From contig VBDR01000059.1 of NCBI GenBank assembly GCA_005882135.1, positions 1-38,611 of the forward strand: a stretch of DNA of 38,611 nucleotides. The letters are read 5' to 3'. Source of the stretch: Chloroflexota bacterium (GTDB taxonomy: Bacteria; Chloroflexota; Dormibacteria; Dormibacterales; Dormibacteraceae). The number at the start of each line of letters is the position of its first letter. Positions within the stretch are counted from its first letter, which is position 1. The notes below the pieces were generated by a model. It was not told the DNA's origin. It ran no database searches and saw only the letters and a list, made by a program, of their open reading frames with translations. The translations under genes and the position numbers were made by a program. Positions 1 through 38,611 of the stretch are shown here, piece after piece.

Positions 1-167
1 TCATCGAGCTTGAGCACGGTATGGAGCCCGCCTCTGTCGCCAGGCGCGCGGTCGACTATCTGGGCAGCGCGCTCAACGCCTCGGGGGGCGTGATCCTGAT
101 CCCCCGCGAGGGCGCACCGCAGGCCGCGTTCAACACGCCGGCCATGCCCTGGGCCATGGCCGGTTAG
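1..167 (+). CDS. Isoaspartyl peptidase / type 2 L-asparaginase, C-terminal end (partial)
   Basis: The window opens inside a gene; the frame starting at base 3 gives 54 residues and a TAG stop at 165-167. The end of the protein has a strand reading GGVILIPREG followed by FNTPAMPWA, which resembles the last strands of Ntn-hydrolase plant-type asparaginases, where a glycine-rich strand precedes an F-N-T-xx-M motif. Family members hydrolyse asparagine or isoaspartyl dipeptides after self-cleavage at a threonine; that threonine lies outside the window. The stop is 2 nt from the next GTG start, so the gene probably heads an operon with the TPP enzyme and glutamate dehydrogenase, consistent with amino-acid nitrogen metabolism. 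The assignment rests on the C-terminal end only. Confidence 0.6.
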   Translation, partial: IELEHGMEPASVARRAVDYLGSALNASGGVILIPREGAPQAAFNTPAMPWAMAG

Positions 168-169
168 CC

Positions 170-1795
170 GTGGACTCGGGCAACGCTGGCGAGCTGGTTG
201 CGCTGGCCCTCGAACGAGCCGGCGTCAGTCACCTCTTCACGCTCAATGGCGGCCACATCTGGCCGCTCCTCATGGGCGCGACCGAGCACGGGATTCGAGT
301 GATCGACGTCCGCCATGAGCAGTCGGCGGCGTTTGCGGCCGAGGGTTGGGCGAAGGTCACGCGCGAATGCGGTGTGGTGGCGGTGACGGCGGGGCCCGGT
401 GTGACCAACTCCGCGTCGGCGCTCGCCCAGGCGCAGGCCAATGACAGCCCGATGTTCGTTGTCGGCGGGCGGGCGCCGGTGGCGCGTTGGGGGATGGGCT
501 CGCTGCAGGAGATGGACCATGTCGAGGTCGTGCGCAGCCTGACCAAGAAAGCGCTGACTCTGACCTCGGCCGAGGACGCGTACCGCACCGCTGCCGAGTG
601 CATGCGTACGGCGCTCAGCCGCCGTACGGGACCTGTGTTCATGGACATCCCGATCGACGTGTTCTTCGGCGCGGCGGACCTGCCCGAAGCCACCGAGCAC
701 CTCACAGTCGATCCCGGTCCGCCGCCAGATCCCTCCCTCATCGCCGAGGCGGCGCGGCTGATCCGGCAGGCGGAGCGGCCGGTGGTGGTGGCGGGAGGCG
801 GCGTGTGGTGGGCGCGCGCGGAAGACCAGCTTCGCTCCCTGGTGGAAGCATCAAAGGTGCCCCTGACCGTCAACGGCATGGCCCGCGGAATGCTGCCGCC
901 GGACCATCCGCTGTTTTTCTCGCGCGCCCGGGGACAGGCCCTGCGCGAAGCCGACCTCGTCGTCCTGGTCGGCGTCCTTCTCGATTTCCGCCTGAACTTC
1001 GGACAGCCGCCGGTGTTCGCCGAGGCCGCGCGATTGATCTACGTCGACGTTGACGACCACCGCAAGCACCGGCAGGCGGAGGTAGCCATCTACGGCAACG
1101 TCAAATCGGCGCTGGCCGAGCTGGATTCCGCCCTGGAGGGCGCGCCCATCCGCTCGCCGTGGGTCGATGGCCTGCGCGAGACCGAAACCGCGGCGCGGGC
1201 GCGTGATCAGGCGATGACGCAGTCCGATTCCGCACCTGTGCATCCGGCCCGGCTGATCGCCGAGGTGGATCGTTTCGCCGATCCGGACGCGATCGTCGTC
1301 GGCGACGGCGGCGACTTCATCTCGTTCGCAGGCCGGCTGATCGAGCGCCGCCGGCCAGGCCTGTGGATCGACCCTGGACCATTCGGGTGTCTTGGCTCGG
1401 GCCCGGGTTACGCGATGGCCGCCAAGCTCGCACGGCCTGACCGCCAGGTCCTGTTGCTGTCGGGGGACGGCGCCTTCGGTTTCTCGGCCATGGAGTTCGA
1501 CACCATGGTCCGGCACCGGATTCCGGTCGTCTGCGTCGTCGGCAACAACGGCATCTGGGCGCTGGAAAAGCACCCGATGCAGAGCCTGCTCGGCGCCAGC
1601 GTGGCGGCGGACCTCGGTTCCAGGACGCGGTACGACAGGGTGGTCGAAGCCCTGGGCGGATACGGCGAGATGGTCGAGCGACCGGCGGAGATCCGGCCCG
1701 CGCTGGACCGCGCATTCAAGTCGGGCCTGCCCGCATGCATCAACGTGATCTGTGATCCGACCGCGGAATATCCGCGATCATCAGTGCTGATGTGA
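170..1795 (+). CDS. Thiamine-pyrophosphate-dependent enzyme, acetolactate synthase-like (IlvG-like)
   Basis: 541 residues, the usual length of the acetolactate synthase / oxalyl-CoA decarboxylase superfamily. The N-terminal domain has HLFTLNGGHIWP and DVRHEQ, whose Glu50 is the cofactor-activating glutamate. TAGPGVTN follows, and the C-terminal domain holds the TPP-binding motif SGDGAFGFSAMEFD (about residues 430-445) ending in GNNGIW. The pattern resembles actinobacterial IlvG-type proteins more than the branched-chain IlvB, and no small regulatory subunit gene lies nearby. The natural substrate (2-oxoacid or 2-hydroxyacyl-CoA) cannot be read from sequence. The GTG start lies 2 nt after the upstream stop. 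The stop overlaps the next gene in a GTGA, so translation is coupled to glutamate dehydrogenase. Confidence 0.82.
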   Translation: MDSGNAGELVALALERAGVSHLFTLNGGHIWPLLMGATEHGIRVIDVRHEQSAAFAAEGWAKVTRECGVVAVTAGPGVTNSASALAQAQANDSPMFVVGGRAPVARWGMGSLQEMDHVEVVRSLTKKALTLTSAEDAYRTAAECMRTALSRRTGPVFMDIPIDVFFGAADLPEATEHLTVDPGPPPDPSLIAEAARLIRQAERPVVVAGGGVWWARAEDQLRSLVEASKVPLTVNGMARGMLPPDHPLFFSRARGQALREADLVVLVGVLLDFRLNFGQPPVFAEAARLIYVDVDDHRKHRQAEVAIYGNVKSALAELDSALEGAPIRSPWVDGLRETETAARARDQAMTQSDSAPVHPARLIAEVDRFADPDAIVVGDGGDFISFAGRLIERRRPGLWIDPGPFGCLGSGPGYAMAAKLARPDRQVLLLSGDGAFGFSAMEFDTMVRHRIPVVCVVGNNGIWALEKHPMQSLLGASVAADLGSRTRYDRVVEALGGYGEMVERPAEIRPALDRAFKSGLPACINVICDPTAEYPRSSVLM

Positions 1796-3063
1796 GCGCC
1801 ACCGAGCTCCGGCCTGTAGTCGAGGCAGATGAATGGCGCACGGCGCAGTCGCAGTTCGACGAAGCCGCCGAGCTGATCAAGCTGGAGCCCTGGCTGCGCG
1901 AAGTCCTGCGCGAGGTGCAGCGGGAGTTCACGTGTCACTTCCCGGTCAAGATGGACGACGGTCACACCCGCGTCTTCACCGGATACCGCGTCCAGCACAA
2001 CATCAACCGCGGCCCCGCCAAGGGCGGCATCCGCTACCACCCCGATGTATCGCTGAACGAGGTCAAGGCGCTCGCCATGTGGATGACGTGGAAATGCGCC
2101 GTCGTCAACATCCCGTTCGGCGGCGCCAAGGGCGGCATTATCGTCAATCCGCGTGAGCTTTCGCTCAATGAGCTCGAGCACATGACGCGTCGATTCGCGA
2201 CCGAGATCTCGATCCTAATCGGCAGCGATCGGGACATCCCGGCGCCGGACGTCAACACCGATGGCCAGACGATGGCGTGGATCATGGACACGCTCTCGAT
2301 GCATCTCGGTTTCTCTGCGCCGGCTTCGGTCACGGGGAAGCCGATCGAGGTGGGTGGCTCGCTGGGACGCATCGAGGCCACCGGACGCGGGGTGACCATC
2401 TGCGCGATCGCGGCCCTGGAGCACCTGGGGCGCGCTCCTCATCAGACCAAGGTCGCGGTGCAGGGATTCGGGAATGTGGGAAGCATCAGCGCGAAGCTCC
2501 TCGAGGAGGCCGGCTGCACGGTCGTCGCCGTGTCGGAGGATTACGGCGGGATCTACAACCCGCTCGGGCTCTCCATCAAGCGGGTGCTGGAGTATCGCGC
2601 ACGGGAGAAGACGCTGAAGGGGTTCCCTGGCGCCGAGGAGATCGGCAATCAGGAGCTGCTCACGGTCGAGTGTGACCTGCTGGTGCCGGCGGCGATCGGC
2701 AACCAGCTCACTTCGCGGAATGCGCGGGAGGTGAAGGCGACGCTGATCGTGGAGGGGGCGAACGGGCCGACGACGCCTGAGGCGGATGCGATCTTTCGCG
2801 AGCGCAGGATCTTTCTCGTGCCTGACATTTTGGCCAACGCGGGCGGGGTCACGGTTTCGTATTTCGAGTGGGTGCAGGACCTGCAGTCGTTTTTCTGGTC
2901 CGAGCACGAGGTCAATCAAAAGCTGAAGGCGATCCTGTCGCGGGCGTTCGGCGAGGTGCTGAAGACGCAGCAGGAGCGGAAGCTCGATATGAGGATGGCG
3001 GCTTACGTGCAGGCGGTGTCTAGGGTGGCGGGAGCGACCCGGGAACGCGGCCTGTACCCCTAG
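1792..3063 (+). CDS. gdhA: Glutamate dehydrogenase (Glu/Leu/Phe/Val dehydrogenase family)
   Basis: 423 residues, matching hexameric bacterial and archaeal GDH. The N-terminal domain shows NRGPAKGGIRYHP and the catalytic-lysine segment PFGGAKGGI (Lys near residue 113), then PAPDVNTD and a Rossmann fingerprint VQGFGNVGS near residue 225. The enzyme would interconvert glutamate with 2-oxoglutarate and ammonia in the cytoplasm. NAD versus NADP preference is not clear. The GTG start overlaps the TGA of the TPP enzyme by 4 nt, so the pair is translationally coupled. With the asparaginase end upstream, the operon looks catabolic or involved in nitrogen transfer. A hairpin just after the stop may end the transcript. 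Confidence 0.93.
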   Translation: MSATELRPVVEADEWRTAQSQFDEAAELIKLEPWLREVLREVQREFTCHFPVKMDDGHTRVFTGYRVQHNINRGPAKGGIRYHPDVSLNEVKALAMWMTWKCAVVNIPFGGAKGGIIVNPRELSLNELEHMTRRFATEISILIGSDRDIPAPDVNTDGQTMAWIMDTLSMHLGFSAPASVTGKPIEVGGSLGRIEATGRGVTICAIAALEHLGRAPHQTKVAVQGFGNVGSISAKLLEEAGCTVVAVSEDYGGIYNPLGLSIKRVLEYRAREKTLKGFPGAEEIGNQELLTVECDLLVPAAIGNQLTSRNAREVKATLIVEGANGPTTPEADAIFRERRIFLVPDILANAGGVTVSYFEWVQDLQSFFWSEHEVNQKLKAILSRAFGEVLKTQQERKLDMRMAAYVQAVSRVAGATRERGLYP

Positions 3064-3065
3064 AG

Positions 3066-3089
3066 CCCGCGAACGCCGGCCGTCGCGGG
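3066..3089 (+). terminator. Hairpin after glutamate dehydrogenase
   Basis: A perfect 7-bp inverted repeat, CCCGCGA and TCGCGGG, is separated by 10 nt and starts 3 nt after the gdhA stop. There is no U-tract, so this is a hairpin-type end or RNA-stabilising structure rather than a textbook intrinsic terminator. The remaining bases up to 3180, between convergent genes, show nothing else recognisable. Confidence 0.45.
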
Positions 3090-3180
3090 GAATCGGTAGT
3101 CGACGACATCAGCCTTGCTGAGTGAGGAGCGGCGGACCGCGATGCCGGCGCGGGCCGACACGCGCGCTTCTTTAGGAACC

Positions 3181-4044
3181 TTAGATCTCGCGCCGGCGGA
3201 AGCTCCAGATGCTCGCGCCCAACACGACCGCGAACCAGATCGCGACCCACGCCATGAACTCCAATGGCGGCGGATCTACTGCTGCGAATGGATTCGCGCG
3301 CCCGGCCGTGCCTAGCGCCCTCATCGCGGCGATCAGCGTGTCGGGCTCCATCGCGTAGATGGCGCCGCGCCACAGTCCGTCGGAGGGCAGCAACAGGTGG
3401 CTGACCACACCGACGTTCTGCAAGGCCTGGTTCTGGAGGCCGGTGCCTATGTCGCCGACGACTCCTGCAATCCACGCCATCAGCCACGCCACCAGCGCGA
3501 TCACCCCCGCTGTGATACCGGAGAGTCGCGTCGAGAGCAGCATGCCCAGCGAAAGCAGCACCAGACCTTCGGCGGCAACGAACATGAGCAGCTCGACCGG
3601 ATGCGGGGGAAGATACCCGGTGGCCCAATCGACGGCGCCCAGCTCGAGAGAACCTGCTCCGGCCGCATAGACGGCGACCAGCGCGGCGAGGCCGAGCCAC
3701 TTGCCGATGACGACCTCGCTGCGGCGAACCGGTCGGGCAAGCATGGCCAGGAGCAGCCCGCTCTCCACCTCGCCCGAGATGAGTGGGCCCGCCACCACGG
3801 CCGCGCTCAATGCGAGCACGCCGCTGAACATGAAAGTGATGACGATCAACAGCTGGGACGTGATCAGCGAGACCTGGTCAGGCGGCAGCGGTGTGCCGTC
3901 GCCGCGCGTCATGGTCGTGATCTTGTTGAAGCCCCAGGCGGAGAAGCCGACGACGACCAGGGTCAGGATCAGCAGGGCGAGCAGGAGCCGGCGTCGCGAT
4001 GACTCCTGCACGGTGAGCCGCGCGATCACGAACACCGGCGGCAT
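3181..4044 (-). CDS. ABC transporter permease, ABC-2 / NosY-like
   Basis: 287 residues starting at the ATG at 4044, which shares one base with the stop of the ATPase gene (TGATG). The N-terminus MPPVFVIARLTVQE is typical of ABC-2 permeases with a cytoplasmic start. There are about six hydrophobic segments; GEVESGLLLAMLARPV is the cytoplasmic coupling region seen in NosY/CcmB-like permeases (consensus E-x-G-T-x-x-x-L-x-x-P). The protein would form the membrane half of an exporter or membrane-modulating ABC system with the adjacent ATPase. The open frame continues upstream across the ATPase gene, but that extension is antisense-frame noise and lacks family similarity. The substrate is unknown. 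Confidence 0.85.
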   Translation of the reverse strand: MPPVFVIARLTVQESSRRRLLLALLILTLVVVGFSAWGFNKITTMTRGDGTPLPPDQVSLITSQLLIVITFMFSGVLALSAAVVAGPLISGEVESGLLLAMLARPVRRSEVVIGKWLGLAALVAVYAAGAGSLELGAVDWATGYLPPHPVELLMFVAAEGLVLLSLGMLLSTRLSGITAGVIALVAWLMAWIAGVVGDIGTGLQNQALQNVGVVSHLLLPSDGLWRGAIYAMEPDTLIAAMRALGTAGRANPFAAVDPPPLEFMAWVAIWFAVVLGASIWSFRRREI

Positions 4045-5006
4045 CAGTCCGTCTCCTCGTCTTCGAGCAGCTGGAGAAAGCGGTCTTCCAGCGTCTGGTG
4101 GCGCGGCGCGACCTCGTAGACCCGGCCGCCCATCGACACGATCGATGCGACAAGCTCCGGCACGCGGTCGGCATCGAGGCTTGCAAACGTCATCTGGTCG
4201 CCCTCGTCGTCCATACGCCCGAAGCTCGACAGGCGGTTCTTGTCCGCCTGCGTGAGGCCGGCGGCGCGCACTCGCACGGTGGTTCCGCCGAGCAGCTCGT
4301 CCATCGTTCCCGACGCGATGACCCGTCCATGGTCGACCACTGCGACGCGGTCGCAGACCTGCTCCACCTCGCTGAGCAGGTGAGAGTTGAGGAAGACGGC
4401 GGTGCCGCGCGAGGCCAGGCCGCGGATGATCTCCCGCACGTCGTGCCGGCCCACCGGGTCGAGGGCTGAGGTCGGTTCGTCGAGGAAGACGAGCTCGGGC
4501 TCGCCGACCAGGGCCGCCCCCAGACCCAGGCGCTGCTGCATACCCTTGGAGAAGGTGCTGACCTTGTCGCCGGCGCGGTCGGTCAGGCCCACCGTCTCGA
4601 GCGCTGAGCTGATCTCGTCCTTCCAGCTCGAGCGGGGCAGCGGCGCCAGCTCGCAGTGGAGGGCCAGGACTTCCGCAGCCGACAGCCAACCCTGATAGCG
4701 GAAGAGCTCCGGCAGGTAGCCGATATGACTTCGGGTCCTCAGGTCTCCGACGGGCCTGCCGAGCAGCCAGCCCTCGCCCGAGGTGGGTTTCAAGAGACCG
4801 AGCAGCAGCTTCACCGCGGTCGTCTTGCCGGCGCCGTTGGGGCCGAGGAATCCAAACACCTCGCCCCGCGGCACCGTCATCGAGAGACCGGCGAGAGCGA
4901 CGGTGTGGCCGAATCTCTTGGTCAGCTCCACCGTCTTAACGGCCGGCGTGCCGGCGACCTTGCCTTTCGCCGAGGCCGCCTCCGTTTTCTCAGCCAGCTC
5001 AGCCAC
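4044..5006 (-). CDS. ABC transporter ATP-binding protein
   Basis: 320 residues. The nucleotide-binding domain has Walker A GPNGAGKT (near residue 54), the Q-loop region replaced by GYLPE, a signature FSKGMQQR (a common variant of LSGGQ), Walker B LVFLDEPTSALDP and an H-loop in NSHLLSE. The GYLPE and FSKGMQQR forms are typical of ATPases paired with ABC-2 permeases (NatA, NosF, CcmA-like). The C-terminal 90 residues form an extra domain of the DUF4162 type. The GTG start at 5006 has no Shine-Dalgarno but has TAGCCT 6 nt upstream, so the gene may have its own leaderless promoter although it follows the anti-sigma gene in the same direction by only 23 nt. Confidence 0.92.
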   Translation of the reverse strand: MAELAEKTEAASAKGKVAGTPAVKTVELTKRFGHTVALAGLSMTVPRGEVFGFLGPNGAGKTTAVKLLLGLLKPTSGEGWLLGRPVGDLRTRSHIGYLPELFRYQGWLSAAEVLALHCELAPLPRSSWKDEISSALETVGLTDRAGDKVSTFSKGMQQRLGLGAALVGEPELVFLDEPTSALDPVGRHDVREIIRGLASRGTAVFLNSHLLSEVEQVCDRVAVVDHGRVIASGTMDELLGGTTVRVRAAGLTQADKNRLSSFGRMDDEGDQMTFASLDADRVPELVASIVSMGGRVYEVAPRHQTLEDRFLQLLEDEETD

Positions 5007-5012
5007 GACCTC

Positions 5013-5018
5013 AGGCTA
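5013..5018 (-). promoter_or_regulatory. -10 box (TAGCCT) for leaderless ABC ATPase transcript
   Basis: On the minus strand TAGCCT lies 6 nt before the GTG at 5006. The spacing puts the transcription start at or next to the start codon. It is one member of a series of TANNNT boxes in this window. Confidence 0.45.
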
Positions 5019-5029
5019 AACGCCGGGCG

Positions 5030-6133
5030 CTATTTCAGGTTATTTGCGATGTCGATGGCGTCGGACTGCTTGATGCTGCCCGCGACGACGTAAACATTGC
5101 CGCCTTTGACCCACACCACGCCCGATCCGACACCGGTGTTGTCACCCAACGCCACGCCGTCGACGCCCTGGACGGTGACCGGCTTCGACGTTGCGTACTC
5201 GACCGGGACGGGGATGAGCAGCGTCGTGCTTGGGTCACCGATCGCCCCGATCGCCGCCTTGAGCTCCTTCGAGATCCCTGGCTGCGCGAGGATGAAAGCC
5301 TCGAGCTGCTGCACGGTGACCTGCGTCGACTTCGCCGTTGGCGAGGCGGACTTGGCCACGATGAGCTGCGGCAGATTGATGCTGTTCGCACTGGCCGAGC
5401 TGGGGTTCTGGTTCAGATTGCCGTAGATCTCGCCGACGGCTGGGCCGACGGTCACTGTGAGCGTCGCGCCGTCCATTCCCTCCGGCATCGCGGGCAGCGT
5501 CTTGCCCTGGCGGGCAGCCGCAGCAGCCGCCTTGTCGGCGCTGAAGGTGAAGGTCGCCACGGCCTCAGACATCGCGCCGTAGGTGACAGTCGTCGAGACA
5601 CCGTCGGGCAGGTTGGCAACCACGGGAGGCTGAAGTCCAGCCGCCAGCGCGGATGCGTCGGCGGCGCTGGTCGTGGCCTGGAACTGCGGCTCCTTGGTCC
5701 AGGTGAGAGTGCCGTAGTCAGCGAGCTGAGACAGGGCCTGCATGTCGGCCACGGTCACCGGAACTGTCTTGACCGTCGTGGGCTGGAAGAAGAGGCCGCC
5801 GGCTGCGAACGCGACCACGACCAGCGCAGCCGCGGCGACCGCCGCCACGAACGCCAATTTCAGCGGGCGGTTGGTCGGACCAAGCATCGGCAGCCGGAAA
5901 CCCAAAGCCGGCTGTGACTTCCGCTCGCTCATCACGTGCTCAAAAGCGCGGCCGACGTCGACACGGGTATCCGGCACCGCGAGCAGCGTCGCGATCGAGC
6001 GCGCGTCGTCAGATACGACCTCGAAACGGCCCTGGCATTCAGTGCAGCCCTCGAGGTGGGCGGCATCCGCGCCCGAGCGCGCGTCGGGGTCGTCGACCAT
6101 CCGGCGCAGGGTTCCTTCAGTTAGATGTGCCAC
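5030..6133 (-). CDS. Anti-sigma factor with zinc-finger motif and extracytoplasmic domain
   Basis: 367 residues. The cytoplasmic N-terminus carries H26-x3-C30-x2-C33, the ZAS anti-sigma signature. One membrane segment follows at about residues 94-118 (FVAAVAAAALVVVAFAAGGL), and then about 250 residues rich in Ala, Thr and Val that should lie outside the membrane. The start overlaps the end of the upstream sigma gene by 17 nt, so the two are translated together and this protein is almost certainly its anti-sigma partner. The external domain probably senses an envelope signal; I recognise no named sensor domain. The ABC pair downstream is a candidate target or partner. Confidence 0.8.
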   Translation of the reverse strand: MAHLTEGTLRRMVDDPDARSGADAAHLEGCTECQGRFEVVSDDARSIATLLAVPDTRVDVGRAFEHVMSERKSQPALGFRLPMLGPTNRPLKLAFVAAVAAAALVVVAFAAGGLFFQPTTVKTVPVTVADMQALSQLADYGTLTWTKEPQFQATTSAADASALAAGLQPPVVANLPDGVSTTVTYGAMSEAVATFTFSADKAAAAAARQGKTLPAMPEGMDGATLTVTVGPAVGEIYGNLNQNPSSASANSINLPQLIVAKSASPTAKSTQVTVQQLEAFILAQPGISKELKAAIGAIGDPSTTLLIPVPVEYATSKPVTVQGVDGVALGDNTGVGSGVVWVKGGNVYVVAGSIKQSDAIDIANNLK

Positions 6134-6656
6134 GGGTGACCTCCTTGCGCAGTGCGGCTTCTGCGCGCCTCAACAAAGTTCCGACCTGTCCGATTCCGAC
6201 GCCGAGCGCTTGCGCGACCTCGGCATAGCTCAGCCCGCTTGCGCGCATTGCGAGCGCGGCGGCGGGCCTCGGAGCCAGCCTGCCAAGCGCCTGTCGCACC
6301 TGGCGGCGATCTTCACTGACCTCGAGCTGCTTCTGGGGGTCGAGCGTGTGGTCGCTTTCCTCCAGCGCCTGCGCCGCCTCGCGCTTCTGCCTGCGTCTGG
6401 CCCCTCGCAGGCGGTTGAGGGAGGCATGGGCGGCGGCCCGATGCAGCCATGCGGGCGCGTATTCCGCCGTCGCCGAGTGGAGACGGTGGAAATCGATGAA
6501 GACTTCCTGGGCCACGTCCTCCGCCTCATGCGGATCGGCGAGGACCCGATTCGCTATCCCGACGACGCGGCCGTATTCGGCTGTGAAAAGGGCCTCGAAC
6601 GCATCGTCTTCAGACCCGACGGCGGTCATCCGGCGCGCACCGAGGTTCATGCCCAC
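6117..6656 (-). CDS. ECF RNA polymerase sigma factor
   Basis: 179 residues with sigma-2 (FEALFTAEYGRVVGIANRVL, then DPHEAEDVAQEVFIDFHR) and sigma-4 (LAPRPAAALAMRASGLSYAE followed by VAQALGVGIGQVGTLLRRAE, the helix-turn-helix). The start is uncertain: GTG at 6656, ATG two codons later, or ATG at 6629, just before the conserved region. The sequence overlaps the downstream anti-sigma gene by 17 nt. The sigma-4 region has unusual -10-proximal residues (AAALAMR rather than REVI-LR), but the overall family is clear. It should direct a small regulon that includes its own operon. Confidence 0.88.
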   Translation of the reverse strand: MGMNLGARRMTAVGSEDDAFEALFTAEYGRVVGIANRVLADPHEAEDVAQEVFIDFHRLHSATAEYAPAWLHRAAAHASLNRLRGARRRQKREAAQALEESDHTLDPQKQLEVSEDRRQVRQALGRLAPRPAAALAMRASGLSYAEVAQALGVGIGQVGTLLRRAEAALRKEVTRGTSN

Positions 6657-6739
6657 TACCCATCAAGCACCGCCCGATGCCGCTTTGTGACGGCGCTCGC
6701 TCCGGAAATGGAAGCGATACGGCCGGCGCAGGCCGGCCA

Positions 6740-7294
6740 TCAGCAGGCGAGGGCTTTGCGGCGGCGCGAGCTGCGCGCGATCTCGTCCTCGACGATCGCG
6801 AAGTCAGTCCTGGGCAGGGCGTGGATATGGCCCTGGAAGGCGAGCGTCCAGTGCTCGGGCGGCCACTTGCGCACGTAGTCGAGCCGGTAGGCGAGCTCTT
6901 TGGCCGGCACCCAATCGGATTCGTCCAGGACTATGTCCTGCCTGATGTGGACGCGCCACGGATAGTCCTCATCGCGGCGCGCCGAGCGCCAGATCGGAGT
7001 GTGGTCCTCGTACATCGGCGACGCCACGGTGACCGTCGCCGCGAACCCCATCCGGCCGGTGATGTAGTAGAGCAGCCGGTCGCCGACCCGCATCGTTTCG
7101 ACGCGCCGGCGGTGGCGGCTCTTCAGGCCCTGGATCGAGAAGCCGTGCTCACGGGTCTTGCGGAAGTTGTCGGGCGAGCTGACGATCATCCAGAACTGCG
7201 CCGCCCTGGCGCCGCCGGACTTGCGCTTCCGCCGCGACCGGCCCGATTTGGGCGGCCGCTCGGGCTCGGCCGCAGGCTCCTCGTTGTCGGACAC
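6740..7294 (-). CDS. EVE domain protein (PUA-like fold)
   Basis: 184 residues. After a basic, low-complexity N-terminus (about 30 residues rich in Arg, Lys and Pro) comes a complete EVE domain: FWMIVSSPDNFRKTREHGF, then QGLKSRHRR, MRVGDRLLYYITG, and SPMYEDHTPIW. EVE domains belong to the PUA group and bind modified bases in nucleic acids; in bacteria they often occur with restriction or toxin systems, but no such partner is visible here. The start is GTG at 7294 with TAACCT 7 nt upstream and no Shine-Dalgarno, consistent with a leaderless mRNA. Confidence 0.88.
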   Translation of the reverse strand: MSDNEEPAAEPERPPKSGRSRRKRKSGGARAAQFWMIVSSPDNFRKTREHGFSIQGLKSRHRRRVETMRVGDRLLYYITGRMGFAATVTVASPMYEDHTPIWRSARRDEDYPWRVHIRQDIVLDESDWVPAKELAYRLDYVRKWPPEHWTLAFQGHIHALPRTDFAIVEDEIARSSRRRKALAC

Positions 7295-7301
7295 GAGCCG
7301 A

Positions 7302-7307
7302 AGGTTA
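7302..7307 (-). promoter_or_regulatory. -10 box (TAACCT) for the leaderless EVE gene
   Basis: TAACCT is 7 nt before the GTG at 7294 on the minus strand. It lies inside the last codons of the DinB-like gene, so the promoter overlaps coding DNA. Confidence 0.5.
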
Positions 7308-7832
7308 CTTGCCGTTCACGCCGGCCGGGCGCATGGGGCCCAGGTCTTGCGGCTCCGGGAGCAGCGCGCTGAGGTTGCGGATCTGCGCGACGTGGCCCAT
7401 CTCATGCCGCGCCACCAGCCGGCAGACCTCGAGCAGCGTCATGTCGCCGCCCCTCGGATCGGAAACCGTGCGTTCCCACTCAGCCTTGCCCCAGCCATGG
7501 AGGAGGTCGACCGTACGGCGCCGGACGCGTGCGAAATCCTCGAGGGCCTCCTGAAGCGACCGGGTCAGGTCCTGGTCGTGGCCCGGATCGATGCTCGCGC
7601 GGACATCGGCGTTCTTCTGGCCGTCGAGGTGGGCGTGTCGAAGCAGCGCGTCGACCTTGGCTGCGGAGTCGACCAGATGGGCGATCAGGCCGCCGAGGGT
7701 GGGGAAGGCAGGGCCATGGCGGTAACGCAGCCGCGCCTCGTCCAGCCAGTAGACGAGGTCGCTGGTCCGCTCGGGCACCGAGCTCATCAGCAGCACCACG
7801 TCCGCCGTGGACATCTCTTCTTCGAGTTCCAT
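7305..7832 (-). CDS. DinB-family protein (putative metal-dependent)
   Basis: 175 residues, the usual size of the DinB/YfiT four-helix bundle. A histidine in the first helices (LIAHLVDSAAKVD) and the C-terminal RHEMGHVAQIRN supply the three-histidine metal site typical of this superfamily. Members include bacillithiol or mycothiol transferases and many uncharacterised stress proteins; the exact reaction is unknown. The start at ATG 7832 is supported by TAACCT 7 nt upstream and the absence of a Shine-Dalgarno. It lies 10 nt upstream of the EVE gene in the same direction. Confidence 0.8.
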   Translation of the reverse strand: MELEEEMSTADVVLLMSSVPERTSDLVYWLDEARLRYRHGPAFPTLGGLIAHLVDSAAKVDALLRHAHLDGQKNADVRASIDPGHDQDLTRSLQEALEDFARVRRRTVDLLHGWGKAEWERTVSDPRGGDMTLLEVCRLVARHEMGHVAQIRNLSALLPEPQDLGPMRPAGVNGK

Positions 7833-7839
7833 GAGGTAC

Positions 7840-7845
7840 AGGTTA
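7840..7845 (-). promoter_or_regulatory. -10 box (TAACCT) for the leaderless DinB-like gene
   Basis: The hexamer is identical to that of the neighbouring EVE gene and has the same 7-nt spacing to the start codon at 7832. Two identical boxes at identical spacing in adjacent genes argue for a real promoter element. Confidence 0.5.
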
Positions 7846-7908
7846 CCCGGGGGCTAAAGCCGGGGGTCCTCCAACGCCGGCCGCGACTTGCGTCGCATAC
7901 TCGGTGCG

Positions 7909-8106
7909 GTGCAACAGGTCCAGGCCGCTTGCGACACCTGCGGTGCGGCGCTCGTGCCGAACGCGGCTTACTGCGAGCGCTGCGGGGCCCGGACTCGACG
8001 GGCGAGGCGGCTCGTAAGACTGGCGATTCGCGTCGAGCTGCTGTTCTTCGCCCTGGTGGTCGGGATCGTGATCGCTTTCACCTGGATCTATTCGGTCCAG
8101 CGCTAA
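7909..8106 (+). CDS. Small zinc-ribbon membrane protein
   Basis: 65 residues from a GTG at 7909. The first 30 residues form a zinc ribbon (C8-x2-C11G and C22-x2-C25G), followed by a basic stretch (RTRRARR) and one membrane segment (LLFFALVVGIVIAFTWIY). The layout resembles small zinc-ribbon anchored proteins common in GC-rich Terrabacteria. A TTG at 7888 would add 7 residues, but the GTG is favoured because CATACT sits 7 nt upstream, close to the TANNNT spacing of neighbouring genes. Function unknown. Confidence 0.65.
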   Translation: MQQVQAACDTCGAALVPNAAYCERCGARTRRARRLVRLAIRVELLFFALVVGIVIAFTWIYSVQR

Positions 8107-8137
8107 GAGTCAGGTCCGTCCAGCGCTAAAAGTCAGG
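8095..8137. repeat. Tandem 20-bp direct repeat across a stop codon
   Basis: The unit GTCCAGCGCTAARAGTCAGG occurs at 8095-8114 and 8118-8137 with one mismatch and a 23-bp period. The first copy spans the last codons and stop of the zinc-ribbon gene, so the second copy looks like a local duplication. Confidence 0.8.
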
Positions 8138-8140
8138 CGA

Positions 8141-8195
8141 ACACCCCCACCCGGCGGCTAGGCCGCCGACCTCCCCGGCGAGCGGGGAGGTGAAT
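8141..8195. repeat. REP-like double-hairpin element between convergent genes
   Basis: There are two adjacent palindromes: GGCGGC-TAG-GCCGCC (8153-8167), then ACCTCCCC and GGGGAGGT around a 7-nt loop (8169-8191). The element sits exactly between two convergent genes and could act as a bidirectional terminator. Similar two-hairpin elements occur at 12551 and 22461, so this is a dispersed repeat family. Confidence 0.65.
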
Positions 8196-9593
8196 TTAGC
8201 GGCGGTAGATCGCTCGGCCTTCGACTTCGTCTTTGTTCAGGCGCTTGTTCAGATGCAGGCCTTCGAGCACGAACTCGATGACTGAAGCCCGCACCTCAGG
8301 ACGGTCAGGTAGGCCAAGCCTCTTGAGCGCCGCCGCCAGCTCCGGGACCTCGCCGATCGCTCGCGTGTAGGCGCGCGCCGGAATGCCCTCTCCGACCTCG
8401 AGCATGCTGCCTTCTTCGAACCGCGAGACGACACCCTCGAATTGCGACGCTGAGAAATGGCGACTGAAAACCGAGCTGATCGCTCCGCGCTCGAGTCGGG
8501 ATAGGACCTGCTCTTCCTTGCCCTCGTCGAGCGCTTCGATCTCCACCCGACCAGCGGTCGACGACGCGAGAAAAGCGAGGTCGGTGATGCGAGGTACGGC
8601 GAGTGACTCGCCCAGCCGTGCGGCTCGGCGCACCGCGTTGCTTGCGAGGTTTTCGACGTTGGCGATTGACATGCGCACCGACACTCCCGAGGACTGCGAG
8701 ATGTGTGGGCTTCGCCGCGCGAGGTGCGTGAGCTCGGCGACGATCTCTTTCATAAAGGACGGGACGATCAGCTCGAAATCTTCCGGGACCGGGTGGCGCT
8801 CGGCCTCCATGATCTGCATCTCTTCGCCGATGCTCAGCGGGTAGTGCGTGCGAACCTGCGAGCCGAAGCGGTCCTTGAGAGGCGTGATGATGCGGCCGCG
8901 CGATGTGTAGTCCTCGGGGTTTGCGCTCGCGATCACGAAGAGGTCGAGCGGCAGGCGGACGCGATAGCCGCGGATCTGCACGTCCTTCTCTTCCATGATG
9001 TTGAGCAATCCGACCTGGATCCGCTCCGCGAGATCGGGCAGCTCGTTGATGCCGAAGATGCCGCGGTTGGTGCGCGGCAGCAATCCGTAGTGGATCGTCA
9101 GCTCGTCGGCGAGATAGCGGCCTTCGGCGACCTTGATCGGATCGACCTCGCCGATCAGGTCGGCGATCGAGATGTCAGGGGTCGCCAGCTTTTCCCCGTA
9201 GCGCCGGTCGCGGCCGATCCACGCGACGGCCACGCTGTCGCCGTCCTTCTCGATCAGGTCCAGGCAGCGGCGGCAGATCGCGTCGAAGGGGTGATCGTTG
9301 ATCTCGCAGCCGGCGATGACGGGCACGAACTCGTCGAGCAGGCTTACCAGCGACCGCATGATCCGGCTCTTGGCCTGCCCGCGCTCGCCGAGCATGATCA
9401 CGTCGTGACCGGAGATGACCGCGTTGGCCAGCTGCGGAAGGACTGTGTCTTCATAGCCGACGATGCCGGCAAGCAGCGGCTCGCCCGAGCGAAGACGCGT
9501 GAGCAGGTTTCGGCGCATCTCCTGCTTGACCGTCTCCCGCTTGTGCCCGCTGGCACGAAGCTCGGCGATGGTCTGGGGCCGGGCCGAGGTCAC
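8196..9593 (-). CDS. MoxR / magnesium-chelatase-like AAA+ ATPase
   Basis: 465 residues. The AAA+ core has Walker A GERGQAKS (residues 69-76), a Walker B region in GIFGINELPDL, sensor-1 in FVIASANPEDY and an arginine region in LKDRFGSQVRTHYPL. A Cys-rich insert, CEINDHPFDAICRRC, with CRRC spacing lies between Walker A and B, which is typical of one branch of 'Mg-chelatase-like' proteins and might bind zinc. No VWA-domain or chelatase partner gene is adjacent, so a role in tetrapyrrole synthesis is unlikely; MoxR-type ATPases usually act as chaperones for metal-enzyme assembly or stress responses. The GTG start at 9593 has TATAGT 6 nt upstream. Confidence 0.83.
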   Translation of the reverse strand: MTSARPQTIAELRASGHKRETVKQEMRRNLLTRLRSGEPLLAGIVGYEDTVLPQLANAVISGHDVIMLGERGQAKSRIMRSLVSLLDEFVPVIAGCEINDHPFDAICRRCLDLIEKDGDSVAVAWIGRDRRYGEKLATPDISIADLIGEVDPIKVAEGRYLADELTIHYGLLPRTNRGIFGINELPDLAERIQVGLLNIMEEKDVQIRGYRVRLPLDLFVIASANPEDYTSRGRIITPLKDRFGSQVRTHYPLSIGEEMQIMEAERHPVPEDFELIVPSFMKEIVAELTHLARRSPHISQSSGVSVRMSIANVENLASNAVRRAARLGESLAVPRITDLAFLASSTAGRVEIEALDEGKEEQVLSRLERGAISSVFSRHFSASQFEGVVSRFEEGSMLEVGEGIPARAYTRAIGEVPELAAALKRLGLPDRPEVRASVIEFVLEGLHLNKRLNKDEVEGRAIYRR

Positions 9594-9599
9594 CCCTGC

Positions 9600-9605
9600 A
9601 CTATA
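9600..9605 (-). promoter_or_regulatory. -10 box (TATAGT) for the leaderless MoxR-like gene
   Basis: TATAGT matches five of six bases of the TATAAT consensus and lies 6 nt before the GTG at 9593. There is no Shine-Dalgarno between it and the start. Confidence 0.5.
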
Positions 9606-9690
9606 GAGAAGGGATCGCCGACTCTTTGCGAGTGAATCGATTGCTCAGCACAGGATTGTCTTTCCGGCGCAGTTAGACTGACCGAGCGTC

Positions 9691-10437
9691 TTGACTCAAT
9701 CGATTCGCGCGCGCTACGAGGGGGCACACGATGAGGGCCGGCCGCTGTTGGGCGGCCATCGCGGCAACCCCGCCGAGAATCCGGAGAACACGATGCGGTC
9801 GTTCCGGTCCGCCATCGCCGCCGGCTGCGACCTCATCGAATGCGACGTCCATCTCTCGTCCGACGGCCGTCTCGTTGTGATTCACGATCACAGTCTCGAC
9901 CGCACCACCAACGGCAGCGGGCTCGTCCGCGAGCACTCGGCCGCCGAGCTGCGCAAGCTCGACGCGGGGGGCGGCGAGAAGATCCCGCTCCTGCAGGAGG
10001 TGATCGAGCTTGCTCTCGGCAAGGTCGGCCTGGTGATCGAGATCAAGCAGGTGCCGCCTCTCTACCCGGGCCTGGAAGAGAAGCTCATGAACATGCTGCG
10101 CCAGCTCGGAGCCGTGCCCGAGTGCGCGGTCATCTCGTTCAACCACACCTCGATCCACCAGATCCGCCAGATGGAGCCCTCCCTTCAGCTGGGCATCCTG
10201 GAAGGCGCGCGCCCGATGCACCCGGCGAGCCTGCTGCGAGAAGCCGGCGCCGATGTCTACTCGCCGCACTGGGGGGCCACCGACCCGCAGGTGGTGAGCG
10301 AGGTCCACGCCGCCGGCGGCGCGGTGGCTGTGTGGCCGGTGGACGACGAGGCAGCGATCGCCTGGTGCAACTACTGCAAGCCCGACGCGATCTTCAGCAA
10401 TCGACCGAAAGAGATACTGGCGGCGCTCCGCGTCTAG
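9691..10437 (+). CDS. Glycerophosphodiester phosphodiesterase
   Basis: 248 residues. GGHRGNPAENPENTM near residue 24 holds the catalytic His-Arg pair, ECDVHLSSDGRLVVIHDHSL supplies the metal-binding Glu/Asp and the second catalytic His, and EIKQ is the third conserved metal-binding site. The TIM-barrel enzyme releases sn-glycerol 3-phosphate from deacylated phospholipids. There is no signal peptide, so it is cytoplasmic. The TTG start at 9691 follows a TAGACT at 9674 by 11 nt, slightly farther than for other leaderless candidates. Confidence 0.92.
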   Translation: MTQSIRARYEGAHDEGRPLLGGHRGNPAENPENTMRSFRSAIAAGCDLIECDVHLSSDGRLVVIHDHSLDRTTNGSGLVREHSAAELRKLDAGGGEKIPLLQEVIELALGKVGLVIEIKQVPPLYPGLEEKLMNMLRQLGAVPECAVISFNHTSIHQIRQMEPSLQLGILEGARPMHPASLLREAGADVYSPHWGATDPQVVSEVHAAGGAVAVWPVDDEAAIAWCNYCKPDAIFSNRPKEILAALRV

Positions 10438-10490
10438 CGCGTTACAGCCGGCGCGGGGTCGGCGTTCGCTAAATCAATGGTTCGTGCAAA

Positions 10491-10496
10491 TACCAT
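10491..10496 (+). promoter_or_regulatory. Candidate -10 box (TACCAT) before ECF sigma gene
   Basis: TACCAT lies 9 nt before the GTG at 10506 with no Shine-Dalgarno. It sits within an inverted repeat, GGTTC-N12-GAACC, which could equally be an operator or an ECF -35 element on the opposite strand. Confidence 0.35.
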
Positions 10497-10505
10497 GAAC
10501 CGGCC

Positions 10506-11012
10506 GTGGTCGCCGACCGGCCGCCCTTCGAAGACCTCTACCGGGACTATCTCGGACGCATCTACGCCTACGTCCGGGCGCAGGTTGGCACGTCCGCCGA
10601 CGCCGAGGACATCACGGCCCAGGTCTTCATGAACGCCTACCAGGCATACGCCCGTTTTGAAGCTCGCAACCAAACGCCTGCGGCGTGGCTGTTTCGGATC
10701 GCGCGCAACGCGACGCTCGATCACTTTCGCGCGCATGGCCGCCGGGAGCGGCTGCGGCGCACGATCGAACACCAGCCGGCGGCGGAGGAAGACCCCGCGG
10801 GACAGGCGGAAGACCGGATCCAGTACCGGGCTCTGCTCGCGCACGTCGCGAAGCTGCCCGAGCGCCAGCGCGACGCCATCTCATTGCGGCACTCCGGGCT
10901 GAGCTTTGACGAGGTCGGCAGGCTGATGAGCTGCAGCGAGGATGCCGCGAAAATGCTGTATCACCGCGCTTTGAAGGCGTTGAAAGAAGCGGTCCAGAAG
11001 GAGGGCGTCTGA
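10506..11012 (+). CDS. ECF RNA polymerase sigma factor
   Basis: 168 residues. Sigma-2 is visible in FEDLYRDYLGRIYAYVRAQ and DAEDITAQVFMNAYQAY, then WLFRIARNATLDHFR. Sigma-4 has LPERQRDAISLRHSGLSFDE followed by the helix-turn-helix MSCSEDAAKMLYHRALKAL. A GTG start gives a protein beginning just ahead of sigma-2. Seven bases separate it from a membrane-anchored protein that looks like its anti-sigma partner. Confidence 0.9.
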   Translation: MVADRPPFEDLYRDYLGRIYAYVRAQVGTSADAEDITAQVFMNAYQAYARFEARNQTPAAWLFRIARNATLDHFRAHGRRERLRRTIEHQPAAEEDPAGQAEDRIQYRALLAHVAKLPERQRDAISLRHSGLSFDEVGRLMSCSEDAAKMLYHRALKALKEAVQKEGV

Positions 11013-11019
11013 TCACCCG

Positions 11020-12228
11020 ATGAGCGAGCCCGACGGAGATCTCGAGCTGCAGGGCCTGCAACGCGAGCTGGACGACGCCTTCCACACCACGCGTCCGCGG
11101 CCGGCGTTCGAGGACGAGCTGTGGCTGAAGATGCAGACGAGCAGGCCCCCTGCGCGGCGCTTGGGTGACGCGCTCGCCGCCTTCTTCCAGGGGATTCGGG
11201 AGGTGCCCGCGGTGCCGCTGGCGGCCGTCGCCGCGGTGCTGGTCGTCGTGATCGGGGTCGGCATCATCGCTTATAGCGGGCGCGGCCACCTGGGCGGAGG
11301 GGGAGCCTCGTCCACGGCAGGCGAGAGCGCCGCCAGGGCCGACCAGCTCTACGCGGGCGCCTTCGGCCGCCTGCCGACGCCTGCCTTCAACGGCGGCGCC
11401 AAGAACGCGACCGCGCCGCAGGCGGGCGCGGGCGGCGCGGTCCCCGAATACTCTGGCCCGGTACAGCTCACCTGGACCGGAAAGCTGGACCTCACCATCA
11501 CGTCCGCACCTGTCTATCGCTACAACGAGCCGTCGACGAGCTCAGCCGATCAATTTGCCTCGGCGCTGGGCGCGGTGCTGCGCGAGCGGCCGTCAGGCTT
11601 CCTCGGCTCGTACTCCGCGTCGGATTACACGCTCAAGGTCCGCGGCACGGTGCAGTCGCCGCCCTCCAGTCCAGCCTTCTTCATCTTCTCCTCGCCGTCG
11701 ATGCCGGCCATCGATGCGGCGGGCGCGGGGCCGCAGGACCTGGCCAACATCTTCCTGGCCCAGCACAGCCTTACGCCCGCGTGGGGCAACACGATCGTCG
11801 TGGACAGCAGCGGCGACCCGATCAAAGTCCGTTACCAGCGGCAGTTTGACGTCGCGGGTTATGGAGCAGCTCCCCTGGTCGACGTCAACGGCGATCGCTA
11901 CGGGCTCGAGGTCGACCTGAGCGCCAACCGCCCGGTGCTCGTCTCGGGCTTGCTGCCGGTCGGCCTGGAGACCGCCGACTACAAGATCGTGGCGGCGGGC
12001 GATGCCGTTCAGTCGGTGCTGGCCGCCTCCAGCGTGGGCAACGCGGCGACGCCGGCGCTGACCGTGAAGCTGACCCAGGCAGAGCTTGTCTACGTGCTGG
12101 TGCCGGCGGGCGGCCACAGCTTTTACGAGCCGGCGTACCTGTTCTCGGGCACATTCCAGCTCAACGGCGCGACGCTCGTGAAGCGTGTGCTGGTGCCGGC
12201 GGTCGATCCCTCGCAAAGGACTCCATAA
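11020..12228 (+). CDS. Membrane-anchored putative anti-sigma factor
   Basis: 402 residues. A cytoplasmic N-terminus of about 60 residues (PRPAFEDELWLKMQTSRP) is followed by one membrane segment at about residues 66-87 (VPLAAVAAVLVVVIGVGIIA) and a large external domain rich in Ala, Gly and Ser. The layout and the position 7 nt after a sigma gene indicate an anti-sigma factor, but no zinc motif is visible, so it may belong to the non-zinc class. It resembles the other anti-sigma proteins of the window only in architecture. The external domain contains no motif I recognise. Its TAA stop overlaps the probable start of the DUF488 gene. Confidence 0.65.
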   Translation: MSEPDGDLELQGLQRELDDAFHTTRPRPAFEDELWLKMQTSRPPARRLGDALAAFFQGIREVPAVPLAAVAAVLVVVIGVGIIAYSGRGHLGGGGASSTAGESAARADQLYAGAFGRLPTPAFNGGAKNATAPQAGAGGAVPEYSGPVQLTWTGKLDLTITSAPVYRYNEPSTSSADQFASALGAVLRERPSGFLGSYSASDYTLKVRGTVQSPPSSPAFFIFSSPSMPAIDAAGAGPQDLANIFLAQHSLTPAWGNTIVVDSSGDPIKVRYQRQFDVAGYGAAPLVDVNGDRYGLEVDLSANRPVLVSGLLPVGLETADYKIVAAGDAVQSVLAASSVGNAATPALTVKLTQAELVYVLVPAGGHSFYEPAYLFSGTFQLNGATLVKRVLVPAVDPSQRTP

Positions 12229-12827
12229 CGGTCCTCACGATCGGGCACTCCACCAGGTCGCTGGGGGAGTTCATCGACTTGCTGCGCCATCACAACGTTG
12301 GCCTGTTGGTCGATGTGCGGACGGTGCCGGCTTCGCGGCGGATGCCGCACTTCGCGAAGGCGGCGCTGGAGCGCTCCCTGGTGCAGCACGGAATCGTCTA
12401 CCTGCACATGCCAGAGCTCGGCGGCTTGCGCAAGCCGAAACCCGATTCGATCAACCTGGGCTGGCGCAACGTTTCCTTTCGCGGCTATGCCGACTACATG
12501 CAGACGGATGAATTCTCGAAGGGGCTTGATCGGTTCTTGGATCTCCCCATCCGACCGGGCCGCATCGCGGCCGGGCCACCTTCCCCGGCCAGCGGGAAAG
12601 GAAAGCCGAACTTCCCAGAGCGTTGGGACGTGACTGCGCTGATGTGTGCTGAGGCTTTGCCCTGGCGCTGCCATCGCTCGCTCATCTCTGACGCGCTCAC
12701 GGTGCGGGGCGTGGAGGTGAGGCACATCACCGGCAAGTCCGACCCCGCGCGCCACGAGCTGACGGCTTTCGCCATGGTTGAAAACGGGCGCATCACCTAT
12801 CCCCCGCCAGATACACTCGGCCTCTGA
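12225..12827 (+). CDS. DUF488 family protein with ATA start and repeat insertion
   Basis: The conserved DUF488 N-terminus TIGHSTRSLGEF is encoded from 12237, but no ATG, GTG or TTG precedes it in frame after the upstream stop. The best start is ATA at 12225, overlapping the TAA of the previous gene and preceded by AAAGGA with 4-nt spacing. The next possible start, TTG at 12279, would delete that motif. The C-terminus ALMCAEALPWRCHRSLISDA is complete, including both cysteines. Between LDRFLDL and the C-terminal block there are about 20 extra residues encoded by a GC-rich two-hairpin repeat. Family function is uncertain (DNA-repair or nucleotide-processing roles have been suggested). The gene may be active with a weak start or slowly decaying. 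Confidence 0.7.
   Translation: MTVLTIGHSTRSLGEFIDLLRHHNVGLLVDVRTVPASRRMPHFAKAALERSLVQHGIVYLHMPELGGLRKPKPDSINLGWRNVSFRGYADYMQTDEFSKGLDRFLDLPIRPGRIAAGPPSPASGKGKPNFPERWDVTALMCAEALPWRCHRSLISDALTVRGVEVRHITGKSDPARHELTAFAMVENGRITYPPPDTLGL
12551..12605. repeat. REP-like double-hairpin element inside the DUF488 gene
   Basis: GGCCGC-ATC-GCGGCC (12558-12572) is followed by CCTTCCC and GGGAAAGG (12579-12600). The order and spacing match the element at 8141. The insertion keeps the reading frame and adds residues missing from ordinary family members. Confidence 0.6.
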
Positions 12828-12831
12828 GGGG

Positions 12832-13656
12832 ATGGGCAAAAAGCAAGTCCGGCAAGTCCGGCAGCAGATGCGCAAAGTTCAGCCGAAGCCGGCCGCGTCC
12901 AACGCGGCCGGCGCGACTCGAAAGCAGCGCGAGCGCTTCGTCCAGTCGGGAGGGATGCTTCAGGGCTACGCGCCCGAATACGTGATCCGGATCGGCTACA
13001 TCTCGGTCGCGGTCGCCGTCCTTTGCGTGCTGATCATGGCCGCCTGCCTTGTGTTGCTGCCCCCTATCTACGGCTGGCCCGACGCCATCGCCGCGGCGAT
13101 CGCGTGGGTGCTGCCGATCGCCCTCCTCGCCAGCTTCGTGGGGCCGGGCTTCAGGCTGGCGCTCCGGGACCGCAAGAGCGAGCCCAGGCTCGTGCAGGGC
13201 CAGCTTGTCGGTGCGAGCTCGGTGAGCACATCGATGGGCCTCGGCATGTTGATGGTCCAGACCCGAGGCGGCGTGGAGCAGTACCTCGTGCCGCCCGCGC
13301 GCCTCAAACAGGTGCCCGGCAACCAGGTCAACGTCGTCCTCACCGTCACACCCCATCTCAAGCACGTCAAATCGGTGGGCGTGATGGGGCAGCGAATGGT
13401 TGGACGCGTGGAGCCGCCGGTGCCGCCCGTCATGAGAAGGCTGCAGCTGCTGCCGGTGCTCACGCCGCTGGCGCTGGCGGGCGGGGCGATCATCGGCGAC
13501 GACGCGGTGGCGCTTGCCCCCATCTCGCCATCCGCGGTGCATGCGCTGCTCGCGGTGGTGGTCGGCGCAGTCCTGGCGGGCGCGGTCTACGGCGTCTCGT
13601 ACCTGCTGCAGCGCCGGATGATGGAAGAGGTCCAGGCGCTGGTGCCGCGCACCTAG
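12832..13656 (+). CDS. Membrane protein of unknown function
   Basis: 274 residues from ATG 12832, with GAGGGG 4 nt upstream and 4 nt after the DUF488 stop. The N-terminus is strongly basic (KKQVRQVRQQMRKVQ) and cytoplasmic. Two membrane segments lie near residues 48-100, then a soluble domain of about 80 residues, and two more membrane segments near residues 205-260. I recognise no named domain. The basic N-terminus with four membrane helices resembles actinobacterial DUF4191-type proteins in layout only. It is probably co-transcribed with DUF488. Confidence 0.7.
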   Translation: MGKKQVRQVRQQMRKVQPKPAASNAAGATRKQRERFVQSGGMLQGYAPEYVIRIGYISVAVAVLCVLIMAACLVLLPPIYGWPDAIAAAIAWVLPIALLASFVGPGFRLALRDRKSEPRLVQGQLVGASSVSTSMGLGMLMVQTRGGVEQYLVPPARLKQVPGNQVNVVLTVTPHLKHVKSVGVMGQRMVGRVEPPVPPVMRRLQLLPVLTPLALAGGAIIGDDAVALAPISPSAVHALLAVVVGAVLAGAVYGVSYLLQRRMMEEVQALVPRT

Positions 13657-13686
13657 AGCGCGCGACCAGCTCCGCGACCGAAATAA

Positions 13687-14142
13687 TTACGCCTCCGGCT
13701 CGCTCTCCGTCTCATCGACGGGCGGGGTGTTGATAACGGACGGGGTTGGCGGCGTGACCCCAGTCTTCTTGGGTCCCATCTCGGCCGCCGCCGGCAGCAG
13801 CTTTTCGCGCTCGGGATAGGTCGCGATCAGAAGCAGGCTGAACGCCAGGCCGAAGATGACCGGTCCGAGGTGAAAGGTCTTGCGAAACACCAACCATGAG
13901 CCCACCTCGAAGACCAGGACGACGAGGCCGTACAGAATGCCGGCCCGGACCCAGCCGAGGTGCGCCGACGGATTGACGGCGGCGACGATGAGGCCGACGC
14001 CGAGCACCGCAGCCGCCGCAGAACCGTGGGTGCCGATCTGCTCGTCAAGGCTCGCCAGGGAGCCGATCAGGGTCTGGGCGGCGCCTCCGACCAGGGCAAT
14101 GCCCATCAGCAGCATCCCGACCGGGAGGATGATCCGTTTCAT
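13687..14142 (-). CDS. Four-helix membrane protein of unknown function
   Basis: 151 residues with four predicted membrane segments (residues about 5-27, 41-60, 65-85, 92-107) and a polar Pro/Thr/Glu-rich tail. No catalytic motif is visible. The ATG at 14142 is preceded by TAGAGT at 7 nt and no Shine-Dalgarno. It is divergent from greA with both -10 boxes within about 40 bp. Confidence 0.65.
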   Translation of the reverse strand: MKRIILPVGMLLMGIALVGGAAQTLIGSLASLDEQIGTHGSAAAAVLGVGLIVAAVNPSAHLGWVRAGILYGLVVLVFEVGSWLVFRKTFHLGPVIFGLAFSLLLIATYPEREKLLPAAAEMGPKKTGVTPPTPSVINTPPVDETESEPEA

Positions 14143-14149
14143 GCCCGCG

Positions 14150-14155
14150 ACTCTA
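14150..14155 (-). promoter_or_regulatory. -10 box (TAGAGT) for leaderless membrane-protein gene
   Basis: On the minus strand TAGAGT lies 7 nt before the ATG at 14142. It is back to back with the greA box at 14184. Confidence 0.45.
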
Positions 14156-14183
14156 TACGGCCGGTACAGGCTTAGTCACGGAT

Positions 14184-14189
14184 TAGACT
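14184..14189 (+). promoter_or_regulatory. -10 box (TAGACT) for leaderless greA
   Basis: TAGACT ends 7 nt before the greA ATG. There is no purine-rich Shine-Dalgarno between them, and no clear TTGACA-like -35 at 16-18 bp upstream. Confidence 0.5.
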
Positions 14190-14196
14190 CGAATCA

Positions 14197-14661
14197 ATGA
14201 CCAACGAAATTCCCATCACGCCGGAGGGTTTGGAAGCGGTCCGAAAGGAGCACGACGAGCTGACCACCAAGCGCCGGCCCTCGATCGTGGCCAAGATCAA
14301 GGCCGCCCGCGAGCTCGGCGACCTGTCCGAGAACTTCGAGTATCACGCCGCCAAGAACGAGCAGGGAATGATGGAGGCGCGAGTCAAAGAGCTCGAGGCG
14401 ATCATCAAGAACCACGTCCTGATCGAAAACCACAACGAACCAGGTGTGGTCGGCATGGGGAGCACGGTCCACTTTGCCGAAGACGAAGGGGACGAAGAGT
14501 CCTATCGCATCGTCGGCCCGGCTGAGGCGGATCCCAAAGCTGGCCGCGTCAGCTTCGAGTCAGCGCTTGGCAAGGCGCTGATCGGGCATCGTGTGGGGGA
14601 CAAGGTGGAGGTCCGTACGCCGAGCGCCGCGTACAGCGTCCGCATCACCGCCATTGAGTAG
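14197..14661 (+). CDS. greA: Transcription elongation factor GreA
   Basis: 154 residues, the normal GreA length. The N-terminal coiled coil carries GDLSENFEYHAAKNEQ, whose acidic tip (Asp and Glu before the Asn) reaches into the RNA polymerase channel to stimulate cleavage of backtracked RNA. The C-terminal FKBP-like domain ends in SFESALGKALIGHRVGDKVE. Its stop overlaps the probable TTG start of the following M24 peptidase, so the two are likely co-translated. Confidence 0.96.
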   Translation: MTNEIPITPEGLEAVRKEHDELTTKRRPSIVAKIKAARELGDLSENFEYHAAKNEQGMMEARVKELEAIIKNHVLIENHNEPGVVGMGSTVHFAEDEGDEESYRIVGPAEADPKAGRVSFESALGKALIGHRVGDKVEVRTPSAAYSVRITAIE

Positions 14662-15754
14662 GTCGGCCGCCGCCACCAGCCCGCTCGCCGAGGTTCGGCG
14701 GTGGATGGCCAACCGACACGTGGATGCGGTCTACGTCACGCGGCCGGTTTCGATCGGTTATCTGACCGGCTTCCACGCCGAGCCGCACGAGCGCCTGATG
14801 GCGCTGGCGATCCGCCGTGATGAGGCGACTCTCATCGTGCCAGCGCTCGAGGCGCAGAAGGCGAACCAAAATGCGGCGAACGCCGCGGTTGTGTCCTGGC
14901 GTGATGGCGAAGACCCCTATGCGCTGGTCAGTCGCGTGCTCGCCGGCATGGTGGAGGTCGGTGTCGAGAAGGATCACTTGAGCCTGAATGCCGCCGAGGT
15001 CATCACCTCTCGCACCGGCGTCAGCGAGCTGGTCGATGTGGGCTCGGAGATCCGCGGCTTGCGCCTGCTCAAGCACGAAGACGAGATCGAGAAGCTTGCC
15101 CGCGCCGCCGCGATCACCGACGCCGCCGGTGAGGCGGCCTTATCGCGGATCCGCGCCGGCCAGAGCGAGATCGAGGTTGCGCTCACCATCGGCTCGGTGA
15201 TCGGCGAGCTCGGCGGAGACCTTGCGTTCGACTCGCTCGTGCAGTCGGGGCCGAACTCGGCGCTGCCGCACCTGGGACCGTCGAGTCGCTTGCTCGCGGC
15301 CGGCGACCTTGTGCTGGTCGACTTTGGCGCCGCGTTCGACGGTTACAAAGCCGACACCACGCGGATGGCGGTGGTCGGCGAGCCGGGCGAGCAACATCGC
15401 GCGATACACCGGCTCGTGCTCGAAGCCCATGACGCGGCGATCAAAGCGGTGCGGCCGGAAGCCACCACCGGAGAAGTCGACGCCGCGGCTCGGCGGGTCA
15501 TCGAGGCGGCCGGGTACGGCGAGCATTTCTTTCATCGGGTCGGCCACGGCATCGGCCTCGAGGCTCACGAAGATCCCAGTCTCGATCCGGGATCGCAGAC
15601 CGTGCTCGAGCCGGGGATGGTTTTCACCATCGAGCCTGGGATCTACATCCCGGGCTTCGGGGGCGTGCGGATCGAAGACGACGTGGTCGTCGAGCCATCC
15701 GGGTGCCGCGTGCTCACCCAGGCCGATCGATCCTTGCGCGTCATCAGTACCTGA
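14654..15754 (+). CDS. M24 family metallopeptidase (Xaa-Pro aminopeptidase / dipeptidase)
   Basis: 366 residues from TTG 14654, which overlaps the greA stop by 8 nt; the next candidate is ATG 14704. After a creatinase-type N-terminal domain (HVDAVYVTRPVSIGYLTGFH), the pita-bread domain has the five metal ligands in order: VDFGAAFDGYKADTT (two Asp), HRVGHGIGLEAHE (His), FTIEPGIY (Glu) and GVRIEDD (Glu). It should cleave X-Pro bonds from peptides in the cytoplasm. Its stop overlaps the Fur-family start (TGATG), giving a greA-peptidase-fur operon. Confidence 0.9.
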   Translation: MSRSAAATSPLAEVRRWMANRHVDAVYVTRPVSIGYLTGFHAEPHERLMALAIRRDEATLIVPALEAQKANQNAANAAVVSWRDGEDPYALVSRVLAGMVEVGVEKDHLSLNAAEVITSRTGVSELVDVGSEIRGLRLLKHEDEIEKLARAAAITDAAGEAALSRIRAGQSEIEVALTIGSVIGELGGDLAFDSLVQSGPNSALPHLGPSSRLLAAGDLVLVDFGAAFDGYKADTTRMAVVGEPGEQHRAIHRLVLEAHDAAIKAVRPEATTGEVDAAARRVIEAAGYGEHFFHRVGHGIGLEAHEDPSLDPGSQTVLEPGMVFTIEPGIYIPGFGGVRIEDDVVVEPSGCRVLTQADRSLRVIST

Positions 15755-16197
15755 TGCTCGCGCCAGGGATGCGGCGCACCGCGCAGCGGGAGATGGTCTA
15801 CAACACGATCGTGCGCCTCGGCGGACACTGCACGGCCGAAGAGATCACGATCGAGCTGCAAAGGACGAAGCCGGCATTTCCGAGGAGCACCGTCTATAGA
15901 TCCCTCGAGGCGCTCACCGCCTCTGGTTCGGTGTACGCGGCGCACCTCGGTGATGGTCCGACGCATTACGAGCTGGCGAGCGGCGACCACCATCACGCGG
16001 TGTGCCAGGTTTGCGGAGGCGTGATGCACATCCAGGAAGAGCTCGTGGCCGAGCTCGAAGCGCATCTCGAGGAAGGCCACCGGTTCAAGCCGGTGCGCAC
16101 GGAGGTGCTCGTCGTCGGAGTGTGCGACGAATGCTCGCGGAACCCTGCGCCGCCCGCCTCGCGGAGGCGGGTGATCGACCCTCACCATCGACCTTAG
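15754..16197 (+). CDS. Fur-family metal-responsive transcriptional regulator
   Basis: 147 residues from ATG 15754, which shares one base with the peptidase stop. A winged-helix N-terminus includes PRSTVYRSLEALTASG. The dimerisation domain has a His cluster (GDHHHAVCQVCGG) and a second Cys pair in GVCDECSRN, so the structural zinc site C84-C87/C124-C127 is complete. The last 20 residues (after CSRN) come from a GC-rich hairpin and have no family counterpart. Whether it is Fur, Zur or PerR cannot be decided. Its operon with greA and a peptidase gives no metal clue. Confidence 0.9.
   Translation: MLAPGMRRTAQREMVYNTIVRLGGHCTAEEITIELQRTKPAFPRSTVYRSLEALTASGSVYAAHLGDGPTHYELASGDHHHAVCQVCGGVMHIQEELVAELEAHLEEGHRFKPVRTEVLVVGVCDECSRNPAPPASRRRVIDPHHRP
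16153..16171. repeat. Hairpin in the 3' end of the Fur gene
   Basis: CCCGCCT and AGGCGGG form a perfect 7-bp stem with a CGCGG loop. It lies in the poorly conserved tail of the Fur gene and may mark an old insertion of the window's GC-rich repeat family or serve to attenuate the transcript. Confidence 0.45.
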
Positions 16198-16207
16198 GAG
16201 GGCATAG

Positions 16208-16903
16208 ATGGAAACCAAGATCGTCGGCACGGTGATGCCTGTCCTCGAGCTGAACATGCAGCCCAATGAGAAGGTCTTCGCCGAGTCCGGCGAACTCTCC
16301 TGGATGTCGATGGCAATTCAGATGCAGACGGGCACGTCCGTCGGCGGCCAGCAGGGAGGCTTTCTCGGCGCGCTCGGCAGGGCAGTGGCCGGCGGCACGC
16401 TCTTCATGACCGAGTACACCGCGGTGGGCGGACCCGGTCTTCTCGCCTTCGCCGCCAAGCTGCCGGGGCAGATCCTGCCTTTGGAGGTCGCGCCCGGCCA
16501 GGGATACATGGTGCATCGCCACGGTTTCCTCTGCGCCCAGCTCGGCGTGCAGTTCTCGATCGGGTTCCAGCAGCGCCTCGGAGCGGGCGTCTTCGGCGGC
16601 ACCGGATTTCGGCTGCAGAAGCTCACCGGTCAAGGGCAGGCATGGGTTGCCCTGAACGGCGAGGTTGTCGTCTACGACCTGCAGCCCGGCAACACATTGA
16701 GGGTGCATCCCAGCCAGGTCGGGATGTTCCAGGAGTCGGTGCAGTTCAACGTGGTCACCGTGCCCGGCATCCAGAACATGTTTTTTGGTGGTTCAGGATT
16801 GTTCCTGGCGGCGCTGACCGGGCCGGGAAGGGTGTGGCTTCAGTCGATGAGCATGCAGCACCTTGCGCATGCCATTCAGGAGTACCTGCCTAAGGCAGGC
16901 TAG
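16208..16903 (+). CDS. AIM24 / TIGR00266-family protein
   Basis: 231 residues with the beta-rich AIM24 pattern: EKVFAESGELSWMS near the N-terminus, FMTEYTAVGGPGLLAFAA, then a Gly-rich strand (GTGFRLQKLTGQGQAWVAL) and a C-terminal LFLAALTGPGRVWLQSM. The family is cytosolic in bacteria and its role is not established. The ATG is preceded by a strong TAGGAGGG Shine-Dalgarno, in contrast to the leaderless genes of the window. It lies 10 nt after the Fur gene and is probably part of the same transcript. Confidence 0.88.
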   Translation: METKIVGTVMPVLELNMQPNEKVFAESGELSWMSMAIQMQTGTSVGGQQGGFLGALGRAVAGGTLFMTEYTAVGGPGLLAFAAKLPGQILPLEVAPGQGYMVHRHGFLCAQLGVQFSIGFQQRLGAGVFGGTGFRLQKLTGQGQAWVALNGEVVVYDLQPGNTLRVHPSQVGMFQESVQFNVVTVPGIQNMFFGGSGLFLAALTGPGRVWLQSMSMQHLAHAIQEYLPKAG

Positions 16904-16920
16904 GTAAAAGGAGAAAACAC

Positions 16921-17244
16921 ATGGCGAGATTTCTGTTTCAAGCTTCGTACTCGGCGGACGGCATCAAAGGTGTGCTCAAAGACGGGGGCACGGGACGTCG
17001 CAGCGCGGTGGAGGCAGCGATCAAGTCACTGGGCGGAAAGCTCGAAGGCTTCTACTACGCGTTTGGTGAAACCGACGTCTACGTGATCGTCGACGGGATC
17101 GACAACGCAACCGCCGCCGCGTTTTCGATGGGCGTCGGTTCGACCGGCGCGCTCAGCAAGCTCAAGACGACGGTCCTGATGACTCCAGAGGAGATCGACC
17201 AAGCGGGCAAGAAAACGATGTCCTACCGCGCGCCCGGCCGCTAA
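16921..17244 (+). CDS. GYD domain protein
   Basis: 107 residues, the full length of the GYD family (ferredoxin-like fold). Seen features are the start ARFLFQASYSADGIKGVLKD, the middle FYYAFGETDVYVIVDGIDN (the GYD-like motif here reads GETDVYVIVD) and TTVLMTPEEID. Family function is unknown. An AAAAGGAG Shine-Dalgarno precedes the ATG. The gene lies 17 nt after the AIM24 gene. Confidence 0.88.
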   Translation: MARFLFQASYSADGIKGVLKDGGTGRRSAVEAAIKSLGGKLEGFYYAFGETDVYVIVDGIDNATAAAFSMGVGSTGALSKLKTTVLMTPEEIDQAGKKTMSYRAPGR

Positions 17245-17255
17245 GCACCAACATA

Positions 17256-17924
17256 GTGGCCGATCGCTGGCTGACGTTCGACTGTTTCGGCACCCTGATC
17301 GATTGGCGCCACGGCATCCGGACGACCGGCGAGCTCCTCTTCCCAGGCCACGGCGATCAGTTCGTTGTGGCGTACATCGCCGCCGAGACGGATGTGGAGA
17401 GCGAGGGAGCCTTCAAGCGATACCGCGCGGTGCTGACCGAGGCCACGCGCCGCGCGGCCAAACACATGTCGTTGGACCTCAAGCCCGACGACGCGACCGC
17501 GCTCGTCTCGACGATTCCCTACTGGCCGCCGTTTGCCGACGTCGGGTCCGCGCTGGCTGAGCTTCGCAAGGGAGGTTGGAAGTTCGCTCTGCTCACGAAC
17601 TGCGATCGCGACATCATCGCCCTCACCCAGAGGCGCCTTCCCGCCTCCTTCGACGCCGTGGTCACCGCGGAGGACGTGTCCGCCTACAAACCGAGCCCGG
17701 CGCACTTTCGCCTATTCCAGTCGACGTTCGGTTCATCGGCCGGCGCGTGGATCCATGTCGCTCAGAGCTACTTCCACGACATCAGGCCGACGCATGAGCT
17801 TGGCATCACGCGGATCTGGGTCAACCGGCAAGGCGAGAAGGACGACCCTTCGATAGCTGACGCCGTGATAGGTGGGCTCGCCGGTTTGCCCGAGGCTGTA
17901 GCGCGACTTGCCAAAATCAGTTAG
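17256..17924 (+). CDS. HAD-superfamily hydrolase, haloacid-dehalogenase type
   Basis: 222 residues. Motif I is LTFDCFGTLIDW (nucleophile Asp in the DxF-GTL pattern of class II haloacid dehalogenases), motif II is LLTNCDRD, and motif III holds the lysine in VSAYKPSPAHF. The usual motif IV acidic pair is weakened here: HVAQSYFHDI has only one clear acidic residue at the expected place. The substrate is unknown. The start is GTG, 11 nt after the GYD gene. The 3' end overlaps the convergent DapF-like gene by 8 nt. Confidence 0.85.
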   Translation: MADRWLTFDCFGTLIDWRHGIRTTGELLFPGHGDQFVVAYIAAETDVESEGAFKRYRAVLTEATRRAAKHMSLDLKPDDATALVSTIPYWPPFADVGSALAELRKGGWKFALLTNCDRDIIALTQRRLPASFDAVVTAEDVSAYKPSPAHFRLFQSTFGSSAGAWIHVAQSYFHDIRPTHELGITRIWVNRQGEKDDPSIADAVIGGLAGLPEAVARLAKIS

Positions 17925-18756
17925 GGGAAAAGTCACCTAGGTCGACCGTCGCGCGGTACACGCGGCGGGCCGGGCCCGACTGGACCAGGCTGCCGTTCGG
18001 CTCGCGGCGAAGGGCCAGGTCGCCGCCGGGCATCTGCACCGTGACGCGGTCGTCGACCAGACCGCGGCGCATGCAAGCTGCGGCGACGGCGGTGGCGCTC
18101 GTGCCTGAGGCGAGCGTATAGCCGGCGCCCCGCTCCCAGATCTCCGCGCGCACGCGCGCGCGATCCACCACCTCGCAGAGCTGGACGTTGGTCCGCTCCG
18201 GGAAAGCGGGGTGGCGCTCGAGGTGCGGGCCCAGCTCGAGGCAGCGCTCCTTCGTCACCGGTTGGCCGAAGACCACGCAGTGCGGGTTCCCGACCGAGAC
18301 GAGCATGGCCTCGACGCGGCCCGCGGCCGTGTCCAGCTCGACCGTTTCGGGCTCGCCGTCGAAGTTGGCGGGCAGGTCGCCGGCGCGAAATGACGGCCGG
18401 CCGATGTCGAGCTCGGTGACGATCTCGGCGCCGCTGGTCGACAGCACACGGACGGCGTTGGCGCGGTCTGCGGTGCGCAGCTCGAAGCGCTCGCCCGCGC
18501 CATGTTCGAGCACGGCGTGCGCAGCGGCGATACGAAGGCCGTTGCCGCTCTTTTGCGCCTCTGAGCGGTCGGGGTTGAAGATGCGCACGCTCATCGCTTT
18601 CCGATCAAACGCGAGCAGGCCGTCGGAGCCAAGGCCGCGATGGCGGTCGCAAAGCGACGGCAGCAGAGCCACCAGCTCGGCGAGCGGTCCTGGCAGGTCC
18701 AGGACGAGGTAGTCATTGCCAAGCGCCTGGTATTTGAACAGCTCTATTTGCGACAC
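17917..18756 (-). CDS. DapF-like epimerase-fold protein lacking both catalytic cysteines
   Basis: 279 residues, full length for diaminopimelate epimerase, with KYQALGNDYLVLD at the N-terminus, SGNGLR, VGNPHCVVFG, and RGAGYTLASGTSA. In true DapF two cysteines (CGNG and ACGTG) swap the alpha proton. Here both are serine: Ser70 (codon AGC) and Ser217 (codon TCA). The Glu of the GAGET motif is also Tyr (Tyr213). The rest of the fold is well kept, so this is not simple decay. Either the protein is a catalytically different relative or an inactive paralogue, and another DapF or the DapL route would be needed for lysine and peptidoglycan synthesis. The GTG start at 18756 has no recognised promoter box. 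Confidence 0.85.
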   Translation of the reverse strand: MSQIELFKYQALGNDYLVLDLPGPLAELVALLPSLCDRHRGLGSDGLLAFDRKAMSVRIFNPDRSEAQKSGNGLRIAAAHAVLEHGAGERFELRTADRANAVRVLSTSGAEIVTELDIGRPSFRAGDLPANFDGEPETVELDTAAGRVEAMLVSVGNPHCVVFGQPVTKERCLELGPHLERHPAFPERTNVQLCEVVDRARVRAEIWERGAGYTLASGTSATAVAAACMRRGLVDDRVTVQMPGGDLALRREPNGSLVQSGPARRVYRATVDLGDFSPN

Positions 18757-18975
18757 CGTCGCAATTGTCCGGAATTCGCCGACCCAGCCGTAGGTTGCTT
18801 AGAATTGATCATCTATGCGGGACCTCGCCTGGCCTGCCCAGCGACTGACCCACATCCCGGCCTGCTTCTGTAGCTAGCACCGGCCGTCTGCTCGCGCCGT
18901 CACGGCGCGCCCAACGACCGCTTCTCGTCTCCTTACTGTTTCGTTCGGCATTCGCATTTTCTGGAGGAATTGGAA
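18757..18975 (+). other. Untranslated region upstream of the sulfurtransferase, with hairpin
   Basis: This 219-bp stretch contains no supported gene. TAGAAT at about 18797 is a candidate -10 box for the rightward operon, which would leave a leader of about 170 nt. The leader holds a palindrome CGCGCCGT-C-ACGGCGCG at 18893-18909 and GGCC repeats around it. I cannot match it to a known riboswitch class. Confidence 0.35.
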
Positions 18976-19818
18976 TTGAGCTCTCAAACACAAACGAAGG
19001 CATTGGTGACCACCGATTGGATCGCCGAGCACGCCAAGGATTCAGGCCTCCGTCTGGTCGAGGTGGACGTCGACCCGTCCGTCTACGAGAAGGGTCATAT
19101 CGAAGGGGCCGCCGGCTGGAACTGGAAGCGTGACCTGCAGGACCAGGTGGCCCGCGACATCGCGCCGAAAGAGGCGCTGGCGCAGCTGCTCGGCCGCAGC
19201 GGCATCACCCCCGAGACGACGATCGTGCTTTATGGCGACAACAACAACTGGTTCGCCGCATACGCGTACTGGGCCTTGAAGTACTACGGGCATGACAAGG
19301 TCCAGCTCGTTGACGGCGGCCGCGTGAAGTGGGAGAAGGAAGGACGGTCGTACTCGACCGATGCGCCGAGCTATCCAGCGACCAGCTACCAGTTCAAGAG
19401 CTCGCCCAACGAGACGATCCGCGCCTACCGCGACCACGTTCTGGACCGGCTCGGCAAGGTAGCCCTGGTCGACGTCCGCTCGCCCAAGGAGTATTCGGGT
19501 GAGCTGCTCGCCCCGGAAAACCTGCCGCAGGAAGGCGCGCAGCGCGGCGGCCACATCCCGACCGCGGCCAGCATCCCGTGGGCGACCGCGGTCAACGCCG
19601 AGGACGGCACCTTCAAGAGCGTCGATGAGCTGAAGGACATCTACGGCGGCAAGGGTGTCGTTTCGGACCAGGAAGTGATCGCCTACTGCCGCATCGGCGA
19701 GCGCTCGGCGCACACGTGGTTCGTGCTGCACGAGCTGCTCGGCTACCCCGACGTCAAGAACTACGACGGGTCATGGACCGAGTGGGGCAGCTCCATCCGC
19801 GTCCCCATCGAGAAGTGA
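18976..19818 (+). CDS. Sulfurtransferase with two rhodanese domains
   Basis: 280 residues from TTG 18976, chosen because GGAGGA sits 7 nt upstream; a TTG two codons earlier would be too close. The N-terminal rhodanese domain is catalytically silent and the C-terminal domain has the loop CRIGERS (Cys near residue 238), so the enzyme would carry sulfur as a persulfide. The motif differs from classic thiosulfate (CRKGVT) and mercaptopyruvate (CGSGVT) sulfurtransferases, so the donor is open. The next two genes overlap it and each other and form a sulfur or redox operon with DUF4395 and a thioredoxin-like protein. Confidence 0.92.
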   Translation: MSSQTQTKALVTTDWIAEHAKDSGLRLVEVDVDPSVYEKGHIEGAAGWNWKRDLQDQVARDIAPKEALAQLLGRSGITPETTIVLYGDNNNWFAAYAYWALKYYGHDKVQLVDGGRVKWEKEGRSYSTDAPSYPATSYQFKSSPNETIRAYRDHVLDRLGKVALVDVRSPKEYSGELLAPENLPQEGAQRGGHIPTAASIPWATAVNAEDGTFKSVDELKDIYGGKGVVSDQEVIAYCRIGERSAHTWFVLHELLGYPDVKNYDGSWTEWGSSIRVPIEK

Positions 19819-20261
19819 GCACCCCCACCACTGTCGTCGACCACTCGGCGCTGAAGGTCAACCAGACCGGAATCGTCGCGACGGTGCTCGTCGCATTCGT
19901 GGGCAGCGTCGTTTTCCGTCCACTGCTGGTCTTGATCCCACTGCTCGCGATCGTGCTGCTCCTCGGCACCTTCGCGCCGCAGCTGGCGCTGTTCAAGCAG
20001 CTCTACTTCAGGGTCCTCAAGCCGGCCGGCATCGTCAAGCCGCGACCTGTGCAGGACCGGCCAGAGCCGCACAACTTCGCGCAGGGGCTGGGTGGAGTCT
20101 TCCTCGCCGTGGCTTCCATCTTCCTGATCCCGGTGGCGTTCATCGGGCTCGCCCTCGCGTTGATCGTCGCGGTGCTGGCTTTTGTCAACCTGGCTTTTGG
20201 CTACTGCCTCGGCTGCCAGATCTTCTATCAGCTCGAGCGCAGAGGACTGCTGCGAGCGTGA
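19815..20261 (+). CDS. DUF4395 membrane protein
   Basis: 148 residues starting at GTG 19815, which overlaps the sulfurtransferase stop (GTGA). Two long hydrophobic regions (VATVLVAFVGSVVFRPLLVL and the C-terminal VAFIGLALALIVAVLAFVN) are followed by FGYCLGCQIFYQLERRG; the C-x2-C near the end is the family signature. DUF4395 proteins often sit with rhodanese and thioredoxin genes and are thought to act in sulfur or redox transfer at the membrane; this is context inference only. Confidence 0.85.
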   Translation: MSTPTTVVDHSALKVNQTGIVATVLVAFVGSVVFRPLLVLIPLLAIVLLLGTFAPQLALFKQLYFRVLKPAGIVKPRPVQDRPEPHNFAQGLGGVFLAVASIFLIPVAFIGLALALIVAVLAFVNLAFGYCLGCQIFYQLERRGLLRA

Positions 20262-20668
20262 GTGCGCAACTCTGGGCGCTGGCGGCGGTGGGCATCGTAG
20301 TGTTCGCCGCCGCCTGCCTGGAGACCTTCCGGTCACGTCGGGCACGGCAGCTGGCGATGGGCGCGACCGCGGCGCCCGCGAGCGACCCGTACATCCTTTA
20401 CTTCACCGGCGACAGCTGCACCGTCTGCCGCACCCACCAGGAACCGGCGCTGGCGCGGCTTGGCGACGTCCGGATCGACAGAGTCGACGCGGTCGCCGAA
20501 CGCACGCTGGCGGATCGCTTCCACGTCTATACGCTGCCGACGACCGTCGTCATGGCGCCTGACGGTCACGCCCTGCACGTGAACTACGGCTACGCGCCGG
20601 CGCCCAAGCTGCAGCGTCAGCTGGCCGACGCGCGCGTCGCAGGCCTGAGGTCGGCGGCGACCGCCTAA
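20258..20668 (+). CDS. Membrane-anchored thioredoxin-like protein
   Basis: 136 residues from GTG 20258, overlapping the DUF4395 stop by 4 nt. One N-terminal membrane anchor (LWALAAVGIVVFAAACLETF) is followed by a short thioredoxin fold with GDSCTVC (C54-x2-C57) and the cis-proline region VYTLPTTVVM. The redox motif CTVC is not the CGPC of thioredoxin. The three-gene overlap suggests that electrons or sulfur pass between this protein, DUF4395 and the rhodanese. Confidence 0.87.
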   Translation: MSAQLWALAAVGIVVFAAACLETFRSRRARQLAMGATAAPASDPYILYFTGDSCTVCRTHQEPALARLGDVRIDRVDAVAERTLADRFHVYTLPTTVVMAPDGHALHVNYGYAPAPKLQRQLADARVAGLRSAATA

Positions 20669-20678
20669 GCGGCGCCGA

Positions 20679-20684
20679 TATCCT
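20679..20684 (+). promoter_or_regulatory. -10 box (TATCCT) for leaderless solute-binding protein gene
   Basis: TATCCT lies 7 nt before the GTG at 20692, with no Shine-Dalgarno between them. Confidence 0.45.
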
Positions 20685-20691
20685 TCGGTTC

Positions 20692-21879
20692 GTGACCCCT
20701 CGGCTCAAGCTCGCCGTGCTGGCGCTGTTTGTCGCCGCCGCGTGCGGGCAGGCACAACCGACCCCTGGCCAGCAGATTCTTTTGGGTGCGATCTATCCGC
20801 TCAGCGGTCCCCAGGCGCAGGGCGGAAAGGAAGAGCTGGCTGGGGTCCAGGCGGCGCTCCGCGTCTCAAGTGCGAAGGTGCGCCTGGAGGTGATGGACGC
20901 CACCACTCCCGAGGCCGCCGCCGCCGCGGTCGACACGCTGGTCCACCGGTATCACGTGCCGGCGATTCTCGGCACCTATGGCAGCACGCTCTCCGTCGCC
21001 GCCTCAGCGCGCGCCGAGGAGCTCAAGACCGTCTACTGGGAGACCGGCGCGGTCGCTGATCCCATCACGGCGCACCGCCACTATGTTTTCCGAACCGTCG
21101 CGACGGGGAGCGCCCTGGGTCGCATGGCCGTGACGTTCACCCACGACGTTCTGCTGCCTGAATACAAGATGCCGGCCGCGCGCGCGGTCGTCATTCGCGT
21201 CAACGACATCTATGGCAGGTCGGTCGGGGGCGGGGAACAAGAGCTCGCGCAGGCGAAGGGCATCGACGTCGTCGATGTCATCGAGTACGACCCGAAAGCG
21301 TTTGACGCCAACGTCATCTCCGCCCGGCTGGCAGCGGACCGGGCCGATTTTCTGTGGGACGTCAGCTATCTCGACGACGGCGTGGGGATCTGGAATGCCA
21401 TCCTGAACAACCACGTGTCACTCAAGGGTGCAATCGGCACGAGCTCCGCGTTCTGCATGCCCGCCTTCAGCCAAAGGCTGGGCGCAGGATCGATCGGCGT
21501 CTACGCGGCTGACAAGCCCGACGCGGACATCAGCCCGGCCGCGCTGTCACCGGACGGCCGGGCATTGCTTGCCAGGGCGAAGGCAGCCTACACGGGCTCG
21601 GCGATGGACATCCCGGCCGTGGCAGGCTTCGTCGGCGGTTGGACGCTGGTGCATGACGTGCTGCCCAATGTCGGCGGTGCGGTCAGCGCCGAATCGATTC
21701 GCTCGGTGGCGCTCGGAGTCGATGTGCCCGTGGGAGACAGCATCAACGGCGGGGGCGTGAAGTTCGCAGGACCGGGTGCCCTCGACGAGGGTCAGAACAC
21801 CCGGGCGGCCGCGGTGGTCGGACAGTGGCGGGCGGTGGGTGTGATGAAGGTCGTCTATCCGGCGGCTTACGCCCAGTAA
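20692..21879 (+). CDS. Branched-chain amino-acid type solute-binding lipoprotein
   Basis: 395 residues. A lipobox VAAAC (Cys near residue 18) ends the signal peptide. The mature part begins ILLGAIYPLSGPQAQGGKEE, the entry strand of periplasmic binding protein type 6 (LivJ-like), and continues with AILGTYGSTLSVAASARAEE and RAVVIRVNDIYGRSVGG. It would bind a small molecule, such as an amino acid, outside the membrane. No permease or ATPase gene of this family lies in the window, so the protein either serves transporters elsewhere or acts as a sensor. Confidence 0.88.
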   Translation: MTPRLKLAVLALFVAAACGQAQPTPGQQILLGAIYPLSGPQAQGGKEELAGVQAALRVSSAKVRLEVMDATTPEAAAAAVDTLVHRYHVPAILGTYGSTLSVAASARAEELKTVYWETGAVADPITAHRHYVFRTVATGSALGRMAVTFTHDVLLPEYKMPAARAVVIRVNDIYGRSVGGGEQELAQAKGIDVVDVIEYDPKAFDANVISARLAADRADFLWDVSYLDDGVGIWNAILNNHVSLKGAIGTSSAFCMPAFSQRLGAGSIGVYAADKPDADISPAALSPDGRALLARAKAAYTGSAMDIPAVAGFVGGWTLVHDVLPNVGGAVSAESIRSVALGVDVPVGDSINGGGVKFAGPGALDEGQNTRAAAVVGQWRAVGVMKVVYPAAYAQ

Positions 21880-21927
21880 TCACTCACGCTCGCCTGCGCC
21901 GCCCGCTGCACGAGGGGGAGAGGCCTC

Positions 21928-22449
21928 CTAGTTCTCGAGGGCCTTCTGGACCAGGGTGATGTCCATCCAGCGGTCAAACTTGTGGGCCGCGTTGCGGATG
22001 GTGCCCACGATCTCGAATCCGTGCCTGGCGAAGAGCGCGACGCCGGCCCGGTTGTCCTTGGCGATGCTGGCGACGATCGTCCTGTAGCCGAGGCCCCGCG
22101 CCTCCTTGGTCAGGTCCGTGAGCAGCGCTCCGCCGATTCCCTTGCCGTGATGGACAGGATCGACGTAAACGAGCGACTCGACCACGTCGAAGCCCCGTTG
22201 CTTCCAGGGCAAGAGTCGCGCCCAGCCGATCACACCCGTGTCGTCAACCGCGACCAGGAGCTTGGAGCGCTTGCCGTGCGCATCCCACCAGGCCTGAGCC
22301 TCCTCGGCGTCGAGGGGCTCGGAGTCGATGGTGGCGAAAGTCTGGTTGACGGCCCAGTTGTAGAGGCCCATGATCGCCTTCAGGTCGTCCTGTGTCGCCG
22401 TTCTGAGCGTGTAGGCCTTTGTCGTTTTCGCCTTCGCCATCCCGACCAT
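21928..22449 (-). CDS. GNAT N-acetyltransferase, PAT/Bar-like
   Basis: 173 residues from ATG 22449, chosen because GGAGGGG lies 7 nt upstream. It has the phosphinothricin-acetyltransferase-like pattern: IMGLYNWAVNQTFATIDSEP at the N-terminus, SLVYVDPVHHGKGIGGALL (acetyl-CoA loop) and NRAGVALFARHGFEIVGT near the end. Family members acetylate small amines such as methionine sulfoximine or phosphinothricin; the natural substrate here is unknown. It is divergent from the aminotransferase gene, with a REP-like repeat between the two starts. Confidence 0.88.
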   Translation of the reverse strand: MVGMAKAKTTKAYTLRTATQDDLKAIMGLYNWAVNQTFATIDSEPLDAEEAQAWWDAHGKRSKLLVAVDDTGVIGWARLLPWKQRGFDVVESLVYVDPVHHGKGIGGALLTDLTKEARGLGYRTIVASIAKDNRAGVALFARHGFEIVGTIRNAAHKFDRWMDITLVQKALEN

Positions 22450-22460
22450 TATGTGGCCCC

Positions 22461-22500
22461 TCCGCCGGCCGACGCCGGCACCTCCCCATAAATGGGAAGG
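22461..22500. repeat. REP-like double-hairpin element between divergent genes
   Basis: GCCGGC-CGAC-GCCGGC (22464-22479) is followed by CCTCCCC and GGGAAGG (22481-22500), the same two-palindrome order as at 8141 and 12551. It lies directly upstream of the aminotransferase -10 box. Confidence 0.6.
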
Positions 22501-22509
22501 ACGCTCTGC

Positions 22510-22515
22510 TAACTT
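22510..22515 (+). promoter_or_regulatory. -10 box (TAACTT) for leaderless aminotransferase gene
   Basis: TAACTT lies 7 nt before the GTG at 22523. It decides the start: an upstream ATG at 22451 would translate the repeat. Confidence 0.45.
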
Positions 22516-22522
22516 TCCGCGG

Positions 22523-23785
22523 GTGAGGCCCGAGATCAAGACGCCGCTGCCAGGACCAAAAGCCGCGGAATTGATCGCCCGCGACGCCAAGGCGATGTCG
22601 CCAAGCTTCACCCGCGCATACCCATTCGTGATGGAGCGAGGCCGGGGCTGCTGGGTCACCGACGTCGACGGCAACCAGTTCCTCGACTTCACCGCCGGCA
22701 TCGCGGTCGTCACGACCGGGCATTCGCATCCGGCGGTTGTGGCCGCGATCAAAGAACAGGCTGACCACTTCCTTCATATGTCCGGCACGGATTTCTACTA
22801 CAGCTCCGAGATCGAGCTCGCCGAGCGGCTCGAGGCCAGGATCCTGCCCGGGACCCCCGCGCGAGTCTTCTTCACCAACTCCGGAGCCGAAGCGATCGAG
22901 GGTGCGATGAAGCTCGCGCGCTACGCGACCGGGCGGCCAAGTTACATCGCCTTCATCGGCGCGTTTCACGGCCGGACTTTTGGCGCGCTTTCGCTCACGG
23001 CGTCCAAGGCCAGCCAGCGCCGGCGCTTCGCGCCTCTTTTGTCTTCGGTTTTCCACGCTCCGTTCCCAACCGCCTCGCGTGGCGTGACGACCGACCAATC
23101 GATCGAGCGGATCGAGGAGCTTTTCGCAACTGTGGCGCCGCCCGAAAGCGTCGCCGCTGTCTTTGTCGAACCGATCCAGGGCGAGGGCGGGTACCTCGTG
23201 CCGCCAGACGACTTCCTGCCCCGGCTGCGGGAGCTGACCTCCAGGCACGGGATCCTCCTGGTCGCGGACGAGGTCCAGTCGGGCATGGGCCGCACCGGGC
23301 ACCTGCTGGCGGTCGAGCACTGGGGCGTCGAGCCCGACATCGTGTGCCTCGCCAAGGGCATCGCTTCAGGTCTGCCACTAGGCGCGTTCATCGCCCGCGC
23401 GGAGCAGATGAGCTGGCCGCCAGGGTCGCACGGCAGCACCTTCGGCGGCAATCCCCTTGCTTGCGCGGCGGGACTGGCGACCCTCGACCTGCTCGAGGAC
23501 GGCTTGATGGAGAACGCCGCGCGCGTGGGCGCGCAGCTGCAGGATGGGCTCCGAGAGATCGCCTCGAGTCACCAGGACGTGACCGACGTGCGCGGCCTTG
23601 GCCTGATGCTTGCGCTCGAGTTCAAGACCCCTGAACAGGCCGCGAAGCTCGTGCAGTCGGCATTCGAGCGCGGGCTGCTTCTGCTCACGGCGGGAATACG
23701 CGCGGTCCGCATCAGTCCGCCCCTGGTGCTCAATCCGGACGACGCCGCGACCGGCCTCGAGATAATCGCCTCCGCGCTGGACTAG
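22523..23785 (+). CDS. Class III aminotransferase (4-aminobutyrate / acetylornithine type)
   Basis: 420 residues from GTG 22523. Landmarks are DVDGNQFLDFTAGIAVVTTG, FTNSGAEAIEGAMKLAR, the pyridine-stacking FIGAFHGRTFGALS, VEPIQGEGGYLVPP, the cofactor Asp in VADEVQSGMGRTG, and the PLP lysine in CLAKGIASGLPLGA (near residue 278). The pattern is closest to 4-aminobutyrate aminotransferases of thermophilic and archaeal type, although ornithine-type substrates are possible. It transfers an amino group from an omega-amino acid to 2-oxoglutarate in the cytoplasm. A start at 22451 would run through the divergent promoter region and is rejected. Confidence 0.9.
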   Translation: MRPEIKTPLPGPKAAELIARDAKAMSPSFTRAYPFVMERGRGCWVTDVDGNQFLDFTAGIAVVTTGHSHPAVVAAIKEQADHFLHMSGTDFYYSSEIELAERLEARILPGTPARVFFTNSGAEAIEGAMKLARYATGRPSYIAFIGAFHGRTFGALSLTASKASQRRRFAPLLSSVFHAPFPTASRGVTTDQSIERIEELFATVAPPESVAAVFVEPIQGEGGYLVPPDDFLPRLRELTSRHGILLVADEVQSGMGRTGHLLAVEHWGVEPDIVCLAKGIASGLPLGAFIARAEQMSWPPGSHGSTFGGNPLACAAGLATLDLLEDGLMENAARVGAQLQDGLREIASSHQDVTDVRGLGLMLALEFKTPEQAAKLVQSAFERGLLLLTAGIRAVRISPPLVLNPDDAATGLEIIASALD

Positions 23786-23805
23786 TCCACTGAGGAGCCC
23801 GCTCC

Positions 23806-24915
23806 TCATCGGATTGAGTCGGCGATCGGCTGCATCGAGGTCGCGGCGGCGCGGTCATCACTGGCGAGGCTTCGCGACGACTTGGCTCGCTGCTCGTCGA
23901 TCACTTTGAGCGTCGCCGTGACCTGCGCCGCGACCTGAGACTGATTGGCGTGCGCGAGGCCGGCGAAAGCGTTGACGAAGGTGTCGTTAAGCGCATGCTT
24001 CGAGGTCGAATCTCCGGTGGCGTAGCTCACCAATGCCGCATCCTTCGCCGTCCACACGTTGTCGAACTGCGTTCCGGCGCTGTTGCCGAAGGCGGTGGCG
24101 AAGACCGTGCCGAGCAGGTCGCCGTTTGACGCCAGCGCCGCCGCCGACGCGGTCCTCTCGGCGCTCCGTCCCGCAACCACCGCGGCCGTGGCCATGGTGG
24201 CGAGGTAGGAATGCTCCTGCAGCAAATTGTTCAGCGAGACGCGAACGTCCACGGCGTGCGCCGAAGGATCACCGGGAAACTTGTCCGGAAACTTGTGCGC
24301 GATCTGGACGGCGAGGGCGTCGGCCAGGCGGGATGTCTGCGCGTAGGCGGTGTGCAGGTCCTTGTAGAACGCGGGGTACCTCTGCGCGAAGACGTCATCG
24401 ATGAAAGTCTTGTCTTCGAGAACCTGCTGCGTCGTCAGCTGCGTCACGGGATCGAGCGGCAGCTGACTCACGTCGCTCACGAGCTGAGCGAATTGCGGGA
24501 CAAAGCCATTGGTGAGGCCGGACATCGCGCCGCTTGCCTTGCCGTCGTTGTGTGTCACCACCGCGATCGCATAGTCGACGAGGTAACCGTTCTGGACGTT
24601 CCACTGCTGCGCGAGCTGCGCCGCGGCCGAATTGCCGAAGGCGCGGCGCATGAGGTCGGCGAGATCACTCGAGTTTGCCGTCAGCAGGGCTGTGTACCCC
24701 GCGTAATCGTCGGAGTGGTTCACCGCCGCAGCCGACTCCTTGGCCACGATCATCACCTGCTCGCCAAGGAGCAGGTCGAGGCGCGTGCGCAGGTCCGCGG
24801 CCTGGGTGCCGGCCACGCTGGCGGCCGGCGATGACGCGCCTGGCGTCTGGCCGCCACTCGTTGGATTGCACGCCAGGGCCAAGATCCCGAGCACCGCGAC
24901 CGCGGCGAGTCTCAA
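23806..24915 (-). CDS. Lipoprotein with two homologous alpha-helical repeats
   Basis: 369 residues from TTG 24915, with lipobox LALAC (Cys16). After a low-complexity Ala/Ser/Thr linker come two similar halves; each has a run of helices and the shared block RAFGNSAAAQLAQQWNVQNG in the first and TAFGNSAGTQFDNVWTAKDA in the second, followed by a strand with Y-A. Similar F-G-N-x-A-x-x-F-x-x-W repeats are known in Bacillales lipoproteins of unknown role. The upstream CAGAAT, 9 nt from the start, is a weak -10. Function unknown; surface-exposed by inference. Confidence 0.75.
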   Translation of the reverse strand: MRLAAVAVLGILALACNPTSGGQTPGASSPAASVAGTQAADLRTRLDLLLGEQVMIVAKESAAAVNHSDDYAGYTALLTANSSDLADLMRRAFGNSAAAQLAQQWNVQNGYLVDYAIAVVTHNDGKASGAMSGLTNGFVPQFAQLVSDVSQLPLDPVTQLTTQQVLEDKTFIDDVFAQRYPAFYKDLHTAYAQTSRLADALAVQIAHKFPDKFPGDPSAHAVDVRVSLNNLLQEHSYLATMATAAVVAGRSAERTASAAALASNGDLLGTVFATAFGNSAGTQFDNVWTAKDAALVSYATGDSTSKHALNDTFVNAFAGLAHANQSQVAAQVTATLKVIDEQRAKSSRSLASDDRAAATSMQPIADSIR

Positions 24916-24967
24916 ACCGCCGCCATTCTGAACAGGTGGGGCGGCCTGCGCGCGCCCGGCGTCGAAC

Positions 24968-24973
24968 TAGCAT
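24968..24973 (+). promoter_or_regulatory. Candidate -10 box (TAGCAT) before the exonuclease gene
   Basis: TAGCAT lies 9 nt before the TTG at 24983, with no Shine-Dalgarno. Confidence 0.35.
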
Positions 24974-24982
24974 GGTCAGGTC

Positions 24983-25849
24983 TTGCCCGAATGGCTCCTG
25001 GTCGACGGCTCGAGCATGTTTTTCAGAGCCTTTTATGCCATCCCCCAGACCATGCGCGGACCCGGAGGCGACCTGGTCAACGCGGTGCGCGGCACCCTGG
25101 ACACGCTCGCGCGGTACGTAACCGATCGCCGGCCGCGCCACCTCGCGTTCACCACGGATGAGGACTGGCGGCCCGACTGGCGCGTCGAGCTCATCCCCGG
25201 TTACAAAGAGCACCGCACCGCCGAGCCCATCCCGCCCGCCCTGATCCCTCAGGTGCCGATCATCCTCGCGTCGCTCACAGCGGTCGGGGTCGACGTCGTC
25301 GGGCTCGACGACTACGAGGCGGAGGACATCGTCGCCTCGCTTGCGGCCAGGGTGAAGACGCCGATCGAGATTGCCAGCGGCGACCGCGACCTGTTCAGCC
25401 AGGTGCGCGGAACGGATGTGGTCGTCCTCTATCCGCAGAAGGGCGGCATCGCGCTCGTGGACGAGGCTGAGGTGGCACGGCGGTACTCGATTCCGGGCCG
25501 CGCTTATGCCGACTACGCGATCCTGCGCGGTGACCCGTCGGACGGGCTGCCCGGCATTGCCGGCGTGGGCGACAAGAAAGCCGCCGAGCTGGTCACGCGG
25601 TACGGCTCTGTGGGGGCCATGCTCGAGGCCGGTGTCTTCCGCAATGCCAACGCCGAATACCTGGAGAAGGCGCTGCGGGTCGTGCCTCCCGTCCGGGATC
25701 TCCCGATCGATGTGCCGCGGGGCCGTCGGGATCGCTATCCGGATGACCCCAAGGCGGTGGACATGCTCGGCCAGAAGTATGGGATCGGGAGCTCGCTCGA
25801 AAGGCTGGTCAAGGCGCTGGCTTCGATCGCTTCGCTTACCAAAACCTGA
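24983..25849 (+). CDS. 5'-3' exonuclease / flap endonuclease (PolA N-terminal type)
   Basis: 288 residues, a stand-alone version of the 5' nuclease domain of DNA polymerase I. Metal-binding acids appear in VDGSSMFFRAFYAIP, in DDYEAEDIVASLA, and in SGDRDLFSQV; YKEHR is the arch region and the helix-hairpin-helix reads LPGIAGVGDKKAAELV. It should remove RNA primers or flaps. The start is TTG 24983; no in-frame ATG lies nearby. No polymerase domain follows. Confidence 0.9.
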   Translation: MPEWLLVDGSSMFFRAFYAIPQTMRGPGGDLVNAVRGTLDTLARYVTDRRPRHLAFTTDEDWRPDWRVELIPGYKEHRTAEPIPPALIPQVPIILASLTAVGVDVVGLDDYEAEDIVASLAARVKTPIEIASGDRDLFSQVRGTDVVVLYPQKGGIALVDEAEVARRYSIPGRAYADYAILRGDPSDGLPGIAGVGDKKAAELVTRYGSVGAMLEAGVFRNANAEYLEKALRVVPPVRDLPIDVPRGRRDRYPDDPKAVDMLGQKYGIGSSLERLVKALASIASLTKT

Positions 25850-25959
25850 TCTTTCTCTCGCGCTGATCTGACGGCGATCCGGAAACGTAGCTCTGGTCAT
25901 GACGATCACCTGGGTCATGCTTCGGCGCCGGCGTGCGCGCGGCTACATGATTTGGGCTG

Positions 25960-26139
25960 ATGGAAGTGGGCCTGTGCGCGACCTGCCGGCATTCCCGGAC
26001 CGTCAAGGGCTCGCGGAGCGTCTTCTGGATGTGCGAGCGCTCGTTGACCGACCCGTCATTTCCGCAGTACCCGCGGCTTCCGATCCTCCAGTGCCGGGGT
26101 TACGAGCCGGATCCCGCTAAGCGGCGGCCACCCGCATGA
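25960..26139 (+). CDS. Small four-cysteine protein (59 aa)
   Basis: This gene is below common length cut-offs. The 59-residue frame reads MEVGLCATCRHSRTVKGSRS at the start, then SVFWMCERSLTDPSFPQYPR and LPILQCRGYEPD. Cysteines at 6, 9, 25 and 45 with the S-x-F-W-x-C-E-R pattern match a short conserved protein I have seen in Chloroflexota- and Actinomycetota-type genomes, probably metal-binding. Its last 23 nt overlap the convergent lipoprotein gene. A longer frame starting at 25899 on the same strand has no such conservation and is taken as a shadow. Confidence 0.75.
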   Translation: MEVGLCATCRHSRTVKGSRSVFWMCERSLTDPSFPQYPRLPILQCRGYEPDPAKRRPPA

Positions 26140-27346
26140 GGCTCATCGGCCGGCCTTCGGCGGGGTCGAATTTCGCGCTCACCGAGGTGGTGGCCATGGA
26201 AATCACGGCGATGCGCCCGTCGTCACCGATCGCGTAGAGATTCTGCTCGCCGGGGCTCAAGCCAAGGCTCGAGACGCTCCAGTCGGCGAGCGCGTGCGCG
26301 CGGACCCGCAGGCTAGCGGTGTCGATCCACGCGATACCCGCAGGCCCTCCCACAACCAGAGTCGCACCGTCGGCGCTGACCACCGCGGCGTTGGCGGCGG
26401 ATGCGCTGCCGGCCACCGACATCGCCTTGTCGAACCGCGCTGTGCGCAAGACCGCGGGTGCGTCGTTGGCGCCGGGGCTGATAACCGCGACCGCCCCGGT
26501 CGCGGGGTTCACGGCGTACAAACGCGACCCGTCCCTGTTGATGGCAAGCGACCAATGCATCTCGGCGCCGGAATCGACGTATCCGTGGCCGGGCAGGTCG
26601 AGACAAAACGCGTAGGGCCCGTCCAGGCTCAGGGCGTGGATGAAGGGGCTCTCGTGCTCGCGCACGTACATGCTGAAGAGCCAGTGGCCGTCGGGAGTCG
26701 CCACTCCTGACAGCCGCGTCCCGACCATGGCTTGATTGCCGTCGCTTTTGTCGACCACGATGTTGTCATCGAGTTTGCCGCCGATGACGTCGTAAAGGCG
26801 GACGTAGTACTCCTTGCCGTTGAGGTGCTGGATCAGGTAGAGGCGATCGCCGTCGTTGCTGACGGCGTCGAACCTGAAGTAGCCACCAAGGTCGATCTTG
26901 CGCCACACCCTCGAGGTCGTCGTGTCGATGACGAGCATGTGGGTCGAGGAAGGCATGCCGTTCGCCGAGCCGTCGAATGCCTCGACGACCAGCCACTGGC
27001 CATTGGGTGAGAGACCGCCGGGCAATCCATTCGCGGTTGCCGGCGGCAGCTGGTATGTCCCCTGGAGCTGGATGGAGCTGCGCGTGGCGCCGGTCTGCGG
27101 GTCGGTGTCGATCAGCGACGTTGACACGATTGAATAGATGTGCCGCCAGTCGCCGGTGGGGACGCCCAGCGGGAGCCGCCGGTCGGTCGAGTGCGAACGT
27201 GAGTCGATGACCGAAACGAGCTGCGAGCCGCGAGCGGTGACGGCCTCATAGAGCTTGTCGCTGCGCGTCGGTCGCAACAGCTCCTGTGTCCCGCCGCAAC
27301 CAGCCACCAGAACCCCCAGGCAGATCAGCGCGCCAACCATTCGCAT
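26117..27346 (-). CDS. Lipoprotein with beta-propeller-like repeats
   Basis: 409 residues from ATG 27346, supported by AGGTGA upstream; an upstream ATG at 27382 is less likely because it would extend the signal peptide. Lipobox LVAGC ends the signal peptide. The mature part shows repeated strands of the type D-G-x-x-L-Y-x-I/V (SNDGDRLYLIQ, NRDGSRLYAVN, GEQNLYAIGDDGRIAVIS) typical of six- or seven-bladed propellers. It is probably surface-exposed and may bind a ligand; no enzyme motif is visible. It follows the anti-sigma gene (27393-28181) by 46 nt in the same direction, so it is a candidate output or accessory of that sigma operon. Confidence 0.72.
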   Translation of the reverse strand: MRMVGALICLGVLVAGCGGTQELLRPTRSDKLYEAVTARGSQLVSVIDSRSHSTDRRLPLGVPTGDWRHIYSIVSTSLIDTDPQTGATRSSIQLQGTYQLPPATANGLPGGLSPNGQWLVVEAFDGSANGMPSSTHMLVIDTTTSRVWRKIDLGGYFRFDAVSNDGDRLYLIQHLNGKEYYVRLYDVIGGKLDDNIVVDKSDGNQAMVGTRLSGVATPDGHWLFSMYVREHESPFIHALSLDGPYAFCLDLPGHGYVDSGAEMHWSLAINRDGSRLYAVNPATGAVAVISPGANDAPAVLRTARFDKAMSVAGSASAANAAVVSADGATLVVGGPAGIAWIDTASLRVRAHALADWSVSSLGLSPGEQNLYAIGDDGRIAVISMATTSVSAKFDPAEGRPMSLMRVAAA

Positions 27347-27392
27347 GCTCTTCACCTCGTCTCCCATACACCGCACGCACAATGCTGGTTCC

Positions 27393-28181
27393 TCAGCTCA
27401 GTGAGCCCGCGAGCTCCAGCGCCTGGCTCTTGGTCATGTCACCCTCGATGCGGATGACCGTCCCGTTGTCGTCGAAGATCAGGGTGTTCGTGGCCAGGCG
27501 CAGCCTTTCGTAGTGAGCGTCGCCGTTGGCGTCGGCGAACACGAAGTCATGCGGGCTGCCCGAGATCCAGTAACCAGGACGCCCCTTGACGGTGACGTCC
27601 TCGATCGTCACGCCCGGCCCGAGCATCTTTTGGAAGAAAACCTCGTTGACCTTGCCCCTGGCTTCGGTCACGAGGACAGAAACGCCAGTCTGCCCTGAGA
27701 CCCGGAAGTCCGGCCGCTGGGCATACACCAGCGTCACCTCGCCTCCAGAGGGCCCGTCCGGCGGCTCCTTCACGTAGACCTCGTCCGGCTGGCCGAGCGA
27801 GGGTGGGACCTCGATCTTCCACGCGAGCTGGCTTTGCGCGTTTTCGAGGGTCGTTGGGGTGCCGAGGCCCAAGCGCTCGCCGAGGGGTCCGGGGGGGAGG
27901 GGCAAAGGGGTGGGCGGATTCTGGACGCGCTGGATCGTGGTGTGCAGGTTCAGCCAGCGGGCGATCGCCTCGCGGGAGGGTGTGTAGGCGAGGAGGGTGG
28001 CGACGATCAGCAGGGCGGCTGCGGCGGCGAGAATCCACCGGTTGTTGGCCGGCCGGCGCCCCCGCCTTGCGGCTTCGCGGGACACGACCCCATGCGTGGG
28101 GAGAGCCACTTTCAGCGTTGGGGTGAGCGGCCAATCGATGGCCGGCGCCAGGGCGGCCAGCTGTTCTTCGAGGTCAGGCAT
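27393..28181 (-). CDS. Membrane-anchored anti-sigma factor
   Basis: 262 residues. Its start overlaps the sigma stop by 8 nt, the standard arrangement. A cytoplasmic N-terminus of about 45 residues precedes one membrane segment (WILAAAAALLIVATLLAY, near residues 49-66). The external part has the DUF4367-like pattern LVYAQRPDF, GYWISGSPHDFVFADANGD and LIFDDNGTVIRIEGDMTK. The cytoplasmic part lacks the HxxxCxxC zinc motif. By overlap it should control the ECF sigma factor at 28174. Confidence 0.82.
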   Translation of the reverse strand: MPDLEEQLAALAPAIDWPLTPTLKVALPTHGVVSREAARRGRRPANNRWILAAAAALLIVATLLAYTPSREAIARWLNLHTTIQRVQNPPTPLPLPPGPLGERLGLGTPTTLENAQSQLAWKIEVPPSLGQPDEVYVKEPPDGPSGGEVTLVYAQRPDFRVSGQTGVSVLVTEARGKVNEVFFQKMLGPGVTIEDVTVKGRPGYWISGSPHDFVFADANGDAHYERLRLATNTLIFDDNGTVIRIEGDMTKSQALELAGSLS

Positions 28182-28737
28182 TCGCCGCCTCCTCGACCCG
28201 CGCCCTCAGCCTGGCCAGCGCCCTCGAGAGCCTCGACTTCACCGTGCCTTCGGGAATCCCCAGCGCGGCCGCCGTCTCCTCACCGCTCAGCTCCAGAAAA
28301 TAGCGGCTCGCGATCACCGTCCGGTCCTCATCGCTGAGCGCGTTGACCAGCGCGAGCAGTCGCTGGCGTTCATCGGAAGCGAGGGCGACCGCCTCGGGGG
28401 ACGGGGCCGCATCCCCCGGGCGGAAGCCTTCGGTCAGCCGAAGCTCGAGCTGGCGGCGCCGACCTGACGAGCGCACCCGGTTGCGAGCCTCGTTGGCCAC
28501 GATCCGCAAGAGCCACGGCCGGAGGTCGGCGCCGGGGCGAAAACGGTCAAGCGCCCGGTAGGCCTTGACGAACCCCTCCTGCGCCGCATCCTCGGCATCC
28601 GCGGACGAACCCGTGATGACGTAGGCGGTGCGGAACGCGATCTGCTGGTAGCGCTGCACGATCTCCTCGTAGGCGGCCGAATCCCCGCGCAGGGCGCGCG
28701 TGATCAACTCGGAATCGTCCGCTGGCCGGCCCTCCAT
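28174..28737 (-). CDS. ECF RNA polymerase sigma factor
   Basis: 187 residues. Sigma-2 is EEIVQRYQQIAFRTAYVITG and DAEDAAQEGFVKAYRALDRF, and LRPWLLRIVANEARNRVR marks region 2.4. Sigma-4 shows LSDEDRTVIASRYFLELSGE and ALGIPEGTVKSRLSRALARL. A basic linker between the two ends in a Pro-rich stretch. The ATG at 28737 has no Shine-Dalgarno. Divergent from another ECF gene whose start is 85 bp away. Confidence 0.92.
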   Translation of the reverse strand: MEGRPADDSELITRALRGDSAAYEEIVQRYQQIAFRTAYVITGSSADAEDAAQEGFVKAYRALDRFRPGADLRPWLLRIVANEARNRVRSSGRRRQLELRLTEGFRPGDAAPSPEAVALASDERQRLLALVNALSDEDRTVIASRYFLELSGEETAAALGIPEGTVKSRLSRALARLRARVEEAANA

Positions 28738-28738
28738 C

Positions 28739-28777
28739 GGAACGCATCTTCTACACCAGGGGTCGCATCATGGTTCC
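28739..28777. promoter_or_regulatory. Possible divergent ECF-type promoters
   Basis: On the plus strand GGAAC (28739-28743) is followed after 17 nt by GGTC, the pattern of ECF promoters (GGAAC / CGTC). On the minus strand GGAACC (28777-28772) is followed after about 16 nt by TGTAGA. Both readings share the same 40 bp, so the two sigma operons could be cross-regulated. The match is by eye only. Confidence 0.3.
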
Positions 28778-28822
28778 GATTCCCTTGCAACCAGATGGCG
28801 CCAGGTGGTGTTCAGGAGGGTG

Positions 28823-29338
28823 ATGGAGGTTACGGAACGCGCCTTCGAGCGCCTGGTTCGAGATCACCAGGACCGCATTTTCGCGCTCGGGCTGGCCCTG
28901 ACGGGCAACCGGCACGACGCGGAGGAGGTCGCGCAGGACACCTTCTTGCGAGCCTACCGCGCCCTGGTCACCTATGCGCCTGAACGGGTCCGGGATCTCA
29001 AACAGAAGGCGTGGCTGCACCAGATCGCGGTCAACGTTGTGAGGAACCGGGTCCGGGGCAACCGGCCGCGGCTCGTCGAACTGAACGGCAGCGAGCCCGA
29101 CGCGCGCACGGGTCCCGAGGAGGACGTGATGCGGAAAGCGGAGATCGACGAGCTGGCCGCCCGGGTCGCGTGCCTGCCGCCGCGATACCGGGAGGCGGTC
29201 GTCTTGCGTCACGTGCAGGAGCTGTCGTACGCCGAAGTCGCTGACGCGCTTGGCCAACCCGTGGGGACGGTCAAAGCCAACGTGCATCGCGGCCTGAAAT
29301 TGTTGAGAGGAGATGACCATGGCGACGGTGATGTTTGA
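28823..29338 (+). CDS. ECF RNA polymerase sigma factor linked to alkylation repair
   Basis: 171 residues from ATG 28823, with AGGAGGG upstream. Sigma-2 is RAFERLVRDHQDRIFALGLA and DAEEVAQDTFLRAYRALVTY; region 2.4 is WLHQIAVNVVRNRVRG; sigma-4 is CLPPRYREAVVLRHVQELSY with AEVADALGQPVGTVKANVHR. Its 3' end overlaps the methyltransferase/Ada fusion by 20 nt, where an anti-sigma gene normally sits. The downstream fusion is therefore a candidate sensor or controller of this sigma factor. Confidence 0.92.
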   Translation: MEVTERAFERLVRDHQDRIFALGLALTGNRHDAEEVAQDTFLRAYRALVTYAPERVRDLKQKAWLHQIAVNVVRNRVRGNRPRLVELNGSEPDARTGPEEDVMRKAEIDELAARVACLPPRYREAVVLRHVQELSYAEVADALGQPVGTVKANVHRGLKLLRGDDHGDGDV

Positions 29339-30089
29339 TCTCAAGCGGCTCGGCGATGTGAAGGCGCCGCCTGGCTTTGCCGAGCGGGTGCTGGCGCAAG
29401 CCGGGATGGCGGATTCGTACGCGGTGTTCGAAACGGTGCTCGGGCCCGTGTACGTGGCCTGGAACCGGCTTGGCGTCTCGGCGGCGATGCGGAGCAAGTC
29501 GTCCGCGGAGTTCGAGCAGTGGTTCCGCGAGGACATTGGTCGCCGGTTGGTGCAAGCCGATCCGCCCGCCGGCCTGGCGTCGAGGATCGAGGACCAGCTG
29601 CAGGGCAAACGGCGGATGCAGTTCGACCTCCGTGGCCTGACGCCGTTTTCGCAGGCGGTGCTGCGGAAGACTCTGGAGATCCCGCGCGGCCAGGTGAGGC
29701 CATATGGATGGATCGCGCGCGAGATCGGGCACCCGGCGGCGGTGCGCGCGGTCGGGACCGCGCTGGCCAACAACCCGATCCCCTACTTCATCCCGTGCCA
29801 CCGCGTGATTCGGTCGGACGGCGTGATCGGCAACTACGGCGGCGGCGGGCCGGAGGCGAAGAAGAACATCCTGACGCTCGAGGGCGTGCAGCTGAAACGA
29901 CTCCAGGACCTCGCGCGCGCCGGCCTTCGATACGAGGGTGTGCGCAGCACCAGGGTGTTCTGCTTCCCGACCTGCTACCACGGACGCGCCGCGCGGCAGG
30001 AAAACTTCGTCTTTTTCCACGACGAGAGCGAGGCTCGCGCTGCCGGCTATCGGCCGTGCAAGCACTGCCGCCCCGCGGAGGTTGCCTAG
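29319..30089 (+). CDS. O6-methylguanine-DNA methyltransferase fused to a C-terminal Ada zinc domain
   Basis: 256 residues from ATG 29319 (GAGAGGAG at 6-7 nt). The first 30 residues (LGDVKAPPGFAERVLAQAG) resemble the leader of sigma-linked anti-sigma proteins. Next comes a methyltransferase N-domain (YAVFETVLGPVYVAWNRLGV), then the active DNA-repair domain with PYFIPCHRVI (acceptor Cys160), and finally an Ada-type zinc domain: C215-x3-C219 and C247-x2-C250 in RVFCFPTCYHGRAARQENF and GYRPCKHCRP. In E. coli Ada the zinc domain is at the N-terminus and is followed by an AraC helix-turn-helix; here the order is reversed and the DNA-binding module is absent. The zinc domain should accept methyl groups from phosphotriesters, and the ECF gene next to it could supply the missing transcription function. 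Confidence 0.9.
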   Translation: MATVMFDLKRLGDVKAPPGFAERVLAQAGMADSYAVFETVLGPVYVAWNRLGVSAAMRSKSSAEFEQWFREDIGRRLVQADPPAGLASRIEDQLQGKRRMQFDLRGLTPFSQAVLRKTLEIPRGQVRPYGWIAREIGHPAAVRAVGTALANNPIPYFIPCHRVIRSDGVIGNYGGGGPEAKKNILTLEGVQLKRLQDLARAGLRYEGVRSTRVFCFPTCYHGRAARQENFVFFHDESEARAAGYRPCKHCRPAEVA

Positions 30090-30808
30090 TCGGTGAGCGG
30101 GCCGACACTGGCCGCCAGGGGCGAGCCGCGCAGATGCATGCGGTGCGCTCGCGAGAGGCCGCCGTCGAAATTGATCGCCTTGCCATCGTGATACCGGAGC
30201 GGTGTCGCGCCGCGGTGGGGCGTGTGGCCGAACACCACGCGCCGCGAGCCTGTGAGCTCCAGCCAGCGGTCGAGCCGCGCCGGCTGGGTGGCGAAGATGT
30301 TCGGGCCACTCAGCACGTCCCACAGTGCCGGCTCGCCACCGGTCTCCAACAGGTCGCGTACTCGCTGGTTGATCGTGGGAACGAGGTCTGGCCCGACGGC
30401 TGAAACCAGGTCGAGGTAGCGATCGTTGCCGCAATGCTGGAGGAGCGTTCGGTCGGGTAGACCGATGAGCGCCGGCCTGCCGCGCAGCCACTGCTGCAGA
30501 GGTTCGTCACGGCGCAGCTCGTCCAGGTCGTGGCGCTGGCCACCGATGCTGATCCAGAAGCCGATGCGGGTGGCGTCGCGCAGCGCCCAGAGCATCGCCG
30601 CTTCGTGATTGCCCAGCAGCACCTCCGAGTTTTGGCGATCGCGCGCGTAACGCAGACATCCGACGCCAAACGCCCCGTAGTCGACGAGGTCGCCGAGGAA
30701 GATCGTGCGCCAGTCGTCGGCGGGATAGGGCTTCAGCGCCGCGAAGAGACGCTCGATGTCGCCGTGGACGTCGCCGACGATCAGGACTGGTAGGTCGCCG
30801 CCGGCCAC
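30086..30808 (-). CDS. Metallophosphoesterase (calcineurin-like)
   Basis: 240 residues with the full metal-binding set in order: LIVGDVHGDIERL, FLGDLVDYG, LLGNHEAAML, and VFGHTPHRG. The family includes Ser/Thr phosphatases and diadenosine-tetraphosphatase-like enzymes; the substrate is not defined. GTG start at 30808 with TAGCAT 6 nt upstream and no Shine-Dalgarno. Its 3' end overlaps the convergent methyltransferase gene by 4 nt. Confidence 0.88.
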   Translation of the reverse strand: MAGGDLPVLIVGDVHGDIERLFAALKPYPADDWRTIFLGDLVDYGAFGVGCLRYARDRQNSEVLLGNHEAAMLWALRDATRIGFWISIGGQRHDLDELRRDEPLQQWLRGRPALIGLPDRTLLQHCGNDRYLDLVSAVGPDLVPTINQRVRDLLETGGEPALWDVLSGPNIFATQPARLDRWLELTGSRRVVFGHTPHRGATPLRYHDGKAINFDGGLSRAHRMHLRGSPLAASVGPLTD

Positions 30809-30814
30809 GTTTCG

Positions 30815-30820
30815 ATGCTA
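30815..30820 (-). promoter_or_regulatory. -10 box (TAGCAT) for leaderless metallophosphoesterase gene
   Basis: TAGCAT lies 6 nt before the GTG at 30808 on the minus strand. Confidence 0.45.
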
Positions 30821-30875
30821 ACGGGCAGCCGTCAGGGCGGGATTGGAGGGGTTGGGTAAAATTCCGTACGCGCGT

Positions 30876-30953
30876 AGGGGCGTAGCTCAGCCTGGTCAGA
30901 GCATCGGTCTCCAAAACCGAGGGCCGAGGGTTCGAATCCTTCCGCCCCTGCCA
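30876..30953 (+). tRNA. tRNA-Trp (CCA anticodon)
   Basis: A full cloverleaf is present: acceptor AGGGGCG pairs with CGCCCCT, anticodon stem TCGGT pairs with ACCGA around the loop CTCCAAA (anticodon CCA), and the T arm contains GGTTCGAAT. CCA is encoded at 30951-30953. The discriminator base is G, as expected for bacterial tRNA-Trp. Confidence 0.96.
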
Positions 30954-31040
30954 ATTTCTTCAGCACCGGCGGGTACCGCTGGATGGGGCCTCGTTCACGA
31001 AGTAAATAAATCGGATCTTGGTGGATCCAGGAGGCCCGCG

Positions 31041-31376
31041 ATGAGCAAGCAGATAACGACTCGGTGGTACATCGGCGCGTGGGTGGTAGCGGTGCTTGTT
31101 GGCATTGCGACGGGGCTCATGGCCCGCGGAGCTCCAGCGGGCAGTCCGCCTCCTGCGGTGGCCATCCTTTCGCTGGTTCTCGTCGCCTGCGGGATCGTGA
31201 TGTTCGTGATGTGGATTGGGGCCCTTATCAAGCTGGCCCAGCAGCACGCCTGGGGATGGTTTGTCGCCGTGCTGATCCTGCAGCTGATTTTCCTGGGCAT
31301 CATCGGCATGGCGGCGTACGCGATCGCCGGTCCCCAAGACACCGACGAGGTGGTCACCAGGCCGACAACCACCTAG
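31041..31376 (+). CDS. Small membrane protein of unknown function
   Basis: 111 residues from ATG 31041 with AGGAGG 7 nt upstream. Three membrane segments (residues about 9-29, 40-62, 72-95) and a short polar tail. No named domain recognised. It lies between tRNA-Trp and tRNA-Ile and is followed by a strong hairpin, so it forms its own unit. Confidence 0.75.
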   Translation: MSKQITTRWYIGAWVVAVLVGIATGLMARGAPAGSPPPAVAILSLVLVACGIVMFVMWIGALIKLAQQHAWGWFVAVLILQLIFLGIIGMAAYAIAGPQDTDEVVTRPTTT

Positions 31377-31399
31377 GCATCGGCGCTCATCCCTCCGGC

Positions 31400-31432
31400 G
31401 GCTGGCCGGCTCCCTCGGGAGTCTGGCCAGCC
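31400..31432 (+). terminator. Nested hairpin before tRNA-Ile
   Basis: GGCTGGCC (31400-31407) pairs with GGCCAGCC (31425-31432), and inside it CTCCC pairs with GGGAG. The long perfect stem 23 nt after the membrane-protein stop is a likely terminator or transcript end, although only a few T residues follow. Confidence 0.6.
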
Positions 31433-31509
31433 CGTCTTCCGGCCTTCGTAAAATCAAGCGACCCTCTAGACTCCGTGGGTCCGGCGTCAAGGGTCGTTTT
31501 CTTGGTCTG

Positions 31510-31585
31510 GGGCCGCTAGCTCAACTGGCAGAGCGCCGTGCTGATAACGCGGAGGTAGGTGGTTCGAGTCCACCGCGGCCCACCA
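31510..31585 (+). tRNA. tRNA-Ile (GAT anticodon), intact attachment-site gene
   Basis: Acceptor GGGCCGC pairs with GCGGCCC; anticodon stem CCGTG pairs with CGCGG around CTGATAA (anticodon GAT); T arm GGTTCGAGTCC; discriminator A; encoded CCA at 31583-31585. Four partial copies of its 3' half follow downstream, from the 3' anticodon-stem strand to CCA, so this gene marks the left end of a tandem integration array. Confidence 0.97.
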
Positions 31586-31710
31586 CAGTTTTCGAAACTC
31601 CCGCCATTTGGGCCCGGATGGTCGCATCTGGACTCACCGATACAGCCAATCGGGCTCACATGGTCGCTGGAACAAGCCGCCCGGCGGCGGCGGATTTCGC
31701 TGCGCGGCCC

Positions 31711-31859
31711 TCTCGAGAAATCTCTTGACTTCGATGCACGCCTTGGCTAGTGTACTAGTGTGCTGATACAGTACTACAGAAGGATTGGCGCACTATGGCC
31801 ATAAGGCTGATCCCGTTCCTGGTTTTCCTGTTTGCCGTTGCCGCCTTGGCGATTGCAGC
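31711..31859 (+). repeat. 149-bp promoter-leader duplication, copy 1
   Basis: This stretch matches 34608-34756 over 149 bp with about 17 mismatches by eye and no gaps. It covers the promoter, the probable GntR operator and the first codons of the membrane-protein gene. In copy 2 the gene body is replaced. Confidence 0.9.
31752..31774. promoter_or_regulatory. Probable GntR (YtrA-type) operator
   Basis: GTACTAGTGT and ATACAGTAC form an imperfect inverted repeat 21 bp before the membrane-protein ATG. A TTGACT -35-like sequence lies just upstream at 31725-31730. YtrA-type regulators bind such GTAC-flanked palindromes near their own operon. Both half-sites are kept in the second copy of this leader, except that GTAC becomes GCAC. 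Confidence 0.5.
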
Positions 31860-32673
31860 GGCCGGCAGACTCCGGAGCGGGCAATCCATTCCACCGGACC
31901 CAAGCCGTGGCCGACGCCGAATCGTGCGCTGGGGCTTCGGGTTGATTGGAATCACTCTGGCCGTAGCCTCTGCTTTCAGTCTCGGTCAGCGAGCAATCTT
32001 CCTCATTGCGCCTCTGGCCATTAGTGGTTATGTCGCTGGTCTATTGCTGGGCGAATTAATGATGCCCAACGCGCAGTCGGGGCCGGTTCGTCGTGTATCG
32101 CTAGACCGGAGGGTCTTCGAACGCTACGTTCAAACCCGTTGGATCTGGGTCTGGAGAGCGGCGGCTGGAGTGGCGGCAGCTGCCGTCGTGGCCGCGGGCC
32201 TGGCAGGTGGAACGGATGGCAGGTCACTGACCATGGCGTGTGCCGATGGGACGCTGAGTGGCGCCGGCCCGTGGCCAGGGTGGTCTTACGGAGGGCCAGC
32301 TCTCACGGCGCTCATACTCGGAGCTTTGCTGGTCGAGCTCTCAATGCGACGGATTGTGGAGAGGCCGCGCCCTGATTCGGACCTGCTCGGTGCCGCCGCC
32401 GATGAAGCCAGCCGTCGGACATCGATGCGACGTGTACTTGCTGCCGGCGTAGCGATTGGTCTGGCGCCCCTTGCGGGAGTTCTCCTATCGGTCGCGATCA
32501 TATTCAGCTTCATCTGCTCTCCACCCCGCACCCTGGCCTGGACCGGGCCACTCGCAGTGACGCTTGCGATCCTTGGCTTTGCGGCTGGCCTTGGCGCCAT
32601 CGCGAGTCTGGCCAGCCTGATCAGGATTGCCGAAACCGTCGGGTCAGTCCCACCAGGCGGGCAACGCGCGTAA
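31795..32673 (+). CDS. Polytopic membrane protein encoded with a GntR regulator
   Basis: 292 residues from ATG 31795. About six membrane segments: residues about 5-25, 45-65, 68-90, 120-140, 165-188 and two near the C-terminus (LAAGVAIGLAPLAGVLLSVA, LAVTLAILGFAAGLGAIASL). No transport or enzyme motif is visible. The stop is 10 nt from the GntR gene. Membrane proteins in this position next to YtrA-type GntR genes are frequent in Actinomycetota-like genomes and may be the regulated target. Composition and codon use look less GC-rich than the chromosome to the left. Confidence 0.75.
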   Translation: MAIRLIPFLVFLFAVAALAIAAAGRLRSGQSIPPDPSRGRRRIVRWGFGLIGITLAVASAFSLGQRAIFLIAPLAISGYVAGLLLGELMMPNAQSGPVRRVSLDRRVFERYVQTRWIWVWRAAAGVAAAAVVAAGLAGGTDGRSLTMACADGTLSGAGPWPGWSYGGPALTALILGALLVELSMRRIVERPRPDSDLLGAAADEASRRTSMRRVLAAGVAIGLAPLAGVLLSVAIIFSFICSPPRTLAWTGPLAVTLAILGFAAGLGAIASLASLIRIAETVGSVPPGGQRA

Positions 32674-32683
32674 GGCTCGGGAC

Positions 32684-33067
32684 GTGGAGCTCACCGTTGA
32701 TATCGTCTCGCCCGTGCCCGTTTACGAGCAGATACGGGCCCAGGTGACCGAGCTGGTCGAAAGCGGAACTTTGCGGACCAACACCCCATTGCCTTCCGTG
32801 CGCCAATTGGCTGCTGACATGCAGATTGCGCCAGGGACCGTCGCGCGCGCATATCGGGAGCTAGAGGCGAGTGGGATGGTCGTTTGCAGCCGATGGGCCG
32901 GCACGCGTGTAGCCGAGGTCGCATTCGTCCCTCGAACCGAACGACGCCAGCGCTTGGACGAGGCGGTTGCTCGCATGGTGTCAGCGGCGCGGCGGCTCGG
33001 TGCCAAGGACGAAGAGATCGAAGCGTCGGTTGGCCGAATCCTGGCGAGGCAGAGTCAAACTCGGTAG
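32684..33067 (+). CDS. GntR-family transcriptional regulator, YtrA-like
   Basis: 127 residues. The winged helix-turn-helix shows PVYEQIRAQVTELVESGTL, PLPSVRQLAADMQIAPGTVA and RAYRELEASGMVVCSRWAGT. The short C-terminal helical tail without a ligand domain is the YtrA subfamily trait. A longer frame upstream would overlap the membrane gene; GTG 32684 is preferred because it gives a normal N-terminus (VELTVDIVSPVPVYEQI). It probably binds the operator at 31752 and could also act on the copy at 34649. Confidence 0.88.
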   Translation: MELTVDIVSPVPVYEQIRAQVTELVESGTLRTNTPLPSVRQLAADMQIAPGTVARAYRELEASGMVVCSRWAGTRVAEVAFVPRTERRQRLDEAVARMVSAARRLGAKDEEIEASVGRILARQSQTR

Positions 33068-33126
33068 GTCGTCATTAGATTCCTAAGTGCGTCCGCGTGT
33101 CGCTCACTCGATCGTCGTCTGACCCT

Positions 33127-33618
33127 TTAGTCCTTGGCCTTCGACATCCAGAAGTCGATCGGATTGTCCAGGGCGAGGGATGCCAATTGTCGGGTGGCAT
33201 TCAGTAACTCATCGACGGCGCTTTCCGGCGTCTGTTGGCGTTCTTGCCGGCTGAAGACGTTTTCCATGCCCTCGTGGTCGATCACGTGCTGGCAATCAAC
33301 GTCGATCGATGTCTCAACGACCCATTCACTCTTGCCAGTTGGCTCCTCGTGTACCCAAGAAGGCCATAGCTCGACCATGAAAGTTGCAGCATGAGACTCG
33401 GCATCACCAGCAGTGACGTAGCCGCTGATGAAGAGCTGACCTGACTCGCTCCATTGCATTTCCAGTCCGGTGGTGTTTCCGACGTGGCCGGCAATCCGTC
33501 CCAACTCGCCGTCGACCTGGTCCAAAACCCGTCGAAGGTATTCGTCTTGGCTCATGCTCAGGGTTCCGAAAACACCCTCGAGCTTCGGGTGGTGCTCGGT
33601 AAGCGAGGACGCCCTCAT
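33127..33618 (-). CDS. Hypothetical protein, cargo of segment 1
   Basis: 163 residues, acidic, no signal peptide or membrane segment. An internal ATG at 33555 (MSQDEYLRRVLDQVDG) is an equally good start. The middle contains a beta-rich stretch ending in TFMVELWPSWVHEEPTGKSE, and the C-terminus is helical. No named family recognised. It is convergent with the GntR gene. Confidence 0.5.
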   Translation of the reverse strand: MRASSLTEHHPKLEGVFGTLSMSQDEYLRRVLDQVDGELGRIAGHVGNTTGLEMQWSESGQLFISGYVTAGDAESHAATFMVELWPSWVHEEPTGKSEWVVETSIDVDCQHVIDHEGMENVFSRQERQQTPESAVDELLNATRQLASLALDNPIDFWMSKAKD

Positions 33619-33680
33619 TCACCAATTGTGCCGAGGTCGCCCGGCCGTCAACTCTTCGTCTTGCGAACTGCCGGGCGGAT

Positions 33681-33795
33681 ACCACATAAAACGGCTGCAG
33701 CGCTCCCTGGTCCTGAGATCAAGTGCGGATTTAGGCGCAGCGCTCGGGCCCCGTTACCGCGGAGGTAGGTGGTTCGAGTCCACCGCGGCCCACCA
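33681..33795 (+). repeat. tRNA-Ile 3'-end copy 2 with conserved left flank
   Basis: The tRNA-derived core (CGCGGAGGTAGGTGGTTCG onward) runs 33758-33795, ending in CCA. Left flank: ACCACATAA at 33681 and TTAGGCGCAGCGCTCGGGCC at 33731-33750. The 5' half of the tRNA is absent, so it cannot make a tRNA. It closes unit 1 (2.2 kb). Confidence 0.9.
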
Positions 33796-33900
33796 CGTAA
33801 TCGCGCCGCGCCGTATCGCATTTTTCTATGTAGCCGAGTTCCTCCGTTGTGGGCCTCTCCAGAGAGGGGCGACATTCCGCGGAGGGCCGGCCCATGACGC

Positions 33901-34260
33901 CTAAATCGAGCGCTCCTCAGTGGTCAGATCACCACCGGCCTCGCCGGTGTTCACCGTGCCTGACGGCTCGATGACGAGGAGTTGGCAGTCGGTCTCTGCG
34001 AAGGGGCAATGCTCAACCCCGCGCGGGACGACGAAGACTTCTCCCGCGTTGAGGCGGACCTCGCGGTCACGCAGTCGGATCGCTAGCTCGCCATCCAAGA
34101 CTAGAAAGAACTCATCGGTCCCCGCGTGCGTGTGCCATGAGAACTCGCCCTTCACCTTTACCACCTGAATCTTGTAGTCGTTGAGGCGGCCGACAATCGC
34201 TGGAGACCAATACTCGTTGACGAGCGCAAGTTTCTCCGCCAGATTGATCTTCTCTTCCAT
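33901..34260 (-). CDS. Cupin domain protein, sole cargo of unit 2
   Basis: 119 residues. Cupin motif 1 is WHTHAGTDEFFLVLDGELAI and motif 2 is GEVFVVPRGVEHCPFAETD, with the His, Glu and His metal ligands in place. Start ATG 34260 is chosen over longer frames because TAGGTT lies 7 nt upstream (34268-34273) and the sequence before it has no family similarity. It is a small mononuclear metal-binding beta-barrel whose substrate is unknown. The gene fills nearly the whole 0.7-kb unit. Confidence 0.83.
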   Translation of the reverse strand: MEEKINLAEKLALVNEYWSPAIVGRLNDYKIQVVKVKGEFSWHTHAGTDEFFLVLDGELAIRLRDREVRLNAGEVFVVPRGVEHCPFAETDCQLLVIEPSGTVNTGEAGGDLTTEERSI

Positions 34261-34267
34261 CACCGAC

Positions 34268-34273
34268 AACCTA
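34268..34273 (-). promoter_or_regulatory. -10 box (TAGGTT) for leaderless cupin cargo gene
   Basis: TAGGTT sits 7 nt before the ATG at 34260. It shows that the cargo uses the same leaderless start design as the host chromosome. Confidence 0.4.
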
Positions 34274-34431
34274 ATGGCGCGCCCTGCACTCGAACACGAA
34301 GACAGCCATGGCTCTTCACCTTCAAACATCATCTCACTGGCTACGCTCTCGCCCCAAACGCGCGAGGCCGCTCTGGCTAACCGCCGCCGCGGGTCATCAA
34401 TGAGTCGGACGATCAAATCGACCAACAGCTC

Positions 34432-34534
34432 GCCCGATAACTCCGGCCACAACGCTCCGGGTCCGCAAGAGTGAGCCACTACGCTCAGGCGGTTCTAACG
34501 CGGAGGTAGGTGGTTCGAGTCCACCGCGGCCCAC
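34432..34534 (+). repeat. tRNA-Ile 3'-end copy 3 with conserved left flank
   Basis: The core runs 34496-34534 and stops one base into CCA (CCCAC then T). Left flank: a diverged CCGATAACTCCGGC at 34433 and GAGCCACTACGCTCAGGCGG at 34473-34492, followed after 6 nt by the core. It closes unit 2 (0.74 kb). Confidence 0.85.
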
Positions 34535-34607
34535 TGCTTCGGTAAACGCAAATCGGCGCAATGGGGAGCCGGAAGGCTGCGACGATGCTGTCCAGGCTCT
34601 CAACCCC

Positions 34608-34756
34608 TCTCGAGAAACCTCTTGACTTCGATGCGCGCCCTGGGTAGTGTACTAGTGTGCTGATACAGCACTACAGGGAGACTGACGCACGATGGCTATA
34701 AGGCTGATCCCCTTCCTGGTTTTCGTATTTGCCGTTGCCGCCGTGGCGATTGCTGC
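34608..34756 (+). repeat. 149-bp promoter-leader duplication, copy 2 (chimera junction)
   Basis: Homologous to 31711-31859, including the operator (34649-34671) and the first codons (ATG 34692, AIRLIPFLVF). The match ends at about 34756, exactly where the TIG-repeat sequence of the opposite strand begins, so the rest of the copied gene has been replaced. Confidence 0.88.
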
Positions 34757-37202
34757 CGGTGATGGTCACCGTCGTGCCGCCTGCGGCCGTGCCGGTGCTG
34801 GGCGAGATAGAGCTGAGCGATGGTATGTAGCTGAAGGTGGCAGACCCGCCTGCCGGTGCTCCGTTGACGGTGGCCGTCACCGTGACCGAACCGATGCCCG
34901 CGGGCGAGCTACCCGTGCAGGTGGTGGAGGAAGAGCAAGACACGCCCGTCGCGGCGGCGCCTCCGAAGGAGAAGGTCGTCCTGTTCGAGGTGGTGTCGAA
35001 GCCTGACCCGGTGAACGTGACCGTGGTGCCACCCGTGGCTGCGCCCGACGTTGGCGAGACCGATGTCAGTGAAGCCGGCGGCAGGTATGTGAAGGTCGCA
35101 GCGCCGGACGCGGCGACTCCGTCCACGATCGCGGTCACCGTGACCGTGCCGCTGCCCGCGGGCGACGTGCCAGTACAGACGGTGGTATTCGAGCAGATGA
35201 CATTGGTAGCGGCCGCGCCGCCAAAGGAGAATGTGGTCTTGCCCGCACTGGGGTCGAACCCGCTGCCCGAGAAAGTCACCGTCGTGGCACCAGCGGCGGG
35301 CCCGGAGGTCGGCGAGATCGAGCTGAGCGTGGCGCAGGTGCTGCATGCCGCCCCGTAGGTGAACTGGTCCGCCGTGCTTGTCGCGCTCGTCCCATCTGCC
35401 GTCGTGACCCTGACGTCGAGGGTCCCACTGCCGCTTGGCGCTGTGGCATTGAGCTGGTTGGCCGAGAGCACCGAGACCGAGGTCGCGGGTGTCGAGCCGA
35501 AGCTCACCGAGGCCGCTGGTGTGAAGTCGGTGCCGGCGACGCTGACCACAGTGCCTACCGAGCCCGAGCTCGGGCTGATTCCACTGACCGTCGGAGCCGC
35601 GAAGGTGAGCCGGGCCGCGTAGGTCGCCCAGTCGCACCCAGCGTCGCCGTTGGCGCTGGACCCGACGGCCGCGAACTCCGCCAAGACCCACACGTCGGTC
35701 GCATTCTGAGGATCGATCGCCGCCCCGCTGTAGTCGCCCCAGCGGCTCGTCTGGTTGGTGCCGAAGCAGGGGTTCATGTCGTATGTCGTGTCGCCGGACC
35801 GGATGGTCTGGCCTGGCGCCACCGTCTGCACGGGTGCGGATGCGAGCTGACCGGTGATGCGAACACCGATGTACTGACTCGAAGACGAGACGTTGTACAC
35901 GACGTACATGTCGGCCCCGCCGTCCATGCCCAAAGCCGGATAGAAGAGACCTCCGCCGGTCATGGCGATGTCGAAATTCTGAGCGACGTTGGGCCCCGCG
36001 GTCGTCACCTGGATCAGTCGCGAGCACGGTCGGGCCGCGCTGTCGGCGGGCGGCAGGCATGCGTCGTTGCCGCCCGTCCACAGCACGCCGTTCTCCCAGA
36101 CCGCGGTCAGGAAACGGTCGTCGTTGGTCGCTATCGAGCCGGCCATGCCCGGCTGATCTGCGCTCGGAGGCGCCGAAGTCGCGGCCAGGCCTGGATCGGA
36201 CTCGTTCCACATGACGTTGCCCTGGAGTGGCGTGCCCGAAATGCGCACAACGCCGATGGCGCCGATGCAGTTTCCGCCCAGCGTGCCGCAATCGGTGCCG
36301 TTGAACACGACGTATTCATCCGAGTTGGACGTGATCTGTACGGCGGGAACGGGACTCGAGCGCGACGAATCCGGTCCCATTGCCGCGCCGTTGACGGGGG
36401 TGGAGCCGGCCACCATCTGTGACTTCTGCAGGACCCACGTCGACTGGCCTTCGAAGAACGCCGCCTGGTAGAAGTCGTTCCACGACAGCACGACCTTGTC
36501 CGAGCTCACACCGATCTTGGGCTGGTCGTGGGTGAGCGTCGAGGAGTTGTCTGCGTTGTACTGGTACCACGTGCCCGTCGCGTCCGTGCTCGCCGAGACA
36601 GCGATCACCACCACGCTGGCGTACGTGGGCGGTATGAAGGCGACGCCCGATGCGAACCATCGCTGGCTGACCTGGTCGAAGAGCACTCGCGGGTCGGAGA
36701 AGCTGTATCCGGTCGGGACCTTGAAGAACAGGTTGAGGTCGAACAGGTTCAGCAGGTGACCCCGCTTGTCCCAGACCGAGCCGCTCGAGTTGACCATCTC
36801 GACCACCTGGCTCGGCCCCGCCGCGATCTGCGCGTCAGGCGGCGTTACGAATTGGTCGGAGCCCAGTGCCAGCTGCTGGTCCAGGCTGGCGCCTCCGAAA
36901 GAGCTCAGGACCTCTTCGGTGGAACCGGTGGTTGCGGTGCTGGAGGTGGTCAGAGTGGTTGCCACCTGTGAGGGGGGTCCCGGACTCGGCTTGTCCGTAA
37001 GCCGCATTACGGGCCTCCGGGCGTGGGCGAGGCCTGCCGGTGAGCGCGCGGGAAGTGCGCGCACAAGAATCGTGCCATTGCGCCCGATCGTGACTGGATG
37101 GAGATTGCCAGGGCCGGTGGCCTGGGCCTGGCCGGCCGGCAAGAATCCAATAGCCAGCGCTGCCAGCGCCGCCACCAACCACAGAGTGACTCGACGCTTC
37201 AT
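34671..37202 (-). CDS. Secreted protein with TIG/IPT repeats, C-terminus truncated
   Basis: 843 residues from ATG 37202. A signal peptide (LWLVAALAALAIGFLPAGQA) is followed by about 480 residues of a beta-rich exported domain with scattered cysteines, then TIG/IPT domains starting at SGISPSSGSVGTVVSVAGTD, SSISPTSGPAAGATTVTFSG, TSVSPTSGAATGGTTVTFTG and SSISPSTGTAAGGTTVTITG. The fourth repeat breaks off a few residues after TVTITGSN; the last 25 or so residues (RHGGNGKYENQEGDQ...) are antisense of the leader duplication. The gene is therefore a fusion or truncated form. Such TIG proteins are surface or matrix proteins; the cell attachment is not visible. Confidence 0.75.
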   Translation of the reverse strand: MKRRVTLWLVAALAALAIGFLPAGQAQATGPGNLHPVTIGRNGTILVRALPARSPAGLAHARRPVMRLTDKPSPGPPSQVATTLTTSSTATTGSTEEVLSSFGGASLDQQLALGSDQFVTPPDAQIAAGPSQVVEMVNSSGSVWDKRGHLLNLFDLNLFFKVPTGYSFSDPRVLFDQVSQRWFASGVAFIPPTYASVVVIAVSASTDATGTWYQYNADNSSTLTHDQPKIGVSSDKVVLSWNDFYQAAFFEGQSTWVLQKSQMVAGSTPVNGAAMGPDSSRSSPVPAVQITSNSDEYVVFNGTDCGTLGGNCIGAIGVVRISGTPLQGNVMWNESDPGLAATSAPPSADQPGMAGSIATNDDRFLTAVWENGVLWTGGNDACLPPADSAARPCSRLIQVTTAGPNVAQNFDIAMTGGGLFYPALGMDGGADMYVVYNVSSSSQYIGVRITGQLASAPVQTVAPGQTIRSGDTTYDMNPCFGTNQTSRWGDYSGAAIDPQNATDVWVLAEFAAVGSSANGDAGCDWATYAARLTFAAPTVSGISPSSGSVGTVVSVAGTDFTPAASVSFGSTPATSVSVLSANQLNATAPSGSGTLDVRVTTADGTSATSTADQFTYGAACSTCATLSSISPTSGPAAGATTVTFSGSGFDPSAGKTTFSFGGAAATNVICSNTTVCTGTSPAGSGTVTVTAIVDGVAASGAATFTYLPPASLTSVSPTSGAATGGTTVTFTGSGFDTTSNRTTFSFGGAAATGVSCSSSTTCTGSSPAGIGSVTVTATVNGAPAGGSATFSYIPSLSSISPSTGTAAGGTTVTITGSNRHGGNGKYENQEGDQPYSHRASVSL
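34692..34756 (+). pseudogene. Truncated 5' end of a segment-1-type membrane protein gene
   Basis: The first 21 codons match those at 31795 (about 89% at DNA level), after which the frame runs into antisense TIG sequence until 35006. The promoter and operator upstream are intact, but the product would be meaningless. It is a remnant of a second membrane-protein/GntR unit. Confidence 0.75.
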
Positions 37203-37369
37203 GCATCCCCCACGTCCGTCCGAGCCGGCCGCGAACGGGGCCATGATATGCGGTTCGACGCAGTTTGGCCGCGAGTCATGCGCAAGGGAAACGAGTGGGT
37301 GGTACCGCGCTTGACGGTGTCGCCGCCTTACTCGTATCGAAACCTAGATCGAGCGATGCCAGTGCGCGC

Positions 37370-37485
37370 ACCACATAACTCGGCGCATGACGCTCACCTG
37401 ATCCGAGATCGAAAGCCGGCGTTAGCACAGCGCTCAGGCCGATCTAGGGCGGAGGTAGGTGGTTCGAGTCCACCGCGGCCCACCA
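37370..37485 (+). repeat. tRNA-Ile 3'-end copy 4 with conserved left flank
   Basis: The core runs 37449-37485 to CCA. Left flank: ACCACATAACTCGGC at 37370 and TTAGCACAGCGCTCAGGCCG at 37422-37441, 7 nt before the core. It closes the TIG unit (2.95 kb). The anticodon-stem end reads CTAGGGCGG rather than CTAACGCGG. Confidence 0.9.
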
Positions 37486-37613
37486 CGCCTCTGGATTTGC
37501 TCTCGCACCCAATGTTTGACACGTTGGCTGCAGGAAGCCAGACTCAGCCAATCCCTCGACCGGTGCAGGAGGAGGCGCAGTGACGACCCGCGCTGTTCTC
37601 TGAACGAGAGGAC

Positions 37614-37931
37614 GTGACTCTAGCGAATCCTTTCGGTCCGGCCGTGCGTGGATCGGAAGAAGTCTCCGGAGCCCTGGACTACGCCTCATCTCGGTTCAGG
37701 GATGGCAACGTGAGCTTCGAAAGAATCGCGATCTATGCGAGCCCGGATCTGGCAACGATTCTCGAACTGGAGCGATGGAACGCCAAGGTTGGCGGCAGCG
37801 AGGACCTCGCCCCGTTCGACCTTCGCGTGACGAGCACCTTTCGGCGCGAGGGTAATGCTTGGAAACTGGTGCACCGACACGCAGATCCGATAACCACGCG
37901 CGATGCCCGAGGTCCTTTGCGCGGGTCTTAG
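37614..37931 (+). pseudogene. SnoaL-like / DUF4440 protein, N-terminally truncated
   Basis: 105 residues from GTG 37614. The NTF2-fold C-terminal part is well kept: GNVSFERIAIYASPDLATIL, FDLRVTSTFRREGNAWKLVH, then RHADPI. The family is normally about 130-140 residues and begins some 30 residues earlier; the open frame here extends only to a TGA at 37581 with readable ...LFSERED ahead of VTLANPFGPAV. The start of the gene is missing between the stop and the tRNA copy at 37485. Confidence 0.6.
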
Positions 37932-38008
37932 CGACTGCTGGTGCGATGCCCGTCACCAAACTGTGAGGGCAGCCGCAGGCGCTCGACGGGTTTCTGCCTT
38001 TTGGCCGC

Positions 38009-38113
38009 ACCACATAACTCGCCGGCCCACGCTCGGACTCCCACTCTCGTTAGCACAGCACTCAGCCCGGCCTAACGCGGAGGTAGGTGGTTCGAGTCCA
38101 CCGCGGCCCACCA
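38009..38113 (+). repeat. tRNA-Ile 3'-end copy 5 with conserved left flank
   Basis: The core runs 38073-38113 to CCA and includes TAACGCGG. Left flank: ACCACATAACTCGCC at 38009 and TTAGCACAGCACTCAGCCCG at 38050-38069, 3-6 nt before the core. It closes unit 4 (0.63 kb). It is the right-most copy visible and may be the original chromosomal tRNA end. Confidence 0.9.
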
Positions 38114-38205
38114 ACGCTATTCAGGTCATTGTTGGATGCCTCCTGAGCGGCCCTGTACCGCCCCAGAATTTCTCTCCGCAGAAGCCACCCCGTCCTAGGT
38201 GTCAA

Positions 38206-38293
38206 CGCCAGTCTCAAACTCCCCAGTTCTCGCCGGTCTGAAATTCCCCATCTCAGGACCGATTTCGTCTGAGCGCCGGTCTCAAATTCCCAC
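38206..38293. repeat. Three 20-bp IS-end repeats
   Basis: Units at 38206-38225, 38231-38250 and 38274-38293 share GTCTSAAAYTCCC. The last overlaps the end of the istB fragment. Spacing is 25 and 43 bp. Confidence 0.7.
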
Positions 38294-38461
38294 TTGAGGC
38301 GCTGGCGTGACCAGGGTGCTGGTGGGCATGCTGAAGACGCCGGCACGCTTTATGTCTTTGAGCCGGTAGCTGTCACCGCGGATGTTGACCGTGGTCGAGT
38401 AATGGAGCAGGCGGTTGAGTTGGCGGTTAATCCCCGCGTTCGTCGTCTCCACATCGAACCA
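38282..38461 (-). pseudogene. IstB-like transposition helper ATPase, C-terminal fragment
   Basis: The minus-strand frame ending at 38282 reads NRLLHYSTTVNIRGDSYRLK followed by DIKRAG, a close match to the C-terminal signature of IS21 IstB proteins (RLLHHS...RGESYRLK). Upstream of this the reading has no IstB-like sequence and is cut by a stop at 38525-38527, so the helper protein is incomplete. Confidence 0.55.
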
Positions 38462-38524
38462 GCTGGAGCTCGGCCCATGCCAGTCGTCCGAAACATTCCG
38501 CCAGTCCTCCCACCCTGTTGGGCT

Positions 38525-38611
38525 TTAGTCCTGGACATAGGGCGGTATGCGGATTGCCGCTTCCTTCTTGACGGAGTACACCAACAACGGAGTCAGGCTG
38601 AATGTTCCAGC
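38525..38611 (-). CDS. Unidentified reading frame running off the window
   Basis: The minus-strand frame is open from the window edge to a TAA at 38525 (28 codons, ending AAIRIPPYVQD). It is in the same frame as the istB fragment to its left, separated by that stop. No family recognised from this little sequence. Confidence 0.25.
   Translation of the reverse strand, partial: AGTFSLTPLLVYSVKKEAAIRIPPYVQD

Follow-up and report, generated by a model that had tools for sequence, protein, structure and literature searches.

A tRNA-Ile gene that seems to serve as docking port for integron-like gene collection in uncultured soil Chloroflexota

In a member of the Dormibacteraceae (Chloroflexota), the tRNA-Ile gene seems to act as a docking port at which genes are collected in an integron-like manner, a reading based on the fact that related bacteria differ in the packets they hold behind this gene and share some of them. 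The locus lies in a stretch of 38,611 nucleotides, here called the window. We consider it likely that the segments behind the tRNA are site-specific, integrase-less gene cassettes that are moved in trans into tRNA-Ile(GAT) and its copies. A unit would be a short segment that starts right after the CCA end of the tRNA and closes with a composite attachment site, made up of a left arm of about 75 nt and then the 3' half of the tRNA. Strand exchange would be carried out by a tyrosine recombinase within the anticodon stem, on its 3' strand. One partner would be the site carried by a unit that has been excised or is arriving, and the other would be either the tRNA gene, rebuilt in the process, or an older copy of it within the array. 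Almost all units would lack the recombinase and depend on its supply in trans.

The original prediction had described an intact tRNA-Ile(GAT) gene with four copies of its 3' half in the same orientation, and both ARAGORN and BLAST confirmed it. A BLAST search with the locus in the genome to which the window belongs placed the copies, all on the forward strand, at 33755-33796 (98% identity), 34496-34534, 37449-37486 and 38073-38113 (100% each). The segments, predicted at about 2.2, 0.74, 2.95 and 0.63 kb, have spacings of 2210, 741, 2949 and 628 bp along the array. Four exact matches of 38-41 nt, on one strand and inside 6.6 kb, greatly exceed what chance would give. The features of the array are listed below.

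31510-31585, forward strand: intact tRNA-Ile(GAT) found by ARAGORN, the putative entry site (attB, rebuilt)
31586-33795, forward: unit 1, 2210 bp including its 3' copy; pieces 81-97% identical in G001, G002 and G009
31795-32673, forward: unit 1, 292-aa ORF without a Pfam match
32627-33067, forward: unit 1, ORF for a GntR-type regulator
33127-33618, reverse: unit 1, 163-aa ORF without a Pfam match
33678-33795, forward: composite site closing unit 1, left arm about 33678-33753 and tRNA 3' copy about 33754-33795; profile score 87.4
33796-34536, forward: unit 2, 741 bp; missing between the same site halves in G001, with a 97-98% copy among other neighbours in G009
33901-34260, reverse: unit 2, cupin gene (PF07883, E 7e-16)
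34424-34536, forward: composite site closing unit 2, tRNA part about 34495-34536 with the end CTG; profile score 92.4
34537-37485, forward: unit 3, 2949 bp; left end 89% identical to G001
34605-34756: unit 3, truncated relative of the left end of unit 1
34671-37244, reverse: unit 3, large ORF with IPT/TIG repeats (PF01833, E 4e-39)
37364-37485, forward: composite site closing unit 3; profile score 91.3
37486-38113, forward: unit 4, 628 bp
37614-37931, forward: unit 4, SnoaL-like ORF (PF13474, E 5e-8)
37998-38113, forward: composite site closing unit 4, the top score in the window; profile score 103.2 (R1, E 9.8e-28)
38114-38611, forward: further, unfinished segment up to the contig end; 38422-38611 is 98% identical to G001:C99

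The flank upstream of the tRNA is conserved in the relatives compared. Downstream, the window's contig (C8) stops at 38611 and the array is therefore cut off. Two further fragments of the repeat are found in the same metagenome-assembled genome (MAG), at C68:6701-6737 and C21:134-157. Contig C21 (G000:C21) was considered as the far end of the array and dropped as probably misbinned, its identity to G007 being 99.2% as against 79-81% for the tRNA flank. The shared block had been predicted to run from the 3' strand of the anticodon stem to CCA. Its start is indeed found at about T36-C39 of the tRNA, the last anticodon base and the beginning of the 3' anticodon-stem strand; however, the copy at 34496 ends in CTG, and those at 33758 and 37449 deviate from the tRNA at the first bases of the block. 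The block also proved to be more than a tRNA end. It does hold the tRNA 3' half, but a 66-nt repeat family that the original prediction had missed reaches upstream of the tRNA part, and the full unit of repetition is a composite site that includes a conserved left arm.

This arm, of about 75 nt, precedes each tRNA 3' copy, and every unit ends in one composite site. The arm is conserved across 40 sites that were selected for having one, while the arms of neighbouring units differ in sequence and some copies and arms are decayed. Taking as arm-bearing any listed profile match that starts at model position 20 or below, we counted by hand 75 such sites in the profile listing, distributed over 21 of 42 genomes and 6 of the 14 genera of the order. 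An attC-like conserved fold was not found in the sites; six pairs were obtained, all within the tRNA part and none with a compensatory change.

The locus had been read beforehand as an array of small units, with a comparison across relatives proposed as the check. Behind this tRNA, relatives carry different numbers and kinds of units, in differing order, which supports the reading, and the borders of the units match the positions of the tRNA copies to the nucleotide. The 741-bp cupin unit of the window is absent from the sister genome G001, exactly between the two site halves, and occurs again in a third genome, G009, among other neighbours. Gain or loss with exact borders is likewise observed in the interval from the tRNA to the following segment when G010 is compared with G008, G001 with G012 and G031 with G020; the overlap is 41-43 nt. 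No site closing the shared unit was found in G031. A unit of about 1 kb was gained or lost at an internal copy in G009 relative to G001. The tRNA, proposed as the fixed entry site, is not the sole one: internal copies also show gain or loss, as with unit 2 of the window versus G001 and the unit of about 1 kb in G009. The start of unit 3 behind a site is the same join in the window and in G001, which are separate genomes.

Genomes without copies also exist. Six of them, each with a completeness of 92% or more (G006, G018, G024, G025, G040 and G041), match the site profile solely at the tRNA-Ile gene, and the contig continues for 1.5 to 15 kb past it. This set leaves out G039 as well as G012, G026 and G032, in which the contig ends at most 217 bp from the tRNA; G037 was dropped from it because ARAGORN did not detect a tRNA there. 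Within the window's genus, no genome was found in which the distal flank directly follows the tRNA as a clean empty site; the distance to the conserved distal block is about 8 kb in G006, 12 kb in G007 and 24 kb in G016. The genomes seem to be draft MAGs, a number of contigs stop inside an array, and two sets of probably misbinned contigs are present among them. G102, from another family of the class, was not counted as spread beyond the order, as two of its contigs match those of G009 at 99.86 and 99.93% identity; its four closed units are within the 52 closed units discussed below and outside the gene counts.

Judging from sequence identity, units are shared across species and genera. Genomes share 59 stretches of at least 200 bp, of which 16 reach an identity of 90% or more and 43 fall below 90%, the lowest at 65.5%. 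For comparison, identity in the Xer region is 76-84% in 16 genome pairs. The shared stretch and the Xer region differ clearly in G020/G031 (94.0 versus 76.1%), G009/G028 (93.2 versus 76.4%), window/G009 (97-98 versus 81.7%) and G004/G007 (96.1 versus 84.4%). The flanks compared for G020/G031 gave no blastn match.

The zone of exchange can be followed in two contigs, G102:C30 and G009:C95, which agree at 99.86% identity over the 3673 bp leading to the core and carry different units beyond it. The unit in G102:C30 is nearly identical over about 170 nt to the end of the first unit of G001. Because the G-to-A variant of this site lies 10 nt after the core start, the crossover would fall within TAACGCGGAG, unless the G-to-A change is a later mutation. 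A join made by the assembler at the 41-nt repeat would hardly explain this split. At position 47 the copies match the variant of the host tRNA in 44 of 48 cases in T-type hosts and 6 of 7 in C-type hosts (p 4.7e-5, with the kinship of copies ignored), and position 49, a second tRNA variant, gives a mixed picture, with 39 of 41 and 4 of 11 copies matching the host (p 0.014). Since ACCG precedes 39 of 95 copies where the tRNA has AACG, the exchange is placed 3' of position 38. As traced by these variants, the crossover lies in the anticodon stem, on its 3' strand.

No recombinase of the units' own had been noticed in the window, and contig C8 in fact contains no PF00589 match. An integrase profile match occurs in only one of the 52 closed units, in G028, where a 312-aa tyrosine integrase matching the Phage_integrase and SAM-like families lies 168 bp behind tRNA-Ile. 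Behind the same tRNA in G026, the homolog is a 43-aa fragment cut by the contig end (E 0.003). Both genomes belong to other genera of the order than the window's. When ends were scored with a matrix of the cargo left arms, the sequences beside the G028 and G026 integrases ranked first and second of 112; the third-best score, 16.6 for a cargo end in G001, is near the second, 17.2, and only 18 of the 112 ends lie above the 95th percentile of the control. The G028 integrase is the best candidate for the recombinase acting in trans, and we infer that it would catalyse the exchange. In 17 genomes of the window's genus, no homolog of it was found clearly above general tyrosine-recombinase similarity (best E 1.2e-17, 34%). 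G016 and G005 have one PF00589 match each and G014 has none, in genomes 94-95% complete, so that in these three the recombinase is missing, lost or of another kind. Other integrases of the window's genus are located near tRNA Asn, Gly, Thr or Tyr, or near no tRNA in the stretches examined. Relatives of the integrase in IMG/VR comprise six loci, and the four that were scanned showed no tRNA in the examined stretches.

Closed units range from 0.15 to 7.8 kb, are typically 0.6-4.4 kb and then carry one or two ordinary genes. Gene orientation is balanced, with 36 versus 36 predicted genes in 48 units. The 71 genes matched 24 PHROGs families, among which were two integrase and two transposase families and no capsid, portal or terminase; a PHROGs 'tail protein' family matches three RCC1-repeat proteins. 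No conjugation family is present among the 25 of 78 Pfam families listed. Array DNA had no match in phage records, and searching IMG/VR for a virus with the exact tRNA core gave zero matches. Eight plasmid records match array DNA at 60-80% identity with most of the query uncovered, the best ones through a cupin gene. The units would pass through free circles, and some vehicle would carry them between cells.

Other histories could leave a similar array. Full-size, integrase-bearing islands targeting the tRNA might have been inserted serially and eroded to stubs, with nothing moving today. The decayed copies and arms, the closed units of the window's genus without an integrase profile match, the mosaic unit 3 with its truncated left end and the many old shared stretches (below 90%) would all suit such a past; yet small units keep the same borders where they recur, at 93-98% identity, in other species and genera, a unit at the core sets apart two otherwise nearly identical contigs, and stubs produced by erosion should not have borders in common. 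We regard this history as unlikely. We give an equally low weight to homologous recombination between short tRNA-end repeats and their flanking arms, swapping units after a few site-specific founder insertions. Although copies and arms offer from 41 to about 110 nt of common sequence, and internal copies show gain or loss just as the tRNA does, one recent join can be narrowed to 10 nt inside the anticodon-stem part, arms differ between neighbouring units, and copies mostly take the tRNA 3' part of their host.

That short-read assemblers joined unrelated contigs at the 41-nt repeat is very improbable, despite the apparent MAG origin of the genomes, the contigs ending in arrays and the two probably misbinned contig sets: the join at the start of unit 3 is present in two separate genomes, variants of the arm and of the core stay together across the join, and arm conservation is independent of the tRNA repeat. 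Least probable, and already disfavoured, is a true integron (IntI/attC) with the tRNA as attI. It would account for gene-sized cassettes with a site each, in a row behind a fixed site and common to several species, but fits less well with the balanced gene orientation, the lack of covariation and of a conserved fold beyond the tRNA-part pairs, and an integrase that matches the Phage_integrase and SAM-like families. The reading of cassettes moved in trans may extend further, to an integron-like system that would have evolved a second time, independently, within one order of uncultured soil Chloroflexota/Dormiibacterota, in which gene-sized cassettes with one composite site circulate between genera and form rows behind tRNA genes as a shared docking site, served by a tyrosine integrase in trans, with tRNA-Ile and tRNA-Asn as two parallel platforms. 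We offer this extension tentatively, with slightly more doubt than belief.

Integrons, the textbook route by which bacteria collect single-gene cassettes, are rows of exchangeable small cassettes with a site on each behind a fixed entry site. The present arrays differ in that they have no folded attC or orientation bias, the entry site is a tRNA, and an integrase is usually not found. Tycheposons are tRNA-bordered cargo elements moved by a tyrosine recombinase that the element itself carries. They have been described in Prochlorococcus as transposons of 4-200 kb (PMC10872708); compared with that description, the arrays share tRNA-bordered cargo, while closed units measure 0.15-7.8 kb and 51 of 52 have no integrase match. 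Phage satellites and prophages differ in that no phage structural or packaging genes were recognised in the units here. Within Chloroflexota, the ssrA islands of Dehalococcoides are arranged in tandem behind one RNA gene, with 20-bp copies of its 3' end as borders and a conserved 15-bp motif upstream of the copies, and those without an integration module were termed possible cis-mobilizable elements (PMC3146451). The tandem arrangement and the 3'-end copies are common to both systems, but in the ssrA islands a CcrB-like serine recombinase inserts in the tmRNA T-loop and sizes are in the range of phage genomes; exchange of gene-sized units between genera is not described in the parts of that paper considered here (PMC3146451).

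In additive flexible genomic islands, a tRNA is the target of added cassettes and direct repeats of the tRNA end are found (PMC4119200 for Alteromonas; PMC7771536 for Ca. Actinomarinales; PMC10872708 for Ca. Methylopumilus). In Ca. Methylopumilus, tRNA-Lys ends of 20 bp recur, and island sizes span 330 bp to 42 kb (PMC10872708). The arrays show the features of such tRNA-gated islands: a tRNA with copies in the same orientation, presence or absence in relatives, and integrase-less units. A composite site with a conserved left arm, a crossover map and an assigned recombinase are not described in the portions of these accounts considered (PMC4119200; PMC7771536; PMC10872708). One cassette transfer between genera was noted in Ca. 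Actinomarinales at about 75% similarity (PMC7771536), whereas between-genus stretches here reach 93-94% identity. tRNA-gated additive islands are thus already known, and gene-sized units with one composite site are what is new here.

An integron-like outcome appears to have been reached by way of another kind of site, a tRNA with arms and no folded attC, and in most cases with no resident integrase. Such a system would give uncultured soil bacteria a common pool of metabolic genes and would explain variable islands, and it would provide a test case for the minimum size of an integrase-dependent mobile unit. Because the site profile can be searched in any genome, the size, content and traffic of this gene pool become measurable.

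The original prediction of an intact tRNA-Ile(GAT) gene followed by four same-orientation copies of its 3' half was recovered in full in the window, the four copies lying on the same strand as the tRNA gene:

31510-31585, intact tRNA-Ile(GAT) gene, window contig C8

The contig bearing this array belongs to a genome (G000) of 2.7 Mb in 91 contigs, 85% complete. The 66-nt repeat family in the window continues upstream of the tRNA-derived part, and in an alignment of 40 arm-bearing sites of the genus a left arm, conserved and about 75 nt long, precedes every copy, the two together forming a composite site. Across this alignment the left arm contains CACATAAC or TGATAAC at its far end, CGCTC mid-arm and GCACAGCGCTCAG near the core, and it occurs in two main lengths about 11 nt apart. 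By RNAalifold the sites have just 6 pairs, all of them in the tRNA-derived part, and covariation is absent; the site therefore does not resemble attC. Beyond the CCA end, TAACGCGAA lies in the first 30 nt of 14 of 115 distinct Ile-type ends vs 4 of 5000 control windows. GAAYTC-like motifs occupy the same interval in 15 of the 29 Asn-type ends and in 11 of the 115 Ile-type ends, vs 120 of 5000 controls; right-arm classes seem to exist among the sites. At their left ends (31708-31859 and 34605-34756), units 1 and 3 share 89% identity over 152 bp, start codon included, after which unit 3 carries an unrelated TIG-repeat gene; units can therefore be mosaics.

A sequence-only profile (R1) was built from the 40 arm-bearing sites, and sites were scored by hand as arm-bearing where the match began at model position 20 or less. 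Among the matches listed there were at least 75 such sites, in at least 21 of the 42 genomes of the order and at least 6 of its 14 genera. The tRNA-Ile gene was the sole match in six genomes (G006, G018, G024, G025, G040 and G041), each at least 92% complete, with the contig running 1.5 to 15 kb past the tRNA; G006 has 9% contamination. Outside the order, one of 68 genomes of the class matched at E 1e-9 (G102, from another family). Two of its contigs match contigs of genome G009 at 99.86 and 99.93% and are thus probably misbinned; the G102 contigs C30, C110 and C136 (L188-L190), which include these two, can nevertheless serve as a second strain. Three records came out of a search of GTDB contigs for an exact pattern, PNAG01000025.1 (Ca. 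Dormiibacterota palsa_840), VBEG01000052.1 (Chloroflexi CF_20) and VBFH01000057.1 (Chloroflexi CF_47). A further contig of the window's own genome (C21, L018) was set aside as probably misbinned: for 5.65 kb it matches G007 at 99.2% identity, whereas the tRNA flank is about 20% different. In the well-assembled genomes G030 (C1, C9, C10, C12, C18, C33) and G028 (C14, C15, C29) sites also occur off the tRNA-Ile contig, and may be either broken-off array pieces or dispersed units.

For 3673 bp contigs G102:C30 and G009:C95 are 99.86% identical; this agreement reaches into the first core bases, after which they lead into different units. The unit end on G102:C30 resembles the end of the first unit of relative G001, nearly identically over some 170 nt, and because the core departs from that of G001 once ten bases have passed, the switch falls inside TAACGCGGAG, unless the difference arose by later mutation. 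For an assembler to make such a join falsely, the word shared would have to be longer. At position 47 the copies match the host's tRNA variant in 44 of 48 and 6 of 7 cases (Fisher p 4.7e-5, uncorrected for related copies); for position 49 the counts are mixed and the trend weaker (39 of 41 and 4 of 11, p 0.014). The tetranucleotide before the core is ACCG in 39 of 95 copies and AACG, as in the tRNA itself, in 28. Together with the G102 join, these patterns put the point of strand exchange in the 3' strand of the anticodon stem, at about positions 39-45. This stretch of tRNA genes is a frequent target of tyrosine integrases.

Between successive copies at the loci examined, 52 closed units were delimited in 18 genomes (150 to 7782 bp, median 1653), four of them from G102. 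With those excluded, 42 of 48 measure 600 to 4400 bp, and a simple gene caller, which overlooks some genes (e.g. two in unit 1), placed 72 genes in the 48, 36 per orientation and mostly one or two a unit. Pfam matches for 71 genes, of which 25 of 78 families are listed, include SnoaL, cupins, nitronate and flavin monooxygenases, hydrolases, methyltransferases, regulators and RCC1 repeat proteins. PADLOC gave 11 families, mostly single-member, and PHROGs 24, including integrase, transposase and an RCC1-type 'tail protein'; capsid, portal and terminase were absent from those 24.

Comparison of the tRNA-Ile locus across relatives, as the original prediction had proposed, revealed that the units do differ. 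Units 1 and 3 are separated in the window by the 741-bp cupin unit 2, whereas G001 joins the unit-1 end straight to the unit-3 start. G009 also contains unit 2 (97-98%), in pieces of 247 and 423 bp at two contig ends that we infer to be adjacent, with a different unit on either side than in the window. The unit directly behind the tRNA in G020 stands behind two extra units in G031, of another genus (93.8%), in which the closing site of that unit was not found. One extra unit lies between the tRNA and the next segment in G010 vs G008 and in G001 vs G012, the matching stretch beyond it being short (roughly 50-85 nt), and a unit of about 1 kb in G009 falls, at a damaged copy, within a stretch continuous in G001. 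Each such difference could be a gain in one genome or a loss in the other. The genomes are apparently draft MAGs. Closed units and other genomes have 59 stretches of at least 200 bp in common (65.5 to 97.6% identity), 16 of them at 90% or more. Identity in the Xer region is 76.1-84.4% for the 16 genome pairs compared, so the best stretches stand about 9-18 points above it, background identity being taken from this one gene region and a few flanks; the remaining stretches give no sign of recent exchange.

Most genomes of the genus have one Xer-like PF00589 gene, some with extra matches near other tRNAs; G016 and G005 have one match each, and G012 and G014 have none. One PF00589 match in the family adjoins the tRNA-Ile, a 312-aa gene on G028:C1, 168 bp downstream of the tRNA and within the first unit of an array. 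It has Phage_integrase and SAM-like domains, and among its four PDB matches the highest-ranked one named as a recombinase is XerD (1a0p). The apparent start of a homolog occupies the same place in G026 (43 aa, 44%, E 0.003) before the contig ends. A homolog in G027 (about 40%) lies elsewhere in the genome, with no site within the stretch examined. An arm matrix was derived from 33 left arms of cargo units, to which G026 and G028 contributed none; it ranked the tRNA-integrase intervals of these two genomes first and second of 112 (21.8 and 17.2), which ties the integrase to the cargo sites, though not exclusively; third was a G001 cargo end (16.6), and the control 99th percentile was 9.1. Another integrase shares contig G030:C12 with a composite site, and the 3.8-kb contig G006:C90 (L104) holds three tyrosine recombinase genes in a row.

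A second platform in the same genus is formed by 3'-half copies of tRNA-Asn(GTT) with a different conserved left arm of about 85 nt, amounting to 22 copies, 7 intact tRNAs and 7 closed units of 1.5-16 kb in the stretches examined:

tRNA-Asn array loci, e.g. G001:C89, G007:C102, G011:C274 (L208-L226, L033, L025)

An integrase lies downstream of tRNA-Asn in the window's own genome (G000:C40, 107 bp), G009:C84 (4.8 kb) and G006:C81 (2.5 kb). Ile-type sites occur behind tRNA-Asn or between its copies (G016:C15, L033, G001:C84); that in G016 lies about 175 bp behind the tRNA (G016:C15:36233-36593). An 857-bp stretch with an Ile-type site in a tRNA-Asn setting is 97% identical between G001 and G009. 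Such sites look like units of one platform that ended up in the other.

Excerpts of published work describe tandem RNA-gene-gated islands in Dehalococcoides, some without an integration module (PMC3146451); for marine and freshwater bacteria they report cassettes gated by a tRNA (PMC4119200, PMC7771536, PMC10872708). The tandem, RNA-gene-gated arrangement is common to the present arrays and the Dehalococcoides islands as excerpted (PMC3146451). No earlier description of this system appeared among the literature matches listed, which comprised titles and abstract openings, with subscription journals mostly not covered. Set beside the known islands and cassettes, the part counted as new would be the gene-sized units, the one composite site, the sharing across genera and a candidate integrase that may act in trans.
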